Shown: positions 1-49,064 of the stretch, piece by piece
How the letters are laid out: every line of letters starts with the position of its first letter
Position numbering within the stretch: the stretch's first letter is position 1
From: Aphanocapsa sp. GSE-SYN-MK-11-07L
GTDB taxonomy: Bacteria > Cyanobacteriota > Cyanobacteriia > Thermosynechococcales > Thermosynechococcaceae
Length of the DNA stretch: 49,064 bases
Assembly (NCBI GenBank): GCA_019359715.1
Contig: JAHHGS010000096.1
Location: forward strand, 1 to 49,064
Direction of reading: 5' to 3'
Made by a program: the position numbers and the translations under genes
Notes under the pieces: generated by a model
Databases searched by the model: none
The model's input: the letters and a program-made list of their open reading frames with translations, nothing else
What the model was told of the DNA's origin: nothing

Positions 1-39
1 ACCCACTTGCGTCAGTAGGCTTTGTACAATGGCTTCCAT
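1..39 (-). CDS. Possible start of a gene running off the left edge
   Basis: An ATG on the minus strand at 37-39 opens a frame of 13 codons that stays open to the window edge. A TTGACA hexamer at 99-104 (minus) and an imperfect 10-bp inverted repeat at 41-50 and 84-93 lie just upstream. It could be the target of the GntR regulator encoded at 170-913. The reading is too short to recognise a family. Confidence 0.25.
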   Translation of the reverse strand, partial: MEAIVQSLLTQVG

Positions 40-40
40 G

Positions 41-93
41 GCTATCCGTCTGGTGTTTATTTTTGACAATATGCACCCTATCCGATGGATAGC
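41..93. promoter_or_regulatory. Imperfect inverted repeat, possible GntR operator
   Basis: The arms gctatccgtc (41-50) and gatggatagc (84-93) are complementary apart from one position. The pair lies between a minus-strand TTGACA (99-104) and the candidate ATG at 39, a position suited to an operator. Assignment to the neighbouring GntR regulator rests only on proximity. Confidence 0.25.
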
Positions 94-169
94 TTTCTTG
101 TCAAAATCTGTCCGGACTATTGTTAGATTTAGTTTGTGATATTTAAGTCAGGATTTTGAGTAACCCGAT

Positions 170-913
170 TTAATCAGACTTGGTTAAGGTGACAGAATAA
201 CTGAGTCGATCGCCCCGACAAGGAGAGGTGCCGGACAAAATCGGTCGGTTTTTGGTTGTGTAAGCGGTGTAGCAATAAACCAGCAGCGGTTCTCCCAAAG
301 ATGTTTCTAAATAGGCACTCAATTCGCGATCGGCGCGGGTGCATTCAAAGGTGGCTTCAATCTTTTCGATCGCCACCTGATGCCGCTCTAAAATTGGGAA
401 GGTCATTGAACTTTGGAGTTCTGCCGCCAAAGGTTCGCCTAACTCCGACAAAATGTAGCTAGTGTCAAGGGCAACCGGTATGCCGTTGATTAACAGTAGT
501 TTTTTCTGCAAGTAGACTTCCAGCGTCTGTTCAGGCAGTTGCAGCAGTTTGCGGACGTAGGCTGGGGGCTGGACTGGCTCAAAGCTGAGATTGCGAATGG
601 TAGAAGTGGCTCCCTGACTTTGAATATCTTGCTCAAAAAAGACCAGGGGGCTAGCCAACGAGTAAACAACTTTGCGCTGCTCTTTGACGAACACGCCTTT
701 GCCATGATAGGAAGCGACAAGCCCCTGATTGGCTAAGTTAGAAATCGCCCGCCGCACCGTAATCCGGCTGACTTCAAACAAGCTCATCAACTCATGCTCA
801 CTGGGTAGCTGATCGCCAGGCACATACTCACCCCGGACAATCTGAGCCCGCAATTGTTCTGAAATTTTGATATGGAGGGGTGACTTCACTCCGGTTGAAA
901 CTGCTTTAACCAT
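170..913 (-). CDS. GntR/HutC-family transcriptional regulator with UTRA domain
   Basis: A 247-residue protein of normal length for the HutC subfamily of GntR regulators. Residues about 12-78 form the winged helix; PSEHELMSLFEVSRITVRRA is the typical recognition region, and GLVASYHGKGVFV follows as the wing. Residues about 95-240 match the UTRA ligand-binding fold, which in this subfamily binds small sugars, amino acids or similar effectors. The effector cannot be read from sequence. The ATG at 911-913 fits the family. The gene points toward the left edge, where a possible target gene begins. It is probably a local repressor. Confidence 0.85.
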   Translation of the reverse strand: MVKAVSTGVKSPLHIKISEQLRAQIVRGEYVPGDQLPSEHELMSLFEVSRITVRRAISNLANQGLVASYHGKGVFVKEQRKVVYSLASPLVFFEQDIQSQGATSTIRNLSFEPVQPPAYVRKLLQLPEQTLEVYLQKKLLLINGIPVALDTSYILSELGEPLAAELQSSMTFPILERHQVAIEKIEATFECTRADRELSAYLETSLGEPLLVYCYTAYTTKNRPILSGTSPCRGDRLSYSVTLTKSD

Positions 914-952
914 TAATTCATTTCAATCATTTACCCGCCAAGCACACGCTTA

Positions 953-979
953 GGTAGCGAGGGCAAAGTCCCCGCTACC
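953..979. repeat. Intergenic hairpin
   Basis: The 7-bp arms ggtagcg (953-959) and cgctacc (973-979) are perfectly complementary, and the pairing extends imperfectly inward. It lies downstream of the small membrane-protein gene at 1006-1416 and upstream of the GntR start. There is no T-tract on either side, so an intrinsic terminator is possible but not shown. Confidence 0.35.
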
Positions 980-1005
980 CAAGATCATGACAAATTTTGA
1001 GCCGG

Positions 1006-1416
1006 CTAAACTTTCCAGACTGACTTCATCAACTTATTGAGCGATCGCTGAGCCGCCGCATAGGGCGTTGCTGCTCGCCGCTGGCTAAATCGTCGCGCTT
1101 CCGGTTGGTTCATTTCTAGCGATCGCTGAGAAACCACTCTTCGAGTGGGGGGCTGTCCCTCTTTTTGGACAAAATTGTACAGATTGCTGGCCAAAGCGGA
1201 AGAAAGCCCCACCATCAGCAGCACACCCAGCGCCACCGGGTGCTGACTATTTTTAGACTGGCTACGCGGAGCAAAGGTGGCGTAGATGAAGTACAGCAGA
1301 ATCAAAACCGTTAGGACAATAAAAAAACCAATCATGGTTGGGTTATTGGCAAACGTGTAAATTGGCCCCTTGGCTTCAAGAAACTCTTTGTAGGTTGAAA
1401 ACGGGCTGGTTGACAT
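1006..1416 (-). CDS. Small membrane protein of unknown function
   Basis: A 136-residue protein with two hydrophobic stretches at about residues 27-48 (with IGFFIVLTVLILLYFIYATF) and 61-78 (ALGVLLMVGLSSALASNL). They are joined by a short basic loop and followed by a basic, Arg/Gln-rich tail of about 50 residues. I do not recognise the family. It lies 120 bp downstream of the ammonium transporter on the same strand, so co-transcription is possible but unproven. The ATG at 1414-1416 has no strong ribosome binding site. Confidence 0.6.
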   Translation of the reverse strand: MSTSPFSTYKEFLEAKGPIYTFANNPTMIGFFIVLTVLILLYFIYATFAPRSQSKNSQHPVALGVLLMVGLSSALASNLYNFVQKEGQPPTRRVVSQRSLEMNQPEARRFSQRRAATPYAAAQRSLNKLMKSVWKV

Positions 1417-1536
1417 TTGAACCTCTGCTTTGATATCTGCAAGACTTTAAGACCTTAAGACTGCCCCATCCAAAATCCACTTTCAGGGCAAATTTGAGAA
1501 GAATTAGGCTCCACGAATCGATTTTTACCAGACTGA

Positions 1537-2928
1537 CTAGCCAAATTCACCAGAAGCGTGGATGCCAGGAGACTTCTGCTGTTGGCTCAAAAACGCTGTA
1601 GTGGCATATTCTGGATAGCCTTCAACGCCTAGTTCACCTAAATCTAGACCTTCAATTTCTTCAGCCCGCGAAACTCGCAGCAGATTGAGTTGTTTCAGGA
1701 TAAAGCTGGTAACGTAGCCTGGAATGAAGCCTAGCCCGATCGCAAAGATAGCTACGCCTAAAAGCTGCCCACCCAAATTAATCGCAGGTATGCCATCGGC
1801 ATGAGGGTATCCAGCCGCCGCAATGCCGGGCATTATTGCCCCAAAAAGTCCGCAAAAACCATGCACTGCGATCGCGCCCACAGCATCATCAATCCCACTT
1901 TTTTCGACCAGGATGGCAATTTTGGGCATGATAAATGCGCCAATAAAAGCAATCACAATCACCACGGAAGGATGGTAAAGCTCCATCGCTCCCCCAACCG
2001 AAATGATTCCTGCCAAGCCACCTGAAATTGTGAAGAACGGATCTTTTTTGGATGAAATATAGGCTCCAATCAAACCAGCCGCTAGGGCCAAGGTTGTGTT
2101 AACCCCGATCGACGCCAGAGTCATTGGCGTTCCATAAATGGTTGTTTCTCGCTCGTAACCGGGCAGAAAAATGACACAAGCTGCCAAGAAAGCGTAAAAG
2201 CCTAGAAAAATTAGCACTAGCCCCACCATTGTCAGCGGTAAGTTGTGGGGCAAAATTGGTCTAGGCTTGCCATTGCTGTCATACTTGCCAATCCGAGGAC
2301 CAAGATTAATCAGCACACCCAGAGTAAAGAAGCCGCAAACAGCATGAATGACTCCTGCACAGCCAAAGTCGTGATAGCCAAATTGGGTATACATCCAACC
2401 GAAGGGGTTCCAGCCCCAAGCCCCTGCTACGACCCAAGACACGCTGCCTAAGACGATAGACATCACAATGTAGCCACCCACTTGCACCCGCTCAATTAGC
2501 GCTCCAGAAAGAATGGATGCAGCCGTCATTGCGAACAGGGCAAAGGCAAACCAGAATACGCCCGTAATATGATCGGCAGGATTTGGCCCCATGGCGGGAG
2601 ACCAGGGATAAGAAGCCTCCACTAACGGAATCGCCGCCTTCAAAACATCACTGCCCTCCGGGTTGCTCCAAGGCCCCAGTATGCCCCCCGTGACCGGAAA
2701 CAACGGAAAAGCATTGTAAATCCACCAGCCGAAGAGATAGAAGGTGATACCCACACTGGCCAGAGTCAAAAGGTTTTTGAGCATCGTCGCCAAGACGTTT
2801 TTAGTCCGAGATGCTCCACCCTCATAGGCGAGGAAGCCGACGTGAATCGCAATCATGAAGACGGAAGCCCAGTAGTAATAGGTTTCCACTACAAACGTGC
2901 CCAGGAATGTTTGTGCCTCAGGAGACAT
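1537..2928 (-). CDS. amt: Ammonium transporter, Amt/MEP/Rh family
   Basis: A 463-residue polytopic inner-membrane channel that conducts ammonium/ammonia. About eleven hydrophobic segments are visible. The two pore histidines of the family fit H195 (GVIHAVCGFF) and H356 (AVHGFCGLFG). The family Asp lies in YHDFGCAG, and the IDDAVGAIAVHG block is intact. The central loop and the FGYHDFGCAG variant differ from the textbook GDFAGG motif, so this is a divergent paralogue within the family. Its promoter carries a perfect NtcA box, which implies induction under nitrogen limitation. The start ATG at 2926-2928 is 59 bases from the box. Confidence 0.93.
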   Translation of the reverse strand: MSPEAQTFLGTFVVETYYYWASVFMIAIHVGFLAYEGGASRTKNVLATMLKNLLTLASVGITFYLFGWWIYNAFPLFPVTGGILGPWSNPEGSDVLKAAIPLVEASYPWSPAMGPNPADHITGVFWFAFALFAMTAASILSGALIERVQVGGYIVMSIVLGSVSWVVAGAWGWNPFGWMYTQFGYHDFGCAGVIHAVCGFFTLGVLINLGPRIGKYDSNGKPRPILPHNLPLTMVGLVLIFLGFYAFLAACVIFLPGYERETTIYGTPMTLASIGVNTTLALAAGLIGAYISSKKDPFFTISGGLAGIISVGGAMELYHPSVVIVIAFIGAFIMPKIAILVEKSGIDDAVGAIAVHGFCGLFGAIMPGIAAAGYPHADGIPAINLGGQLLGVAIFAIGLGFIPGYVTSFILKQLNLLRVSRAEEIEGLDLGELGVEGYPEYATTAFLSQQQKSPGIHASGEFG

Positions 2929-2987
2929 ATTTAATTAGTTCTAAAGGGAGTGAGTCAATCAATAACAGAGTTTGTTATAACAAGTTT

Positions 2988-3001
2988 GTAGTCAGTTTTA
3001 C
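2988..3001 (-). promoter_or_regulatory. NtcA box of the ammonium transporter
   Basis: The sequence is GTA, eight bases, TAC, an exact match to the cyanobacterial NtcA consensus. Read toward the transporter, a weak -10-like hexamer (TATTGA) follows after 23 bases, close to the usual 22-base spacing of NtcA-activated promoters. A better-looking TATAAC (2974-2979) lies only 8 bases from the box and is too near for classical activation. The ntcA gene itself is in this window. Confidence 0.75.
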
Positions 3002-3184
3002 AAAACTGGCGCAGCAAAATGAGCGACAGGCGATCGCATTCTCTCTGACACAATGAAAAATAATCTTATTTGTTTCAACAATGTTTGCGATGACTAAGTC
3101 TCCCCAAAAGGGAATCGCTTACAATGCGGTGCGATATGGGTTAGCAAGGGCACCAAGGAATTGGCAGGATTCCAATTTTCATAA

Positions 3185-3279
3185 ATATTAACCCGGCAAT
3201 GTAAATTTTTATCCAAGATCACAAGTTTTCAATTGTTATCGTCTAAAAAATGCAAGATCAATGATTGCCGGGTTAATAT
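3185..3279. repeat. 16-bp perfect inverted repeat enclosing 63 bp
   Basis: Arms 3185-3200 and 3264-3279 (atattaacccggcaat and its exact complement) enclose an AT-rich 63-bp centre. No reading frame fits inside. The whole 95-bp unit looks like a miniature inverted-repeat element, but I see no convincing target duplication longer than 2 bp. It sits immediately upstream of a gene remnant, consistent with a role in its truncation. Confidence 0.5.
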
Positions 3280-3347
3280 ATGCGCGAAGGGAAGTATGAC
3301 GTAATGTGGGGGGCGGATACTTCGCTGCAAATTGAGAATGAATTTGA

Positions 3348-4643
3348 GTGATTCGTTGTGGGGCATGGGTTTCGTTCCTCAACCCAGCCTACCGTTACTA
3401 TACTTTCGCATTTTATGTCTCTAACGATGCAAGTGTGAATAAGAATGTCTCTGGTCAGCCCTGGTATGACATTAACAATCTCAAAAGTATTGACTGGCTT
3501 GAAAATGAGACAGGTTATGACCTGTTTTCAAACATTCCCGACTTAACAGAGGTTGTAATTGAATCAAGGCCTGCAAATTTGATTCGAGAATGGTTAGATA
3601 CTACCTTGTCTTCCCCTCTTTTAGCTGCTAGTTCTGATTCAACAGTTATCATTACGGACACTTCCATTCGGCATAGTAGTACGGCAGAAAATACATCCAT
3701 TTTGGAGCCAGTACTCGACATCCACTCCACTGGTTTTCCTCAAAGTGGTCCCGGTCAGATTGACGTTCTCCATCACTGCCTCTTGCAATTCAGCTCTGGA
3801 CAGATCAGCATCAGTCAGATCGGCATTAGTGAAAATAGATTGAGAGAGATTAGCTCCCATGAGCAAAACACGTCTAAGGATGGCATTGGTCAAATCAGAT
3901 TCAGCGATCACAGTTCCAATAAACAAGGAGTCAGTCAAGTCAGCTCCAATCAAGGAACAGTGAATAATGGAGCCGCTGAAATTGGCATCCGTGAGAACAG
4001 CCCCATCCAAACAATCGCCTCTAAGTCGGACTCCGGCGAAATTTCTCTCACCATCACTGTAACGCCTGAGCATATCTCTGATAGTCATGTCAGTGAATTT
4101 CATGTTGGACTTCCTTCCTCCAATCTCATCGCTCTAAATTCTACTGCCGTCAGCCTGTGGCAAAGCTTCCACCCCAACTTTGATTTAACCCTCCAGGTCA
4201 CCGACCTGCCCAGCGGTCAACTCGCCGAAGCCCAACTCACCAGCTTTGCCTCCAACGGCACCCCCAACGCTGGTACCCTCCTGCTCGACTTTAACGGCAA
4301 CGACCTCGGCTGGTTCATCGACTCTACCCCCTGGGAAAACAGCGAATTCACCCCCTTCGACTGCTCTCAGGGGACAGAACCAACCGCATTCCGCGCCACC
4401 TCCAGCTCCCCCGCCAGCGGCCACTACGACCTGCTGACCACAATTCTCCACGAGCTGGGGCACCTGGCCGGTTTAATCCAAGGCAACCCCGCCTACGACA
4501 GCCGCGTCAAACTCGTCAATGGTACCCCCACCTTTATCGGCAATGGCTTCAGCGCTACCCTCACTGTCGATCGTAGCCACCTCGACCCCCGGCTGCACCC
4601 CTACAACCTGACGAACACCACACGTAAAAGTCAGGGCAAGTAG
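3348..4643 (+). pseudogene. C-terminal remnant of a large secreted nuclease/protease-like protein
   Basis: A single open frame of 431 codons from a GTG, with no signal peptide or N-terminal domain. Residues about 7-75 resemble the tail of DNA/RNA non-specific endonucleases (SIDWLENETGYDLFSNIPD). Residues about 150-245 carry loose Gln-Ile-Ser/Gly repeats. Residues about 265-430 resemble a cyanobacterial metallopeptidase-like end, with DLPSGQLAEAQLTSF, GWFIDSTPWENSEF and the zinc-site motif HELGH at about 376-380. From memory of large cyanobacterial secreted proteins, this domain order looks like the end of such a protein, so I read it as 5'-truncated. Base use becomes C-rich after 4140, unlike the 5' part. 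The middle overlaps an antisense gene. It could still be expressed as a short protein. Confidence 0.55.
3639..4103 (-). CDS. Pentapeptide-repeat protein, nested antisense
   Basis: A 154-residue protein built mainly of A(D/N)LXX-type pentapeptides, for example GADLTDS, SDLTNAIL, GANLSQSIF, NADLTDADL and VNLTGTTL, predicted to form a right-handed quadrilateral beta-helix. The N-terminal lead-in (MLRRYSDGERNFAGV) is characteristic of real pentapeptide proteins rather than of a chance frame. A purine-rich ribosome binding site (gaggaaggaag) lies 6 bases before the ATG at 4101-4103. The gene lies wholly inside the plus-strand frame 3348-4643 and shares its codon register. The last 30 residues lose the repeat. 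Its target is unknown. Confidence 0.7.
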   Translation of the reverse strand: MKFTDMTIRDMLRRYSDGERNFAGVRLRGDCLDGAVLTDANFSGSIIHCSLIGADLTDSLFIGTVIAESDLTNAILRRVLLMGANLSQSIFTNADLTDADLSRAELQEAVMENVNLTGTTLRKTSGVDVEYWLQNGCIFCRTTMPNGSVRNDNC

Positions 4644-4914
4644 ATCGGTGCGCTGTCGTTCTGAATTAGCGACACTGGGCGATCGCAGTTTGGGTTACTT
4701 TAGGAAAATCGCTTTTAGTTATGAGTGCGATCGTAGCCAATCACTCAAGTCCGGTAGTGCAGAAAAATCAAGTAGCGCCTCGCCTAACTTTTTTAGTTGA
4801 GCCAGGGACAGGGGGCGGATTTGGGCTTCCGTCTCAGGAGCGATCGCCAGGAATTTGTAGGTGTTATCAAAGGACATGGGCAAAGCTAGCGAAGGTCGAG
4901 TAGAGCTTGGGGGA

Positions 4915-5811
4915 TTAGGGGGCTACTGCATACTCGTTAAGAGCATCCTGGCAGTAGTTCTGCAAGAAAGGGGTGCGGTAGCCATCGGTTGTCCAAAGGA
5001 TCGGAAAGAAATTTTCGTCCATTTCGAGGCTACCGACTCGCTTGTAGCGACCGTAGATATATCCCGGCTTGTTGACAGGATGAAAACTGGCTGCTGCTGG
5101 AATCAGGTGTAGCCCAATGCTGTGGAAATAGCGATCTCTGCGGGTGGTTTTGCCCAAGGCGTGCCAAGTTCGCCCGTGATGAAACGCGCAGCCCCCGGCC
5201 GGAATTTCCACTGCGACTAGTTCGGGGTCACTCACCCCAGCTTGGGCGGCCGCCTTCAGCATATCCAGCCGAAAATCTTGGCTGGGAGCATGAAACTCCA
5301 GTTCTGGGTTGACCAATTCCCACTGGTGCGAGCCTTTGGCGTAGATCAGCGTCCCATCTGCGACGGTCGCATCATCCAGGGCAATCCAGCAGGTAATCAT
5401 CTGGGGCGGGTCAATGTAGTCAACGTAGACCCCATCCTGGTGCATGGCAATTTCGCGAGCACCGGGCGGCTTCACCCACATGCTGTCTTGACCCATCCGG
5501 GCCCCAGACCAACCGGACAAACTGGCTGCTAAGCGACCAATTTCGGCTGAGAGGGCTAAGCTGGCGATCGTTAAATCGCTTTTCCAGGCGTTGCACATCT
5601 CCCGGGTAACATCGTTCCGGCTCAATTGCGGTCGCCAGTGCCATTCATCGGGATAGATACTGGTTTCAAACTCTCCCCTGAACAATGGTTCCATCCGCTG
5701 GACGAGGCTTTGAGTCAAGTCCTGGGGCAAGAACTGCTCCAAAATCAAAAAACCGTCGGTATGATAGCGGGCAAACTGCTCGGCTGTGAGTTGAATCGGC
5801 TTGTAGGTCAT
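4915..5811 (-). CDS. Phytanoyl-CoA dioxygenase (PhyH) family protein
   Basis: A 298-residue Fe(II)/2-oxoglutarate-dependent oxygenase. The iron ligands fit H124 and D126 (MHQDGVYVDY) and H217 (GRTWHALG). An Arg shortly after (R224/R225/R227 region) is suited to bind 2-oxoglutarate. PAGGCAFHHG and the WIALDDATVADGTLIYAKGSH stretch are typical of the PhyH family, whose bacterial members hydroxylate lipids, amino acids or natural products. The substrate cannot be deduced and no pathway genes sit beside it. The ATG at 5809-5811 matches the usual N-terminus. A 271-bp gap on its downstream side (4644-4914) holds nothing I can identify. Confidence 0.85.
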   Translation of the reverse strand: MTYKPIQLTAEQFARYHTDGFLILEQFLPQDLTQSLVQRMEPLFRGEFETSIYPDEWHWRPQLSRNDVTREMCNAWKSDLTIASLALSAEIGRLAASLSGWSGARMGQDSMWVKPPGAREIAMHQDGVYVDYIDPPQMITCWIALDDATVADGTLIYAKGSHQWELVNPELEFHAPSQDFRLDMLKAAAQAGVSDPELVAVEIPAGGCAFHHGRTWHALGKTTRRDRYFHSIGLHLIPAAASFHPVNKPGYIYGRYKRVGSLEMDENFFPILWTTDGYRTPFLQNYCQDALNEYAVAP

Positions 5812-6018
5812 TGCTTTTTTTGATCAATGTTTGTCAACCGTATTAACTTGTTATAATAACTTGCGGGTGAATGCAGAATGTAGCTTATGCAACGTTTTGA
5901 GCTACTTTTTTCGATTTAAGATTTCGCAGCCCTGCCCTTAGATAGCTTAGGGTTTGCTAACCCGCGATCGCCGCTTAGCCAGTCTGGAAACCATCCTTGC
6001 AAACTTCAGAGCGACTTT

Positions 6019-6726
6019 ATGAGCTTAACCACCGTCAAAGCTGGCTCCCTTTCGATCGTCACCAGCGATTTTTACGCCAAACCAATGAGCTTTCTAGAAG
6101 GCGATGCGCGTTTAGGCTATGAACCAGAACTGGCTCGGCTCGTCTGCCAGCAGTTGGCATTAACCCCGGTCTGGCACAATTTGGCGATGGAGAATTTTTA
6201 CACCAGCCTGACGACGGGCGATTACGATCTGGTTTGGTTTAACCAGGCAATTACGCCAGAGCGGCAGACCAAAGCCTTATTTACCCGACCTTACGGGCTA
6301 TTTGATGAGGCGGTTTTAGTCCGGCAAGGCAGCCCGATTCAATCGGCAGCAGATTTAGCAGGCTTAAAGGTCGGAGGCTTAGCCGACAGCACCAACTTAG
6401 AGCTAGCCCGCAGTTTTGGCAATGCTGAAATTATTGCTTTTCCGGGTAGCGATCGCGTGTTGCCAGAAATGCTAGCGGCCCTCCGCCAGGGCGAAATTGA
6501 GGCGCTGATTGACGATGAGTTGGTGCTGCTGGTAGCCGCCGAAGAAGATCCCAGTTTGCAGCTTGCCTTTAGCGTGGAGACTCGTGTCCCATTTGCGATC
6601 GCTGCCCGCCCGAGTGATTCAGAGCTAGTCAACGCCATTAATCAAATTCTAGAAGGGCTGATTGCCGATGGCTCAATGGCTGCGCTCTGGCAAACCTGGA
6701 TTCCCCGGAAGACCTTCCCGTTTTAG
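6019..6726 (+). CDS. Solute-binding protein family 3-like, without signal peptide
   Basis: A 235-residue protein with the two-lobed periplasmic-binding fold of amino-acid ABC transporters (family 3). It shows DYDLVWFNQAITPERQ, the LAGLKVGGLADSTN hinge block and the final AALWQTWIP segment. There is no signal peptide or lipobox, and nothing upstream in frame could supply one, so the protein should be cytoplasmic. No permease or ATPase gene is adjacent. It may be a cytosolic sensor or enzyme derived from a binding protein. It converges with padR at 6788. Confidence 0.75.
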   Translation: MSLTTVKAGSLSIVTSDFYAKPMSFLEGDARLGYEPELARLVCQQLALTPVWHNLAMENFYTSLTTGDYDLVWFNQAITPERQTKALFTRPYGLFDEAVLVRQGSPIQSAADLAGLKVGGLADSTNLELARSFGNAEIIAFPGSDRVLPEMLAALRQGEIEALIDDELVLLVAAEEDPSLQLAFSVETRVPFAIAARPSDSELVNAINQILEGLIADGSMAALWQTWIPRKTFPF

Positions 6727-6787
6727 GGCTTGTTTGGTTCAAACTGTTGTTTTTGGGCTGAAAACGCACAGTTCGGGCGATCTGCAA

Positions 6788-7348
6788 CTATTGTTGATAA
6801 TCACCGATCGCCTGAATTGCTTCTTCGCACCATTCCACCCATTCTGACTCGTAGCGAATCCCGCGTCGGAGGGCTAAATGATAGAGCCTGGCTTCGTAGG
6901 ACAGCGACTTCGCCCCAGCAGTGAACACGGTTGGAAAATCTGTGGCTTCCATTGCCTTGAGGGCATTCAGACCGGCTTGATGAATTTGCTGGCGGCGGGC
7001 TAGCTCAGCAATTAGGGCGGTGGGTGGAACCAGAAAGCCGGATTTTAGCTTGGCCATCAGCTCTTCCCGAATTGCGGTGGGCTGGCTAGGCTGAAGTACC
7101 CAGGCTGTCAATTCTTGCCGACCCAAATCCGTAATGCTGTACACCGTTTTGTTTGGGCGCTGGGTTTGGGCGATCGTTTCCGAACACGTCCAGCCCTTCT
7201 TTTCCATTTCTCGCAGTTCTTTGTAAACCTGCTGGTGGGTGGCTCGCCAGTAGCAGCTAATTTGCTCATCAAAGCACTTCACCACGTCGTAGCCGCTTTG
7301 GGAACCATCCACCAACAAAGAAGACAATAGCGCATAGGCTAAAGCCAT
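6788..7348 (-). CDS. PadR-family transcriptional regulator
   Basis: A 186-residue regulator with an N-terminal winged helix (residues about 1-80: ALAYALLSSLLVDGSQSGYDV then TDLGRQELTAW) and a C-terminal Vir-like helical domain typical of PadR-s2 proteins, used for dimerisation and sometimes ligand sensing. It is transcribed divergently from the devBCA exporter across 132 bp, a common arrangement for a regulator and the efflux system it controls. An AT-rich palindrome in the shared spacer is a plausible operator. Confidence 0.85.
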   Translation of the reverse strand: MALAYALLSSLLVDGSQSGYDVVKCFDEQISCYWRATHQQVYKELREMEKKGWTCSETIAQTQRPNKTVYSITDLGRQELTAWVLQPSQPTAIREELMAKLKSGFLVPPTALIAELARRQQIHQAGLNALKAMEATDFPTVFTAGAKSLSYEARLYHLALRRGIRYESEWVEWCEEAIQAIGDYQQ

Positions 7349-7404
7349 TTCAAAATCTCCGCTTGACTAATTTAGTGTATGGCATTTATGCTTTATGCAG
7401 CTTA

Positions 7405-7416
7405 TTTAATATTAAA
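7405..7416. promoter_or_regulatory. Palindrome between padR and devB, possible PadR operator
   Basis: The 12-bp perfect palindrome tttaatattaaa lies in the very AT-rich 132-bp divergent spacer, 64 bases from the devB start and 56 bases from the padR start. Palindromic AT-rich operators are usual for PadR proteins. The assignment is by position only. Confidence 0.35.
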
Positions 7417-7480
7417 ATATTTGCATATTATTTGAATCTTAATTGAATTGTCTATAACCAGGCTGTTAAGGAGATCAGCA

Positions 7481-8674
7481 ATGAGCAGTGGAATGCAGAA
7501 TCTGAAGCCGCCGCGGCAACTCTTGCCGAAGACGACGAGAGGGAAAATATTAGTAGCGGGGGGGGCAATCGCGGCCACAACCCTAATTGCGTTTACCCTG
7601 TTCCGCCCTGCTCAGACCACCGATCAGCCTGCTCCCCAACCGATTGTGGCCAAATATGTGACGGCCCTGGGGCGATTGGAGCCGCAGGGAGAAGTGATTA
7701 AGCTAGCCACCTCAACCGCCGGTAGTCGAGTCACCCAACTCTTGGTTCAGCAGGGCGATCGCGTCCAGCCCGGTCGGGTAATTGCGATTCTGGACTCCCG
7801 CGATCGCCTGCAAGCGGCCCTCAAGCAAGCGCAGGAACAGGTGCTAATTGCTCAAACCAAGCTGGCCCAAGTCGAAGCTGGGGCCAAAACGGGTGAAATT
7901 AATGCTCAGCGGGCCACGATTGTCCGATCGCAGGCCCAGCTTCGAGAAGATGTCTTAGCCAAAACCGCTGCGGTGAGTCGGTTAGAAGCCGAAGTCAAAA
8001 ACGCGCAAATTGAGTTTCAGCGCTACCAGAAGCTATTTCAAGCTGGGGTGGTTTCCGCCTCTCAGCGAGACAGCAAGCAGTTGACCCTCGATTCGGCAAT
8101 GCAGCAGCTACAGGAAGCTAGGGCAATGCGGGCCCAGTCGGCTGCCACCTCTGCGGCTCAGGTGCAAGCCGACCAGTCTACCCTGGCCCAAATTGCCGAA
8201 GTCCGTCCGGTAGATCTGAATGCCGCTAGAGCAGAAGTCAAAAGCGCGATCGCTGCTGTCCAGCAAGCCCAAGCCGACTTAGATTTGGCAATCATTAAAG
8301 CGCCCAGAGCCGGGCAAATCATTAAAATCTACACTTGGCCGGGCGAAGTGGTGGGCGATGATGGGATTGTCGAAATGGGGCAGACCGCCCGCATGTACGC
8401 TGTAGCCGAAGTCTACGAAAGCGACCTCAAGCACGTCAAACTCGGTCAGCCGGCCACCGTGACAAGTGAAGCCTTTGACGGCAAAGCGACGGGCACCGTT
8501 TCTGAAATTGGGCTGCAAGTCTACAAGAAAAATGTCCTGGATACTGACCCGACTGCCGCCGCTGATGCCAGAGTGGTGGAAGTAAAAGTTCGGCTCGACC
8601 CTGCCAGCAGCCGCAAAGTGGCTGGTTTCACCAATCTGGATGTAACCGTTAGTATTGCGCGAGGGAACGGATGA
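7481..8674 (+). CDS. devB: DevB-type membrane fusion protein of an ABC exporter
   Basis: An HlyD-like periplasmic adaptor of about 397 residues that links a DevC/DevA transporter to an outer-membrane channel. The ATG at 7481 is preceded by aaggag (7468-7473) at a 7-base spacing. An upstream TTG at 7448 lacks such a site. There is one membrane anchor at about residues 20-42, a biotinyl-lipoyl half (VTQLLVQQGDRVQPGRVIAIL), a long coiled-coil hairpin rich in Ala, Gln and Glu, and the second lipoyl half (IKAPRAGQIIKIYTWPGE). The stop overlaps the start of devC. In filamentous cyanobacteria DevBCA systems export envelope glycolipids or other amphiphiles; the cargo here is not determinable. Confidence 0.88.
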   Translation: MSSGMQNLKPPRQLLPKTTRGKILVAGGAIAATTLIAFTLFRPAQTTDQPAPQPIVAKYVTALGRLEPQGEVIKLATSTAGSRVTQLLVQQGDRVQPGRVIAILDSRDRLQAALKQAQEQVLIAQTKLAQVEAGAKTGEINAQRATIVRSQAQLREDVLAKTAAVSRLEAEVKNAQIEFQRYQKLFQAGVVSASQRDSKQLTLDSAMQQLQEARAMRAQSAATSAAQVQADQSTLAQIAEVRPVDLNAARAEVKSAIAAVQQAQADLDLAIIKAPRAGQIIKIYTWPGEVVGDDGIVEMGQTARMYAVAEVYESDLKHVKLGQPATVTSEAFDGKATGTVSEIGLQVYKKNVLDTDPTAAADARVVEVKVRLDPASSRKVAGFTNLDVTVSIARGNG

Positions 8675-9831
8675 AGATGCAGTTCAAAACTCCCCTGGCT
8701 TGGTTGCAGGTCAGCCGCGAACGGGGGCGACTGATGGTGGCGATGGCGGGAATTGCCTTTGCTGACATGCTGATGTTCATGCAGTTGGGCTTTCGGACAG
8801 CCCTCTACGAAAGCAACACGCTTCTGCACCGCAGTCTGGATGCCGACTTGGTGCTGATGAACCCGCAGGGACGCAATATTACCAACCTGACTCATTTTCC
8901 CCGCCGCCGACTGTACCAAGCCCTCAGCTTTCAGGGTGTGGCTTCAGCGGAACCCTTCTACGCCGATTTTCTGGATTGGAAAAATCCGCAAACCCGGATC
9001 AAGACTTCGATTTTAGTCCTAGGCTTTAACCCGGAAAAATCTGCCTTCAAGCTGCCGGAAGTTGAGCAAAACCTCGACAAGCTGAAGTTCCCAGACACAA
9101 TGCTGTTCGATCGCGGCTCCCGTGGCGACTATACATCTACTTTAGAAGCACTGGACAAAGGACAGCCGGTGACGACGGAGATGCGCGATCGCAAGATTAC
9201 GATCAACGGGCTGTTTATCTCCGGGGCTAGCTTTGCGGCGGACGGCAACGTGATTACCAGCGATTTGAATTTTCTGCGGGTGTTTGACAATCGCCGCTCG
9301 AATCAGGTCAGTGCGGGCTTGATTAAGCTCGAACCCGGCGTGGATCCAAAGCAGATGGCGGCGACGCTGCAAGCCAATCTGCCCAAGGATGTGCGGGTGC
9401 TCACCCTGGCTGAATTTGCCAAAGTCGAAGAAGCCTACTGGGCCAATAACACGCCGATTGGGTTCATTTTTACCCTGGGAGCGGCGATCGGGTTTATTGT
9501 CGGGATTGTGATTGTCTATCAGATTTTGTCCTCCGATGTGGCTGATCACCTAGCCGAGTACGCCACCTTAAAGGCAATGGGCTATCGCGATCTTTATTTG
9601 CTGGGGGTTGTGTTTCAGGAAGCTCTGATTCTGGCCGTTCTGGGCTTCTTTCCCGGGTTTGGGATTTCCTATGGGCTGTATGCCTTGACCCGTGGTGCCA
9701 CCAATCTGCCGCTGTTTATGACTCTTGACCGAGTCATTACGGTATTAATCTTGACCATCATCATGTGCGCTTCCTCTGGGGCGATCGCCACTCGCAAACT
9801 CCGCTCTGCCGATCCGGCTGATATTTTCTAG
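8671..9831 (+). CDS. devC: DevC-type ABC exporter permease
   Basis: A 386-residue MacB/FtsX-like permease. There is an N-terminal transmembrane helix at about 20-42 (LMVAMAGIAFADMLMFMQLGF), then a large periplasmic domain. Three C-terminal helices follow, including IGFIFTLGAAIGFIVGIVIV and VLGFFPGFGISYGLYAL. The ATG overlaps the devB stop in ATGA, indicating translational coupling. It forms the membrane part of the DevBCA complex with DevA. Confidence 0.9.
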   Translation: MKMQFKTPLAWLQVSRERGRLMVAMAGIAFADMLMFMQLGFRTALYESNTLLHRSLDADLVLMNPQGRNITNLTHFPRRRLYQALSFQGVASAEPFYADFLDWKNPQTRIKTSILVLGFNPEKSAFKLPEVEQNLDKLKFPDTMLFDRGSRGDYTSTLEALDKGQPVTTEMRDRKITINGLFISGASFAADGNVITSDLNFLRVFDNRRSNQVSAGLIKLEPGVDPKQMAATLQANLPKDVRVLTLAEFAKVEEAYWANNTPIGFIFTLGAAIGFIVGIVIVYQILSSDVADHLAEYATLKAMGYRDLYLLGVVFQEALILAVLGFFPGFGISYGLYALTRGATNLPLFMTLDRVITVLILTIIMCASSGAIATRKLRSADPADIF

Positions 9832-9862
9832 TGTTGATCTTTGTAAGTGGGAATGATACCGA

Positions 9863-10576
9863 ATGAACTCGTTAGGACAGCCGACAATTGCGATCCAAAA
9901 CCTTGATTTTTACTATGGTCAGGGCAATTTGAGGAAGCAAACTTTATTTGATATCAACCTGGAAATCAATGCCGGTGAAATTGTGATCATGACCGGGCCT
10001 TCCGGTTCCGGCAAAACGACGCTGCTGACTTTAATTGGCTGCTTAAGGTCAATCCAAACCGGCAGCCTCAAGATTCTCGGTCAAGAGCTGGCTGGAGCTA
10101 GCAAAGAGCAAATGATCCAAATTCGTCGCTATGTTGGCTATATTTTTCAGGCTCACAATTTGCTCAAGTCGCTGACGGCCAAACAAAATGTGCTGATGTC
10201 TCTGGAACTGCATTCGATCGCGATCGCCCAAACTCACCAGCAAGCCGAAACCATGCTGACAGAGGTCGGACTGGCCGATCGGATGGATTACTACCCAGCC
10301 AATTTGTCTGGCGGTCAAAAACAGCGGGTAGCGATCGCCCGTGCCTTGGCCAGTCATCCCAAGCTGGTGCTCGCAGATGAACCGACGGCGGCCCTCGACA
10401 AAAAATCTGGGCGAGATGTGGTGGAAGTCATGCAAAAACTAGCCAAAGAGCAGGGCTGCACGATTTTGCTGGTTACCCACGACAATCGGATTCTCGACAT
10501 TGCCGATCGGATTCTTTACATGGAAGATGGTCGCTTAGCAAGTCAGTCTGGCACCCTGGCTTTGACGGAGGGATAG
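9863..10576 (+). CDS. devA: DevA-type ABC exporter ATPase
   Basis: A 237-residue ATP-binding subunit of the MacB/LolD-like class. It has Walker A GPSGSGKTTLL, signature LSGGQKQRVAIARAL, Walker B LVLADEPTAALD and the switch His in LLVTHD. It lies 31 bp after devC and completes the devBCA operon. Its stop is only 20 bp from the first degenerate repeat of the CRISPR array, so there is little room for a terminator. Confidence 0.92.
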   Translation: MNSLGQPTIAIQNLDFYYGQGNLRKQTLFDINLEINAGEIVIMTGPSGSGKTTLLTLIGCLRSIQTGSLKILGQELAGASKEQMIQIRRYVGYIFQAHNLLKSLTAKQNVLMSLELHSIAIAQTHQQAETMLTEVGLADRMDYYPANLSGGQKQRVAIARALASHPKLVLADEPTAALDKKSGRDVVEVMQKLAKEQGCTILLVTHDNRILDIADRILYMEDGRLASQSGTLALTEG

Positions 10577-10596
10577 TTTAGGACTGAAGTGCAGCT

Positions 10597-11278
10597 ACCT
10601 CACCTCCACAGGAATGGGGAAGACGCCACAGGATTATTGGGTTGAGCCAGCACTTGCGGATCACCCCCACAAGTGTGGGGAAAATCGCCGTCGAGCCACC
10701 TCCCTTAGAGGAAAACGACCACATTGAGAGCAATGACCAGCTTCTTGGCGGAGCACCCCCACGGATGTGGGGAAAACTCCCACCAACATCGGCAAGAGCA
10801 TCTCTAGAGCGTCGGAGCACCCCCACGGGTGTGGGGAAAACGGGAAAGGAGCGGCGTTTTTAATAGCAATCAGCGGAGCACCCCCACGGGTGTGGGGAAA
10901 ACGCCGCTGTGTCAATCACCAGTAACCAGGTTCTAAGCGGAGCACCCCCACGGGTGTGGGGAAAACTGAGCTCAGAGGGTGCTGAGGGAATCACGTCACA
11001 TGGAGCACCCCCACGGGTGTGGGGAAAACGCTCAACGCCTTCACGGCTCAGCTGTTTGGCAACGGAGCACCCCCACGGGTGTGGGGAAAACCGTGAACAT
11101 ACCTGATCACAGGCTCAAACGTACCGGAGCACCCCCACGGGTGTGGGGAAAACGTGCAAAAATAAAAAAAACTTTGCAACCGAAGTAACTGGAGCACCCC
11201 CACGGGTGTGGGGAAAACGATACCAAACTGCTGCGGCTGTTGTTGTTGGGGGAGCACCCCCACGGGTGTGGGGAAAAC
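10597..11278 (-). CRISPR. Type I-E CRISPR array with decayed distal end
   Basis: Eight identical 28-bp repeats start at 10814, 10875, 10939, 11002, 11064, 11126, 11191 and 11251. The one at 10750 has one mismatch and the one at 10658 has four. A further copy at 10597 matches at 20 of 28 positions, and a half-preserved copy ends at 10716. Each repeat holds a ccccac/gtgggg hairpin. On the minus strand it begins GTTTTCCCC, as in type I-E. Decay at low coordinates puts the leader end at 11278, next to cas2, but only 19 bp separate the two genes' elements. Spacers between intact repeats are 32-37 nt, more variable than is usual for type I-E. Confidence 0.95.
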
Positions 11279-11297
11279 GCTTAGAGAATACTCGATT

Positions 11298-11570
11298 TTA
11301 CTGGGTTTTGACCAACAACATCCCCTCTATGTCTATGAGGCGGCGGGATGGATTGCCGAGCATTTTGGCATTAAACCCCTGCTCTGTGTTGGTTGGATAG
11401 ATCATCACGGCAGACCCCTTGCCGAGTTTCTGCCCAATCAGATGCCAGAGTTCATCTCTGACCAAAGCAGATATCTTGCCAGTAAAAACGCCAGCTTTAA
11501 TCTCTAGCAACCACCGACTTAGCTCGCCCCGCAGGCTGGGGCGGACATTCTCAAGGATAAATACAACCAT
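11298..11570 (-). CDS. cas2: CRISPR-associated protein Cas2, type I-E
   Basis: A 90-residue Cas2e. It has VVFILENVRPSLRGELSRWL at the N-terminus, followed by IKAGVFTGKISALVRDELW, matching the E. coli-type Cas2 (ferredoxin-like, structural partner of Cas1 in spacer integration). TNTEQGF and the final DIEGMLLV strand are present, so it looks full length or nearly so. Its start overlaps the cas1 stop in TAATG. Its stop is 19 bp from the first repeat, so there is no conventional leader between them. Confidence 0.92.
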   Translation of the reverse strand: MVVFILENVRPSLRGELSRWLLEIKAGVFTGKISALVRDELWHLIGQKLGKGSAVMIYPTNTEQGFNAKMLGNPSRRLIDIEGMLLVKTQ

Positions 11571-12484
11571 TACTCAGACTTCTCCGACCAGTCCTTACCG
11601 CCTTCAACCTTCTCTAATTGGTCATCCCAAAGAAAACAAACAGGTTCAACCGTCTCATCCGCCCCTGCGTATTGCAAAAGCTTGTCCACATCTGGAATCA
11701 AGCGCTGCATCAAACGGGCTTGGTAAAACTTTTCGCGGCACTTGCGGCGGACAATTTCATCTAGGTCAAAATAGGTATCAGCTACGGCTTCAAAAGCAGC
11801 CGGAATTGAAGTTTCAGCCTTGTACAAATCTGCAATGTCATAGACAAACGCAAGGGGTTTACCCGTGTGGATAAAGCCCAGCCCAGCCGAGTAACCCACC
11901 GCATTGAGAGCAGAGTGACAAACGGCATAAAGACAGGCATTGGCGATCGAGAGAGCTTTGTTAATTGGGTTGGCATCATGCCAATCTTCCTGCTTGTAGT
12001 TACGACCTTGCCAATCAACTCCCCTTTCCTGGCTGAGTCGATGATAAAGCGATCGCACCCTGACGCCCTCCAAACCACGAATTTGCTGAAGGGTCAGATC
12101 CGGTGATAAATCTTCCTGAAAACGGAACTGATACATGCGTCGGACAATTTGTAGCTGCTGCATCGAATCAGCCCAAAGCCGAGCCTGATGAAATAGCCGT
12201 TCCGTATTACTACTGCTGCCACGCCCACTGGTGTAAAACCGAAAATCATCCGCTCCGACCCACTGCACCTCACAGGCATTGTCTGCCAGGGTTTTGATCG
12301 CAGCATGAGTAATCGAAGTGCCAGGCCCAAGCATCAGGGTGGCAATACTGGCACAGGGAATGCTAAAACGATTTTTGCTTTGGAAGATTGCGATCGCCTG
12401 ATCATCCTGTTCAATTCGGCAGTGTTCAAAGTACAAAAACGTCATGCAGTCACGGACTTTTGGCAGTGCGCGTCGTCTAGCCAT
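11570..12484 (-). CDS. cas1: CRISPR-associated integrase Cas1, type I-E
   Basis: A 304-residue Cas1e, the metal-dependent integrase that inserts spacers with Cas2. The catalytic residues fit E139 (RGLEGVRVR), H206 (GFIHTGKPL) and D216/D219 (FVYDIADL), so it looks functional. The length is typical. The ATG is at 12482-12484, 60 bp after the cas6e remnant. It is intact although the effector genes upstream are gone. Confidence 0.95.
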   Translation of the reverse strand: MARRRALPKVRDCMTFLYFEHCRIEQDDQAIAIFQSKNRFSIPCASIATLMLGPGTSITHAAIKTLADNACEVQWVGADDFRFYTSGRGSSSNTERLFHQARLWADSMQQLQIVRRMYQFRFQEDLSPDLTLQQIRGLEGVRVRSLYHRLSQERGVDWQGRNYKQEDWHDANPINKALSIANACLYAVCHSALNAVGYSAGLGFIHTGKPLAFVYDIADLYKAETSIPAAFEAVADTYFDLDEIVRRKCREKFYQARLMQRLIPDVDKLLQYAGADETVEPVCFLWDDQLEKVEGGKDWSEKSE

Positions 12485-12544
12485 ATTGATTTCATCCTCA
12501 GGAAAACAGTTGATTTTGTGATCATGAAAACGCGGTTTCAGGGG

Positions 12545-12793
12545 TTATGAAAGGAGTCGAGCGATCGAGAGTAAACCGCACCCGTACGATCGCCCTCGCC
12601 CAATCCCCTGCTGGAGGGTAGCCCTAAATTGGGTTAGATCGGTAATTTGCAGAATCCCCTGGTAAAGAACGGTCAAAATTTGAATCGGGGGCATTCCTTT
12701 GGTTTTGATGCCATAGACATTAGGCGAAGGAATGATATCTACACCCTCAACGGCAAAGCCATGTTGAGCTGCTTGGCGCTCCAACCAAGTCAA
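12545..12793 (-). pseudogene. cas6e: 3' fragment of cas6e (crRNA endonuclease)
   Basis: About 82 codons corresponding to the C-terminal third of Cas6e/CasE. The W-L-x-R-Q-x-x-x-x-G-F block is at its start and the glycine-rich RNA-binding loop GIGRGRSYGCGLLSIARL at its end. A full protein has roughly 200-220 residues and the N-terminal ferredoxin fold with its catalytic region is absent. The frame begins with TTG directly after a TAA, and the sequence before it is the 3' end of a WYL regulator. The fragment is therefore a deletion remnant and should not process pre-crRNA. Confidence 0.85.
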
Positions 12794-13710
12794 TTAATTC
12801 TGGTGGTCTTAGGACAACAGCCCCCCTGCCATACCCCAATACCCATCGCTTCAAATCGTTCAGCCCCCTCACTACCATTTGCAAAGTTAACGATCCATCT
12901 GAATGCTCCTGAATTTGTTGGCTGGAATGCCAGCGCCGTTCGCGGATGTAGGGAGCGGTTTGAGGATCAAATAAAATCGCAATAGTTTGGGGCACCCCGC
13001 CAGCTTCGTGCTGAAAAATCATCTCCAGATGTTTTTTTGCGTCAAAGTCTGGGTCTGGGATGAAAATTTCTGGAAGTACCTGTAACTGCTGAATTCGATC
13101 GACCCGAAACCAGCGAATTGCTTGGCGCTTGTGACAATAGCCAATCACGTAGAGGTTGGTGCCCCGGTAGATATGTAGCACGTAGGGGTCAAGTTTACGC
13201 TCAGACACTGCATCGCGGCTGGCGGTATAGTAGGTCATCTGCTACGGTTTTGTGCTTGCGGCAGGCTGCTTCTAGTTGATGCCAGACCTCTGAATTGAGC
13301 GGGGTTTCTGCCCCCGCTCGAAACAAAATTCGTTCATCAGCAACCTGTTGTAGATCGACCCAGGTTTGCTCTGGCAGACGCTCAGATAACCGGGCGATCG
13401 CTGAACTCAACTCCTCTCTATAGGCTAAACCTGAGTAAGCAGCCAGCATTCTTGCCCCCAAGGTTAGCGCAAACAATTCACCTTGGCTGAGGGAGATGCT
13501 AGGCAAGCGCCAGTCTGCATCGGTGTAGAAAAAGCCCTTAGACTGACTAAAAGATAGTGGTGCATGGAAGCGATCGCGCATAAAAGCCAAATCATTGCGG
13601 ATAGTCCGTTCGCTTACCTCTAGCACTTCGGCCAGTTGAGCAGTTGTCTGTCGATGTTCAGAGCGAATCAATGCATCCAGTTTGAGTAATCGTTCAAGAT
13701 GTCTGGACAT
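12747..13710 (-). pseudogene. WYL-domain transcriptional regulator, frameshifted
   Basis: Two adjoining frames together encode one HTH-WYL regulator. Codons from 13710 give the HTH_11-type winged helix (LIRSEHRQTTAQLAEVLEVS) and the linker. Codons from 13238 down give the WYL domain (TYYTASRDAVSERKLDPYVL, GTNLYVIGYC) and the C-terminal extension ending PPELIDLV. The switch falls at about 13239-13245 and needs one extra base. After PPELIDLV the frame runs into foreign sequence (cas6e in another frame), so the very end is replaced. WYL regulators commonly accompany CRISPR loci and sense nucleic acids or nucleotides. A sequencing error cannot be excluded for the frameshift. Confidence 0.8.
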
Positions 13711-13950
13711 ATAAACTGAAGCAACAAGATAAAACTCATCCTAGCGAGCTTACCCGGCAAAAACGTTGCCACCTTAAAAAAAATTTTTCGATGGCAATTT
13801 TTTGACAGCAACATGTCCAAACCCCGCTGATCTGACTGATCCTAAAAGCGAGGGGCTGAATCTCTTTGAGCGTTAGATCACAAAGTGGAAGAACGCCTAG
13901 CCCTAAGTGACAGAATAGTTTGCTCTGGTTAGGGTGCAGATGTTTAGCTC

Positions 13951-14814
13951 TCAACGCCAATCGTAAACACAGCTTAGCTCTCGCTCAGACAGTTGCTCAG
14001 CCAGGCATTCCCTAAATTTTTCGGTTGGACAATGGGTTTTAGCCAGTTCTAAATCTTTTGGCTGCCGCGACGTGTAGGCATAGATCAACGCTAATCGCTC
14101 CTGGTTGACTGATACTTTGCCATGGTGAAACGTCTGACCCGTATTGGCGATGATGACCGTTCCAGCCTTGCCAGGACAGGCTTTCCATTTGTCGGCAGGA
14201 ATAACTCGCTGCATCTGCTGGTCAGCAATGCTATCGATTCCTTTAAAGGATCGATAGGAAAGACGATGAGAGCGAGGAATGTATTCAAAGGCTCCCCCTG
14301 CTAAATCAACGTTATTCAGATAAACAATAATCCGAACCACATGATAATCCTCAGCATCTAAGTGCCACAAGTGGGTGCCAACTTGCCTCTGATTGGCAAA
14401 AGAGCGACGGAAGGAAACTCCAAGGTAGGCTGGGGGTAAGCCAATGCAATTTTCAGCAATATTTAGAATTCGGGGGTCTAAGCCCCACCGGAAAATCTCT
14501 GGATATTGAGTCATCAGATCGATCGGGTCTAACTCTGCAAAGCATCCAGATGCTTCTTTCTGATCGACTTGGGCTGAGGTAGCGAAAACAAGGCGGTGTG
14601 CAGCCTGGTTGGCAATTTGCTCTAAATCGGGCACGGAAGCAATGTCCAGCTTCTCTAGAGATGTTAAGTGTACTCCCTTGGTTTGGATATCTCGAATAAT
14701 CTCCCGATCCAAAGGAAATAGAGGAGGCAAATAACTACGATTGCTGAGACGATGTATGTAATATTTTGTGCTGTGAAGATCTCTATCTAGCTTGGCTCGG
14801 ACTCGATTCAGCAT
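13951..14814 (-). CDS. PhyH-like Fe(II)/2-oxoglutarate dioxygenase
   Basis: A 287-residue protein. The ligands H151 and D153 (LWHLDAEDYHV), the strand VYLNNVDLAGGAFEYIPRSH, the distal His in TGQTFHHGK (about 230-231) and Arg240 (NQERLALIY) define a non-haem iron oxygenase of the PhyH-like superfamily. It is not closely similar to the one at 4915-5811. The N-terminal 80 residues are not recognisable. The substrate is unknown. The 240 bp downstream, up to the WYL gene, contain no gene I can support. Confidence 0.7.
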   Translation of the reverse strand: MLNRVRAKLDRDLHSTKYYIHRLSNRSYLPPLFPLDREIIRDIQTKGVHLTSLEKLDIASVPDLEQIANQAAHRLVFATSAQVDQKEASGCFAELDPIDLMTQYPEIFRWGLDPRILNIAENCIGLPPAYLGVSFRRSFANQRQVGTHLWHLDAEDYHVVRIIVYLNNVDLAGGAFEYIPRSHRLSYRSFKGIDSIADQQMQRVIPADKWKACPGKAGTVIIANTGQTFHHGKVSVNQERLALIYAYTSRQPKDLELAKTHCPTEKFRECLAEQLSERELSCVYDWR

Positions 14815-15160
14815 AATCTATAATCAACGGGGGTACTAATTTTTATGATATTTGATCATCCCTAGCTTGGATCGGGTTGTGATGGATCGGATCTGGCTAG
14901 AAAACTTGTGATGCAACTCTGACCTTTTAGTCATCCTTTTTGTTCCCGCTGGCTGGCATGACTGCTGCTGATCAGACTTGTCTTGAAAAAAGCATTAGTT
15001 GACTAAGCGACTCCAGTTGTCCTCAGCTTGTAAGAATTTTGTCAAGAAACGGGTGAGATTGAACAGCTCTTATCCGGTTTTTGCGCTCTGGCCGCAAACT
15101 GCGTCAGTGAGCAGATAAATCCTGTAAGCTGATCAGTCAGGTGCAAATGCAGGAAAGAAC
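14815..15160. other. Intergenic region upstream of sucrose synthase
   Basis: These 346 bp separate the divergent dioxygenase-like gene and susA. The palindrome ctgatcag occurs twice (near 14967 and near 15128). An aggaaag (15151-15157) forms the susA ribosome binding site at a 3-base spacing. I see no RNA gene or reading frame. Confidence 0.4.
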
Positions 15161-17584
15161 ATGTCTGAACTGATTCAAGCGGTGTTAGAGAGTGAGGAGC
15201 GCTCAGATTTGCGCCAGTTCTTAAGCGAACTGCGCCTTTCGTCTGAGCAACGGTATTTGCTCCGCAATGACATTCTCAGCGCCTTTAAGACTTACTGTGA
15301 CACGCAGCAAAAGCCAGCATCGTTTCATAAGTTTTCAGATATGGGGCGGTTGATTTCCTTTGTTCAAGAGCTGATTTTGGAGAATGGGAACACTTGTATG
15401 ATTGTGCGATCGCAAATTGCCCGCCCAGAAGCGTATCAAATCTTTGAGGATTTGACCGTCGTGCCAATGACGATCCAGGAACTGCTGGATCTGCGCGATC
15501 GGCATGTGGGTCGCAGCCATCCGCTGGATGGAGACATCCCTGAAATTGACTTTCAACCGTTTTACGACTATTCGCCGCTGATTCGGGATGCCAAAAATAT
15601 CGGCAAGGGCGTAGAATTTCTCAACCGCTACCTGTCCAGCAAGCTGTTTCAAGATCCTCGCCAATGGCAAGAAGCATTGTTCCAATTTTTGAGTTTGCAT
15701 CACTATAACGGCTTGCAGTTGTTGATTAATGAGCGGATTAAATCGCAGCAGCAACTTTCTAACCATGTCAAGCGGGCCCTGCGGCTAGCCAGTGATCTGC
15801 AACCTGACGAACCCTATGAGACGTTCCGATTTGACCTGCAAACGCTAGGCTTTGAGCCAGGCTGGGGAAATACTGCTGACCGCGTGCGCGAAACTCTCGG
15901 CATTCTCGACCAACTCATTGACTCTCCCGACCATCAATCCCTGGAAGCCTTTTTGTCGCGTTTGCCGATGATTTTCAGGATTGTTTTAGTGTCCCCCCAC
16001 GGTTGGTTTGGGCAAGAAGGGGTGCTCGGCCGACCTGATACGGGCGGACAAGTGGTTTACGTTCTAGACCAAGCCAAAAATCTTGAGAAACAGCTGCAAG
16101 AGGATATTGCTCTGGCGGGACTGGATGTCTTGGCGATCGAACCCAAGGTTTTGGTGCTGACCCGGTTGATTCCCAACTGTGAAGACACCCTTTGCAATCA
16201 GCGGCTAGAAAAAATTTACGGTACGGCCAACGCCTGGATTGTCCGCGTCCCGTTCCGAGATTTTAACCCTCACCTGACGCAAAATTGGATTTCTCGGTTT
16301 GAGATTTGGCCTTACCTGGAGACCTATGCCCTGGATGCTGAGCGTGAACTTTTAGCCGAGTTTCAAGGTAAGCCAGATTTGATTGTGGGCAACTATTCCG
16401 ACGGCAATCTGGTCGCCTTCCTGCTGTCTCGACGGTTAAAAGTAACTCAGTGTAACATTGCCCATGCTTTAGAAAAAACCAAGTATCTGTTCAGTAACCT
16501 CTACTGGCAAGACCTAGAAGACAAATATCATTTCTCGCTGCAATTTACGGCTGATTTAATTGCCATGAATGCGGCAAATTTCATCATCAGCAGCACTTAT
16601 CAAGAAATTGTCGGCACCCCCGAAAGTGTCGGCCAGTACGAGTCTTATCAAAGCTTTTCGATGCCTGAACTGTTCCACGTCGTCACTGGGATTGAATTGT
16701 TTAGCCCCAAATTCAACGTTGTCCCGCCCGGTGTGAATGAAACCGTCTTTTTTCCCTACACGAAGACCGAGGAGCGAATTGCCAGCACCCATGATTACAT
16801 TGAGGATTTGCTGTTTAGCCTCGATGATCCAGCCCAGGTTTTTGGCAAGTTGGATGATCCCAGCAAGCGCCCGATTTTTTCGATGGCAAGAATGGATCGG
16901 ATTAAAAACCTGACCGGTTTAGCCACCTGTTTTGGGACGAGCAAAGCATTGCAAGAGTCCTGTAATTTAATTCTGGTGGCTGGAAAATTAAGAGTGGACG
17001 AGTCAACCGATCACGAAGAAATCAGCGAAATTGAGAAGCTTTACCAGATTATTGATCAATATAATCTGCATGGCAAAATCCGCTGGTTAGGTGTCCGCCT
17101 TTCCAAAGCAGATTCCGGTGAAATCTATCGCACGATCGCCGATCACCAGGGCATCTTTGTCCAACCCGCCCTGTTTGAAGCCTTTGGCTTGACGATTTTG
17201 GAAGCAATGGTTTCAGGACTCCCCACCTTTGCGACTCAATTTGGCGGGCCACTCGAAATTATTCAGGATAAAGTCAATGGCTTCTACATCAACCCGACTC
17301 ACGTAGAGGAAACTGCCCAAAAAATCTTGGATTTTATCAGCAAGTGTGAGCAGAATTCCAATTACTGGTTCGAGATCTCCCAACGCTCAATCGACCGCGT
17401 TTACAGCACCTATACCTGGAAAATTCATACAACCCGATTGCTGTCCCTGGCTCGGATCTATGGTTTCTGGAATTATACCTCCAAGGAAAATCGCGAAGAT
17501 ATCTGGCGCTATATTGAGTCGTTGTTCTATTGGGTGTTTAGACCGAGGGCGCAGCGCTTGCTGGAGCAACACCTGCAACGCTAA
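15161..17584 (+). CDS. susA: Sucrose synthase
   Basis: An 807-residue GT4 retaining glycosyltransferase, full length for the family. It interconverts sucrose plus UDP/ADP with fructose plus nucleotide sugar. Residues 1-270 are the regulatory N-terminal region specific to sucrose synthases. From about 277 the GT-B core begins with SPHGWFGQEGVLGRPDTGGQ. The nucleotide-sugar site with its E-x7-E motif lies at about 672-680 (EAFGLTILE), followed by GGPLEII. In cyanobacteria the enzyme mostly cleaves sucrose and supplies ADP-glucose. It is 130 bp upstream of sps on the same strand, so sucrose breakdown and synthesis are encoded together. Confidence 0.95.
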   Translation: MSELIQAVLESEERSDLRQFLSELRLSSEQRYLLRNDILSAFKTYCDTQQKPASFHKFSDMGRLISFVQELILENGNTCMIVRSQIARPEAYQIFEDLTVVPMTIQELLDLRDRHVGRSHPLDGDIPEIDFQPFYDYSPLIRDAKNIGKGVEFLNRYLSSKLFQDPRQWQEALFQFLSLHHYNGLQLLINERIKSQQQLSNHVKRALRLASDLQPDEPYETFRFDLQTLGFEPGWGNTADRVRETLGILDQLIDSPDHQSLEAFLSRLPMIFRIVLVSPHGWFGQEGVLGRPDTGGQVVYVLDQAKNLEKQLQEDIALAGLDVLAIEPKVLVLTRLIPNCEDTLCNQRLEKIYGTANAWIVRVPFRDFNPHLTQNWISRFEIWPYLETYALDAERELLAEFQGKPDLIVGNYSDGNLVAFLLSRRLKVTQCNIAHALEKTKYLFSNLYWQDLEDKYHFSLQFTADLIAMNAANFIISSTYQEIVGTPESVGQYESYQSFSMPELFHVVTGIELFSPKFNVVPPGVNETVFFPYTKTEERIASTHDYIEDLLFSLDDPAQVFGKLDDPSKRPIFSMARMDRIKNLTGLATCFGTSKALQESCNLILVAGKLRVDESTDHEEISEIEKLYQIIDQYNLHGKIRWLGVRLSKADSGEIYRTIADHQGIFVQPALFEAFGLTILEAMVSGLPTFATQFGGPLEIIQDKVNGFYINPTHVEETAQKILDFISKCEQNSNYWFEISQRSIDRVYSTYTWKIHTTRLLSLARIYGFWNYTSKENREDIWRYIESLFYWVFRPRAQRLLEQHLQR

Positions 17585-17714
17585 AGCGAGTTGATGGCTA
17601 TTGATCCTGTCTGCCAGCAGAACCCTCTAAATTGCCTTAAGCTTTGGCGGCGATGGGATAGTCCTTGGTGTTTTTGGCACTAACAATATCCTGTTAAAGT
17701 ATGGGTGGCTGACC

Positions 17715-19895
17715 GTGAGCCAATCCAGCTTCGGTCAAGCTGAGTTAAGATCGGAGCTACGTAAAATAATGTATTTACTGCTGATCAGTATTCATGGCCT
17801 GATCCGAAGTCATGACTTAGAACTCGGACGCGATGCTGACACTGGGGGGCAAACCAAGTACGTTGTAGATTTAGCCCGGGCCCTAGCTGAGCGAGCCGAT
17901 GTCACCCAGGTTGACCTTGTCACCCGCCGGCTCCTCGATCCAAATGTCAGCTCCGACTACGCACAGCCCCTTGAACCGATCGCCCACAAAGCCAGAATTG
18001 TCAGAATTGAAGCCGGCCCTGAAGAATATGTGCCCAAGGAACTGCTCTGGGATTACCTCGATAGCTTTACGGACAACTTGCTCAGTTGGCTGAATGAACA
18101 GGGACAGCGGCCAGATATTGTCCACAGTCACTATGCGGATGCAGGTTACGTCGGGGTGCGCTTATCCAACCTGATTGGTGTGCCGCTGGTGCATACGGGG
18201 CATTCCCTCGGACGCGATAAACGCCAGCGTCTGTTGGCTAAGGGTTTGCATCCTGAACAGATTGACGAGCGCTACAACATGAGTCGGCGGATCGATGCCG
18301 AAGAAGAGGTGCTGGCCAATGCGGATTTGGTGATCACGAGTACGTTTAATGAGATCGAAGAACAGTACGGACTATACGATTACTATCAGCCAAAACGGAT
18401 GGCCGTTGTACCGCCGGGAACCGACTTGACCTTGTTCCATCCGCCGACCCAAACAGACCTCAAGATTCCGTTCGCGGATGGATTGCGGCGCTTTCTGAAT
18501 CACCCAGATAAACAAATTATTTTAGCCCTGTCGCGCCCAGACGAGCGCAAGAATATTCTGACGCTGATCGAGGCGTTTGGCGAATCTAAACCCCTTCAGG
18601 ATTTGGCCAACTTGGTGATCGTTGTTGGGAATCGGGACGATATTCGGGAGATGGAAAGCGGTGCCCAGGAGGTGTTGACCAATATTTTAGTCTTGATTGA
18701 TGTCTACGATCTTTACGGGCGGGTGGCAGTGCCGAAACGGCACCTGTCAAATGAAGTAGCGGAAATTTATCGGTTAACCGCCTTGTCCCGGGGTGTGTTT
18801 ATTAACCCTGCCCTGACGGAACCGTTTGGTTTGACCCTGTTGGAAGCTGCGGCCAGCGGTATTCCGCTGGTGGCGACAGAGAATGGTGGCCCGGTTGACA
18901 TCATTGGCAACTGCAATAACGGTCTGCTGGTAAATCCGCTCGATCAAGCGGCGATCGCCCAGTCTCTCCTCACCCTTTTGAGCAACAAGAAGCAGTGGCA
19001 AACCTGGTCTCAGAACGGCATCGAGGGCGTGCGCAAACACTACTCATGGCCAGCCCATGCCGAAGCCTACCTGGCGAAAGTCAAGCCTCTGCCCCAGGAG
19101 CACGCGCCAATTCCAGAGTCACAGCCAGTCCGGCGTCCCCTCAGCAAACGCGCCATCTTTTCCGACTTAGATCAAAGCCTAATTGGCAATCCGGAAGGAC
19201 TCAATCGCTTTATAGAAGTGATTCGTCAGAATCGAACCCGCGCCACTTTTGGGATTGTCACCGGACGTCGGTTGGACTCAGCTCTGGCAATCATGAGAAA
19301 AAACAGCATTCCCGTCCCAGATGTTTTAATCACTAGTCTTGGCACCCAAATTCACTATGGTCGGCAGCTCATTACCGATGATTTCTGGGCAGAGCACATT
19401 AACTACCTGTGGCAGCCGATCTCGGTGCGGAGAACGCTCCAAGAGCTGCCCGGACTGATTCCACAACCCTATAGCGAACAGTCTCGATTTAAAATTGCCT
19501 ACCACTATGACCCGACGGTGGCTCCGCCCGTCGAAGAAATTATTGCCCTGCTCCGCACCAAAGAACTGACGGCAAACGTGATTCATGCCTTTGGTCAGTA
19601 TCTCGATATTTTGCCAGCCCGGGCCAGTAAGGGGCAGGCTCTGCGCTATGTTGCCCAGCGCTGGGATATCCCGCTCGAAAATATTCTGGTGGCGGGTGGC
19701 TCCGGTGCAGACGAGGATATGATGCGTGGCAATACCTTGGCCGTAGTGATCGGCAATCGGCACTATCAAGAACTTTCCCAGCTAGAAGACCTAGAGCAGA
19801 TCTACTTTGCCACCCAGGATCATGCTCTTGGTCTGCTGGAGGCGATCGACCACTACGATTTCTTTAATGCCGGTGAGGTATTGGAGAAAACCTAG
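17715..19895 (+). CDS. sps: Sucrose-phosphate synthase with C-terminal phosphatase-like domain
   Basis: A 726-residue two-domain protein. The GT4 domain (residues about 20-460) has LISIHGLIR, ELGRDADTGGQTKYV, HTGHSLGRDK and EPFGLTLLE, and makes sucrose-6-phosphate from a nucleotide glucose and fructose-6-phosphate. The HAD domain starts at about 479 with SDLDQSLIG and has IVTGRR and RASKGQAL. Motif IV reads GGSGADEDM, where the first metal-ligand Asp of the usual GDSGND is Gly. Whether the phosphatase is active is therefore open. The GTG at 17715 gives an 18-residue extension before an in-frame ATG at 17769, and either could be the start. Confidence 0.92.
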   Translation: MSQSSFGQAELRSELRKIMYLLLISIHGLIRSHDLELGRDADTGGQTKYVVDLARALAERADVTQVDLVTRRLLDPNVSSDYAQPLEPIAHKARIVRIEAGPEEYVPKELLWDYLDSFTDNLLSWLNEQGQRPDIVHSHYADAGYVGVRLSNLIGVPLVHTGHSLGRDKRQRLLAKGLHPEQIDERYNMSRRIDAEEEVLANADLVITSTFNEIEEQYGLYDYYQPKRMAVVPPGTDLTLFHPPTQTDLKIPFADGLRRFLNHPDKQIILALSRPDERKNILTLIEAFGESKPLQDLANLVIVVGNRDDIREMESGAQEVLTNILVLIDVYDLYGRVAVPKRHLSNEVAEIYRLTALSRGVFINPALTEPFGLTLLEAAASGIPLVATENGGPVDIIGNCNNGLLVNPLDQAAIAQSLLTLLSNKKQWQTWSQNGIEGVRKHYSWPAHAEAYLAKVKPLPQEHAPIPESQPVRRPLSKRAIFSDLDQSLIGNPEGLNRFIEVIRQNRTRATFGIVTGRRLDSALAIMRKNSIPVPDVLITSLGTQIHYGRQLITDDFWAEHINYLWQPISVRRTLQELPGLIPQPYSEQSRFKIAYHYDPTVAPPVEEIIALLRTKELTANVIHAFGQYLDILPARASKGQALRYVAQRWDIPLENILVAGGSGADEDMMRGNTLAVVIGNRHYQELSQLEDLEQIYFATQDHALGLLEAIDHYDFFNAGEVLEKT

Positions 19896-20072
19896 TCGAG
19901 CGGCGGCGAGATAGCTCTCACAACTAACTTAACGGAGTCCTCAGTTTCTATCATTAATTTGAGACTGCACCTGCAAACTTCTGTATCTCTCAGACAGAGT
20001 TATGGTATGGATATTCCTACTGTCTGAACACGTTTAACGTGCTTTCATTCTCAAAATTGTCTGGAGATAGCC

Positions 20073-22424
20073 ATGACACCGACTAATTTGCCATCTATTG
20101 GCGGCTTGAGCGATCAGCTAAAAGCTTGTCACCAAAAGCAGTTTACTGGCAGACTGAGTGTGCAGGCTGTGAATCATCAACAATGGAGCCTTTACTTCAA
20201 GTTAGGACGCTTAGTTTGGGCAAATGGCGGCGGACATTGGTTCCGGCGCTGGCGGCGGCTGGTGAATCAGCATGGTTCTCGAATCAGTCACCTCGGTGCC
20301 AGCTTAAAAACCCTGGAGGTAAATCAGCATCAAGATTATGACCTCCTGATGCAAGGGGTTAAAAGTCAGAGTTTGACCGGGGCGGAATCTGCGCATATCG
20401 TGCGCGCTACGGTTGCCGAAGTTTTATTCGATATGCTGCAACAGGAAGCGGTGGGAGCGTTGACGTTCACGGCTGATAATCAAGACCTCGACATTCCTTT
20501 GCTGTTAATCAATCCAGAGCAAGCGGCTTCAGAAGCAAAGCGGGCTTGGAATACCTGGAATAACGCTGGGCTAGCGAATGTGTCTCCTAACCTGGCACCA
20601 ATTTTGCGCCAGCCAGAGCAATTGAAGCAGCAGTCTTCGGCCAGTGTTTACGAGTCGTTGGTGAAGGCGATCGACGGCGATCGAACGCTACGAGACTTGG
20701 CCCTGCTGCTGAACCAAGAATTGCAGCTATTCACTAAAATGCTGAAACTCTACATCAGCAAAGAATGGATTGGGCTAGTTGAAGTGCCTGATTTGCTGCC
20801 TGTGGTTCAGCCAGCTCAGCCATCGCCTCCAGCCTCAACCGAGCCATCTGTTGAGCAGGCTCGACCAGGGAAAAAATTGCTAGGGTCTGATGCACTGCCT
20901 AAAAATTGGGCTGTGGTTGCCGCCTTGTGTGCGTTAGTTGCGGGTGGCGGCTATATTGCTTGGCAACTGATGGCTCAAAAAAATCCAACTTCTGCGGGGC
21001 TAACCAGTCGTGTTCCGGCTGGAACCAAAACGCTGACCGTGGTGGGAGATGCCTTTAGTGGGCACAGCACCTTTCGGAGCGCCGGATTCCAGGAGGCGCT
21101 GAAACAGGTTGGGATTAACTTAAAGTATCAAAATGCCTCTGACCAGCAGGGGGCAGCGCTGCTGAATCAGGGGCAGGCAGATTTAGAGTTAACCAGCCTC
21201 GATCAATTCCTGCGCCTCCAGCCCCAGGGCAAAATTGTCGGGCTAATTAGCCGCACGGTCGGAGCAGATGCCCTAGTTCTAAATACCAAGCAGTATCCTG
21301 AGCTAAAATCTTTGGCGGATTTAAGCCAGCTTGTCCAGCAGGCGCGATCGCAAGGTCGGCAGTTGGAATTGGCTTTGCCAGAAAGCACTCCCAGCGAATA
21401 CTTGGCGTTGCTGCTGAGCGCTAAATTTGATCAGTTTAATCTCTCCGACTTTCAGGTCAAGCCGGTGGGCGATGGGGCGGAAGGCTGGAAATTACTGCAA
21501 GACCCAAATCAGAAAATCGCCGCCGCAATTCTGCGGGAACCTGAGCTGACCCAGGCCCGGAATCAAGGCTACACAGTGGCTCTATCGAGCCAGGATGTGC
21601 CGAGAGAAATTGTCGATCTGATTGTGGCTTCTGATCGGATGCTGCAAGACCAACCGGAAACCGTCGAGAAATTCCTGACGGCCTATTATCGCCAAGTCGA
21701 TGCAGATGTCCGGGATGGCTCAACCCTAAGAGACCAAATAGCCAAGGATGGTGATTTAACGCCCGGCGATGCCAAAACAGCGATCGCGGGGATTGATTTT
21801 TTCACCGCGCCAGCGGCCAAAGCTTGGTTAAAGAATGGCCAACTCGCAAAACAGATTGACGCTACGGCGGCGGTTCTGACCTTATCCGGCAAGCTAGACC
21901 AAGTTCCCCCTCAGTCTACGGCACTGTTTACTGCCCAGCTCATTGAGCCAGCCGCCAACAACACAGAGCAACTGATTAAGCTGGTGCGGGCTGCAAACCC
22001 CAAGCTGGCTGACAAACTAGCCGGCGAACCAACGCCCTCTGTGAGTGCGGCTGGGCAAATGCCAGCCGCTGCCAATCCTGCCCAAAAAAGTAAATGGGAA
22101 GTCAAATTTAAGTCTAGTTCGACTTACGTCACCGATAAAGGTAGGCAAACCCTCAGTCAATTTGCCAAACAGGCGGCGGCAGATTTCAATCAGCAGAAAA
22201 TTGCCATTCGCGTGATTGGGCATACCTCGAAAACTGGCCCAAACGAAGTGAATCAGGCCCTGAGTCAAGAACGAGCGCAGATGGTGGCTGACTATTTGTA
22301 TCAGTTTGGATTTAAAGGCAAAATTATCGTCGAGGGCAAAGGGTCGAGTCAGCCGCTGCCCGGTATTCCAGCCACCGATCGGCGCAATCAGCGGGCTGAA
22401 ATCTACCTTGATCGGCTCGATTAA
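20073..22424 (+). CDS. PatA-N-like / transmembrane / solute-binding / OmpA fusion protein
   Basis: A 783-residue protein of unusual architecture. Residues about 1-235 resemble the PatA N-terminal (DUF4388-like) domain of cyanobacterial response regulators (FTGRLSVQ, SLYFKLGRLVWANGG). A Pro-rich linker leads to one transmembrane helix at about 280-302. Residues about 318-640 resemble an NMT1/phosphate-type periplasmic binding domain (TLTVVGDAFSGHSTFRSAGF). Residues about 672-783 form an OmpA peptidoglycan-binding domain (RVIGHTSKTG, NQALSQERAQMVADYL, ending RRNQRAEIYLDR). The topology implies a cytoplasmic PatA-N part, a periplasmic sensor and a cell-wall anchor. The stop shares TTAA with the convergent aldehyde dehydrogenase stop. 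Confidence 0.8.
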   Translation: MTPTNLPSIGGLSDQLKACHQKQFTGRLSVQAVNHQQWSLYFKLGRLVWANGGGHWFRRWRRLVNQHGSRISHLGASLKTLEVNQHQDYDLLMQGVKSQSLTGAESAHIVRATVAEVLFDMLQQEAVGALTFTADNQDLDIPLLLINPEQAASEAKRAWNTWNNAGLANVSPNLAPILRQPEQLKQQSSASVYESLVKAIDGDRTLRDLALLLNQELQLFTKMLKLYISKEWIGLVEVPDLLPVVQPAQPSPPASTEPSVEQARPGKKLLGSDALPKNWAVVAALCALVAGGGYIAWQLMAQKNPTSAGLTSRVPAGTKTLTVVGDAFSGHSTFRSAGFQEALKQVGINLKYQNASDQQGAALLNQGQADLELTSLDQFLRLQPQGKIVGLISRTVGADALVLNTKQYPELKSLADLSQLVQQARSQGRQLELALPESTPSEYLALLLSAKFDQFNLSDFQVKPVGDGAEGWKLLQDPNQKIAAAILREPELTQARNQGYTVALSSQDVPREIVDLIVASDRMLQDQPETVEKFLTAYYRQVDADVRDGSTLRDQIAKDGDLTPGDAKTAIAGIDFFTAPAAKAWLKNGQLAKQIDATAAVLTLSGKLDQVPPQSTALFTAQLIEPAANNTEQLIKLVRAANPKLADKLAGEPTPSVSAAGQMPAAANPAQKSKWEVKFKSSSTYVTDKGRQTLSQFAKQAAADFNQQKIAIRVIGHTSKTGPNEVNQALSQERAQMVADYLYQFGFKGKIIVEGKGSSQPLPGIPATDRRNQRAEIYLDRLD

Positions 22425-24097
22425 CCCCTCAACGCCAAACTGACAATTCGCAGCAGCTTTCCCCATGTGGGGGCTGCTTCGTAGTCAACCAGAATTGGCC
22501 CAAGCTGCCCCAAGGTGCAATGGCCGGCAAACCAAGCTGGCAGGGGGAAAATCCGAAACGGTGCTGACAGTACAGACTTTTCGGGATGATCAAACAAGTA
22601 AGTATTATGGACAACTCCTTGTCCAGAGCTAATTTCTGCCAGCGGATTGCCCGGAAATGCTCCCCAAGTTGTGGTGGTGAGCAGGAAGCCAACCCCAGTC
22701 CAAACATTAATCCCAATATTGCCATAGCGCAAAGCCGCGATCGCCCGCTCCAACTCTACCCGCACCCGTTTCTGGGTCGCCGGGTGAATCAGCACGACGC
22801 AAGAGAGATTGCCCCAGATGGTTTGGTTGGCAAAATTAACGGCTTGCTCCAGAAAATTGGCTGCATCGTTAGCCGCCAGGGCGACTTCGGCCAGCACGCC
22901 GCAAAAGGCTTCCTGAACCAGCGCATATTCACCGGCTTGAGCCGGCAGGTCAGCAATCAGTGTCCAGGGAATCATCGTTTCGGTGCGGGCAGACAGCGGC
23001 TGAGCCTGCGGATATCGATCGAGAAACTGCTGGTAGCGCTCTTGGGCGCCCGGATAGTAAGCATAGCGGGGTGGAATTCGCGCTAGCGCCTGTTCAACTT
23101 GGGCCAGAAACTGCCGACGCTGCGGCCAGCCTGTCGCCGTAATCAGAACCTTACCTGCAACGCAGTTAAAGCTGGCATTGTGAGCGACCATGCTGGCGAC
23201 ATGGCGAGCCTGCCAGGCTAAATCTGAAGCTGACCACGGGCCAGGCACAACCAAAATTGGCGTCACGCAGCCTAACTCGGACGTGATTGGTTTGGTGAAC
23301 GGCGGTTGGCCGGCGGCTTTTCGCTCTGCTTGTTGGATGGGATCGCTGCCCCAGACGATCGCATCATGGCTGTGGTGGGAGCCGGTAATATGCACCGTGT
23401 CGATTTCAGGATGCTGGCAGAGATACGCTCCTAAATCGGCTCCACCGTAGACAATCTGCCACCAACCGGCGGAGATTAAGGGCTGAAAGGCTTGCGCTAA
23501 AATTGGCCCGATCGCCGCATTCACTGGGTTCATTTTGAGCAAGACGACTTGGTTTTCAGCAAACAGCTTGTAAAGGCTGTCCGTGGGGGCGATCGCTGTA
23601 TTATTCCCCGCCCCCAACACCAAAGCAACTCGCCCCATTTGAGTTTGCTGGCGATAAATTGCCCCTTGGGTTGCGGGTAAATCGGGCTGAAGCCAAACTT
23701 CGGCTCGAAAGCCTCGCCAGAGCAATTTTTCGGGCACTGTGCGCGGAAACACGCGGGCGATTTTCTGCCCATTAGCGGCAGTGCGCCAATCGATCGGCTG
23801 CGGTTGACCGTTGGCTGCCAGGGCTTGAATGAGCTGCTGCAAGTTAGCCAGAGTCGTGAGCGGCCCACTTGTCCACTCTTCGCCAGCCAAATTTGAATTC
23901 GGATCAATCCCCTTAATCTGACAAGCAACCTCTACCCAGGTGGCGGCAACGGCCTGCACCCCGACCACGCACCGCCGCAGGTAATTAATTCGCTCAGGAA
24001 TCTCGACTTCTAGCCACCGCTGTTTGCGATTGGCTAGGTCATGGACGATTTGATCGGCTTGCCAGCGATCAGTTTGGACAACCTTGCAGACTCCCAT
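22421..24097 (-). CDS. Aldehyde dehydrogenase family protein
   Basis: A 558-residue member of the ALDH superfamily, with the catalytic Cys in NASFNCVAGK and the general-base region in ELGCVTPILV. The cofactor-binding part is recognisable (LVLGAGNNTAIAPTD, HITGSHHSHDAIVWG). It is longer and more divergent than standard ALDHs, so the substrate aldehyde cannot be predicted. The ATG at 24095-24097 is clear. The 296 bp between this gene and the GNAT gene contain no feature I can support. Confidence 0.8.
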   Translation of the reverse strand: MGVCKVVQTDRWQADQIVHDLANRKQRWLEVEIPERINYLRRCVVGVQAVAATWVEVACQIKGIDPNSNLAGEEWTSGPLTTLANLQQLIQALAANGQPQPIDWRTAANGQKIARVFPRTVPEKLLWRGFRAEVWLQPDLPATQGAIYRQQTQMGRVALVLGAGNNTAIAPTDSLYKLFAENQVVLLKMNPVNAAIGPILAQAFQPLISAGWWQIVYGGADLGAYLCQHPEIDTVHITGSHHSHDAIVWGSDPIQQAERKAAGQPPFTKPITSELGCVTPILVVPGPWSASDLAWQARHVASMVAHNASFNCVAGKVLITATGWPQRRQFLAQVEQALARIPPRYAYYPGAQERYQQFLDRYPQAQPLSARTETMIPWTLIADLPAQAGEYALVQEAFCGVLAEVALAANDAANFLEQAVNFANQTIWGNLSCVVLIHPATQKRVRVELERAIAALRYGNIGINVWTGVGFLLTTTTWGAFPGNPLAEISSGQGVVHNTYLFDHPEKSVLSAPFRIFPLPAWFAGHCTLGQLGPILVDYEAAPTWGKLLRIVSLALRG

Positions 24098-24393
24098 ACT
24101 CAGCCACGATTAGCGAACGCTCACGCCAGTCTGGGCGCAAAAAAGCATCTAGCCGATAAGAATTGTTTGGCGCAGGGGAACAATAAAGCTAATTCCCTGT
24201 GAGTAAATTGTAATTTAGGACGTTTGATGTTTCTTGTTAATGACTCCAGCCCCACTCACGCGATCAGAATCAGGCAGTTTTTAGCTGTAGTGCACTTTGA
24301 CGTAATGCCACGCATCATATCTGGCTTATATGCACTGTTCACCGCATTTGTTTAGATTTACCAACACCAAAAAAAGTAGCTGAGGATTGATTT

Positions 24394-24867
24394 TTAGCGC
24401 TTTAATGCCGTTTGCCATAGCCCAGGTGAGGAGTCGGGAATGGCAACTGCCCCGACAGTTTTGGTATAAAACTCAGGCGGGCCAACCCAACCGACGATCG
24501 CATAGGCGTAGCCCTTCGATTTCATGTCAAACAGGCTGAGGTGCAATAGGGCTTTACCCAAAGATTTTCCCTGGTGGGCTGGAGCAATGCCCATCGGCCC
24601 AAACATGCCCAACGCCGCCGCATCGTAGCAGGCAAACCCCAGCAATTCACCTGCTTGCACCGCAATTAAGCAAGTAGCGGGCTGGTTGGCGATCGCCCTA
24701 GCCGTTTCACTGGCCCAGCCGGGGCTGAATTGAGTTTTCACCCAATCGGTAATTAAATCGGTTTCAGACCCCAAGGGCTTGCGGAAGCTAACGCCTAATT
24801 GCTGGAGCCGATCAACCAGCGGCCAATCGACCTGCAAGTCGTAAAGCTTGACCAGCATATCGGTCAT
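24394..24867 (-). CDS. GNAT-family N-acetyltransferase
   Basis: A 157-residue acetyl-CoA-dependent acyltransferase. MGIAPAHQGKSLGKALL is the acetyl-CoA-binding motif A (Q/R-x-x-G-x-G/A), and YAIVGWVGPPEFYTKTVGA is motif B. The substrate is unknown. It starts 8 bp after the ntcA stop, so it is probably the second gene of an ntcA operon and responds to nitrogen supply. Confidence 0.85.
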   Translation of the reverse strand: MTDMLVKLYDLQVDWPLVDRLQQLGVSFRKPLGSETDLITDWVKTQFSPGWASETARAIANQPATCLIAVQAGELLGFACYDAAALGMFGPMGIAPAHQGKSLGKALLHLSLFDMKSKGYAYAIVGWVGPPEFYTKTVGAVAIPDSSPGLWQTALKR

Positions 24868-24875
24868 GGCGGATC

Positions 24876-25547
24876 TTAAGTAAACTGCTGACTTAGCATC
24901 ATGGGATTGTGGACGGTGATTTTTTTCTTGTGAATTGAAATCATGTTTTGGTCGCGCAGTTCGCCAAGCAAGCGAGTCACGGTAACGCGAGTTGAGCCAA
25001 TTGCTTCTGCGATCGCCTGGTGGGACAGCTTTAAATCAACGGTAATCCCTGCCGTGGTCGGTACGCCAAAATCGCGGCACAGAATTAGCAAAAAGCTAAC
25101 CAACCGCGATCCCATATCTCGGTGGGCTAGGGTTTCGATCATCATTTCAGTCTGCAAAATCCGTGAAGATAGCCCCCGCAGCAAAACCATTGGCAGTTCA
25201 GGGTCTTCTTTCATCGCTTTTTCCACCTGCTCAATTGGCACTGACAGCAAATCGACAGGCGTAAACGCTACAGCGTGATAAAAGCGATCGGAGCGATTGC
25301 CGGTGATCAAAGACAGCACCCCAAACACGCTATTTTCGCGCAGCAAGGCAACGGTAATTTCCTCCCCTGCTTCGTAGACTCGCGATAACTTAACGGCTCC
25401 TTTGAGGATGAAATATACGCGCTCGGCTGGATCACCCGGAAAGAAGATTGTCTTACCGCGATCGAAGCTCTCGACAACGGAGGGAAACACACCACTTGCC
25501 ATTTGACGGAAAACAGCCGCCAACGCAGTTTCTTTTGTCACGACCAT
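24876..25547 (-). CDS. ntcA: Global nitrogen regulator NtcA
   Basis: A CRP/FNR-family activator of 223 residues, nearly identical in pattern to known cyanobacterial Ntc[17 protein letters not shown]-type cNMP-like domain, [20 protein letters not shown], and the helix-turn-helix [20 protein letters not shown] at about 170-190. It binds 2-oxoglutarate and activates genes with GTAN8TAC boxes. The start at 25545-25547 ([10 protein letters not shown]) fits the known N-terminus. An in-frame ATG at 25604 would add 19 unrelated residues. A perfect NtcA box lies upstream, so the gene is probably autoregulated. Confidence 0.97.
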
Positions 25548-25669
25548 ATTTTTTTGTTTAACCCCGTCCTGTGGCAAGGTGCCAATTTCAGCAAGTAAAG
25601 CCATAAAGTGAAGATTGCAAATATATCAAGCAATTGAGAACACTTAAGCGAACTCCAGATTGTTTTTTT

Positions 25670-25683
25670 GTATTAACCGATAC
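25670..25683 (-). promoter_or_regulatory. NtcA box upstream of ntcA
   Basis: GTA, eight bases, TAC, an exact consensus match, 122 bases before the favoured ntcA start. A weak -10-like sequence (ttaagt) begins 22 bases downstream. Autoregulation through such a box is established for ntcA in other cyanobacteria. Confidence 0.7.
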
Positions 25684-25842
25684 CAAATGCCTCTGTAGCC
25701 ATCCTAAATCATTGGCGAGAGCAATGTTTTCCAGCCACAATTCCTCTAAATCGCCTCTATCAATCGCCAACCCGCAGGATCTGGCAATCAGATCTGATCG
25801 ATCAATACTGGAAAGTGACCTTGCCTTTAATTGGGCTGCTGG

Positions 25843-26508
25843 CTATTGGTTGTACCAGGCTTTTTTCCAGCCCTGCATCTGCTTAATTTCTGCCTGCTGC
25901 GAGGTGATAATGTTTTGGGCTAGGGTTTTAATTTCAGCCCGCTGCGATTTTTTGAGCGCATCTTCAGCCATCACGAGTGCCCCTTGATGGTGGGGAATCA
26001 TCGCATTGATGAAGCGCAGATCAAACTCAGGATCTGCCGCTCCCAAATCCATACTCATCATCATGCTCTGTTTTTGGGCTTCAGACATTGGCATCATGTG
26101 ACCCATTTGTGAGTCGTAGGCCATTGGGGTAGCTGGGGCTTGGGCATACCACTGCGATCGCCACTGCTGCATCTCGGCAAGTTCTTGGTCTTGAGCTTTG
26201 ATGATTGCCTCAGCTAGTTTTTTTAACTCTGGATGTTTTGCCTTGCTCAAGGCTTGCTTGGCCATTACCACTGCTCCCTGATGATGAGGAATCATGCCGT
26301 CAATAAACCGGAGGTCAAAGTTGGGATCAGCCGGGCCAAGATCCATGCCCATTGAGTGGTTGATGCCTCCCATTTCACCCATTCCGCTCGCCGCGGCGGA
26401 GGGCTGTGGCGTTGGTTGACTTTGTGAAGTCGCTGAACAGGCGGTCAAAGCCCCGATGACCACCAGTAGAAATCCAAGTGAACTTGTTTTGAACGAAATT
26501 TTTCTCAT
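25843..26508 (-). CDS. DUF305 lipoprotein with two tandem domains
   Basis: About 221 residues from the ATG at 26506-26508. A lipoprotein signal peptide ends in the lipobox LTAC, so the mature protein should be anchored to a membrane. Two DUF305 units follow, each with DLRFI(D/N)xMIPHHQGAxVMA and a Met/Gln-rich helix ending in a Trp-containing segment (QWYAQ, AWYNQ). The His-His and Met residues suggest metal, possibly copper, handling; this is a family-level inference. An upstream in-frame ATG at 26646 would place 46 residues before the signal peptide and is disfavoured. Confidence 0.85.
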   Translation of the reverse strand: MRKISFKTSSLGFLLVVIGALTACSATSQSQPTPQPSAAASGMGEMGGINHSMGMDLGPADPNFDLRFIDGMIPHHQGAVVMAKQALSKAKHPELKKLAEAIIKAQDQELAEMQQWRSQWYAQAPATPMAYDSQMGHMMPMSEAQKQSMMMSMDLGAADPEFDLRFINAMIPHHQGALVMAEDALKKSQRAEIKTLAQNIITSQQAEIKQMQGWKKAWYNQ

Positions 26509-26672
26509 TGCCCTGCTTAAAGTTGGCTCAATTAATCCTGCCCCTAAATTTTGAACCCTCCAGTTAACTGGAAAGTCAATCGTGCAGGGGAGGGTGATGC
26601 CTGGGCGATCGCCCCTTAGCCAATCCTTTGATTGCGATAGCAACACAGCACGTTCAGCTGATTGGATGCGAT

Positions 26673-28205
26673 TTATTGAATCCGATCAAGGGTGCGATAT
26701 TGAATTGCTTCTGCAACGTGCTGGGTTTGCATAGTTTGATCATTGGCTAAGTCGGCGATCGTCCGGGCTACTTTCAGAATCCGATCAGTCCCTCTGGCAG
26801 ATAGGCCCAATTGGCGAATTGCGGCCTCCAAAAGCTGACGAGTGGCGCTGTCGAGCTGACACCATCGCTTGAGATGGCGGCTTTGCATTTGGGCATTACA
26901 GCGCAGGCTGGGTTCGGCTTTAAATCGGTCAGAGGCGCGATCGCGGGCCACTTTTACCCTTTGGCGAACAGTGTGCGAATCTTCACCCGTTGATTGCTGA
27001 GTCATTTCCTCTGGCTTGAGTCGATTGACCATTACCTGCAAATCAATCCGATCCATCAGCGGCCCAGACAGCTTAGCCCAGTATTGCTCTCGCTGGCGGG
27101 AGGAACAGGTACAGGGCTGGACTGGATCGGCAAAATAGCCACAGGGACACGGATTCGTACTTGCGATCAGCGTAAAACTAGCCGGAAACATCACCGACTG
27201 GCGAGTCCGAGCAATCGTCACATAGCCATCTTCGAGCGGCTGGCGCAGGAACTCTAAGACATCTCGCTTAAACTCGGTCAGTTCATCCAAGAACAAAATT
27301 CCATTGTGAGAGAGGGAAATTTCGCCAGGGCGGGGGAAACTGCCGCCACCGACCAGGGCTGGCCCAGAAGCCGAATGGTGGGGGCTGCGAAAGGGGCGAT
27401 CGCGCACCAGACTGCCCCGTTCTTTAAGCAAGCCAGCCACAGAATGAATCTTGGTTACTTCTAGGGCTTCCGCAAACTCTAGCGGCGGCAAAATACTCGG
27501 CAACCGCCGCGCCAGCATCGTTTTGCCACTGCCCGGTGGGCCAACAAAAATCAAATTATGTCCACCCGCTGCGGCAATTTCTAACGCCCGCCGAGCGTGG
27601 GATTGTCCTTTGACATCCCGTAAGTCTAGAGCAGAGTTCAAGCAGTCAGCCACATCTTCAGAGGGTGCAGGAGTGGTAACGGGCTGATAGCGATTGGGGT
27701 TATTCAGAAAGCCAGCCACCTCAGCCAGGTTTTGGAAACCGTAGACCGCCAATCCTTCCACCACGATCGCTTCGTTGATGTTGGCGGCCGGTAAAATCAA
27801 TCCCTTTAAGCCCAGTTTTTGGGCCGCAGCGGCGATCGGCAATACCCCCGCGATCGGACGCAAGCTGCCATCCAGCGAAACTTCGCCCAAAAATAGAAAC
27901 TCGTCTAATTGCTGTGAGCGCACCTGCTCAGAGGCAGCCAGAATACCCATACTAATCGGTAGGTCAAAGCTGGGGCCCTCTTTCCGCAGGTCGGCAGGCG
28001 TTAGGTTAATTACAATCCGCCGCATTGGGAAAGTGTAGCCAGAATTTTTGAGGGCAGCTTTGACCCGTTCTTTGGCTTCTTGCACGGCCGCATCGGGAAG
28101 ACCAACCACCACAATTCCTGGCAAGCCACCAGAGACATCCACCTCAACCCCGACTTTAACCGCCTCAATGCCAATCAGGGAAGCACTCCAAACACGCGCC
28201 AGCAT
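26673..28205 (-). CDS. comM: YifB/ComM-family AAA+ ATPase (Mg-chelatase-like)
   Basis: A 510-residue protein of standard length. The N-terminal Lon-protease-like ChlI domain has VVGLPDAAVQEAKERV. The AAA+ core has Walker A FVGPPGSGKTML and Walker B GILFLDEL, and a C-terminal winged helix (LGLSARGTDRILKVARTIADL) completes it. The bacterial homologue ComM is a hexameric branch-migration helicase that helps integrate DNA during natural transformation. The ATG is at 28203-28205. Confidence 0.93.
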   Translation of the reverse strand: MLARVWSASLIGIEAVKVGVEVDVSGGLPGIVVVGLPDAAVQEAKERVKAALKNSGYTFPMRRIVINLTPADLRKEGPSFDLPISMGILAASEQVRSQQLDEFLFLGEVSLDGSLRPIAGVLPIAAAAQKLGLKGLILPAANINEAIVVEGLAVYGFQNLAEVAGFLNNPNRYQPVTTPAPSEDVADCLNSALDLRDVKGQSHARRALEIAAAGGHNLIFVGPPGSGKTMLARRLPSILPPLEFAEALEVTKIHSVAGLLKERGSLVRDRPFRSPHHSASGPALVGGGSFPRPGEISLSHNGILFLDELTEFKRDVLEFLRQPLEDGYVTIARTRQSVMFPASFTLIASTNPCPCGYFADPVQPCTCSSRQREQYWAKLSGPLMDRIDLQVMVNRLKPEEMTQQSTGEDSHTVRQRVKVARDRASDRFKAEPSLRCNAQMQSRHLKRWCQLDSATRQLLEAAIRQLGLSARGTDRILKVARTIADLANDQTMQTQHVAEAIQYRTLDRIQ

Positions 28206-28343
28206 AATTATTGCCTACAGAAGGAAGATAGTGACTCTTATTATCGTCTGGGACGCCGTAAACTTCGGTAAAGGGCTAGCAACAGGCGATCGCCCATTGA
28301 TTTTTGTATTACTCTACTTATCATCCATGCCAAACCGGATGCT

Positions 28344-28374
28344 CTGGATCTGAAGCCATAGGCTTCAGATCCAG
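28344..28374. repeat. Strong intergenic hairpin
   Basis: Two 14-bp perfect arms (28344-28357 and 28361-28374) with a 3-base loop. There is no T-tract on either side, so it is not a standard terminator. It lies in the 338-bp stretch 28206-28543, which otherwise contains only the comM promoter region and the antitoxin upstream sequence. Confidence 0.6.
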
Positions 28375-28543
28375 CGATGACCTGCTGTTAAAATTGCTGG
28401 AATTGAATCTCGCCCTAGCCGAGCGAGAAAGGCAAAATCTGCCGGTGATTGGGCCAGTTGCTCCCGCTTGAGAGTCAAGGTCAGATGCCCGATTCCGCTA
28501 ATTTATGATTAAAGAGAGATCGCTTTTAGACAGGAGCAGACTG

Positions 28544-28786
28544 ATGAGGTTAGAAAAATTACAACAGCAGGTACTAGAATTGCCGATTAGCGATCGCTGG
28601 CAATTAGTTCAGTCCGTCCTGGCATCGATTCAGCAAGAAACCCTTTCATTGAGTGTCTCAAATCCAACCATCAACTCTTTGACTAATCTTGCCCCTTGGA
28701 CACAAAATCTAATTGGCGTGATTCAGCTTGGAACAGAAGATCCAACCGAAACCTATGTGGATTTTCTGGAGGAGAAATACAATTGA
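28544..28786 (+). CDS. Small antitoxin-like protein
   Basis: An 80-residue protein (ATG at 28544, with aggagc just upstream). The pattern LEKLQQQVLELPISDRWQLVQSVL, an acidic C-terminus and a one-frame overlap with a PIN-domain remnant suggest the antitoxin of a former VapBC-like pair. Many short cyanobacterial antitoxins have this lay-out. The exact family is not certain. An upstream in-frame ATG at 28505 would add 13 residues. Confidence 0.55.
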   Translation: MRLEKLQQQVLELPISDRWQLVQSVLASIQQETLSLSVSNPTINSLTNLAPWTQNLIGVIQLGTEDPTETYVDFLEEKYN

Positions 28787-28908
28787 AGAGGGTGTTATTT
28801 GATAGCGATGTATTGCTAGATGTTTTGGGGAAACGCCAGCCCTTCCTTCTTGCTTCTGCCTAAGCCTTGAGTGCAGTGGTACTCAGTCAGGTAGAAGGAT
28901 ACTTATAG
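28783..28908 (+). pseudogene. Truncated PIN-domain toxin (VapC-like)
   Basis: A TTG at 28783 overlaps the antitoxin stop and opens a frame reading KRVLFDSDVLLDVLGKRQPF, the typical first strand and metal-ligand Asp of PIN toxins. A TAA at 28861 falls where homologues usually have another residue. The frame continues with ALSAVVLSQVEGYL before a second stop at 28906. The rest of the roughly 130-residue domain, with its other acidic ligands, is missing. Confidence 0.6.
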
Positions 28909-28919
28909 TGGCGAACAGA

Positions 28920-29303
28920 TTAAGGATTATTCGAGTAATCTACATTACTCCGCATTACTTCTATTCGCTCTTTGGCATGAGCTTCTAGCTCGTGGGTTAC
29001 AAATCTAGGGCATATTTGATCAACAGCAAACAATCTAGCGTCAATTGCCATAGCAGCTTGCCGAAAAACTGAATATTCAAATTTGCCATAAATAGGGGTA
29101 AAGAATCCCTCTGTCTCAAGATTATAGATGCCTGTCCAATAATATTCCAAAGCTGTAGAGCAACTCTCGCCTAGTTTCTGTCTCAAGTCGTAAGGTAATC
29201 TAGCGCGGCTATCAATATCGACTGTTTGAGCTCTAGCAACTTGGGCAAACAGCGGAATTGAATTGAAAACAATCGAAGCAGCAGCAATAATTAGACCTTT
29301 CAT
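28920..29303 (-). CDS. Secreted protein of unknown function
   Basis: About 127 residues from the ATG at 29301-29303. A signal peptide (hydrophobic core GLIIAAASIVFNSIPLF, probable cleavage after ARA) is followed by a soluble domain with two Cys (in ESCSTALEYYW and DQICPRF) that may form a disulfide. I do not recognise the family. A frame extension to 29339 would hide the signal peptide. The 205 bp upstream (29340-29544) hold nothing evident. Confidence 0.6.
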   Translation of the reverse strand: MKGLIIAAASIVFNSIPLFAQVARAQTVDIDSRARLPYDLRQKLGESCSTALEYYWTGIYNLETEGFFTPIYGKFEYSVFRQAAMAIDARLFAVDQICPRFVTHELEAHAKERIEVMRSNVDYSNNP

Positions 29304-29544
29304 GAGAATCTCATAAATTATAAAGAGCGCATTGCACACGAATTTAGTTACTTTTACTGTCGTAATCTTGAATTATCTGGTTGGCATTCTAAATCAGTCC
29401 ATCAGTCCAGTCAAAATTTGCCCTGAATAAGATCACTGACCCTCAAATAAATTTCTCTGTTACTCAAAGAATTCCCAATCCAAGCATCCAATTTAACTAG
29501 TTAGCTCTGCGAGAGGATGCAATTAGACTGATTAGAGATCGCCC

Positions 29545-30861
29545 TTATTGATGACAGAGGCGGCGATAAACTGTGGCCAAGGCATCAGCATCGCCCACAT
29601 TGCCAGGGAATAGAACGACGGGTAAGTTAGGAAAGCGGGGGTGATCGGGCGGGGTTCGGACGACGGAGCAACCGGCTAAGATTTGCCCCAGCAAACGAGC
29701 GGTTCGCAGCGCCAGTCCGGTACTCAGCACATCGTTCGAGGTAATACCGCCTTTGCTAATTAAAAAGCCAATGTCTGCCGGTAAACCCTGGACAATATCC
29801 ATCAGCAACGCCGACACCGATGCCCCAAAGTCAAGCCGAGTCTGAGTATTCTCAAAAGTCAATTCCTGGCGACTGGTATAGACAACGGGGGTTTTTCCCT
29901 CGGCATGAACTTGGTTAACCTGGGCTAAGGTTTGGGCCAGCAATTGACCGGCATCTGCTTCGCCAAGCAGTTGACTGACTTCTACTTCTACGCCAGCTAG
30001 GCCTGGTTCTTGCAGCAAGCGCTCTAGCTGCTCAGTCGTTTTTTTGACGTGGGAACCTACAATCACGGCTCCCGGTTGACCATTGCGGACGTACTGCGAC
30101 ATTTCGGTGGCGGCGATCGCCTGAGGCGGCAAATTAGCCAACGCCGTTAACAGACTAGCTGCGCTCCGAAACAAAAATCGCTTGCCCTGGGCGGCGACGG
30201 CCAAAACATCTTGGGCAAACTGGTTCAGATCAGACTGAGTTTCAGCGTCTACGACCCCACACTGGTTGTTCTGAAGCTGAAGCAGGCGATCGCGGCTGCC
30301 TTGACGAATCTCTTTGAGTAAAAATCGCTCAACTTGTCCGGCCGCAATCCGCCCTTGGGTTTTCTCTTCGACGTAATCAGGCAGATAGCTGTGGTGGTAG
30401 GCAAAGACAGAATCGCGGGCAAATTCGGTTTGATCCACCGGCGTTGGCACCCGATTGATGATCAAATAGTGAATGCTGTCCCGGGTGATCCGCCCCCCTT
30501 CAAAAAAAGCGGGCACTAAAAAGTGGGCATCAAACGGGCCCAACTCAGCAGCGATCGCGTCGGTTTCAATCGGGTAGTGTCCGCGCAGGGTCGAGTCTGA
30601 GCGGCTGACCACCAAAAAGTCTTGGACTTGCTCAGCCGCGATCGCTCGCTTTAAGTTGCGACAGACCTCTGTTGTGATCTGGGCAGCTTGCTCTGGCGGC
30701 AAAGCCCGCGTATTGGTCAAAACAAAGAAAATTGGCGACGCATCGGCTAACCCCAACCGCAAAGTTTCCACATCCCAGCCGGTCAGCAGGAGGCAACTGT
30801 GTACCGTCTGCGACCCCGTTGGATCGTCATCCAAAACGATAATCTTGGGCTGAGTCGGCAT
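29545..30861 (-). CDS. Four-carbon acid sugar kinase family protein
   Basis: About 438 residues from MPTQPKIIVLDDDPTG (ATG 30859-30861). DUF1537/OtnK-type kinases phosphorylate threonate-type four-carbon acid sugars. The N-terminal half has LDDDPTGSQTVH and VVSRSDSTLRGHYP, and the C-terminal nucleotide-binding half has SKGGITSNDVLSTGL and VVLFPGNVGDADAL. No partner dehydrogenase, aldolase or isomerase is adjacent, so the physiological substrate is not certain. A 24-residue upstream extension to 30933 is unlikely. Confidence 0.88.
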   Translation of the reverse strand: MPTQPKIIVLDDDPTGSQTVHSCLLLTGWDVETLRLGLADASPIFFVLTNTRALPPEQAAQITTEVCRNLKRAIAAEQVQDFLVVSRSDSTLRGHYPIETDAIAAELGPFDAHFLVPAFFEGGRITRDSIHYLIINRVPTPVDQTEFARDSVFAYHHSYLPDYVEEKTQGRIAAGQVERFLLKEIRQGSRDRLLQLQNNQCGVVDAETQSDLNQFAQDVLAVAAQGKRFLFRSAASLLTALANLPPQAIAATEMSQYVRNGQPGAVIVGSHVKKTTEQLERLLQEPGLAGVEVEVSQLLGEADAGQLLAQTLAQVNQVHAEGKTPVVYTSRQELTFENTQTRLDFGASVSALLMDIVQGLPADIGFLISKGGITSNDVLSTGLALRTARLLGQILAGCSVVRTPPDHPRFPNLPVVLFPGNVGDADALATVYRRLCHQ

Positions 30862-30966
30862 GAGTTTTAGCCAGATAAAATTCTCAACCCATTGTCCAGC
30901 AATCTGAGCCGCCGATTCGCGAATTGATCTCAATTTTTATGACATTACGGAACGATCGCTCCAAAT

Positions 30967-31002
30967 CAAAAGACTGCCCTGATTTTGCAGCGCAGTCTTT
31001 TG
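30967..31002 (-). terminator. Intrinsic terminator
   Basis: Perfect 11-bp arms (30967-30977 and 30992-31002) with a 14-base loop. The A/T end of the stem gives a TTTT run on either strand. It is 30 bp beyond the stop of the secreted protein at 31033 and would end that minus-strand transcript before the kinase promoter. Confidence 0.65.
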
Positions 31003-31032
31003 TAAACGATCTTAATTCTTCAGCTCTGACGT

Positions 31033-31617
31033 TTATGGCAGAGATTTTGGCATTGATGGCGAAGAGGGTGTGGTTGGCCCAGAGGGAACCGTCGGAACAG
31101 TGGGCACAGTTGGAGCAGAAGGCACAGTTGGTAATGTCTGCACGGATGGGTTCATTGGCGCAGGTGAATCTGACGGCATCGTCGGATCAGTTGACTTAGG
31201 AACGGTTGAATCAGTCGGCGACATTGAGTCAGATCTTGTTTTGGGAACAGTCGAATCAGTCGGAGTCATCGGGTCAGTTGACTTGGGAACCGTTGAGTCG
31301 GTAGGCGACATTGAGTCAGTCTTTGTCTTTGTCTTGGGTGCCATTGGATCAGCCGAGATGGCTGGATCAGATGCCGGCTTGGTCAGAGTCGAATCTGCAG
31401 GTGTTAGGGAGTCAGATTTTGGGTTAGAAACAGTTGGATCAGAAGACAGGCTCGGATTAACTGTTGCTTTGGGGACAACGGACTCAGACGATTTGACCGT
31501 AGGAGCAATCTTTGACGACTCTGGAGTTGGAAGAGCCTCGACTCTTGGCGCTTTAACCAAAACTGGCAAGCTTAAAATTGCCAGCAAAGGAAGAGTGGTG
31601 AGAAATCTAGGTTTCAT
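31033..31617 (-). CDS. Secreted Ser/Thr/Pro-rich repeat protein
   Basis: A 194-residue protein with an N-terminal signal peptide (LTTLPLLAILSLPVLV, cleavage near VEA). The low-complexity body contains repeats of the type SPTDSTVPKSTDP and a Val/Pro/Thr tail (TVPTVPTVPS). It is probably exported and may be an extended wall- or surface-associated linker. It has no recognisable enzymatic domain. The ATG is at 31615-31617. The plus strand is also open through the repeat region, a consequence of the repeat composition. Confidence 0.6.
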   Translation of the reverse strand: MKPRFLTTLPLLAILSLPVLVKAPRVEALPTPESSKIAPTVKSSESVVPKATVNPSLSSDPTVSNPKSDSLTPADSTLTKPASDPAISADPMAPKTKTKTDSMSPTDSTVPKSTDPMTPTDSTVPKTRSDSMSPTDSTVPKSTDPTMPSDSPAPMNPSVQTLPTVPSAPTVPTVPTVPSGPTTPSSPSMPKSLP

Positions 31618-31951
31618 TGTTGATGATTGTCCCTAAACTAATGAAGTACTTGTGAAAGATGTTTTGACATCCAAATCAGAATGACAAAATTCTTACTTCC
31701 ACTCCAGTATTGATTGACTCCAGAGAGTGATAGTTCCGAAAAGTTATGCAAAAACAAGATCTAAAAATTAGAAATTCAAAGATGATGAACCCTCGTCATC
31801 ATGACTCAAATATTTATGCCTAAATGCAGCCGATTCAGATTAAAAAGTTCCCGCTTTAACTCAAGGTCAACCCCCAAGTCTAGCAATTTCTTCTAGACTA
31901 AAATGCTATACGGCGAGTCTAAGCTGTCCCAGATTGTTTTGATCCCGATCA
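31618..31951. other. Divergent promoter region
   Basis: These 334 AT-rich bp lie between the secreted protein (minus) and purN (plus). They contain two short inverted repeats, atgatga/tcatcat near 31784-31804 and agtctag/ctagact near 31878-31900. I see no gene. Confidence 0.4.
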
Positions 31952-32596
31952 ATGCTAACCCAACTTGAATATGCAGCCACTAGCTTGGTCTCCCCACCTT
32001 TGGGTACGAAGGTGCTTGAACCAGTCCGATCGCCCTTAAAGCTAGGAGTTTTAGCATCCGGTAGCGGCAGTAACTTTGCGGCGATCGCCGCCGCCTGTGC
32101 GAAGGATGAACTGCCAGCTCAAGTTCAGGTAATGATTTACAACAACCCGAATGCCAAAGCAGCCGAACGAGCAGCGCAATGGCAAATTCCCAGCCGCTTG
32201 CTTAACCATCGAAGCTATGCCCAACGAGAAGATCTAGACCATGCCATCATTAACACGCTGCAAGAGTTTGGCGTCGAATGGGTTGTGATGGCAGGCTGGA
32301 TGCGAGTTGTTACCCCGGTGCTGATCGATGCGTTTCCAGAGCGAATTCTAAATATTCACCCTAGTTTATTGCCCAGCTTTCGGGGCGTGCGGGCGGTGGA
32401 ACAAGCCCTAGCCGCGGGGGTAAAAATTACTGGCTGTACGGTGCATCTCGTCGTCCCAGAACTCGACAGTGGGCCAATTTTGACCCAAGCTGCGGTGCCA
32501 ATTTTGCCGGGTGATACTCCAGAAACGCTGCATGCCCGGATTCAGGTGCAGGAGCATTTAATTCTGAAGCAGGCGATCGCTTTAGTTGCTGGATAG
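31952..32596 (+). CDS. purN: Phosphoribosylglycinamide formyltransferase
   Basis: A 214-residue GART that transfers a formyl group from 10-formyl-tetrahydrofolate to GAR in purine synthesis. It shows LGVLASGSGSNF, the active-site block ILNIHPSLLPSF with its Asn and His, GCTVHLVVPELDSGPIL and a catalytic Asp in ELDSG. The N-terminus is about 28 residues longer than E. coli PurN, as is common in cyanobacteria. Confidence 0.93.
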   Translation: MLTQLEYAATSLVSPPLGTKVLEPVRSPLKLGVLASGSGSNFAAIAAACAKDELPAQVQVMIYNNPNAKAAERAAQWQIPSRLLNHRSYAQREDLDHAIINTLQEFGVEWVVMAGWMRVVTPVLIDAFPERILNIHPSLLPSFRGVRAVEQALAAGVKITGCTVHLVVPELDSGPILTQAAVPILPGDTPETLHARIQVQEHLILKQAIALVAG

Positions 32597-32769
32597 GGTT
32601 TGATTGTAATTTCCAATCTAGGTTTTTTGGCGGCTCCACCGCTAAAAACATGGTTCTGGACGTCGCTCTAGGCGCATAACTCAGCTCAGCCAGGAATATA
32701 TGTTAGAAGATGAGTAGGCAGGCAATCGCCGTAGTTGCCGCCAAAGAAAATTGTTTTGGATTAGTCACC

Positions 32770-33162
32770 ATGCCTAAGCCTAAAGATCGGACTCTGGCAA
32801 CCCTTTTGGCCTTCGCTGGGATTGTTGTCCCTGGGTTACATAAGTTTTACTTGGGGCAGTCGCTCTGGGGGATGGGCTATTTATTGCCAGGTTTATTGTT
32901 CTGGAGCTTTCCAGCCGGGACAATTCCCCGCCTTGCTAGCCTAATTGAAGGAGTCTGGTATTTATTTTTGAGCCAAGAAGAGTTTAACCGCCGGTTTAAC
33001 CCGGAATGGGCTGCGGTTGGTGTGCTAAGTTCTGGCAGCAGCGTTGATCCAACCAGAGTTGAAGCGATTGCCCAGGCCTTGCGCCAGCTTGACACTCTCC
33101 GCCAAGAAGGACTAATTACCGAATACGAATTCGAGCAACAGCGACGGCAACTGCTGGGTTGA
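32770..33162 (+). CDS. TM2-like membrane protein with SHOCT tail
   Basis: About 130 residues from ATG 32770 (an earlier in-frame ATG at 32710 is possible). Two hydrophobic segments (LATLLAFAGIVVPGLHKFYLGQ and WGMGYLLPGLLFWSF) carry the TM2-type G-x-H-x-F-Y-L-G signature. The C-terminus (LDTLRQEGLITEYEFEQQRRQLL) is a SHOCT oligomerisation motif. The function is unknown. It is 173 bp after purN. Confidence 0.75.
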   Translation: MPKPKDRTLATLLAFAGIVVPGLHKFYLGQSLWGMGYLLPGLLFWSFPAGTIPRLASLIEGVWYLFLSQEEFNRRFNPEWAAVGVLSSGSSVDPTRVEAIAQALRQLDTLRQEGLITEYEFEQQRRQLLG

Positions 33163-33188
33163 CTGTAACCAAGGGGATGGGCTAGACC

Positions 33189-33692
33189 TTAGACCTTGGG
33201 GAGCTGATCAACTTCAAAATACTGATAAAACTGGTCGGTGACTTGCAGCCAGTAAGAGCGACCATTCCGGCGTTTACTGACAAACCCCCGTTCGACTAGC
33301 TCTTGCACCTGGGGGTAGGCACCTGAGCCGCGCAGGTCAACCAGCTCCGTTTGAGCGATCGGCCCCTTGAGAGCAATCGTCGCCAAAGTTCGCATCGCAC
33401 CAACGCCCAGGTCAGCCGGCACCAAGGTTTGCACCAATTCCTGGAAAGCAGCCCGGAGCTGGAGGCTATAGCCAGCTTCGGTTTCTACCACTTCGAGAGC
33501 GCTATCCCGCTGGGCATAGTCTGCCATCAAGTCCATCAGGGCTTCTTCAACCGTCGGGCGATCGCAGCGAGCAAATTCGGCAATCTCCATCACCTTCAGC
33601 GGTTGGGCCCTCAAATAGAGAATCGCTTCAATCGTCGCTGCCAAGGAGTGGGCAGACGCTGGGGGTTCGTGATGCTGTGCTTGGTTATCCAA
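33189..33692 (-). CDS. scpB: Segregation and condensation protein B
   Basis: A 167-residue ScpB, the small winged-helix kleisin partner of the SMC-ScpA complex that compacts and segregates chromosomes. It shows AATIEAILYLRAQPLKVMEIA, the second winged helix GVGAMRTLATIALKGPIAQTELVDLRGSGAYPQVQELVERGF, and the usual C-terminal QFYQYF. The frame opens with TTG and lacks a good ribosome binding site, so the exact start is uncertain. scpA is not adjacent. Confidence 0.88.
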   Translation of the reverse strand: MDNQAQHHEPPASAHSLAATIEAILYLRAQPLKVMEIAEFARCDRPTVEEALMDLMADYAQRDSALEVVETEAGYSLQLRAAFQELVQTLVPADLGVGAMRTLATIALKGPIAQTELVDLRGSGAYPQVQELVERGFVSKRRNGRSYWLQVTDQFYQYFEVDQLPKV

Positions 33693-33725
33693 TGGTTTGA
33701 TGCGATCGCAATCTCTAGGATAACT

Positions 33726-35036
33726 TTATACCGTTTTCCAGGGCCCCCAAATTGCTAGGGTTGTGCCTGGGGTTTGAATATTGACAAACATTGTTTGGCC
33801 ATCGGGCGAAAAACAAACGCCCGCGAATTCAGATTCATTCATCGCATTGTGGGCAAACCGATAAATTTCACCTTGCGGGGTTACTCCGACAATGTTGTTG
33901 GTGTTAAACCCATCTTCGCAAACAATCAAGTCGCCAAAGGGGGCCATAATTAGGTTATCGGGGAAATCCAGCACGTTTTGGTCGCCGGACTCAACAAATA
34001 GTTCAATTATGTTGCTGCTGGGCGTATAGCGCCAAATTTGCCCGCCGCTGCTGTTACCGCCATCTGTGCAAGTAAAGTAAATTTCGCCCTTGCTGTAGCA
34101 AATTCCTTCGCCCCTGGAGAACTGAGCCGCGCCTTGGCTGAATCCTTCTTGACGCACCGTGTCTTCGGGCGGGTCTGGCTGCTCAATCGTGATCCACTCA
34201 GTCGCAAACTTTTGCCCCACCGGAAATTTGGTTTTGGTGATGGCTTGGGGGCGATCTTTGATTTTGAGGGCTTGCAAAATGCCGCCCGCTTGCAGCTTGC
34301 CCGGTTGAGTCGGCATAAACCGATAAAACAGCCCGTCTCCTCGGTCTTCGGTCTGATAGACAGTGCCTGTTGCTGGGTCAACGGCGATCGCCTCATGGTT
34401 AAACCGACCCATTGCTTTAAGGGGGATAGGATCGACCGGCCCACTAGCGCTGGCTAAAACTTCAAAATTGTAGCCGTGGGCTTGCTCAACATTGGTCAGA
34501 TCACCAGGTTTATTCATAGCTGGGGTGGCGATCGCTTCTTCGCAGCTAATCCATGACCCCCAAGGCGTTGTCCCGCCGGCACAATTTCGATAAGTGCCTG
34601 CCAAGGAGACAAAGTCTCGCACCAAGCTGCGATCAGGAGCCACAATTAGGGTGGTGGTGCCCCCTTTACAGAGGGGGTCATACTGTCGGTCAGCAGCAGC
34701 GATCACCGCCGGGGCTTCATTCGGACTCAGCTCGTGGTTGCGAACCAAAATAGTTGTGTTGTTGGGGCCGGCAAAAGCCGCCATGCCATCGTGGTCTCCC
34801 GGCACCGGGTTGCCATCACTCATCTGGTTGCCGATCGCAGAAAACTCCCGATAGCTAAATCCTGGCGGTAAATCTAGAACTCCCTTCGGGTCTTTAACCA
34901 AGGCCCCAAAACCTTTGGCTTGCACAGATTGCCCTTGGGCAACGCGAGTATAAAGCGCTTGCAAAGGAGTCGCCAGCACAGTGCTGACTGTACCGGCCCC
35001 CGCCAGAGTTAAGAATCGCCGTCTAGAAAGCGCCAT
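33726..35036 (-). CDS. PhoX-family (DUF839) alkaline phosphatase-like protein, Tat-exported
   Basis: A 436-residue protein with a twin-arginine signal (LSRRRFLTLAGAGTVSTVLA), so probably exported folded with its cofactors. The DUF839 beta-propeller motifs are present: GDHDGMAAF, LVRNHELSPNEAP, GTYRNCAGGTTPWGSW, GRFNHEAIAV and EGICYS. PhoX enzymes are calcium/iron phosphatases; many DUF839 proteins are uncharacterised, so the function is a family-level inference. The ATG is at 35034-35036. Confidence 0.85.
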   Translation of the reverse strand: MALSRRRFLTLAGAGTVSTVLATPLQALYTRVAQGQSVQAKGFGALVKDPKGVLDLPPGFSYREFSAIGNQMSDGNPVPGDHDGMAAFAGPNNTTILVRNHELSPNEAPAVIAAADRQYDPLCKGGTTTLIVAPDRSLVRDFVSLAGTYRNCAGGTTPWGSWISCEEAIATPAMNKPGDLTNVEQAHGYNFEVLASASGPVDPIPLKAMGRFNHEAIAVDPATGTVYQTEDRGDGLFYRFMPTQPGKLQAGGILQALKIKDRPQAITKTKFPVGQKFATEWITIEQPDPPEDTVRQEGFSQGAAQFSRGEGICYSKGEIYFTCTDGGNSSGGQIWRYTPSSNIIELFVESGDQNVLDFPDNLIMAPFGDLIVCEDGFNTNNIVGVTPQGEIYRFAHNAMNESEFAGVCFSPDGQTMFVNIQTPGTTLAIWGPWKTV

Positions 35037-35491
35037 AATTTATGCCTACAGGGTGGTGCAAAAACCAAAATTAACCGTTCTTAATTTATCGTAATTCTCT
35101 GCTGCTGGCGGTTATCTGAATTACTTTGATTCCGATTTAGCTCAGCTCGGCGGCTGTTTGCCCCTTGTAACTTAACTCAATCGGCGCTGATCGTCAGCTT
35201 GGCTAAGATTTAACAAGCAGGGATAGAACTTCAGGTCGATGACTAATTTACTCTAGGTTTGCTTTACATCGTTTTCGGGGTTTCGTAAAATTTAGACATG
35301 CGCAGGCAAAAATAAATAAATTGCTCAAAAAAGCAATTGACTGGGGGTAGATTGGCGGCAATTTCCAATCCTGAGCTGATCCCCAAACTCGGTCTTAAGT
35401 CTCTAGAATTTGATTGATAGCCAAGCTGCTGTTTGAGTTTGGTTAACTGCTGTGTTGTCCCTGAAGTTAAGATGTTTTGGAATTAATCTGT
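35037..35491. other. Divergent region between phoX-like gene and PPIase
   Basis: 455 bp. TTAACCG at 35071 and TTAATTT at 35081 loosely resemble the TTAA-type repeats of cyanobacterial Pho boxes, but the spacing is 10 rather than 11 bases and only one copy is good. I found no gene or RNA. Confidence 0.3.
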
Positions 35492-36982
35492 ATGACTAAG
35501 GTTTTTCAGGTCGGTTCAGCGGGGGTTAACTTAGAGGATCTGCCATCGCTTTTGAAGCGCTATCAGTTTTTACCTCACTTGTATCGCCAGTTGATTATTG
35601 ATCAGGCGATCGCCGGATTAGAGTGCAGTCCTGAAGAAAAAGCGGTTGCCCTGGCCACCTTTTACGAACAGCAGCAAATTGCCAGCGAAGACGATCGGCA
35701 AGCCTGGCTCCAAAAAAATGACATGACCCTCGAAGATTTGGAGGCGCAGTCGATCCGGCATGTGTTGGTGAGCAAGTTCAAGGAAACTGCCTTTACGCCG
35801 CAGGTTGAAACCTACTTTATGAAGCGGAAGCCAGACCTTGATCAGGTGATTTACTCTCTGATTCGGACGGACGATATTCACCTAGCTCAAGAACTGTATT
35901 TTCGGATTCAAGAGGGAGAATGCGCCTTTGCTGACATTGCCCGTCAGTATTCTCAGGGCATGGAGGCTAGTACCGGCGGCATGATTGGCCCGACCGCTTT
36001 GAGTGCGCCCCACCCGGAGATTACCAGAATTCTCTCTAGCAGCAAGCCGGGCCACCTATATACCCCAGTTCGCTTAGAGCAATGGGTGATTATCCTCCGC
36101 CTAGAGCGACTGATTCCGGCTCAACTGGATGAGATGACTCGTCAGCGCTTAATTGATGAACTGTTTGAGCGCTGGTTGCAGAAGCAAACCCAGGCAGCCA
36201 GTCGGCAGGCCCTGGCCATTTCTCGCCATTTAGAACCAGAGCTGACAAGCGCAGTCAAAGTTGCAGATCCGCCCCCGCAGGCTCAGCAACAGCCCAAAGC
36301 TGATGCTGAGCCTGCCGCTATCCCTGCGCCACCTCCACCGCCGCTGAAGCTCCCAATTCCACCCCCACCCCCACTTCCGCCCCTTAGACAGCAGGCAGTC
36401 GAGCCTACCATCCAACCTCAACATCCCCCCCATAAACAACTTTCTGATCGCGGGATATCGGCCATAGACCCGGCAACTGTCGAGGTAGATACTCAGGGCT
36501 TGATGCAAATGCCCCTAGACGAGCTGACGGCGATCGTCGATAAACTGGGGCAGGATTTAGAAAAAATGTCTAGCTTTGTGAATGAGCAAGAAGAAGAACT
36601 GTCGCTGTTGGGCAAAACGATCGCTGCTTTACAGCATCAAATTAGCCGCGTCAGTGAGTATGAGCGGCTCACCTTGAGCGTTGACTTAGAAGCTGAACTG
36701 CAAAGGCACCATTTTTTAGACCAAGCCTTGCAGGGACAGCGCCAGCGGGTTCAGAAGTGCCAATACCTGCTCAATGTCCACGCAGATACATTGCAGAGTC
36801 GCCAAAATATGCTGAAACTGCTGCTGGATTTTTACACGCCTGAGGATCAAACGCTGGTCAAGGAAAATGCTGCCGAGCCGCTGAACCAAGACCAAACTTT
36901 TCTTTCCTTAATTAATTTGGTGCAGGGGGTCGTCTCCACCCAGCTTCAGAACCAAGCGGGTCAAGCACAAGCCGACGAGTAG
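35492..36982 (+). CDS. Parvulin-type peptidyl-prolyl isomerase fused to proline-rich and coiled-coil segments
   Basis: About 496 residues from the ATG at 35492 (a TTG at 35477 adds five). Residues about 10-115 form a helical SurA/PrsA-like N-domain. Residues about 117-207 form the PpiC domain (HLAQELYFRIQEGECAFADIARQYS, TGGMIGP). A 50-residue proline-rich linker (about 260-310) follows. Residues about 340-440 are a heptad-rich coiled coil (LDELTAIVDKLGQDLEKM). There is no signal peptide, so it is probably cytoplasmic. PPIases of this kind can accompany type I secretion in cyanobacteria; the C-terminal half I do not recognise. Confidence 0.75.
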   Translation: MTKVFQVGSAGVNLEDLPSLLKRYQFLPHLYRQLIIDQAIAGLECSPEEKAVALATFYEQQQIASEDDRQAWLQKNDMTLEDLEAQSIRHVLVSKFKETAFTPQVETYFMKRKPDLDQVIYSLIRTDDIHLAQELYFRIQEGECAFADIARQYSQGMEASTGGMIGPTALSAPHPEITRILSSSKPGHLYTPVRLEQWVIILRLERLIPAQLDEMTRQRLIDELFERWLQKQTQAASRQALAISRHLEPELTSAVKVADPPPQAQQQPKADAEPAAIPAPPPPPLKLPIPPPPPLPPLRQQAVEPTIQPQHPPHKQLSDRGISAIDPATVEVDTQGLMQMPLDELTAIVDKLGQDLEKMSSFVNEQEEELSLLGKTIAALQHQISRVSEYERLTLSVDLEAELQRHHFLDQALQGQRQRVQKCQYLLNVHADTLQSRQNMLKLLLDFYTPEDQTLVKENAAEPLNQDQTFLSLINLVQGVVSTQLQNQAGQAQADE

Positions 36983-37031
36983 TCTGAGTCAAGATATTAA
37001 ATAGCACGAGCTGTTCAAAATCTCGATTGCT

Positions 37032-38732
37032 TTAGGAAGCGCGATCGGGACGCAGTTTTTGGGCCAGTCCTTGCAGTTTATGACCCGTGTTTTTGAGGAA
37101 TTGATCAAACGATTGCTGCTGCTGTAAAAACACTTTGGCGCAGTTGCGACCGGGCATGCCTGAAATCGAGCCGCCGGGATGAGTTCCCGCACCGGTCAGA
37201 TAAAGCCCCTGGATCGGGGTTTTGTAATTGGCCAGCTCTGGCAGCGGGCGCAAAAACACCATTTGATCCAGGGTCATGTCGATGTGATAGTAATTTCCCT
37301 TGCGAGTGCTCAGGCGTCGGGCCAGTTCGGCTGGGCTTTCGACCCGGCGCGCAATGATCGATTGCTTTAAGTTAGGCGCATAGTCTGCCAGCTTGTCGAT
37401 GATCCGATCGCCAACTTTTTCTTTTAATTCATCCGTCCAGCCAGTGCCGTCTAGACCAGTTCCGGCTGCCCCAGCAATTTGATAGGGAGCAAAAAACTCA
37501 ATCCAAAGCGTGTGCTGACCCGGTGGAGCCAGGCTCGGATCCAGCACGGAAGGGACTACGACATACAAAGACGGGTCGCGATCGGGAATCTGACCCATTT
37601 GGGGCAGGGCGTGGGCTGCTTCAACATGGTTAACCGAATCGGCAATTAAGACAGAACCAATTAAATACTCATCCCGGTGGTTGAAGTTGGTGAAGCGGGG
37701 CGGCTCGGTCAGAGCGCAGTCTACTTTTAAAATGGTTTCATTGTTGTTGATAATCTTGCGCTCCAGCCGCTGCCTCAGCTTCGGATCGGCCGCATCAAGA
37801 TCGCCCGCTTCCACCAAGTCTAAAAACAACCGCTGGGCATCCAGGTTAGAAATTACGCCTCGACGAGCCAGATATTCTTTACCGTTGCCGACCCTAACTC
37901 CCACAGCTCGACCAGCCTCAATCAGCACCTGTTTAACCCGCTGATCGGTTTGGATTATGCCACCATAAGTTTGCACCAGCTTTAACAGAGCTGCGACTAA
38001 AGCCCCGGTTCCTCCCCTGGGTCGAGCCATCCCAGGCTGATGGCGCATTGCCATCATCATTGCCCCAATCCCGTTATTTTTTTGCGAAGGCGGCACGCCT
38101 AATTCAGCCGCTAGCCGGGCTAAAGGAGCTTTTATAAATTCTGAATCAAACCATTCATCAAGCAAGTCTGTGGGGCTAATCAGCATGGTTCGCAGCAGGT
38201 CTAAGGCTTTACTGGGAGGCAGCAGCACCGACAACAAACTTTTGAGCTGGTCGCGATCGTAGTTACCAGCAATATCGAACAAGGCGGCGGGTGGCGCGTT
38301 AAACAGCGGCGTCATCGCATTGACAACTTGATGCCAGAACTGCGTAAACTCAGCATATTTTTGGGCATCCCGATCGCTGTAGCGGGCAATTTCAGCGCAG
38401 GTTTGCTCTAGCGATCGGTGGGCCAAAAAATACTTGCCGTCGGGATGCGGACAAAACACGACCGGGTCACAAAACAAATATTCCAGCCCAAACTTATCCA
38501 GCTCTAGCTCCTGAATAACTGGGCCCAAGTGGATAAATTCATGGTCGATCGCGCACAGATTGAACTTAAAGCCGGGAGCGGTCTGGGGCATTGCCTCAAC
38601 CGTGGTGGCTGCTCCGCCTGGAATTGAATGCCGCTCCAAGAGCAGGACGCTGTAGCCTGCTTTAAGCAGGTAGCCAGCGCAGACCAAACCATTGTGACCT
38701 GCCCCAATGATTACGACATCGTAAGTTTCCAA
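37032..38732 (-). CDS. crtO: CrtO-type beta-carotene ketolase
   Basis: A FAD-dependent oxidoreductase of the phytoene-desaturase superfamily, about 566 residues. It follows the known cyanobacterial CrtO closely: VVIIGAGHNGLVCAGYLLKA (FAD site), SIPGGAATTVEAMPQ, CAIDHEFIHLGP, WFDSEFIKAPLARL, and the C-terminal LTGAGTHPGGSISGMPGRN. It oxidises beta-carotene to echinenone. No ATG fits. A TTG at 38732 with agggag 8 bases upstream is favoured over a TTG at 38777. Confidence 0.9.
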   Translation of the reverse strand: METYDVVIIGAGHNGLVCAGYLLKAGYSVLLLERHSIPGGAATTVEAMPQTAPGFKFNLCAIDHEFIHLGPVIQELELDKFGLEYLFCDPVVFCPHPDGKYFLAHRSLEQTCAEIARYSDRDAQKYAEFTQFWHQVVNAMTPLFNAPPAALFDIAGNYDRDQLKSLLSVLLPPSKALDLLRTMLISPTDLLDEWFDSEFIKAPLARLAAELGVPPSQKNNGIGAMMMAMRHQPGMARPRGGTGALVAALLKLVQTYGGIIQTDQRVKQVLIEAGRAVGVRVGNGKEYLARRGVISNLDAQRLFLDLVEAGDLDAADPKLRQRLERKIINNNETILKVDCALTEPPRFTNFNHRDEYLIGSVLIADSVNHVEAAHALPQMGQIPDRDPSLYVVVPSVLDPSLAPPGQHTLWIEFFAPYQIAGAAGTGLDGTGWTDELKEKVGDRIIDKLADYAPNLKQSIIARRVESPAELARRLSTRKGNYYHIDMTLDQMVFLRPLPELANYKTPIQGLYLTGAGTHPGGSISGMPGRNCAKVFLQQQQSFDQFLKNTGHKLQGLAQKLRPDRAS

Positions 38733-39007
38733 CTTTTTAGCTCCCTGGACAACAGGCGTCTGGCATATGTAGGGCAACCGATTTGGGTGATCGCCACTTG
38801 CAGTAACCCTAAATAGTGTGAATTCTGCCTACAGTACAAAGGATCACGGATTGGGTAACACTCTCCTTTGGAGTATGCCAGGTTTTGACTGCGATCGTAG
38901 ATTGTGCTCACTTGCTCAAATTTTTGCCAAAAAAACATTGATTTGCTGGAGAATAGACCGAGATTGCTTTTTTGATTTGGCTTTTTGACGCAGCGGCGCT
39001 TAACCTT

Positions 39008-39388
39008 ATGGAGTCTTTGATTCTGGCAACTCTGATTGGGCTGGGAATTGGGATCATTCTACCTGGACAACGCAGACAAAACCTGGCCCTCTTAGACCAA
39101 GTCAATCAGCGGATTGCCGAGCTAGAACGTAAGGTTAATTTGCTGCTAGCCGGTCGGGCAACAGAAATCATACCCAGTCAAAACTGCCTCGTCTTGGAAG
39201 CTGTTCCGGCTCGGCAAAAAATTAAGGTGATTAAAGCGCTGCGCCGCCTGACTCAGCTTGACTTAAAAGCTGCCAAAGACCTGATTGAATCAACCCCTAG
39301 CGTGATTCCAGGCTTGACCACCGATGCCGCTACTGCCAAAAGCGAACTCGAAGCGGCGGGAGCACAGGTAAGCTTTAAGCAAACTTAG
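39008..39388 (+). CDS. Membrane-anchored protein with ribosomal L7/L12 C-terminal-like domain
   Basis: About 126 residues from the ATG at 39008 (an upstream TTG at 38972 is possible). One N-terminal membrane helix (LILATLIGLGIGIIL), a short coiled coil and, from about residue 65, a domain like the C-terminal domain of bL12 (QKIKVIKALRRLTQLDLKAAKDLIESTPSVI then KSELEAAGAQV). It lacks the L12 N-terminal dimerisation region, so it is not the ribosomal protein. Function unknown. Confidence 0.7.
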   Translation: MESLILATLIGLGIGIILPGQRRQNLALLDQVNQRIAELERKVNLLLAGRATEIIPSQNCLVLEAVPARQKIKVIKALRRLTQLDLKAAKDLIESTPSVIPGLTTDAATAKSELEAAGAQVSFKQT

Positions 39389-39400
39389 CGGGTGACAAAT

Positions 39401-40003
39401 TTAGCGAGTAACAACGACAGGCGTATTGACCTTAATCTTTTCAAACAAGGCTCTTATATCGTTATTTTTCATCCGGACGCAGCCGTGGGAGACGGCTTGC
39501 CCAATCAGCGACTCGTTGGGGGTGCCATGAAATCCGACAAAACCCTTTGAGCCAACTTTGGCGAACACAATCAGGCGATCGCCGAGCGGATTGCCTGGCC
39601 CAGGCGGGATCACCAAGCCGCGATCAAAGGGACTTTCCCAGACTGGATTTTTAACCTTATGAGAAATTTTGAAGCTGCCGGTCGGCGTTTCCCAGCCCGG
39701 TTTGCCAACGGCAACTGGATAGCTGATTACAACTTGCTCATCTTCGTACAAATACACTCGCCGCTCACTCAAGCGCAAAACTAGCCTGAGCTGAGCCGAT
39801 GTGTCTGGCAAATAACGGGCTACGCTTCCCAAAGGAGGCAGCTCCAGCGGCTTAAGCGGCGTAGAAGATGAAAGTGAAACGGCAGTTGGGACTAGCTCCT
39901 GGGGAGCAGCCTGGGCAGAGCCAGCCAAACTGGGCAGGAGAGCAACCAGCGCCGGGATTAGGAGTGAGTGAAAAAATTTGAGCGAAAGTGAGTGAGCTTT
40001 CAT
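39401..40003 (-). CDS. L,D-transpeptidase (YkuD domain)
   Basis: A 200-residue exported enzyme with a signal peptide (SLLIPALVALLPSLAGSAQA). The YkuD catalytic motif HGxxxxxxxG...SHGCVRM is present (GFHGTPNESLIGQAVSHGCVRMKNND is split here as GFHGTPNE and SHGCVRMKNND). It forms 3-3 cross-links in peptidoglycan or attaches proteins to it. The fold is compact and complete, without LysM repeats. Confidence 0.9.
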   Translation of the reverse strand: MKAHSLSLKFFHSLLIPALVALLPSLAGSAQAAPQELVPTAVSLSSSTPLKPLELPPLGSVARYLPDTSAQLRLVLRLSERRVYLYEDEQVVISYPVAVGKPGWETPTGSFKISHKVKNPVWESPFDRGLVIPPGPGNPLGDRLIVFAKVGSKGFVGFHGTPNESLIGQAVSHGCVRMKNNDIRALFEKIKVNTPVVVTR

Positions 40004-40099
40004 GCGTGATCAATGCCTAACCAAAACTTTTATCGACAACAGTAATAAATCTTAATAATTCAGCTTGCTCTAGCTAGACCTTTTTGGAAGCTGCACCCC

Positions 40100-40213
40100 C
40101 TTAATTTCAGGAACTCTGGCAGTTCCGCACCATCTTGTTCTGGGCAAGTTTGGGCTAGCAGCTTCCTGAAGACCAGCCCAAACTTGCAAAGCGGGGCAAA
40201 CGGGAGTTTGCCC
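40100..40213. repeat. Cluster of three hairpins
   Basis: Three inverted repeats: ggaact/agttcc near 40108-40124, the 13-bp perfect pair 40144-40156/40175-40187, and gggcaaac/gtttgccc at 40194-40201/40206-40213. They lie between the stop of the protein at 40224 and the start of the L,D-transpeptidase (both minus strand). They may act as terminators or processing sites, but none has a T-tract. Confidence 0.55.
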
Positions 40214-40223
40214 ACTCTGGTGA

Positions 40224-40646
40224 CTAGTAGAGAATGCGAGGAGGAGCTGGTTCGGGGGCGGGTGCTGGTGGTGCTGCCGGTGCCGGCGTAAAAGTAGTTG
40301 GACCACCAATTTCTGGCACCTTGATTGGCTCAACCGTAACGTAGGGAGCCATCTCAGGAATGCGATCGCAGTATTTGCGAGCGACTAAGTCTTGGTCAGG
40401 GTATAAAACAACGGCAATGTCATCGTCCACTTCCAGCGGTTCTCGGAACGGACGCGCCTGCTTGGCTTGCTTCATGTCAATGGTTATTTCATCACCCCAA
40501 GGCTGCTTGAGAGTGACCTTATCGCCATCAATGGCAGTGACGGTGCCGCGCACGCCAACGGGGCCAGCTTGGGCCGGAGCCTGAACGATAGCGACAGCGG
40601 AGGACAGCACAAGGGCTGCCAGAAGATTGCGCTTGGTTTTAATCAT
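40224..40646 (-). CDS. Exported small protein, OB-like fold with Pro/Ala tail
   Basis: About 140 residues from ATG 40644-40646, with aggag 6 bases upstream. A signal peptide (LLAALVLSSAVAIVQAPAQA) is followed by a short beta-rich domain (VRGTVTAIDGDKVTLKQPWGDEITIDM) resembling small OB-type domains that set chemical or solute tolerance. A Pro/Ala-rich tail (TPAPAAPPAPAPEPAPP) ends the protein. I cannot name a family. Confidence 0.6.
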   Translation of the reverse strand: MIKTKRNLLAALVLSSAVAIVQAPAQAGPVGVRGTVTAIDGDKVTLKQPWGDEITIDMKQAKQARPFREPLEVDDDIAVVLYPDQDLVARKYCDRIPEMAPYVTVEPIKVPEIGGPTTFTPAPAAPPAPAPEPAPPRILY

Positions 40647-41081
40647 GGTGAACTCCTCATAGAACGTCAGAAATAGCAAAGGCAGATGAAAACTGTTGAG
40701 GCTCAACTAGGTAAGACAAGCTAGTAAAGCCCGTGATCATTTGCTTAGGTGCTGATTGACTTAGACATTTACGCTCAAATATGAATGGATGAACGTGAAT
40801 GTTAATGCTGATTTTACGTATCAAAAAATTTTATGTCAACTTCAGGACTATATATCTTCAAAGTGGAGGGAGGCGCTTTACCATTAGGGCTGCAATTTCT
40901 AGCATTAATTTGCCTATTCGGATAGAGCAATCTGATGGAATTTATCGAATGGATGATTTCCCCTGACAAAAATTATGATTAATGAAGGGCTAACGATTTG
41001 AGCTGGCTGGACTGTCTAGATCCCACTTAAAATCATGCTTGAGACAGGTGGCGATAAAACCTTAGATTTTGGCGCAAGTTT
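40647..41081. other. Divergent promoter region
   Basis: 435 AT-rich bp between the exported protein (minus) and pepP (plus). I found no tRNA, ORF of note or clear promoter hexamers that stand out; promoters for both genes must lie here. Confidence 0.35.
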
Positions 41082-42389
41082 ATGCAGGCAGAGTATCAGC
41101 AACGACGACAGCGGTTGATGGAAAAAATTGGGACTGGAGTCGGCGTTTTTCGGAGTGCCCCCAGTGCTGTGATGCACAACGATGTTGAGTACAACTTTCG
41201 GCAAGACAGCGACTTTTTTTACCTAACCGGGTTTGACGAACCAGAAGCAGTCGCAGTCTTGGCTCCTGAACACCCAGAGCATCGGTTTGTTCTGTTTGTC
41301 CGCCCTAAAGACCCCGAAAAAGAAACGTGGTCAGGCCGGCGGATTGGGGTCGAAGCTGCCAAAACTGTCTACGGGGCTGACGCGGCTTTCCCGATCGCTG
41401 AACTGGACGAAAAACTTCCCGGCTACTTAGAAAAAAGCGATCGGATCTACTATCGCTTGGGCCGAGACAAGGGGTTCAACGAAACCCTCTTGGGCCATTG
41501 GCAGCAACTAATGTTCACCTATCAGAAGCGGGGAACTGGCCCGGTTGCCTTAGCTGATCCGGCCCCAATTCTGCACCCGCTGCGGCAGGTCAAAAGCGAT
41601 TCAGAACTGGCCCTGATGCGGCAGGCGATCGCCATTTCCGTCGAAGCTCACAATCTGGCTCAGGAAATGGCTAAGCCTGGCCGCTATGAATACGAAGTGC
41701 AGGCAGAAATGGAGCGGCTGTTTCGGCTGCGAGGGGGCAATGGCCCGGCCTATCCGTCGATTGTGGCGGCGGGCGAAAATGCCTGTATTTTGCACTACAC
41801 CGAGAATACCCGTCAGCTTCAGGATGGAGACTTACTGCTGATTGATGCGGGTTGCGCCTATGGCTACTACAACGCCGATATTACTCGCACTTTTCCGGTG
41901 AACGGGCAGTTTAGCCGAGAGCAAAAAATTCTCTATGAGCTGGTTTTAGCGGCCCAAACCCAGGCGATCGCCCAGGTTAAACCCGGCAACCCCTATAACC
42001 TAATTCACGATACGGCAGTGCGAGTGCTGGTGACGGGCTTGGTCGAGTTGGACTTACTGACCGGAGAGGTCGAAACCCTAATCACTGAAAATGCTAAAGA
42101 AGAAAAGCAAAAATACAAGCCCTTTTACATGCACCGCACGGGGCACTGGTTAGGGCTAGATGTTCACGACGTTGGCGTTTACAAGCACGGCGAAGACAAT
42201 TGGACAATTTTGCAGCCGGGGCAAGTGCTGACGGTAGAACCAGGCATTTATATTAGCCCTGATATCGCTTTAGCCGAGGATCAGCCTGTCGTTGGCGATC
42301 GCTGGCGCGGGATTGGGATTCGGATTGAAGATGATGTGCTGGTGACAGATACAGGGCATGAAGTGCTGACGTCAGGAGTCCCGAAATAA
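41082..42389 (+). CDS. pepP: Xaa-Pro aminopeptidase
   Basis: A 435-residue M24B metallopeptidase removing N-terminal residues before proline. The creatinase-like N-domain (FRQDSDFFYLTGFDEPEA) and the pita-bread catalytic domain are both present. Metal ligands lie in LLIDAGCAYGYYNADITRTFP (two Asp), HRTGHWLGLDVHDVG (His), LTVEPGIYI (Glu) and GIRIEDDVLVT (Glu). Length and start fit E. coli PepP. Confidence 0.94.
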   Translation: MQAEYQQRRQRLMEKIGTGVGVFRSAPSAVMHNDVEYNFRQDSDFFYLTGFDEPEAVAVLAPEHPEHRFVLFVRPKDPEKETWSGRRIGVEAAKTVYGADAAFPIAELDEKLPGYLEKSDRIYYRLGRDKGFNETLLGHWQQLMFTYQKRGTGPVALADPAPILHPLRQVKSDSELALMRQAIAISVEAHNLAQEMAKPGRYEYEVQAEMERLFRLRGGNGPAYPSIVAAGENACILHYTENTRQLQDGDLLLIDAGCAYGYYNADITRTFPVNGQFSREQKILYELVLAAQTQAIAQVKPGNPYNLIHDTAVRVLVTGLVELDLLTGEVETLITENAKEEKQKYKPFYMHRTGHWLGLDVHDVGVYKHGEDNWTILQPGQVLTVEPGIYISPDIALAEDQPVVGDRWRGIGIRIEDDVLVTDTGHEVLTSGVPK

Positions 42390-42400
42390 GGGAAGAAAAA

Positions 42401-42428
42401 GTGCTGAGTGCTGAGTCCTCAGTGCTGA
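42401..42428. repeat. Heptanucleotide tandem repeat
   Basis: Four units of GTGCTGA (the third degenerated to GTCCTCA) in a row, of the short tandemly repeated repetitive type found in cyanobacterial genomes. It is 12 bp after pepP. Confidence 0.6.
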
Positions 42429-42448
42429 GATGGGATCAAGTAAGCTTA

Positions 42449-42701
42449 CCCCGGTCTAAAGACACGGGGCTTTCACCCACGCTCTAGGACAAGGATTTTA
42501 ACCCTGCTCAATGCACTACTCTTCCGTTCGGAGAACCTCATTGGCCCCTGAGCTGAGCCGAAGGGCACAAAACGAGTTTTTAGGCTGGCTTACGTCCTGG
42601 CTTCCCTAGGCAAAAACGGGGGGGATACTCCGCCCCGTTTATTGCCTGGCCCCTGAGCGTTCGACTGAGCGCTCACGCCGAAGTCTGAGCCGAAGGGCAC
42701 C
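42449..42701. repeat. Repeat and mobile-element debris downstream of pepP
   Basis: In order: a CCCCG/CGGGG hairpin (42449-42469) with the ggtctaaagac core seen at ends of cyanobacterial IS200/IS605 elements; a CCTGAGCTGAGCCGAAGGGCA block (42546-42566) and a longer relative at 42650-42700, both of the common cyanobacterial CTGAGC..GAAGGG repeat type; and a GC hairpin with arms 42614-42621 and 42633-42640. No transposase frame belongs to the IS200/IS605-like end, which is therefore only a remnant, if at all. Confidence 0.45.
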
Positions 42702-42831
42702 AAATCAAACAAAGACTTGGACTCCAGGTATTGTTTCTACAAGCGAGATACCCCGCACAGCCCCATTACCACGGTTTGCGTACTCTGTACTTGCCTGTCT
42801 GGGCGGGTGCGACCTCTAGTTGATAGCGTTA

Positions 42832-43419
42832 TTAATTGACAGGGAAGCCATATTGGTTGAGTTTGTTCCAAAATTGATTCCATCGAGTTGGCGTTAAGAC
42901 CAAGGTTCTCAAACTGAGTACGACTGCTGCCCCCGTCTCTTTCCATCGCATCCCAGAGCAGCATAAGCGTTGTTTAATGACGGTTTTGCAGGCGGCTTCG
43001 GTGACACCAGACCCAATCGGATAGTGCTTCTTGCGGTAAGCCGCATCGTTCATTTGATGGTGATGATTGCGAAAATAAGTGACGGCTGCGTCTAGGTTCT
43101 GTTGAATCGTTTTGGAGTGGGTTTGAGACACCGATAACTGAAGCATCTGTTCATAAAGCTGAGGTGCAGCTCCTGGGTCATGTTTGAGGTGATGACAACG
43201 TTGAGTCAGCCATTGCGTCTGTTGGGCTAAGTCTTCGGGGTAAAGCGCAATCGCAACTGCTCCGAGATAACCAGAGGCATGATAGAAATCTAGAATCTGC
43301 TCTTGGGTATGCCCTTGGAGAAACTGCCAGTTTGAGGCGGCCCCATCGGCAATCCCAATAGAGGGGGCTGTGGGGTAGCGTTCTTTGGTGCGCCCGGGAT
43401 TGTAAAGTAGTTTGGGATC
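42832..43419 (-). pseudogene. ISKra4-family transposase, C-terminal half
   Basis: A continuous frame of about 195 codons corresponding to the second half of an ISKra4-type DDE transposase. It shows SIGIADGAASNWQFL (an acidic position), ILDFYHASGYLGAVAIALYP, and YPIGSGVTEAACKTVIKQRL (with the final Glu), then RWKETGAAVVLSLRTL. A TGA lies upstream in frame at 43420-43422 and the N-terminal half is missing, so no activity is expected. The gap 42729-42831 probably holds the element's right end. Confidence 0.75.
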
Positions 43420-43429
43420 TCAATCTAAA

Positions 43430-43924
43430 TCAATCACTACACGAACACCCTTGAATCGGACACATCCCCGGCGATCGCTCCTGCTGCACCTCAAACTTTC
43501 CCAGTTCCACCCCCACTTGCTCCGAGAACGCCTGTAACACCTGCTTGATAAAGACCTTTACCTGAGCCGCCGATAAGCCTTGGTCATGAATCGGCTCAAT
43601 TGTAAAGATCACCTGGTCGCCCCGCCTCAACTCAGCTCCGATCGCATGTAAAGGCGCATCCACCCTTCCCCGATACAGGTGTAGCTCAGCGGAAGCCACC
43701 ACGGGCGGGGCGATCGCCAAGACGACGGGTTCTTTCCCCGTGCTTTGGCGGTAGAGCTGGCGCTTGACTTGGTTATAGCGATCGCGATTCCGGTAATAGG
43801 TGCGGCGCTTATGGCACTTGTCGCCCTGCCAGCAGCCGGTGCCGGTGGGGCCGTGACGGGCGATCGCCGCTTCGATCGAAAGCTTGGCACAACGGTGGCA
43901 TTTTTCAGACTGAGATTTGGGCAT
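43430..43924 (-). CDS. Conserved hypothetical protein, probably frameshifted near its end
   Basis: 164 residues; unknown function. The N-terminus has CHRCAK and GCWQGDKCHKRRTYYRNRD, a Cys-rich, possibly zinc-binding segment, followed by a soluble domain. The last residues (MCPIQGCSCSD) look out of frame. One base less near 43463-43467 would give GCVRFKGVRVVIDLD, a far more protein-like end. The gene borders the ISKra4 remnant, so damage at its 3' end is plausible. Confidence 0.55.
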   Translation of the reverse strand: MPKSQSEKCHRCAKLSIEAAIARHGPTGTGCWQGDKCHKRRTYYRNRDRYNQVKRQLYRQSTGKEPVVLAIAPPVVASAELHLYRGRVDAPLHAIGAELRRGDQVIFTIEPIHDQGLSAAQVKVFIKQVLQAFSEQVGVELGKFEVQQERSPGMCPIQGCSCSD

Positions 43925-43955
43925 GTCTATCCCCGCAGCTATTTCCTGTCGAACC

Positions 43956-44534
43956 CTAGCGCCACAGCCATTCCAGGTTGAGGGTCAGCCCTGGTAAAAC
44001 GGACTCTCCAGAAAGTGTGGCAGGGGCTTGCAAAATCTCAACCGGCTGCCCTGGACGATAAATTTCGACCTGCTTGTCTTGGGGATTGATCAGCCAGCCC
44101 AAGTGAATCCCGCTGACCAGGTATTCCTGCATCTTCAGCCGCGTGGTGTGCAGATTATCGGAAGGCGAGAGCAGTTCCACGACAAAATCTGGGCACAGGG
44201 GCGGGAATTTGCGCTGCTGGTCGGGGGTGAGGGCTTCCCAGCGGGATTTTTCCACCCAGGCAATGTCAGGAGAGCGATCGCCCCCGCCAGGAAGCCTGAA
44301 GCAGGTTGAAGAATCAAAGACTTCTCCCAGGTTAGTCTGCTCATTCCAGACAACAAACCGGGAAATGAGTTTGGCATTTTCTCGTCCAGTTTCTCCACCT
44401 GTCGGGGACATAATCACCAATTCTCCAGAAGGGGTGCGCTCAAACTTAATGTCGGGGTTGGCCGCGCAGAGGCGATCAAACTGCTCATGGGTCAGGGTGG
44501 TGATCGAGCTGAGGTCAATGGTAAAGGCTGTCAT
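43956..44534 (-). CDS. Uma2-family (DUF820) endonuclease-like protein
   Basis: About 192 residues from ATG 44532-44534. The PD-(D/E)XK-type core of Uma2 proteins is visible: DIKFERTPSGELVIMSPTGG, RSPDIAWVEKSRWE, PDFVVELLSPSD (the D...E-x-L active region) and MQEYLVSGIHLGWLINPQ. This family is very common in cyanobacteria, often in multiple copies, and its role is unresolved. An upstream in-frame start at 44642 is less likely. Confidence 0.82.
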   Translation of the reverse strand: MTAFTIDLSSITTLTHEQFDRLCAANPDIKFERTPSGELVIMSPTGGETGRENAKLISRFVVWNEQTNLGEVFDSSTCFRLPGGGDRSPDIAWVEKSRWEALTPDQQRKFPPLCPDFVVELLSPSDNLHTTRLKMQEYLVSGIHLGWLINPQDKQVEIYRPGQPVEILQAPATLSGESVLPGLTLNLEWLWR

Positions 44535-44660
44535 CGGTGTAGACCCTCGCTGAGGTTCAATGTCCAGTGTACAGATTGAAATCGGCCGGGTTCTCAATCT
44601 ATTTCGATTTCTAAGGGCGATCGCTGCTTGGGCCAAAACCAAGCCTGATTCGTTGAAGCT

Positions 44661-44987
44661 TCAATCTGCAATCAACTTACGGCTCGCCAGACGATTCAGG
44701 CTAATCCCCTGTTCAGCCGCTTGGATGGCCAGTTCTCGATGCTGCTCCGGCGGAATTCTGACCATGAACCTGCCACTATATTGTTTTTGAGTCAATGGAG
44801 ATGGAATCGGTTCCTGATGGGCGGCTAAATCATCAATGCACTCTTGCACTAACGCTAAAATCCCCGCGAATGTCGCTTGGGGGTCTTGATCGAGCCAACT
44901 CATGCCCGGAAATTCAGCACATAAGCCCACAAACTCCTCATCCTCTTCTGACCAGAATACGCGGTAGGTATAAAACTTAGCGTCCAT
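44661..44987 (-). CDS. hicB: HicB-type antitoxin
   Basis: A 108-residue protein. The N-terminal partial RNase-H-like HicB fold (YRVFWSEEDEEFVGLCAEFPG) and the C-terminal RHH/Arc-type DNA-binding part (FMVRIPPEQHRELAIQAAEQGISLNRLASRKL) match HicB. It overlaps the hicA stop in TAATG. It should bind HicA and repress the operon. Confidence 0.85.
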   Translation of the reverse strand: MDAKFYTYRVFWSEEDEEFVGLCAEFPGMSWLDQDPQATFAGILALVQECIDDLAAHQEPIPSPLTQKQYSGRFMVRIPPEQHRELAIQAAEQGISLNRLASRKLIAD

Positions 44988-45232
44988 TATCGGGTTTCCT
45001 TTTTCTTGATCGCTGCCAAGACTTGCTTGACTTGATAGGGTTTGCCCATCCCTTTTTTGGGTTGGAGATTAACGTAGGGTTCGCCTTCCCAGGGGGTTCG
45101 ATAGATGCGATGGCTCCCGCCGCTGTGTCGCGGCTGGCCAAAGTAGTGGTCACAGACCTTACACAACTCAGTGAACGGAACCCCTTGGGGATTGTTAGCC
45201 ATGTTGGCAAGGATTTTCTCGACACTGGCCAT
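44987..45232 (-). CDS. hicA: HicA-type toxin
   Basis: An 81-residue dsRBD-like mRNA interferase. GGSHRIYRTPWEG carries the catalytic His of HicA and PYVNLQPKKGMGKPYQVKQVL follows. It precedes hicB, the classical order. Slightly longer than a minimal HicA. Confidence 0.85.
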   Translation of the reverse strand: MASVEKILANMANNPQGVPFTELCKVCDHYFGQPRHSGGSHRIYRTPWEGEPYVNLQPKKGMGKPYQVKQVLAAIKKKETR

Positions 45233-45240
45233 GGGTTACA

Positions 45241-45260
45241 TAGTATCAATAATAATACTA
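45241..45260. promoter_or_regulatory. Inverted repeat upstream of hicA, possible HicB operator
   Basis: The arms tagtat (45241-45246) and atacta (45255-45260) are perfectly complementary with an 8-base spacer, 8 bases before the hicA start. This is where a HicB operator would be expected. Confidence 0.4.
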
Positions 45261-45342
45261 TATCATTCTGAGGGTTTCTTGTTCACTAGAGTTTCGCTAG
45301 AGTCCATATAACGACCTTTATTTGGAGTAGAGATTAATGACT

Positions 45343-45367
45343 ATATTAATATGACTATGGTTATAAT
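45343..45367 (+). promoter_or_regulatory. Promoter/operator of the vapBC-like pair
   Basis: A palindrome atattaatat (45343-45352) is followed by a consensus -10 TATAAT at 45362-45367, 31 bases before the antitoxin ATG. Toxin-antitoxin operons are usually autorepressed through such sites. Confidence 0.5.
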
Positions 45368-45398
45368 GGTAGAAACCCCTTTCGCTCGGAGACATTGA

Positions 45399-45629
45399 AT
45401 GGAGCAAGTAGCCGCTGGACAATTCAAAGCCCAATGTTTACAGCTCATGGATCAGGTGCAGCAGACCCATCAAGAAATTGTCATCACCAAGCATGGTCGG
45501 CCCGTCGCCAAACTGGTGCCTGTCGAGTCTGACACCAAACGTTCGATTTTGGGCTATCTACAAGACACGGTGCAGATCCCTGGCGATATTGTATCGCCCC
45601 TGGCGGAACCCTGGGCAGCGGAGGTCTGA
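45399..45629 (+). CDS. Phd/YefM-family antitoxin
   Basis: A 76-residue antitoxin. AAGQFKAQCLQLMDQVQQTHQEIVITKHGRPVAKLVPV is the Phd/YefM DNA-binding dimer fold, and the C-terminal part neutralises the partner. The ATG has cggaga upstream. It overlaps the downstream toxin by one base in TGATG. Confidence 0.88.
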   Translation: MEQVAAGQFKAQCLQLMDQVQQTHQEIVITKHGRPVAKLVPVESDTKRSILGYLQDTVQIPGDIVSPLAEPWAAEV

Positions 45630-46051
45630 TGGCTCAGGAACTGCTGGTCTTGGATACTCACATTTGGGTCTGGTTGCTGAATGGTGATGCCCAGCGATTG
45701 TCGGAAGAGGGCTTGGCAGCGATCGAGCAGGCTAGTCAATTCGGGCAGCTTGGGGTGAGTGCCATTTCTGTCTGGGAGGTAGGGATGCTCGAAGCCAAAG
45801 GGCGCATCCGCTTTGCTCAGCTTTGTATAGATTGGGTACGAGAGGCCCTATCTGTACCGGGACTGCGATTATTGCCCCTCACGCCTGAGATTGCGATCGA
45901 AAGTTCTCACTTGCCGGGTCAAATCCAGGGCGACCCCGCTGATCGCATTCTGGCGGCAACAACGCGCATCTTGGATGCCACACTGGTCACACAAGATCGG
46001 CAATTGCTCGACTATGGCGCTCAATCTTACATTTCGGTTATCCAAGGATAA
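45629..46051 (+). CDS. vapC: PIN-domain toxin (VapC-like)
   Basis: A 140-residue PIN ribonuclease. It shows LVLDTHIWVWLLNGD (first Asp), VSAISVWEVGML (Glu), and GDPADRILAATTRILDATLVTQDRQLL with the last acidic ligands. All expected metal ligands are present, so it appears functional, unlike the remnant at 28783. Confidence 0.9.
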   Translation: MAQELLVLDTHIWVWLLNGDAQRLSEEGLAAIEQASQFGQLGVSAISVWEVGMLEAKGRIRFAQLCIDWVREALSVPGLRLLPLTPEIAIESSHLPGQIQGDPADRILAATTRILDATLVTQDRQLLDYGAQSYISVIQG

Positions 46052-46113
46052 AGTGAGCGACGGATGCTGGCTTCAGATTTGCGGTTCATATCACTAAGTG
46101 CTATAAATAAAAG

Positions 46114-46521
46114 GTGGGAAATAGCTTAGAAGTCTACAACACCCGATGGTTTGACCGTTGGGCACGTAAGCAGGGACTGAGCGCTTCTAGCCTCTGTGCT
46201 GCTGTGTCCGAGATGGTATCAGGGCTTTATGACACCGATCTAGGGGGTGGACTGCTCAAAAAGCGGATTGCCCGACCAGGACAGGGAAAACGGGGAGGCT
46301 TTCGCACCCTGGTTGCCACGAATAAAGGGAACCGCTGGATTTTCGTGTTTGGCTTCCCCAAAAATGAGCGCAGCAACATTGACAAGAACGAAGAGGAAGC
46401 CCTGAAGAGGCTGGCTTCGCACCTGCTCTCACTTACGCCCCAGGATCTTGAAAGGGCAAAACATGCCGATGAATTGGTAGAGGTACAATGTGATGCGGAA
46501 GGCGAAATCAGCAATCCTTGA
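46114..46521 (+). CDS. higB: RelE/HigB-like toxin
   Basis: 135 residues from GTG 46114. It has YNTRWFDRWARKQGLS, LLKKRIARPGQGKRGGFRTLVATNKG and FVFGFPKNERSNIDKNE, as in the HigB/DUF1044 branch of RelE-type toxins (ribosome-dependent mRNA cleavage). The start is uncertain. The downstream antitoxin overlaps its 3' end by 29 bases. Confidence 0.8.
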   Translation: MGNSLEVYNTRWFDRWARKQGLSASSLCAAVSEMVSGLYDTDLGGGLLKKRIARPGQGKRGGFRTLVATNKGNRWIFVFGFPKNERSNIDKNEEEALKRLASHLLSLTPQDLERAKHADELVEVQCDAEGEISNP

Positions 46522-46822
46522 AGCGGTTCACGAAACAGCAAAAGGGTTACACAAGGCGGGCGTGATGGATCAAGTCACATTACGGGAATTTGACCGTCTG
46601 TGCCTACCCCCAATCGAGCCATTGGAGCCAGAGCAGATCAAACAGATCCGTGAGGACTCGCGAGTGAGTCAGGCCGTCTTTGCGGCGATTCTAAATACCA
46701 GTGTGTCAACGGTGCAGAAGTGGGAAATTGGTCAGAAGCGACCGACAGGCACAGCGCTCAAGTTACTGCACTTGGTTCAGAAGCGGGGATTGGAAAGCTT
46801 GGTTTTAGATGAATCATCATGA
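46493..46822 (+). CDS. higA: XRE-type antitoxin (HigA/NadS-like)
   Basis: 109 residues from ATG 46493. A variable N-terminus precedes a helix-turn-helix (IREDSRVSQAVFAAILNTSVSTVQKWEIGQKRPTG, here in pieces: SQAVFAAILNTS, TVQKWEIGQKRP). It overlaps higB upstream and the integrase start downstream (ATGA), so all three are translated as a unit. Confidence 0.82.
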   Translation: MRKAKSAILEAVHETAKGLHKAGVMDQVTLREFDRLCLPPIEPLEPEQIKQIREDSRVSQAVFAAILNTSVSTVQKWEIGQKRPTGTALKLLHLVQKRGLESLVLDESS

Positions 46823-48273
46823 CTATCCCCGGCGTTAAACTCATTCCAATCGCTCAACCCCTAGCAACACCATTGCTAAGTAAAAAGCGATCGCCAACCC
46901 TTGAACGGCGATCGCTACAACCCCAACCGGCCCTAGCCGACCTGCGCTGGTCACGGGTGGAGGAATATCTAAGGAGTCGGGAGCTGCGGCCCAACACTCG
47001 CAAGGCCTATGAGCAAGAGTTTAAAGCGTTTTTGGACTGGACACAAAAGGGTTGGCACGACATCACGGCAAGGGACATCGATCGCTACAAATCGCACCTC
47101 AAGCTGAAGCCCTCCAAACGGGGTGGGGAACGTAAAACCGCGACCATCAACCTGTCTTTATCCGCTTTGCAAAGCCTGTTCAAGTGGCTCTGTGCGCGGG
47201 ACTATATTGTCAAAGACCCGATGCTGCTCGTTGAAAAGCTCAAGAGCGATCCAGTGTTGCCCCAGGAATGGGAGCAGGCGGAAGTGACCGCCTTATTCGA
47301 GGCAACTCGGCAGCGGGGGCAGACTGCCCAGCGAGATCGAGCCATTCTCTGGCTACTGCTGCATGGGCTGCGGGCCAGGGAAGTAGAAGCGCTCAATGTG
47401 GGAGACTTTGACGGCAAGCGGGTGATGATTCGCCAAGCCAAGGATGACAGTGTGGGACAGGTGCCCCTCTTACCGGAAGCGGTTGAGACACTGGAGGGTT
47501 ATCTAAACTGGCGACGTTGTAGGGGTGAAGGGGTTGAGCCAGCTTCGCCGCTGTTGTTGTCCGAATCTAACAATAGCAAGGGTCAACGTTTGAGCTATTG
47601 GGGCATGTACGCAATCTTGAAGGAGTTGGCGGCGATCGCCGGGGTAGCAAATTCGCATCCGCACCGAGGGCGGCATACCATTGCGACCGAGATGGTCAGT
47701 CGGGGCATTGATCCGCTGTTAGCTCGGCAAATCACCCGGCATAAGTCAGAGAAAAGTTTTGAGCGCTACAGCCAGCGAGCTTTGCAGAAGCAGGCGGAAG
47801 AACAGTTTTTACAGGTGTTTGGAGAGCAAGGATTGGGGGAGCAGCAGCGATCGCCCGTGGCACTGGAGCAACTGCTGGCAGAGGGGCGGAACTTGCCGGA
47901 AACCCTGAGCAGCCCGCTGAGTGCCGAAGACATTCAAGCGGCTAATCCGCTGCTTCCGATCAGGCAATCTTCTGCCAATGCCCAGCCAGAAGCGAAGGTC
48001 AAATTATGGTTGAGGGTCGAAAATAACAGCCCATTGGTTCGCGGTAAAACAAAAGTGAGACGGGAAATTGAGCACCGGATTTTGTCCCGCTATCAGATGC
48101 ATAAACCGCTGAAGTCCGGCTGGGACTATGAGTTGATTATCCCCTATGAAGACGAGGCTGACTTGGAGAGAACGATTGCCGAACTCTACTGGGAAATGGA
48201 TTTTGCCGCCGATCTCGATCAGTGCTTTATTGAGGCGCAGATCAGGGAGGAAGCGACGGGAAGGCGATGGTGA
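46819..48273 (+). CDS. Tyrosine recombinase/integrase with extra C-terminal domain
   Basis: A 484-residue XerC/phage-integrase-like protein. A SAM-like core-binding domain (about 40-120, RPNTRKAYEQEFKAFLDW) and the catalytic domain with Arg185 (HGLRAREVEAL), HxxR (HPHRGRHT, about 281-284), His (ITRHKS) and Tyr317 (FERYSQ). Residues about 330-484 are an extension unusual for XerC proteins, with a distinct end domain (GWDYELIIPYEDEADLERTI). The ATG overlaps the antitoxin stop, so toxin, antitoxin and integrase form one operon. No attachment site was identified. Confidence 0.88.
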   Translation: MTIPGVKLIPIAQPLATPLLSKKRSPTLERRSLQPQPALADLRWSRVEEYLRSRELRPNTRKAYEQEFKAFLDWTQKGWHDITARDIDRYKSHLKLKPSKRGGERKTATINLSLSALQSLFKWLCARDYIVKDPMLLVEKLKSDPVLPQEWEQAEVTALFEATRQRGQTAQRDRAILWLLLHGLRAREVEALNVGDFDGKRVMIRQAKDDSVGQVPLLPEAVETLEGYLNWRRCRGEGVEPASPLLLSESNNSKGQRLSYWGMYAILKELAAIAGVANSHPHRGRHTIATEMVSRGIDPLLARQITRHKSEKSFERYSQRALQKQAEEQFLQVFGEQGLGEQQRSPVALEQLLAEGRNLPETLSSPLSAEDIQAANPLLPIRQSSANAQPEAKVKLWLRVENNSPLVRGKTKVRREIEHRILSRYQMHKPLKSGWDYELIIPYEDEADLERTIAELYWEMDFAADLDQCFIEAQIREEATGRRW

Positions 48274-48319
48274 ATCGGCGAGGATGCAATAATAATCTAG
48301 CGATAGTCCGGTCAGAATC

Positions 48320-48505
48320 ATGCTAAAAATTACCAACCGCACGACTATTCCTTTCAGCGAAATTGAGCTGAGCGCCGTTCGCTCCCAAGGCGCAGGGGGG
48401 CAGAACGTAAATAAGGTCGCTACAGCCATTCATCTGCGCTTTGATATCCATGCCTCCTCCCTTTCGCCCCTTTACAAGGAACGCCTGCTCAACTTGGGCG
48501 ACAAT
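48320..48505 (+). pseudogene. arfB: arfB, truncated by an insertion sequence
   Basis: 62 codons of a peptidyl-tRNA hydrolase ArfB/YaeJ-type rescue factor. The catalytic GGQ is present in [15 protein letters not shown] and the sequence runs through [14 protein letters not shown]. It is then cut where an IS end begins; the basic C-terminal tail that enters the mRNA channel is lost. The remnant should not rescue ribosomes. Confidence 0.85.
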
Positions 48506-48565
48506 TGACCTTGCCCCGAAAAAGTGGACAATTCCCAAGAGTCGTCAACTCAGAAGCATCTTCAC

Positions 48566-48964
48566 ATGACACCAAAACCCCGCAGGCTATTTACAGACGA
48601 GCAGAAGGCTGAGGCCGTCCGCATCGTCAATCAATCGGGCAAACCCGTGAGCCAGATTGCCAAAGAAATGGGATTAAGCGAAAGCGCTCTGCGCAGATGG
48701 GTCAATCAAGCCCGGATTGACCGTCAGCCAAACCCCCAAGGGCAACTGACTTCTGCGGAACGAAAGGAACTGATTGCCTTACGCCGCGACCTGAAACGGG
48801 TTCAAAGGTCGCGAGATTTTCTAACGGCAGTGGCTTTAAGCGGGGGAACCCCGCCAACGCCCTGCCTCAAAAAGGCGGCCACCTTCTTGAGGCAGAGCGT
48901 TGGGCGGCTTTGCCGACTTGAAGCTACTGCCGTTGCCCAGGAAAGCTCAGACCCTTTGAGCTAA
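48566..48964 (+). CDS. IS3 OrfA, disrupted by an imperfect palindrome
   Basis: The first about 85 codons from ATG 48566 encode the HTH of IS3 OrfA (FTDEQKAEAVRIVNQSGKP, LSESALRRWVNQ, then LKRVQRSRDFL). The usual end KKAAAFFA-x-E is broken: its remnant KKAATFL is flanked on both sides by inverted ~45-base inserts. The last codons (AQESSDPLS) are again IS3-like. OrfA is therefore probably not normal. Confidence 0.7.
   Translation: MTPKPRRLFTDEQKAEAVRIVNQSGKPVSQIAKEMGLSESALRRWVNQARIDRQPNPQGQLTSAERKELIALRRDLKRVQRSRDFLTAVALSGGTPPTPCLKKAATFLRQSVGRLCRLEATAVAQESSDPLS
48823..48934. repeat. 112-bp imperfect palindrome in orfA
   Basis: Each 56-base half is complementary to the other at 44 positions. 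Each arm contains its own small hairpin (cggggaaccccg-like at 48842-48853 and cggctttgccg at 48905-48915). The central 20 bases match the expected orfA codons for KKAATF and are themselves nearly palindromic. Confidence 0.7.
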
Positions 48965-49064
48965 TTCAGGCAGAGAAGGAAAACTTCCCGATTGGCTTGA
49001 TGTGCCGAGTCCTAAAGCTGTCCAGGAGTGGCTACTACGCCTGGTGCAACCGCAAACCCTCCCC
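48958..49064 (+). CDS. IS3 OrfB, 5' part
   Basis: An open frame at the right edge reading LIQAEKENFPIGLMCRVLKL and SRSGYYAWCNRKPS, the start of IS3 OrfB (DDE integrase), normally made as an OrfAB fusion by -1 frameshifting. The catalytic domain is outside the window. Confidence 0.8.

What the first reader, a model, noticed from the sequence alone, without database searches (positions are those of the whole stretch)
3348..4643. In-register sense/antisense coding: pentapeptide gene inside a nuclease/protease remnant
The plus strand is open for 431 codons and its two ends clearly encode known-type domains. The minus strand at 3639-4103 encodes a convincing pentapeptide-repeat protein with its own ribosome binding site. 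Codon boundaries coincide, so a Q-I-G/S repeat on one strand is an A-D/N-L repeat on the other. For both frames to stay open, the minus gene must avoid TTA, CTA and TCA codons for 154 codons. I recall related large cyanobacterial proteins with Q-I-S/G repeats between the same two domains; if so, the arrangement may be conserved and these 'repeats' may be antisense images of a pentapeptide gene.
Basis: partly seen in the sequence, partly recalled or inferred. Interest (0 to 1): 0.7.

Follow-up and report, generated by a model that had tools for sequence, protein, structure and literature searches.

The report
Immunity-like gene hidden antisense inside nuclease gene
In many cyanobacteria a complete pentapeptide-repeat gene lies backwards, codon on codon, inside the gene for a giant nuclease-bearing protein, and evolution has kept both strands readable; it looks like the nuclease's own protective partner, and the stretch in this window is a decayed copy in which the backward gene is still intact.

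Summary
The plus ORF (3348-4643) is a decayed piece of giant cyanobacterial proteins (open frames up to 10,437 codons): tail of an Endonuclease_NS domain, Q-I-S/G repeats, metalloprotease domain. The minus ORF is a complete pentapeptide-repeat protein (Pfam E 3e-22; AlphaFold pLDDT 95). In every homologue with the repeats (38 loci, several orders), the repeat region is the in-register antisense image of a full pentapeptide gene. Codons that would stop the plus frame (TTA, CTA, TCA) occur twice where about 240 are expected; codons giving plus-strand Cys are depleted, while A-ending codons giving Ser are not. Substitutions in the overlap follow the minus gene, and those in the flanks follow the plus gene. 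Both strands are therefore selected. In three related genomes the same nucleases end the ORF and a separate pentapeptide gene lies 0-200 bp downstream, usually convergent; nuclease and pentapeptide subtypes match across both layouts. Best reading: a nuclease and cognate pentapeptide (immunity-like) pair whose second gene is often nested antisense in the first. Overlap and dual selection: about 0.95. Immunity function: about 0.6, untested. Expression was not tested.

The parts
3348..4643 (+). Plus ORF, 431 aa: decayed C-terminal piece of a giant exoprotein (nuclease tail, Q-I-S/G repeat region, metalloprotease domain)
   Evidence: homologous giant open frames of 10437, 8564 and 4970 codons
3348..3401 (+). 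First 18 codons (VIRCGAWVSFLNPAYRYY), derived from the 3' end of a REP-associated transposase (RAYT)-type repeat, not from the giant gene
   Evidence: the same peptide occurs at other places in the genome (C82, C103, C34, C144); at C34 it follows an intact RAYT-like ORF
3402..3569 (+). C-terminal tail of a DNA/RNA non-specific endonuclease domain; catalytic RGH motif absent
   Evidence: collinear with the Endonuclease_NS domains of homologues; RGH absent
3639..4103 (-). Complete pentapeptide-repeat gene, 154 aa, in-register antisense to the plus ORF
   Evidence: AlphaFold2 pLDDT 94.9; PDB matches are pentapeptide beta-helices
4110..4121 (-). Shine-Dalgarno-like GGAGGAAGGAAG upstream of the minus ATG
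   Evidence: family-wide 22 of 35 minus starts carry such a motif against 14% of background ATGs
4086..4088 (-). Alternative ATG that aligns with the family-conserved start (MT-IRDML-RRY against MT-AEELL-RRY)
3639..4103 (+). Q-I-S/G repeat region of the plus ORF, the antisense image of the pentapeptide gene
4116..4625 (+). Metalloprotease domain (HELGHLAG), 3' end truncated relative to homologues
   Evidence: homologues; NF038122 hit below cutoff; HExxH

Best explanation
A pentapeptide-repeat gene is encoded in-register on the antisense strand inside the open frame of a giant cyanobacterial exoprotein, directly after its DNA/RNA non-specific endonuclease domain. SHOWN by sequence: the nested layout is conserved; the minus gene is under purifying selection as a pentapeptide protein; the plus strand is under selection to stay open and to avoid particular residues; nuclease subtype and pentapeptide subtype are inherited together; other giants with the same nuclease have the pentapeptide gene as a separate neighbour. 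INFERRED: the pentapeptide protein is an acidic, DNA-shaped beta-helix that binds and neutralises the cognate nuclease, acting as an immunity protein; the exoprotein delivers or displays the nuclease; tandem orphan nuclease and pentapeptide cassettes are exchanged as in polymorphic toxin systems. In nested loci the plus frame reads through the antisense gene into further domains, so the Q-I-S/G repeats are a tolerated linker whose sequence is largely dictated by the other strand. In the window the nuclease is gone, and the pentapeptide ORF survives like an orphan immunity gene.
For: (1) All 38 cyanobacterial loci with the repeat region carry the antisense ORF, with conserved start (EELLxRYAAGERDF) and end (TTMPDGSxRND) motifs. 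(2) Antisense-stop codons: 0 of 5,360 codons in 31 embedded genes against 455 of 6,851 in standalone genes; over all loci 2 found, 241 expected. (3) GCA/ACA (plus Cys) 17/850 against 363/1359, while GGA/CGA/AGA (plus Ser) are enriched, so the selection acts on plus residues. (4) L094/G167 substitutions at plus positions 1,2,3: upstream 72,50,93; overlap 60,33,43; downstream 58,45,84. (5) The only invariant plus residue in the repeat region is the His that is the image of the minus ATG. (6) The nuclease domain precedes the repeats, also in a second module with a different following domain. (7) 18 of 18 nucleases in large ORFs have a pentapeptide gene nested or within about 200 bp; 0 of 25 small NucA-like nucleases do. 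(8) The top 25 nuclease pairs by similarity all have pentapeptide similarity at the 94th percentile or above; Mantel r 0.33, 1 of 2000 permutations. (9) Tandem cassettes. (10) Embedded pentapeptides are more acidic: -5.4 against -2.2 charges per 100 aa.
Against: No expression, translation, binding or toxicity data were available. In nested loci the nuclease is not at the C terminus, unlike classical polymorphic toxins. About one third of the nuclease domains lack an RGH motif. AlphaFold of the plus repeat region failed (pLDDT 37), so nothing is known of its structure. Co-inheritance follows from linkage alone and does not prove cognate binding. The dNN/dSN ratio for the plus strand overlaps that of standalone pentapeptide genes, so plus constraint rests on codon choice, stop avoidance and identity at matched divergence.
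Confidence: 0.65

Rival explanations
1. Only the giant plus gene is real; the minus pentapeptide ORF is a shadow of a repetitive plus coding region.
For: Several public records annotate only the giant. Repetitive coding regions can give long antisense ORFs.
Against: Substitutions in the overlap peak at the minus third position (61,14,24 for L082/G062; minus dNN/dNS 0.17), against plus-like patterns in the flanks. Conserved N- and C-terminal motifs, start codon and ribosome-binding sites. The minus gene stays intact where the plus frame is broken (L101, L102). The same genes occur separately next to the same nucleases.
Confidence: 0.02
2. Only the minus pentapeptide gene is selected; the plus frame is open there by codon bias.
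For: The minus gene dominates the substitution pattern. NCBI annotates only the minus ORF in Nostoc TCL26-01.
Against: Standalone pentapeptide genes of the same genomes carry 5-7 antisense stops per 100 codons; embedded genes carry none in 5,360 codons. Cys, Arg, Tyr and stop images are avoided while A-ending Ser images are favoured. The plus frame continues for thousands of codons on both sides. Plus identity is higher at matched minus identity, 0.35 against 0.25.
Confidence: 0.04
3. Both strands code, but the pentapeptide protein is not an immunity protein: it could be a structural partner, a regulator, or its transcript could act as an antisense RNA on the giant gene.
For: Pentapeptide proteins have varied functions (the review PMC8145042 mentions no immunity role to nucleases). 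Antisense orientation would allow RNA-level regulation.
Against: Strict linkage to the nuclease domain rather than to the protease or other domains, co-inherited subtypes, tandem orphan cassettes, acidity; the orientation is not always antisense (L202, L203).
Confidence: 0.28

Closest known systems
Antisense overlapping (embedded) genes of bacteria, such as nog1, asa and aatS in E. coli (PMC7457138, PMC9927249)
   Same: A protein gene fully contained on the antisense strand of another protein gene.
   Different: [quoted passage not shown] this one encodes a known fold of 120-300 aa, is conserved across cyanobacterial orders, is in strict codon register, and carries codon-level evidence of selection on both strands.
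Pentapeptide repeat proteins (PF00805; HetL, MfpA, AlbG, Qnr)
   Same: Sequence family and predicted right-handed quadrilateral beta-helix; MfpA and AlbG act as DNA mimics (PMC8145042).
   Different: Linked to Endonuclease_NS domains and encoded inside or right after the nuclease gene; below the HetL equivalog cutoff (59.5 against 260 bits).
Polymorphic toxin and contact-dependent inhibition systems (PMC3482391, PMC3150448)
   Same: Large surface or secreted protein with a nuclease, adjacent partner gene, matched subtypes, tandem orphan cassettes.
   Different: The partner is usually on the opposite strand and often nested inside the toxin ORF; the word 'pentapeptide' does not occur in the held text of that survey; neutralisation is untested.
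Anabaena NucA nuclease and NuiA inhibitor (from general knowledge; papers listed)
   Same: A cyanobacterial non-specific endonuclease of the same domain family with a protein inhibitor.
   Different: NuiA is, from general knowledge, not a pentapeptide protein; the small NucA-like genes examined here have no pentapeptide gene adjacent.

Membership tests
Pentapeptide repeat family PF00805 (minus ORF) | Pfam score above gathering cutoff | tested here: met
   78.3 bits against 20.2
Pentapeptide repeat family PF00805 (minus ORF) | Quadrilateral beta-helix fold | tested here: met
   AlphaFold2 pLDDT 94.9; PDB matches are pentapeptide proteins; prediction only
HetL equivalog NF047416 | Score above NCBIfam cutoff | tested here: not met
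   59.5 against 260
Metalloprotease NF038122 (plus ORF, C-terminal part) | Score above NCBIfam cutoff | tested here: not met
   16.9 against 80; HExxH present
Endonuclease_NS PF01223 (giant homologues) | Domain present just before the repeat region | tested here: met
   E 1e-26 to 1e-38 in four modules; in the window only the tail remains
Functional antisense overlapping gene | Purifying selection on the embedded gene beyond the host gene | tested here: met
   minus dNN/dNS 0.17-0.49 in plus-intact pairs, flanks 0.58-1.07
Functional antisense overlapping gene | Selection on the host frame within the overlap | tested here: met
   stop and Cys-image codon avoidance, identity at matched divergence; dNN/dSN alone inconclusive
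Functional antisense overlapping gene | Transcription and translation of both strands | not testable with these tools
   no RNA-seq, ribosome profiling or proteomics available
Polymorphic toxin with immunity gene | Partner gene immediately adjacent to the toxin domain | tested here: met
   18 of 18 nucleases in large ORFs, 0 of 25 small nucleases
Polymorphic toxin with immunity gene | Toxin and partner subtypes co-inherited; orphan cassettes | tested here: met
Polymorphic toxin with immunity gene | Toxin domain at the C terminus | tested here: not met
   met in the separate layout, not met in nested loci, where protease or Ig-like domains follow
Polymorphic toxin with immunity gene | Partner neutralises the toxin | not testable with these tools
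   needs biochemistry

The most novel reading that the evidence does not exclude
A cyanobacterial nuclease effector system in which the immunity protein, a DNA-mimicking pentapeptide beta-helix, is encoded in-register on the antisense strand within the effector's own open frame, so that one stretch of DNA encodes a folded inhibitor on one strand and a linker of the effector protein on the other, conserved across several cyanobacterial orders.
Probability: 0.55. Interest if true: 0.9.

Novelty: new variant of a known kind. Interest (0 to 1): 0.82.

Why it matters
Whether long antisense genes in bacteria are functional is an open question, because most candidates are short, young and lack recognisable folds. 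Here the embedded gene has a known fold, start, ribosome-binding site, separate relatives as controls, and about 40 loci, so selection on each strand can be measured codon by codon. It also shows a systematic blind spot: public records annotate one strand or the other, and annotation rules exclude contained genes (PMC7457138). If the immunity reading holds, it adds pentapeptide proteins as nuclease inhibitors and explains some of the abundant pentapeptide genes of cyanobacteria that have no known function.

Tried and rejected
AlphaFold2 of the plus repeat and protease region gave pLDDT 37: uninformative. The idea that the pentapeptide gene belongs with the protease was dropped, because protease homologues without the nuclease (outgroups L069, L070, L073, L078, L084, L087-L090; cyanobacterial G024, G078) lack both repeats and pentapeptide, and a second nuclease module in G070 has the antisense gene without the protease. 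Simple dNN/dSN for the plus strand was not decisive, because standalone pentapeptide genes give similar values. A single origin of nesting is not supported: on the nuclease tree nested and separate layouts are interleaved, with at least 5 switches forced by well-supported branches; direction unresolved. Literature searches found no description of the arrangement in the held library. Promoter and terminator scan of the window not above chance.

Full report
OBSERVATION. The plus strand is open from 3348 to 4643 and the minus strand from 4103 to 3639, with coinciding codon boundaries. The minus protein is a pentapeptide-repeat protein (PF00805, 2.9e-22), modelled as a complete beta-helix (pLDDT 94.9), and its PDB matches are pentapeptide proteins (HetL, MfpA, AlbG, Qnr, Rfr proteins). 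A good ribosome-binding site precedes the ATG. With same-genome codon use the plus frame would remain open by chance with probability 0.0018.

WHAT THE PLUS ORF IS. Its protease domain occurs in 9 of 386 sampled genomes of the phylum, in open frames of up to 10,437 codons. Wider searches gave about 40 loci and cyanobacterial plasmids. The full arrangement is: large exoprotein, Endonuclease_NS domain (PF01223), Q-I-S/G repeats, metalloprotease, further domains. The window copy has lost the catalytic part of the nuclease and the end of the protease, and its first 18 codons come from a RAYT-type repeat end. The genome has no nuclease match at E 1e-12. It holds further copies at C34, C103 and C144 with an intact antisense pentapeptide ORF, and truncated ones at C147 and C88.

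THE ANTISENSE FRAME IS CONSERVED. In all 38 distinct loci with the repeat region, the in-register minus frame encodes a full pentapeptide protein (mostly 113-250 aa; one 302-aa ORF holds two in tandem) with conserved N-terminal EELLxRYAAGERDF and C-terminal TTMPDGSxRND motifs. The plus motif SSISxQQFFSxHN is the image of that N-terminus, and its invariant His is the image of the minus ATG. Shine-Dalgarno-like motifs precede 22 of 35 minus starts against 14% of background ATGs, Fisher 9e-11. Relatives of the protease in Accumulibacter, Bradyrhizobium, Acidobacteria and Planctomycetes lack both repeats and antisense gene.

BOTH STRANDS ARE SELECTED. Minus: in pairs of embedded genes, changes peak at plus position 1, which is the minus third position, and minus dNN/dNS is 0.17-0.49. 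In the flanks of the same pairs changes peak at plus position 3, and minus dNN/dNS is 0.58-1.07. In L101 and L102 the giant is gone but the minus gene is intact. Plus: 31 embedded genes have 0 antisense-stop codons in 5,360, against 455 in 6,851 in 39 standalone genes (Fisher 1e-107). Counting all control loci, including some that are themselves embedded, the control rate is still 5.3 per 100. Over all loci 2 were seen where 241 are expected. Minus codons whose image is Cys (GCA, ACA) fall from 27% to 2%, and images of Arg and Tyr are also avoided, while A-ending codons whose image is Ser rise; this excludes a simple third-base bias and points to plus residues. At matched minus identity, plus identity is higher in embedded than in standalone genes, 0.35 against 0.25 in the 50-60% class. 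The plus dNN/dSN ratio by itself does not separate embedded from standalone genes.

ANNOTATION. Public records choose one strand. Nostoc TCL26-01 carries the minus ORF as WP_256872023.1 and no gene for the plus frame there; Aulosira, Anabaena, Gloeothece and Stanieria carry the giant and not the minus gene. The review PMC7457138 quotes the NCBI rule that no gene may be completely contained in another.

THE PAIR. The nuclease domain precedes the antisense gene wherever the upstream part is intact, including a second module of the G070 giant that lacks the protease. In three genomes of another genus (G039, G203, G354) the large ORF ends just after the nuclease domain, and a pentapeptide gene with normal codon use starts 0-200 bp downstream: convergent in most, same strand in L202 and L203. 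Tandem arrays of nuclease ORF, pentapeptide, orphan nuclease ORF, pentapeptide occur in L204 and L205. Small NucA-like nucleases lack such neighbours: 18 of 18 against 0 of 25, Fisher 2e-12. Nuclease similarity predicts pentapeptide similarity: Mantel r 0.33, 1 of 2000 permutations; the 25 most similar nuclease pairs all fall in the top 6% of pentapeptide similarity, including pairs with one nested and one separate member. The two layouts are interleaved on the nuclease tree.

MECHANISM. The most likely reading is a nuclease effector with a cognate pentapeptide immunity protein. Steps shown: linkage, co-inheritance, tandem cassettes, fold prediction, acidity. Steps inferred: neutralisation by DNA mimicry, delivery, and retention as orphan immunity in the window genome. 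Nested copies can be explained by read-through of the giant frame into the convergent gene with purging of stops, or the reverse process; the polarity is unresolved.

LIMITS. No expression data; the session's sampling of genomes is partial; control genes are not matched one to one by species; predictions of the plus repeat structure failed. The 31-gene embedded set includes some loci whose plus ORF is shortened outside the overlap.

Noticed in passing
window 3060-3401: Decayed 3' part of a REP-associated tyrosine transposase (RAYT)-like gene and its repeat end just upstream of the plus ORF; several copies in this genome (C34, C103, C144) and in G296 and L063 have a RAYT gene or remnant at the same side, suggesting these elements helped spread or truncate the copies.
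   Followed up: partly
window 4626-4900: The 3' tail after the truncated protease is shared with the C147 copy and ends near a PD-(D/E)XK/DUF4351-like transposase remnant, suggesting a segmental duplication.
   Followed up: no
L056 5119-6027: One giant carries two complete pentapeptide proteins in one continuous antisense frame of about 300 codons; G062 has two antisense genes in tandem.
   Followed up: partly
L204, L205: Tandem arrays of nuclease ORFs alternating with convergent pentapeptide genes, like orphan toxin and immunity cassettes; in L205 a second nuclease ORF overlaps the 5' end of the preceding pentapeptide gene.
   Followed up: partly
L068, L093, L095, L096, L097, L197, L204: About one third of the giant-linked nuclease domains lack the RGH catalytic motif, as if inactivated or diverged, while the pentapeptide partner is kept.
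   Followed up: no
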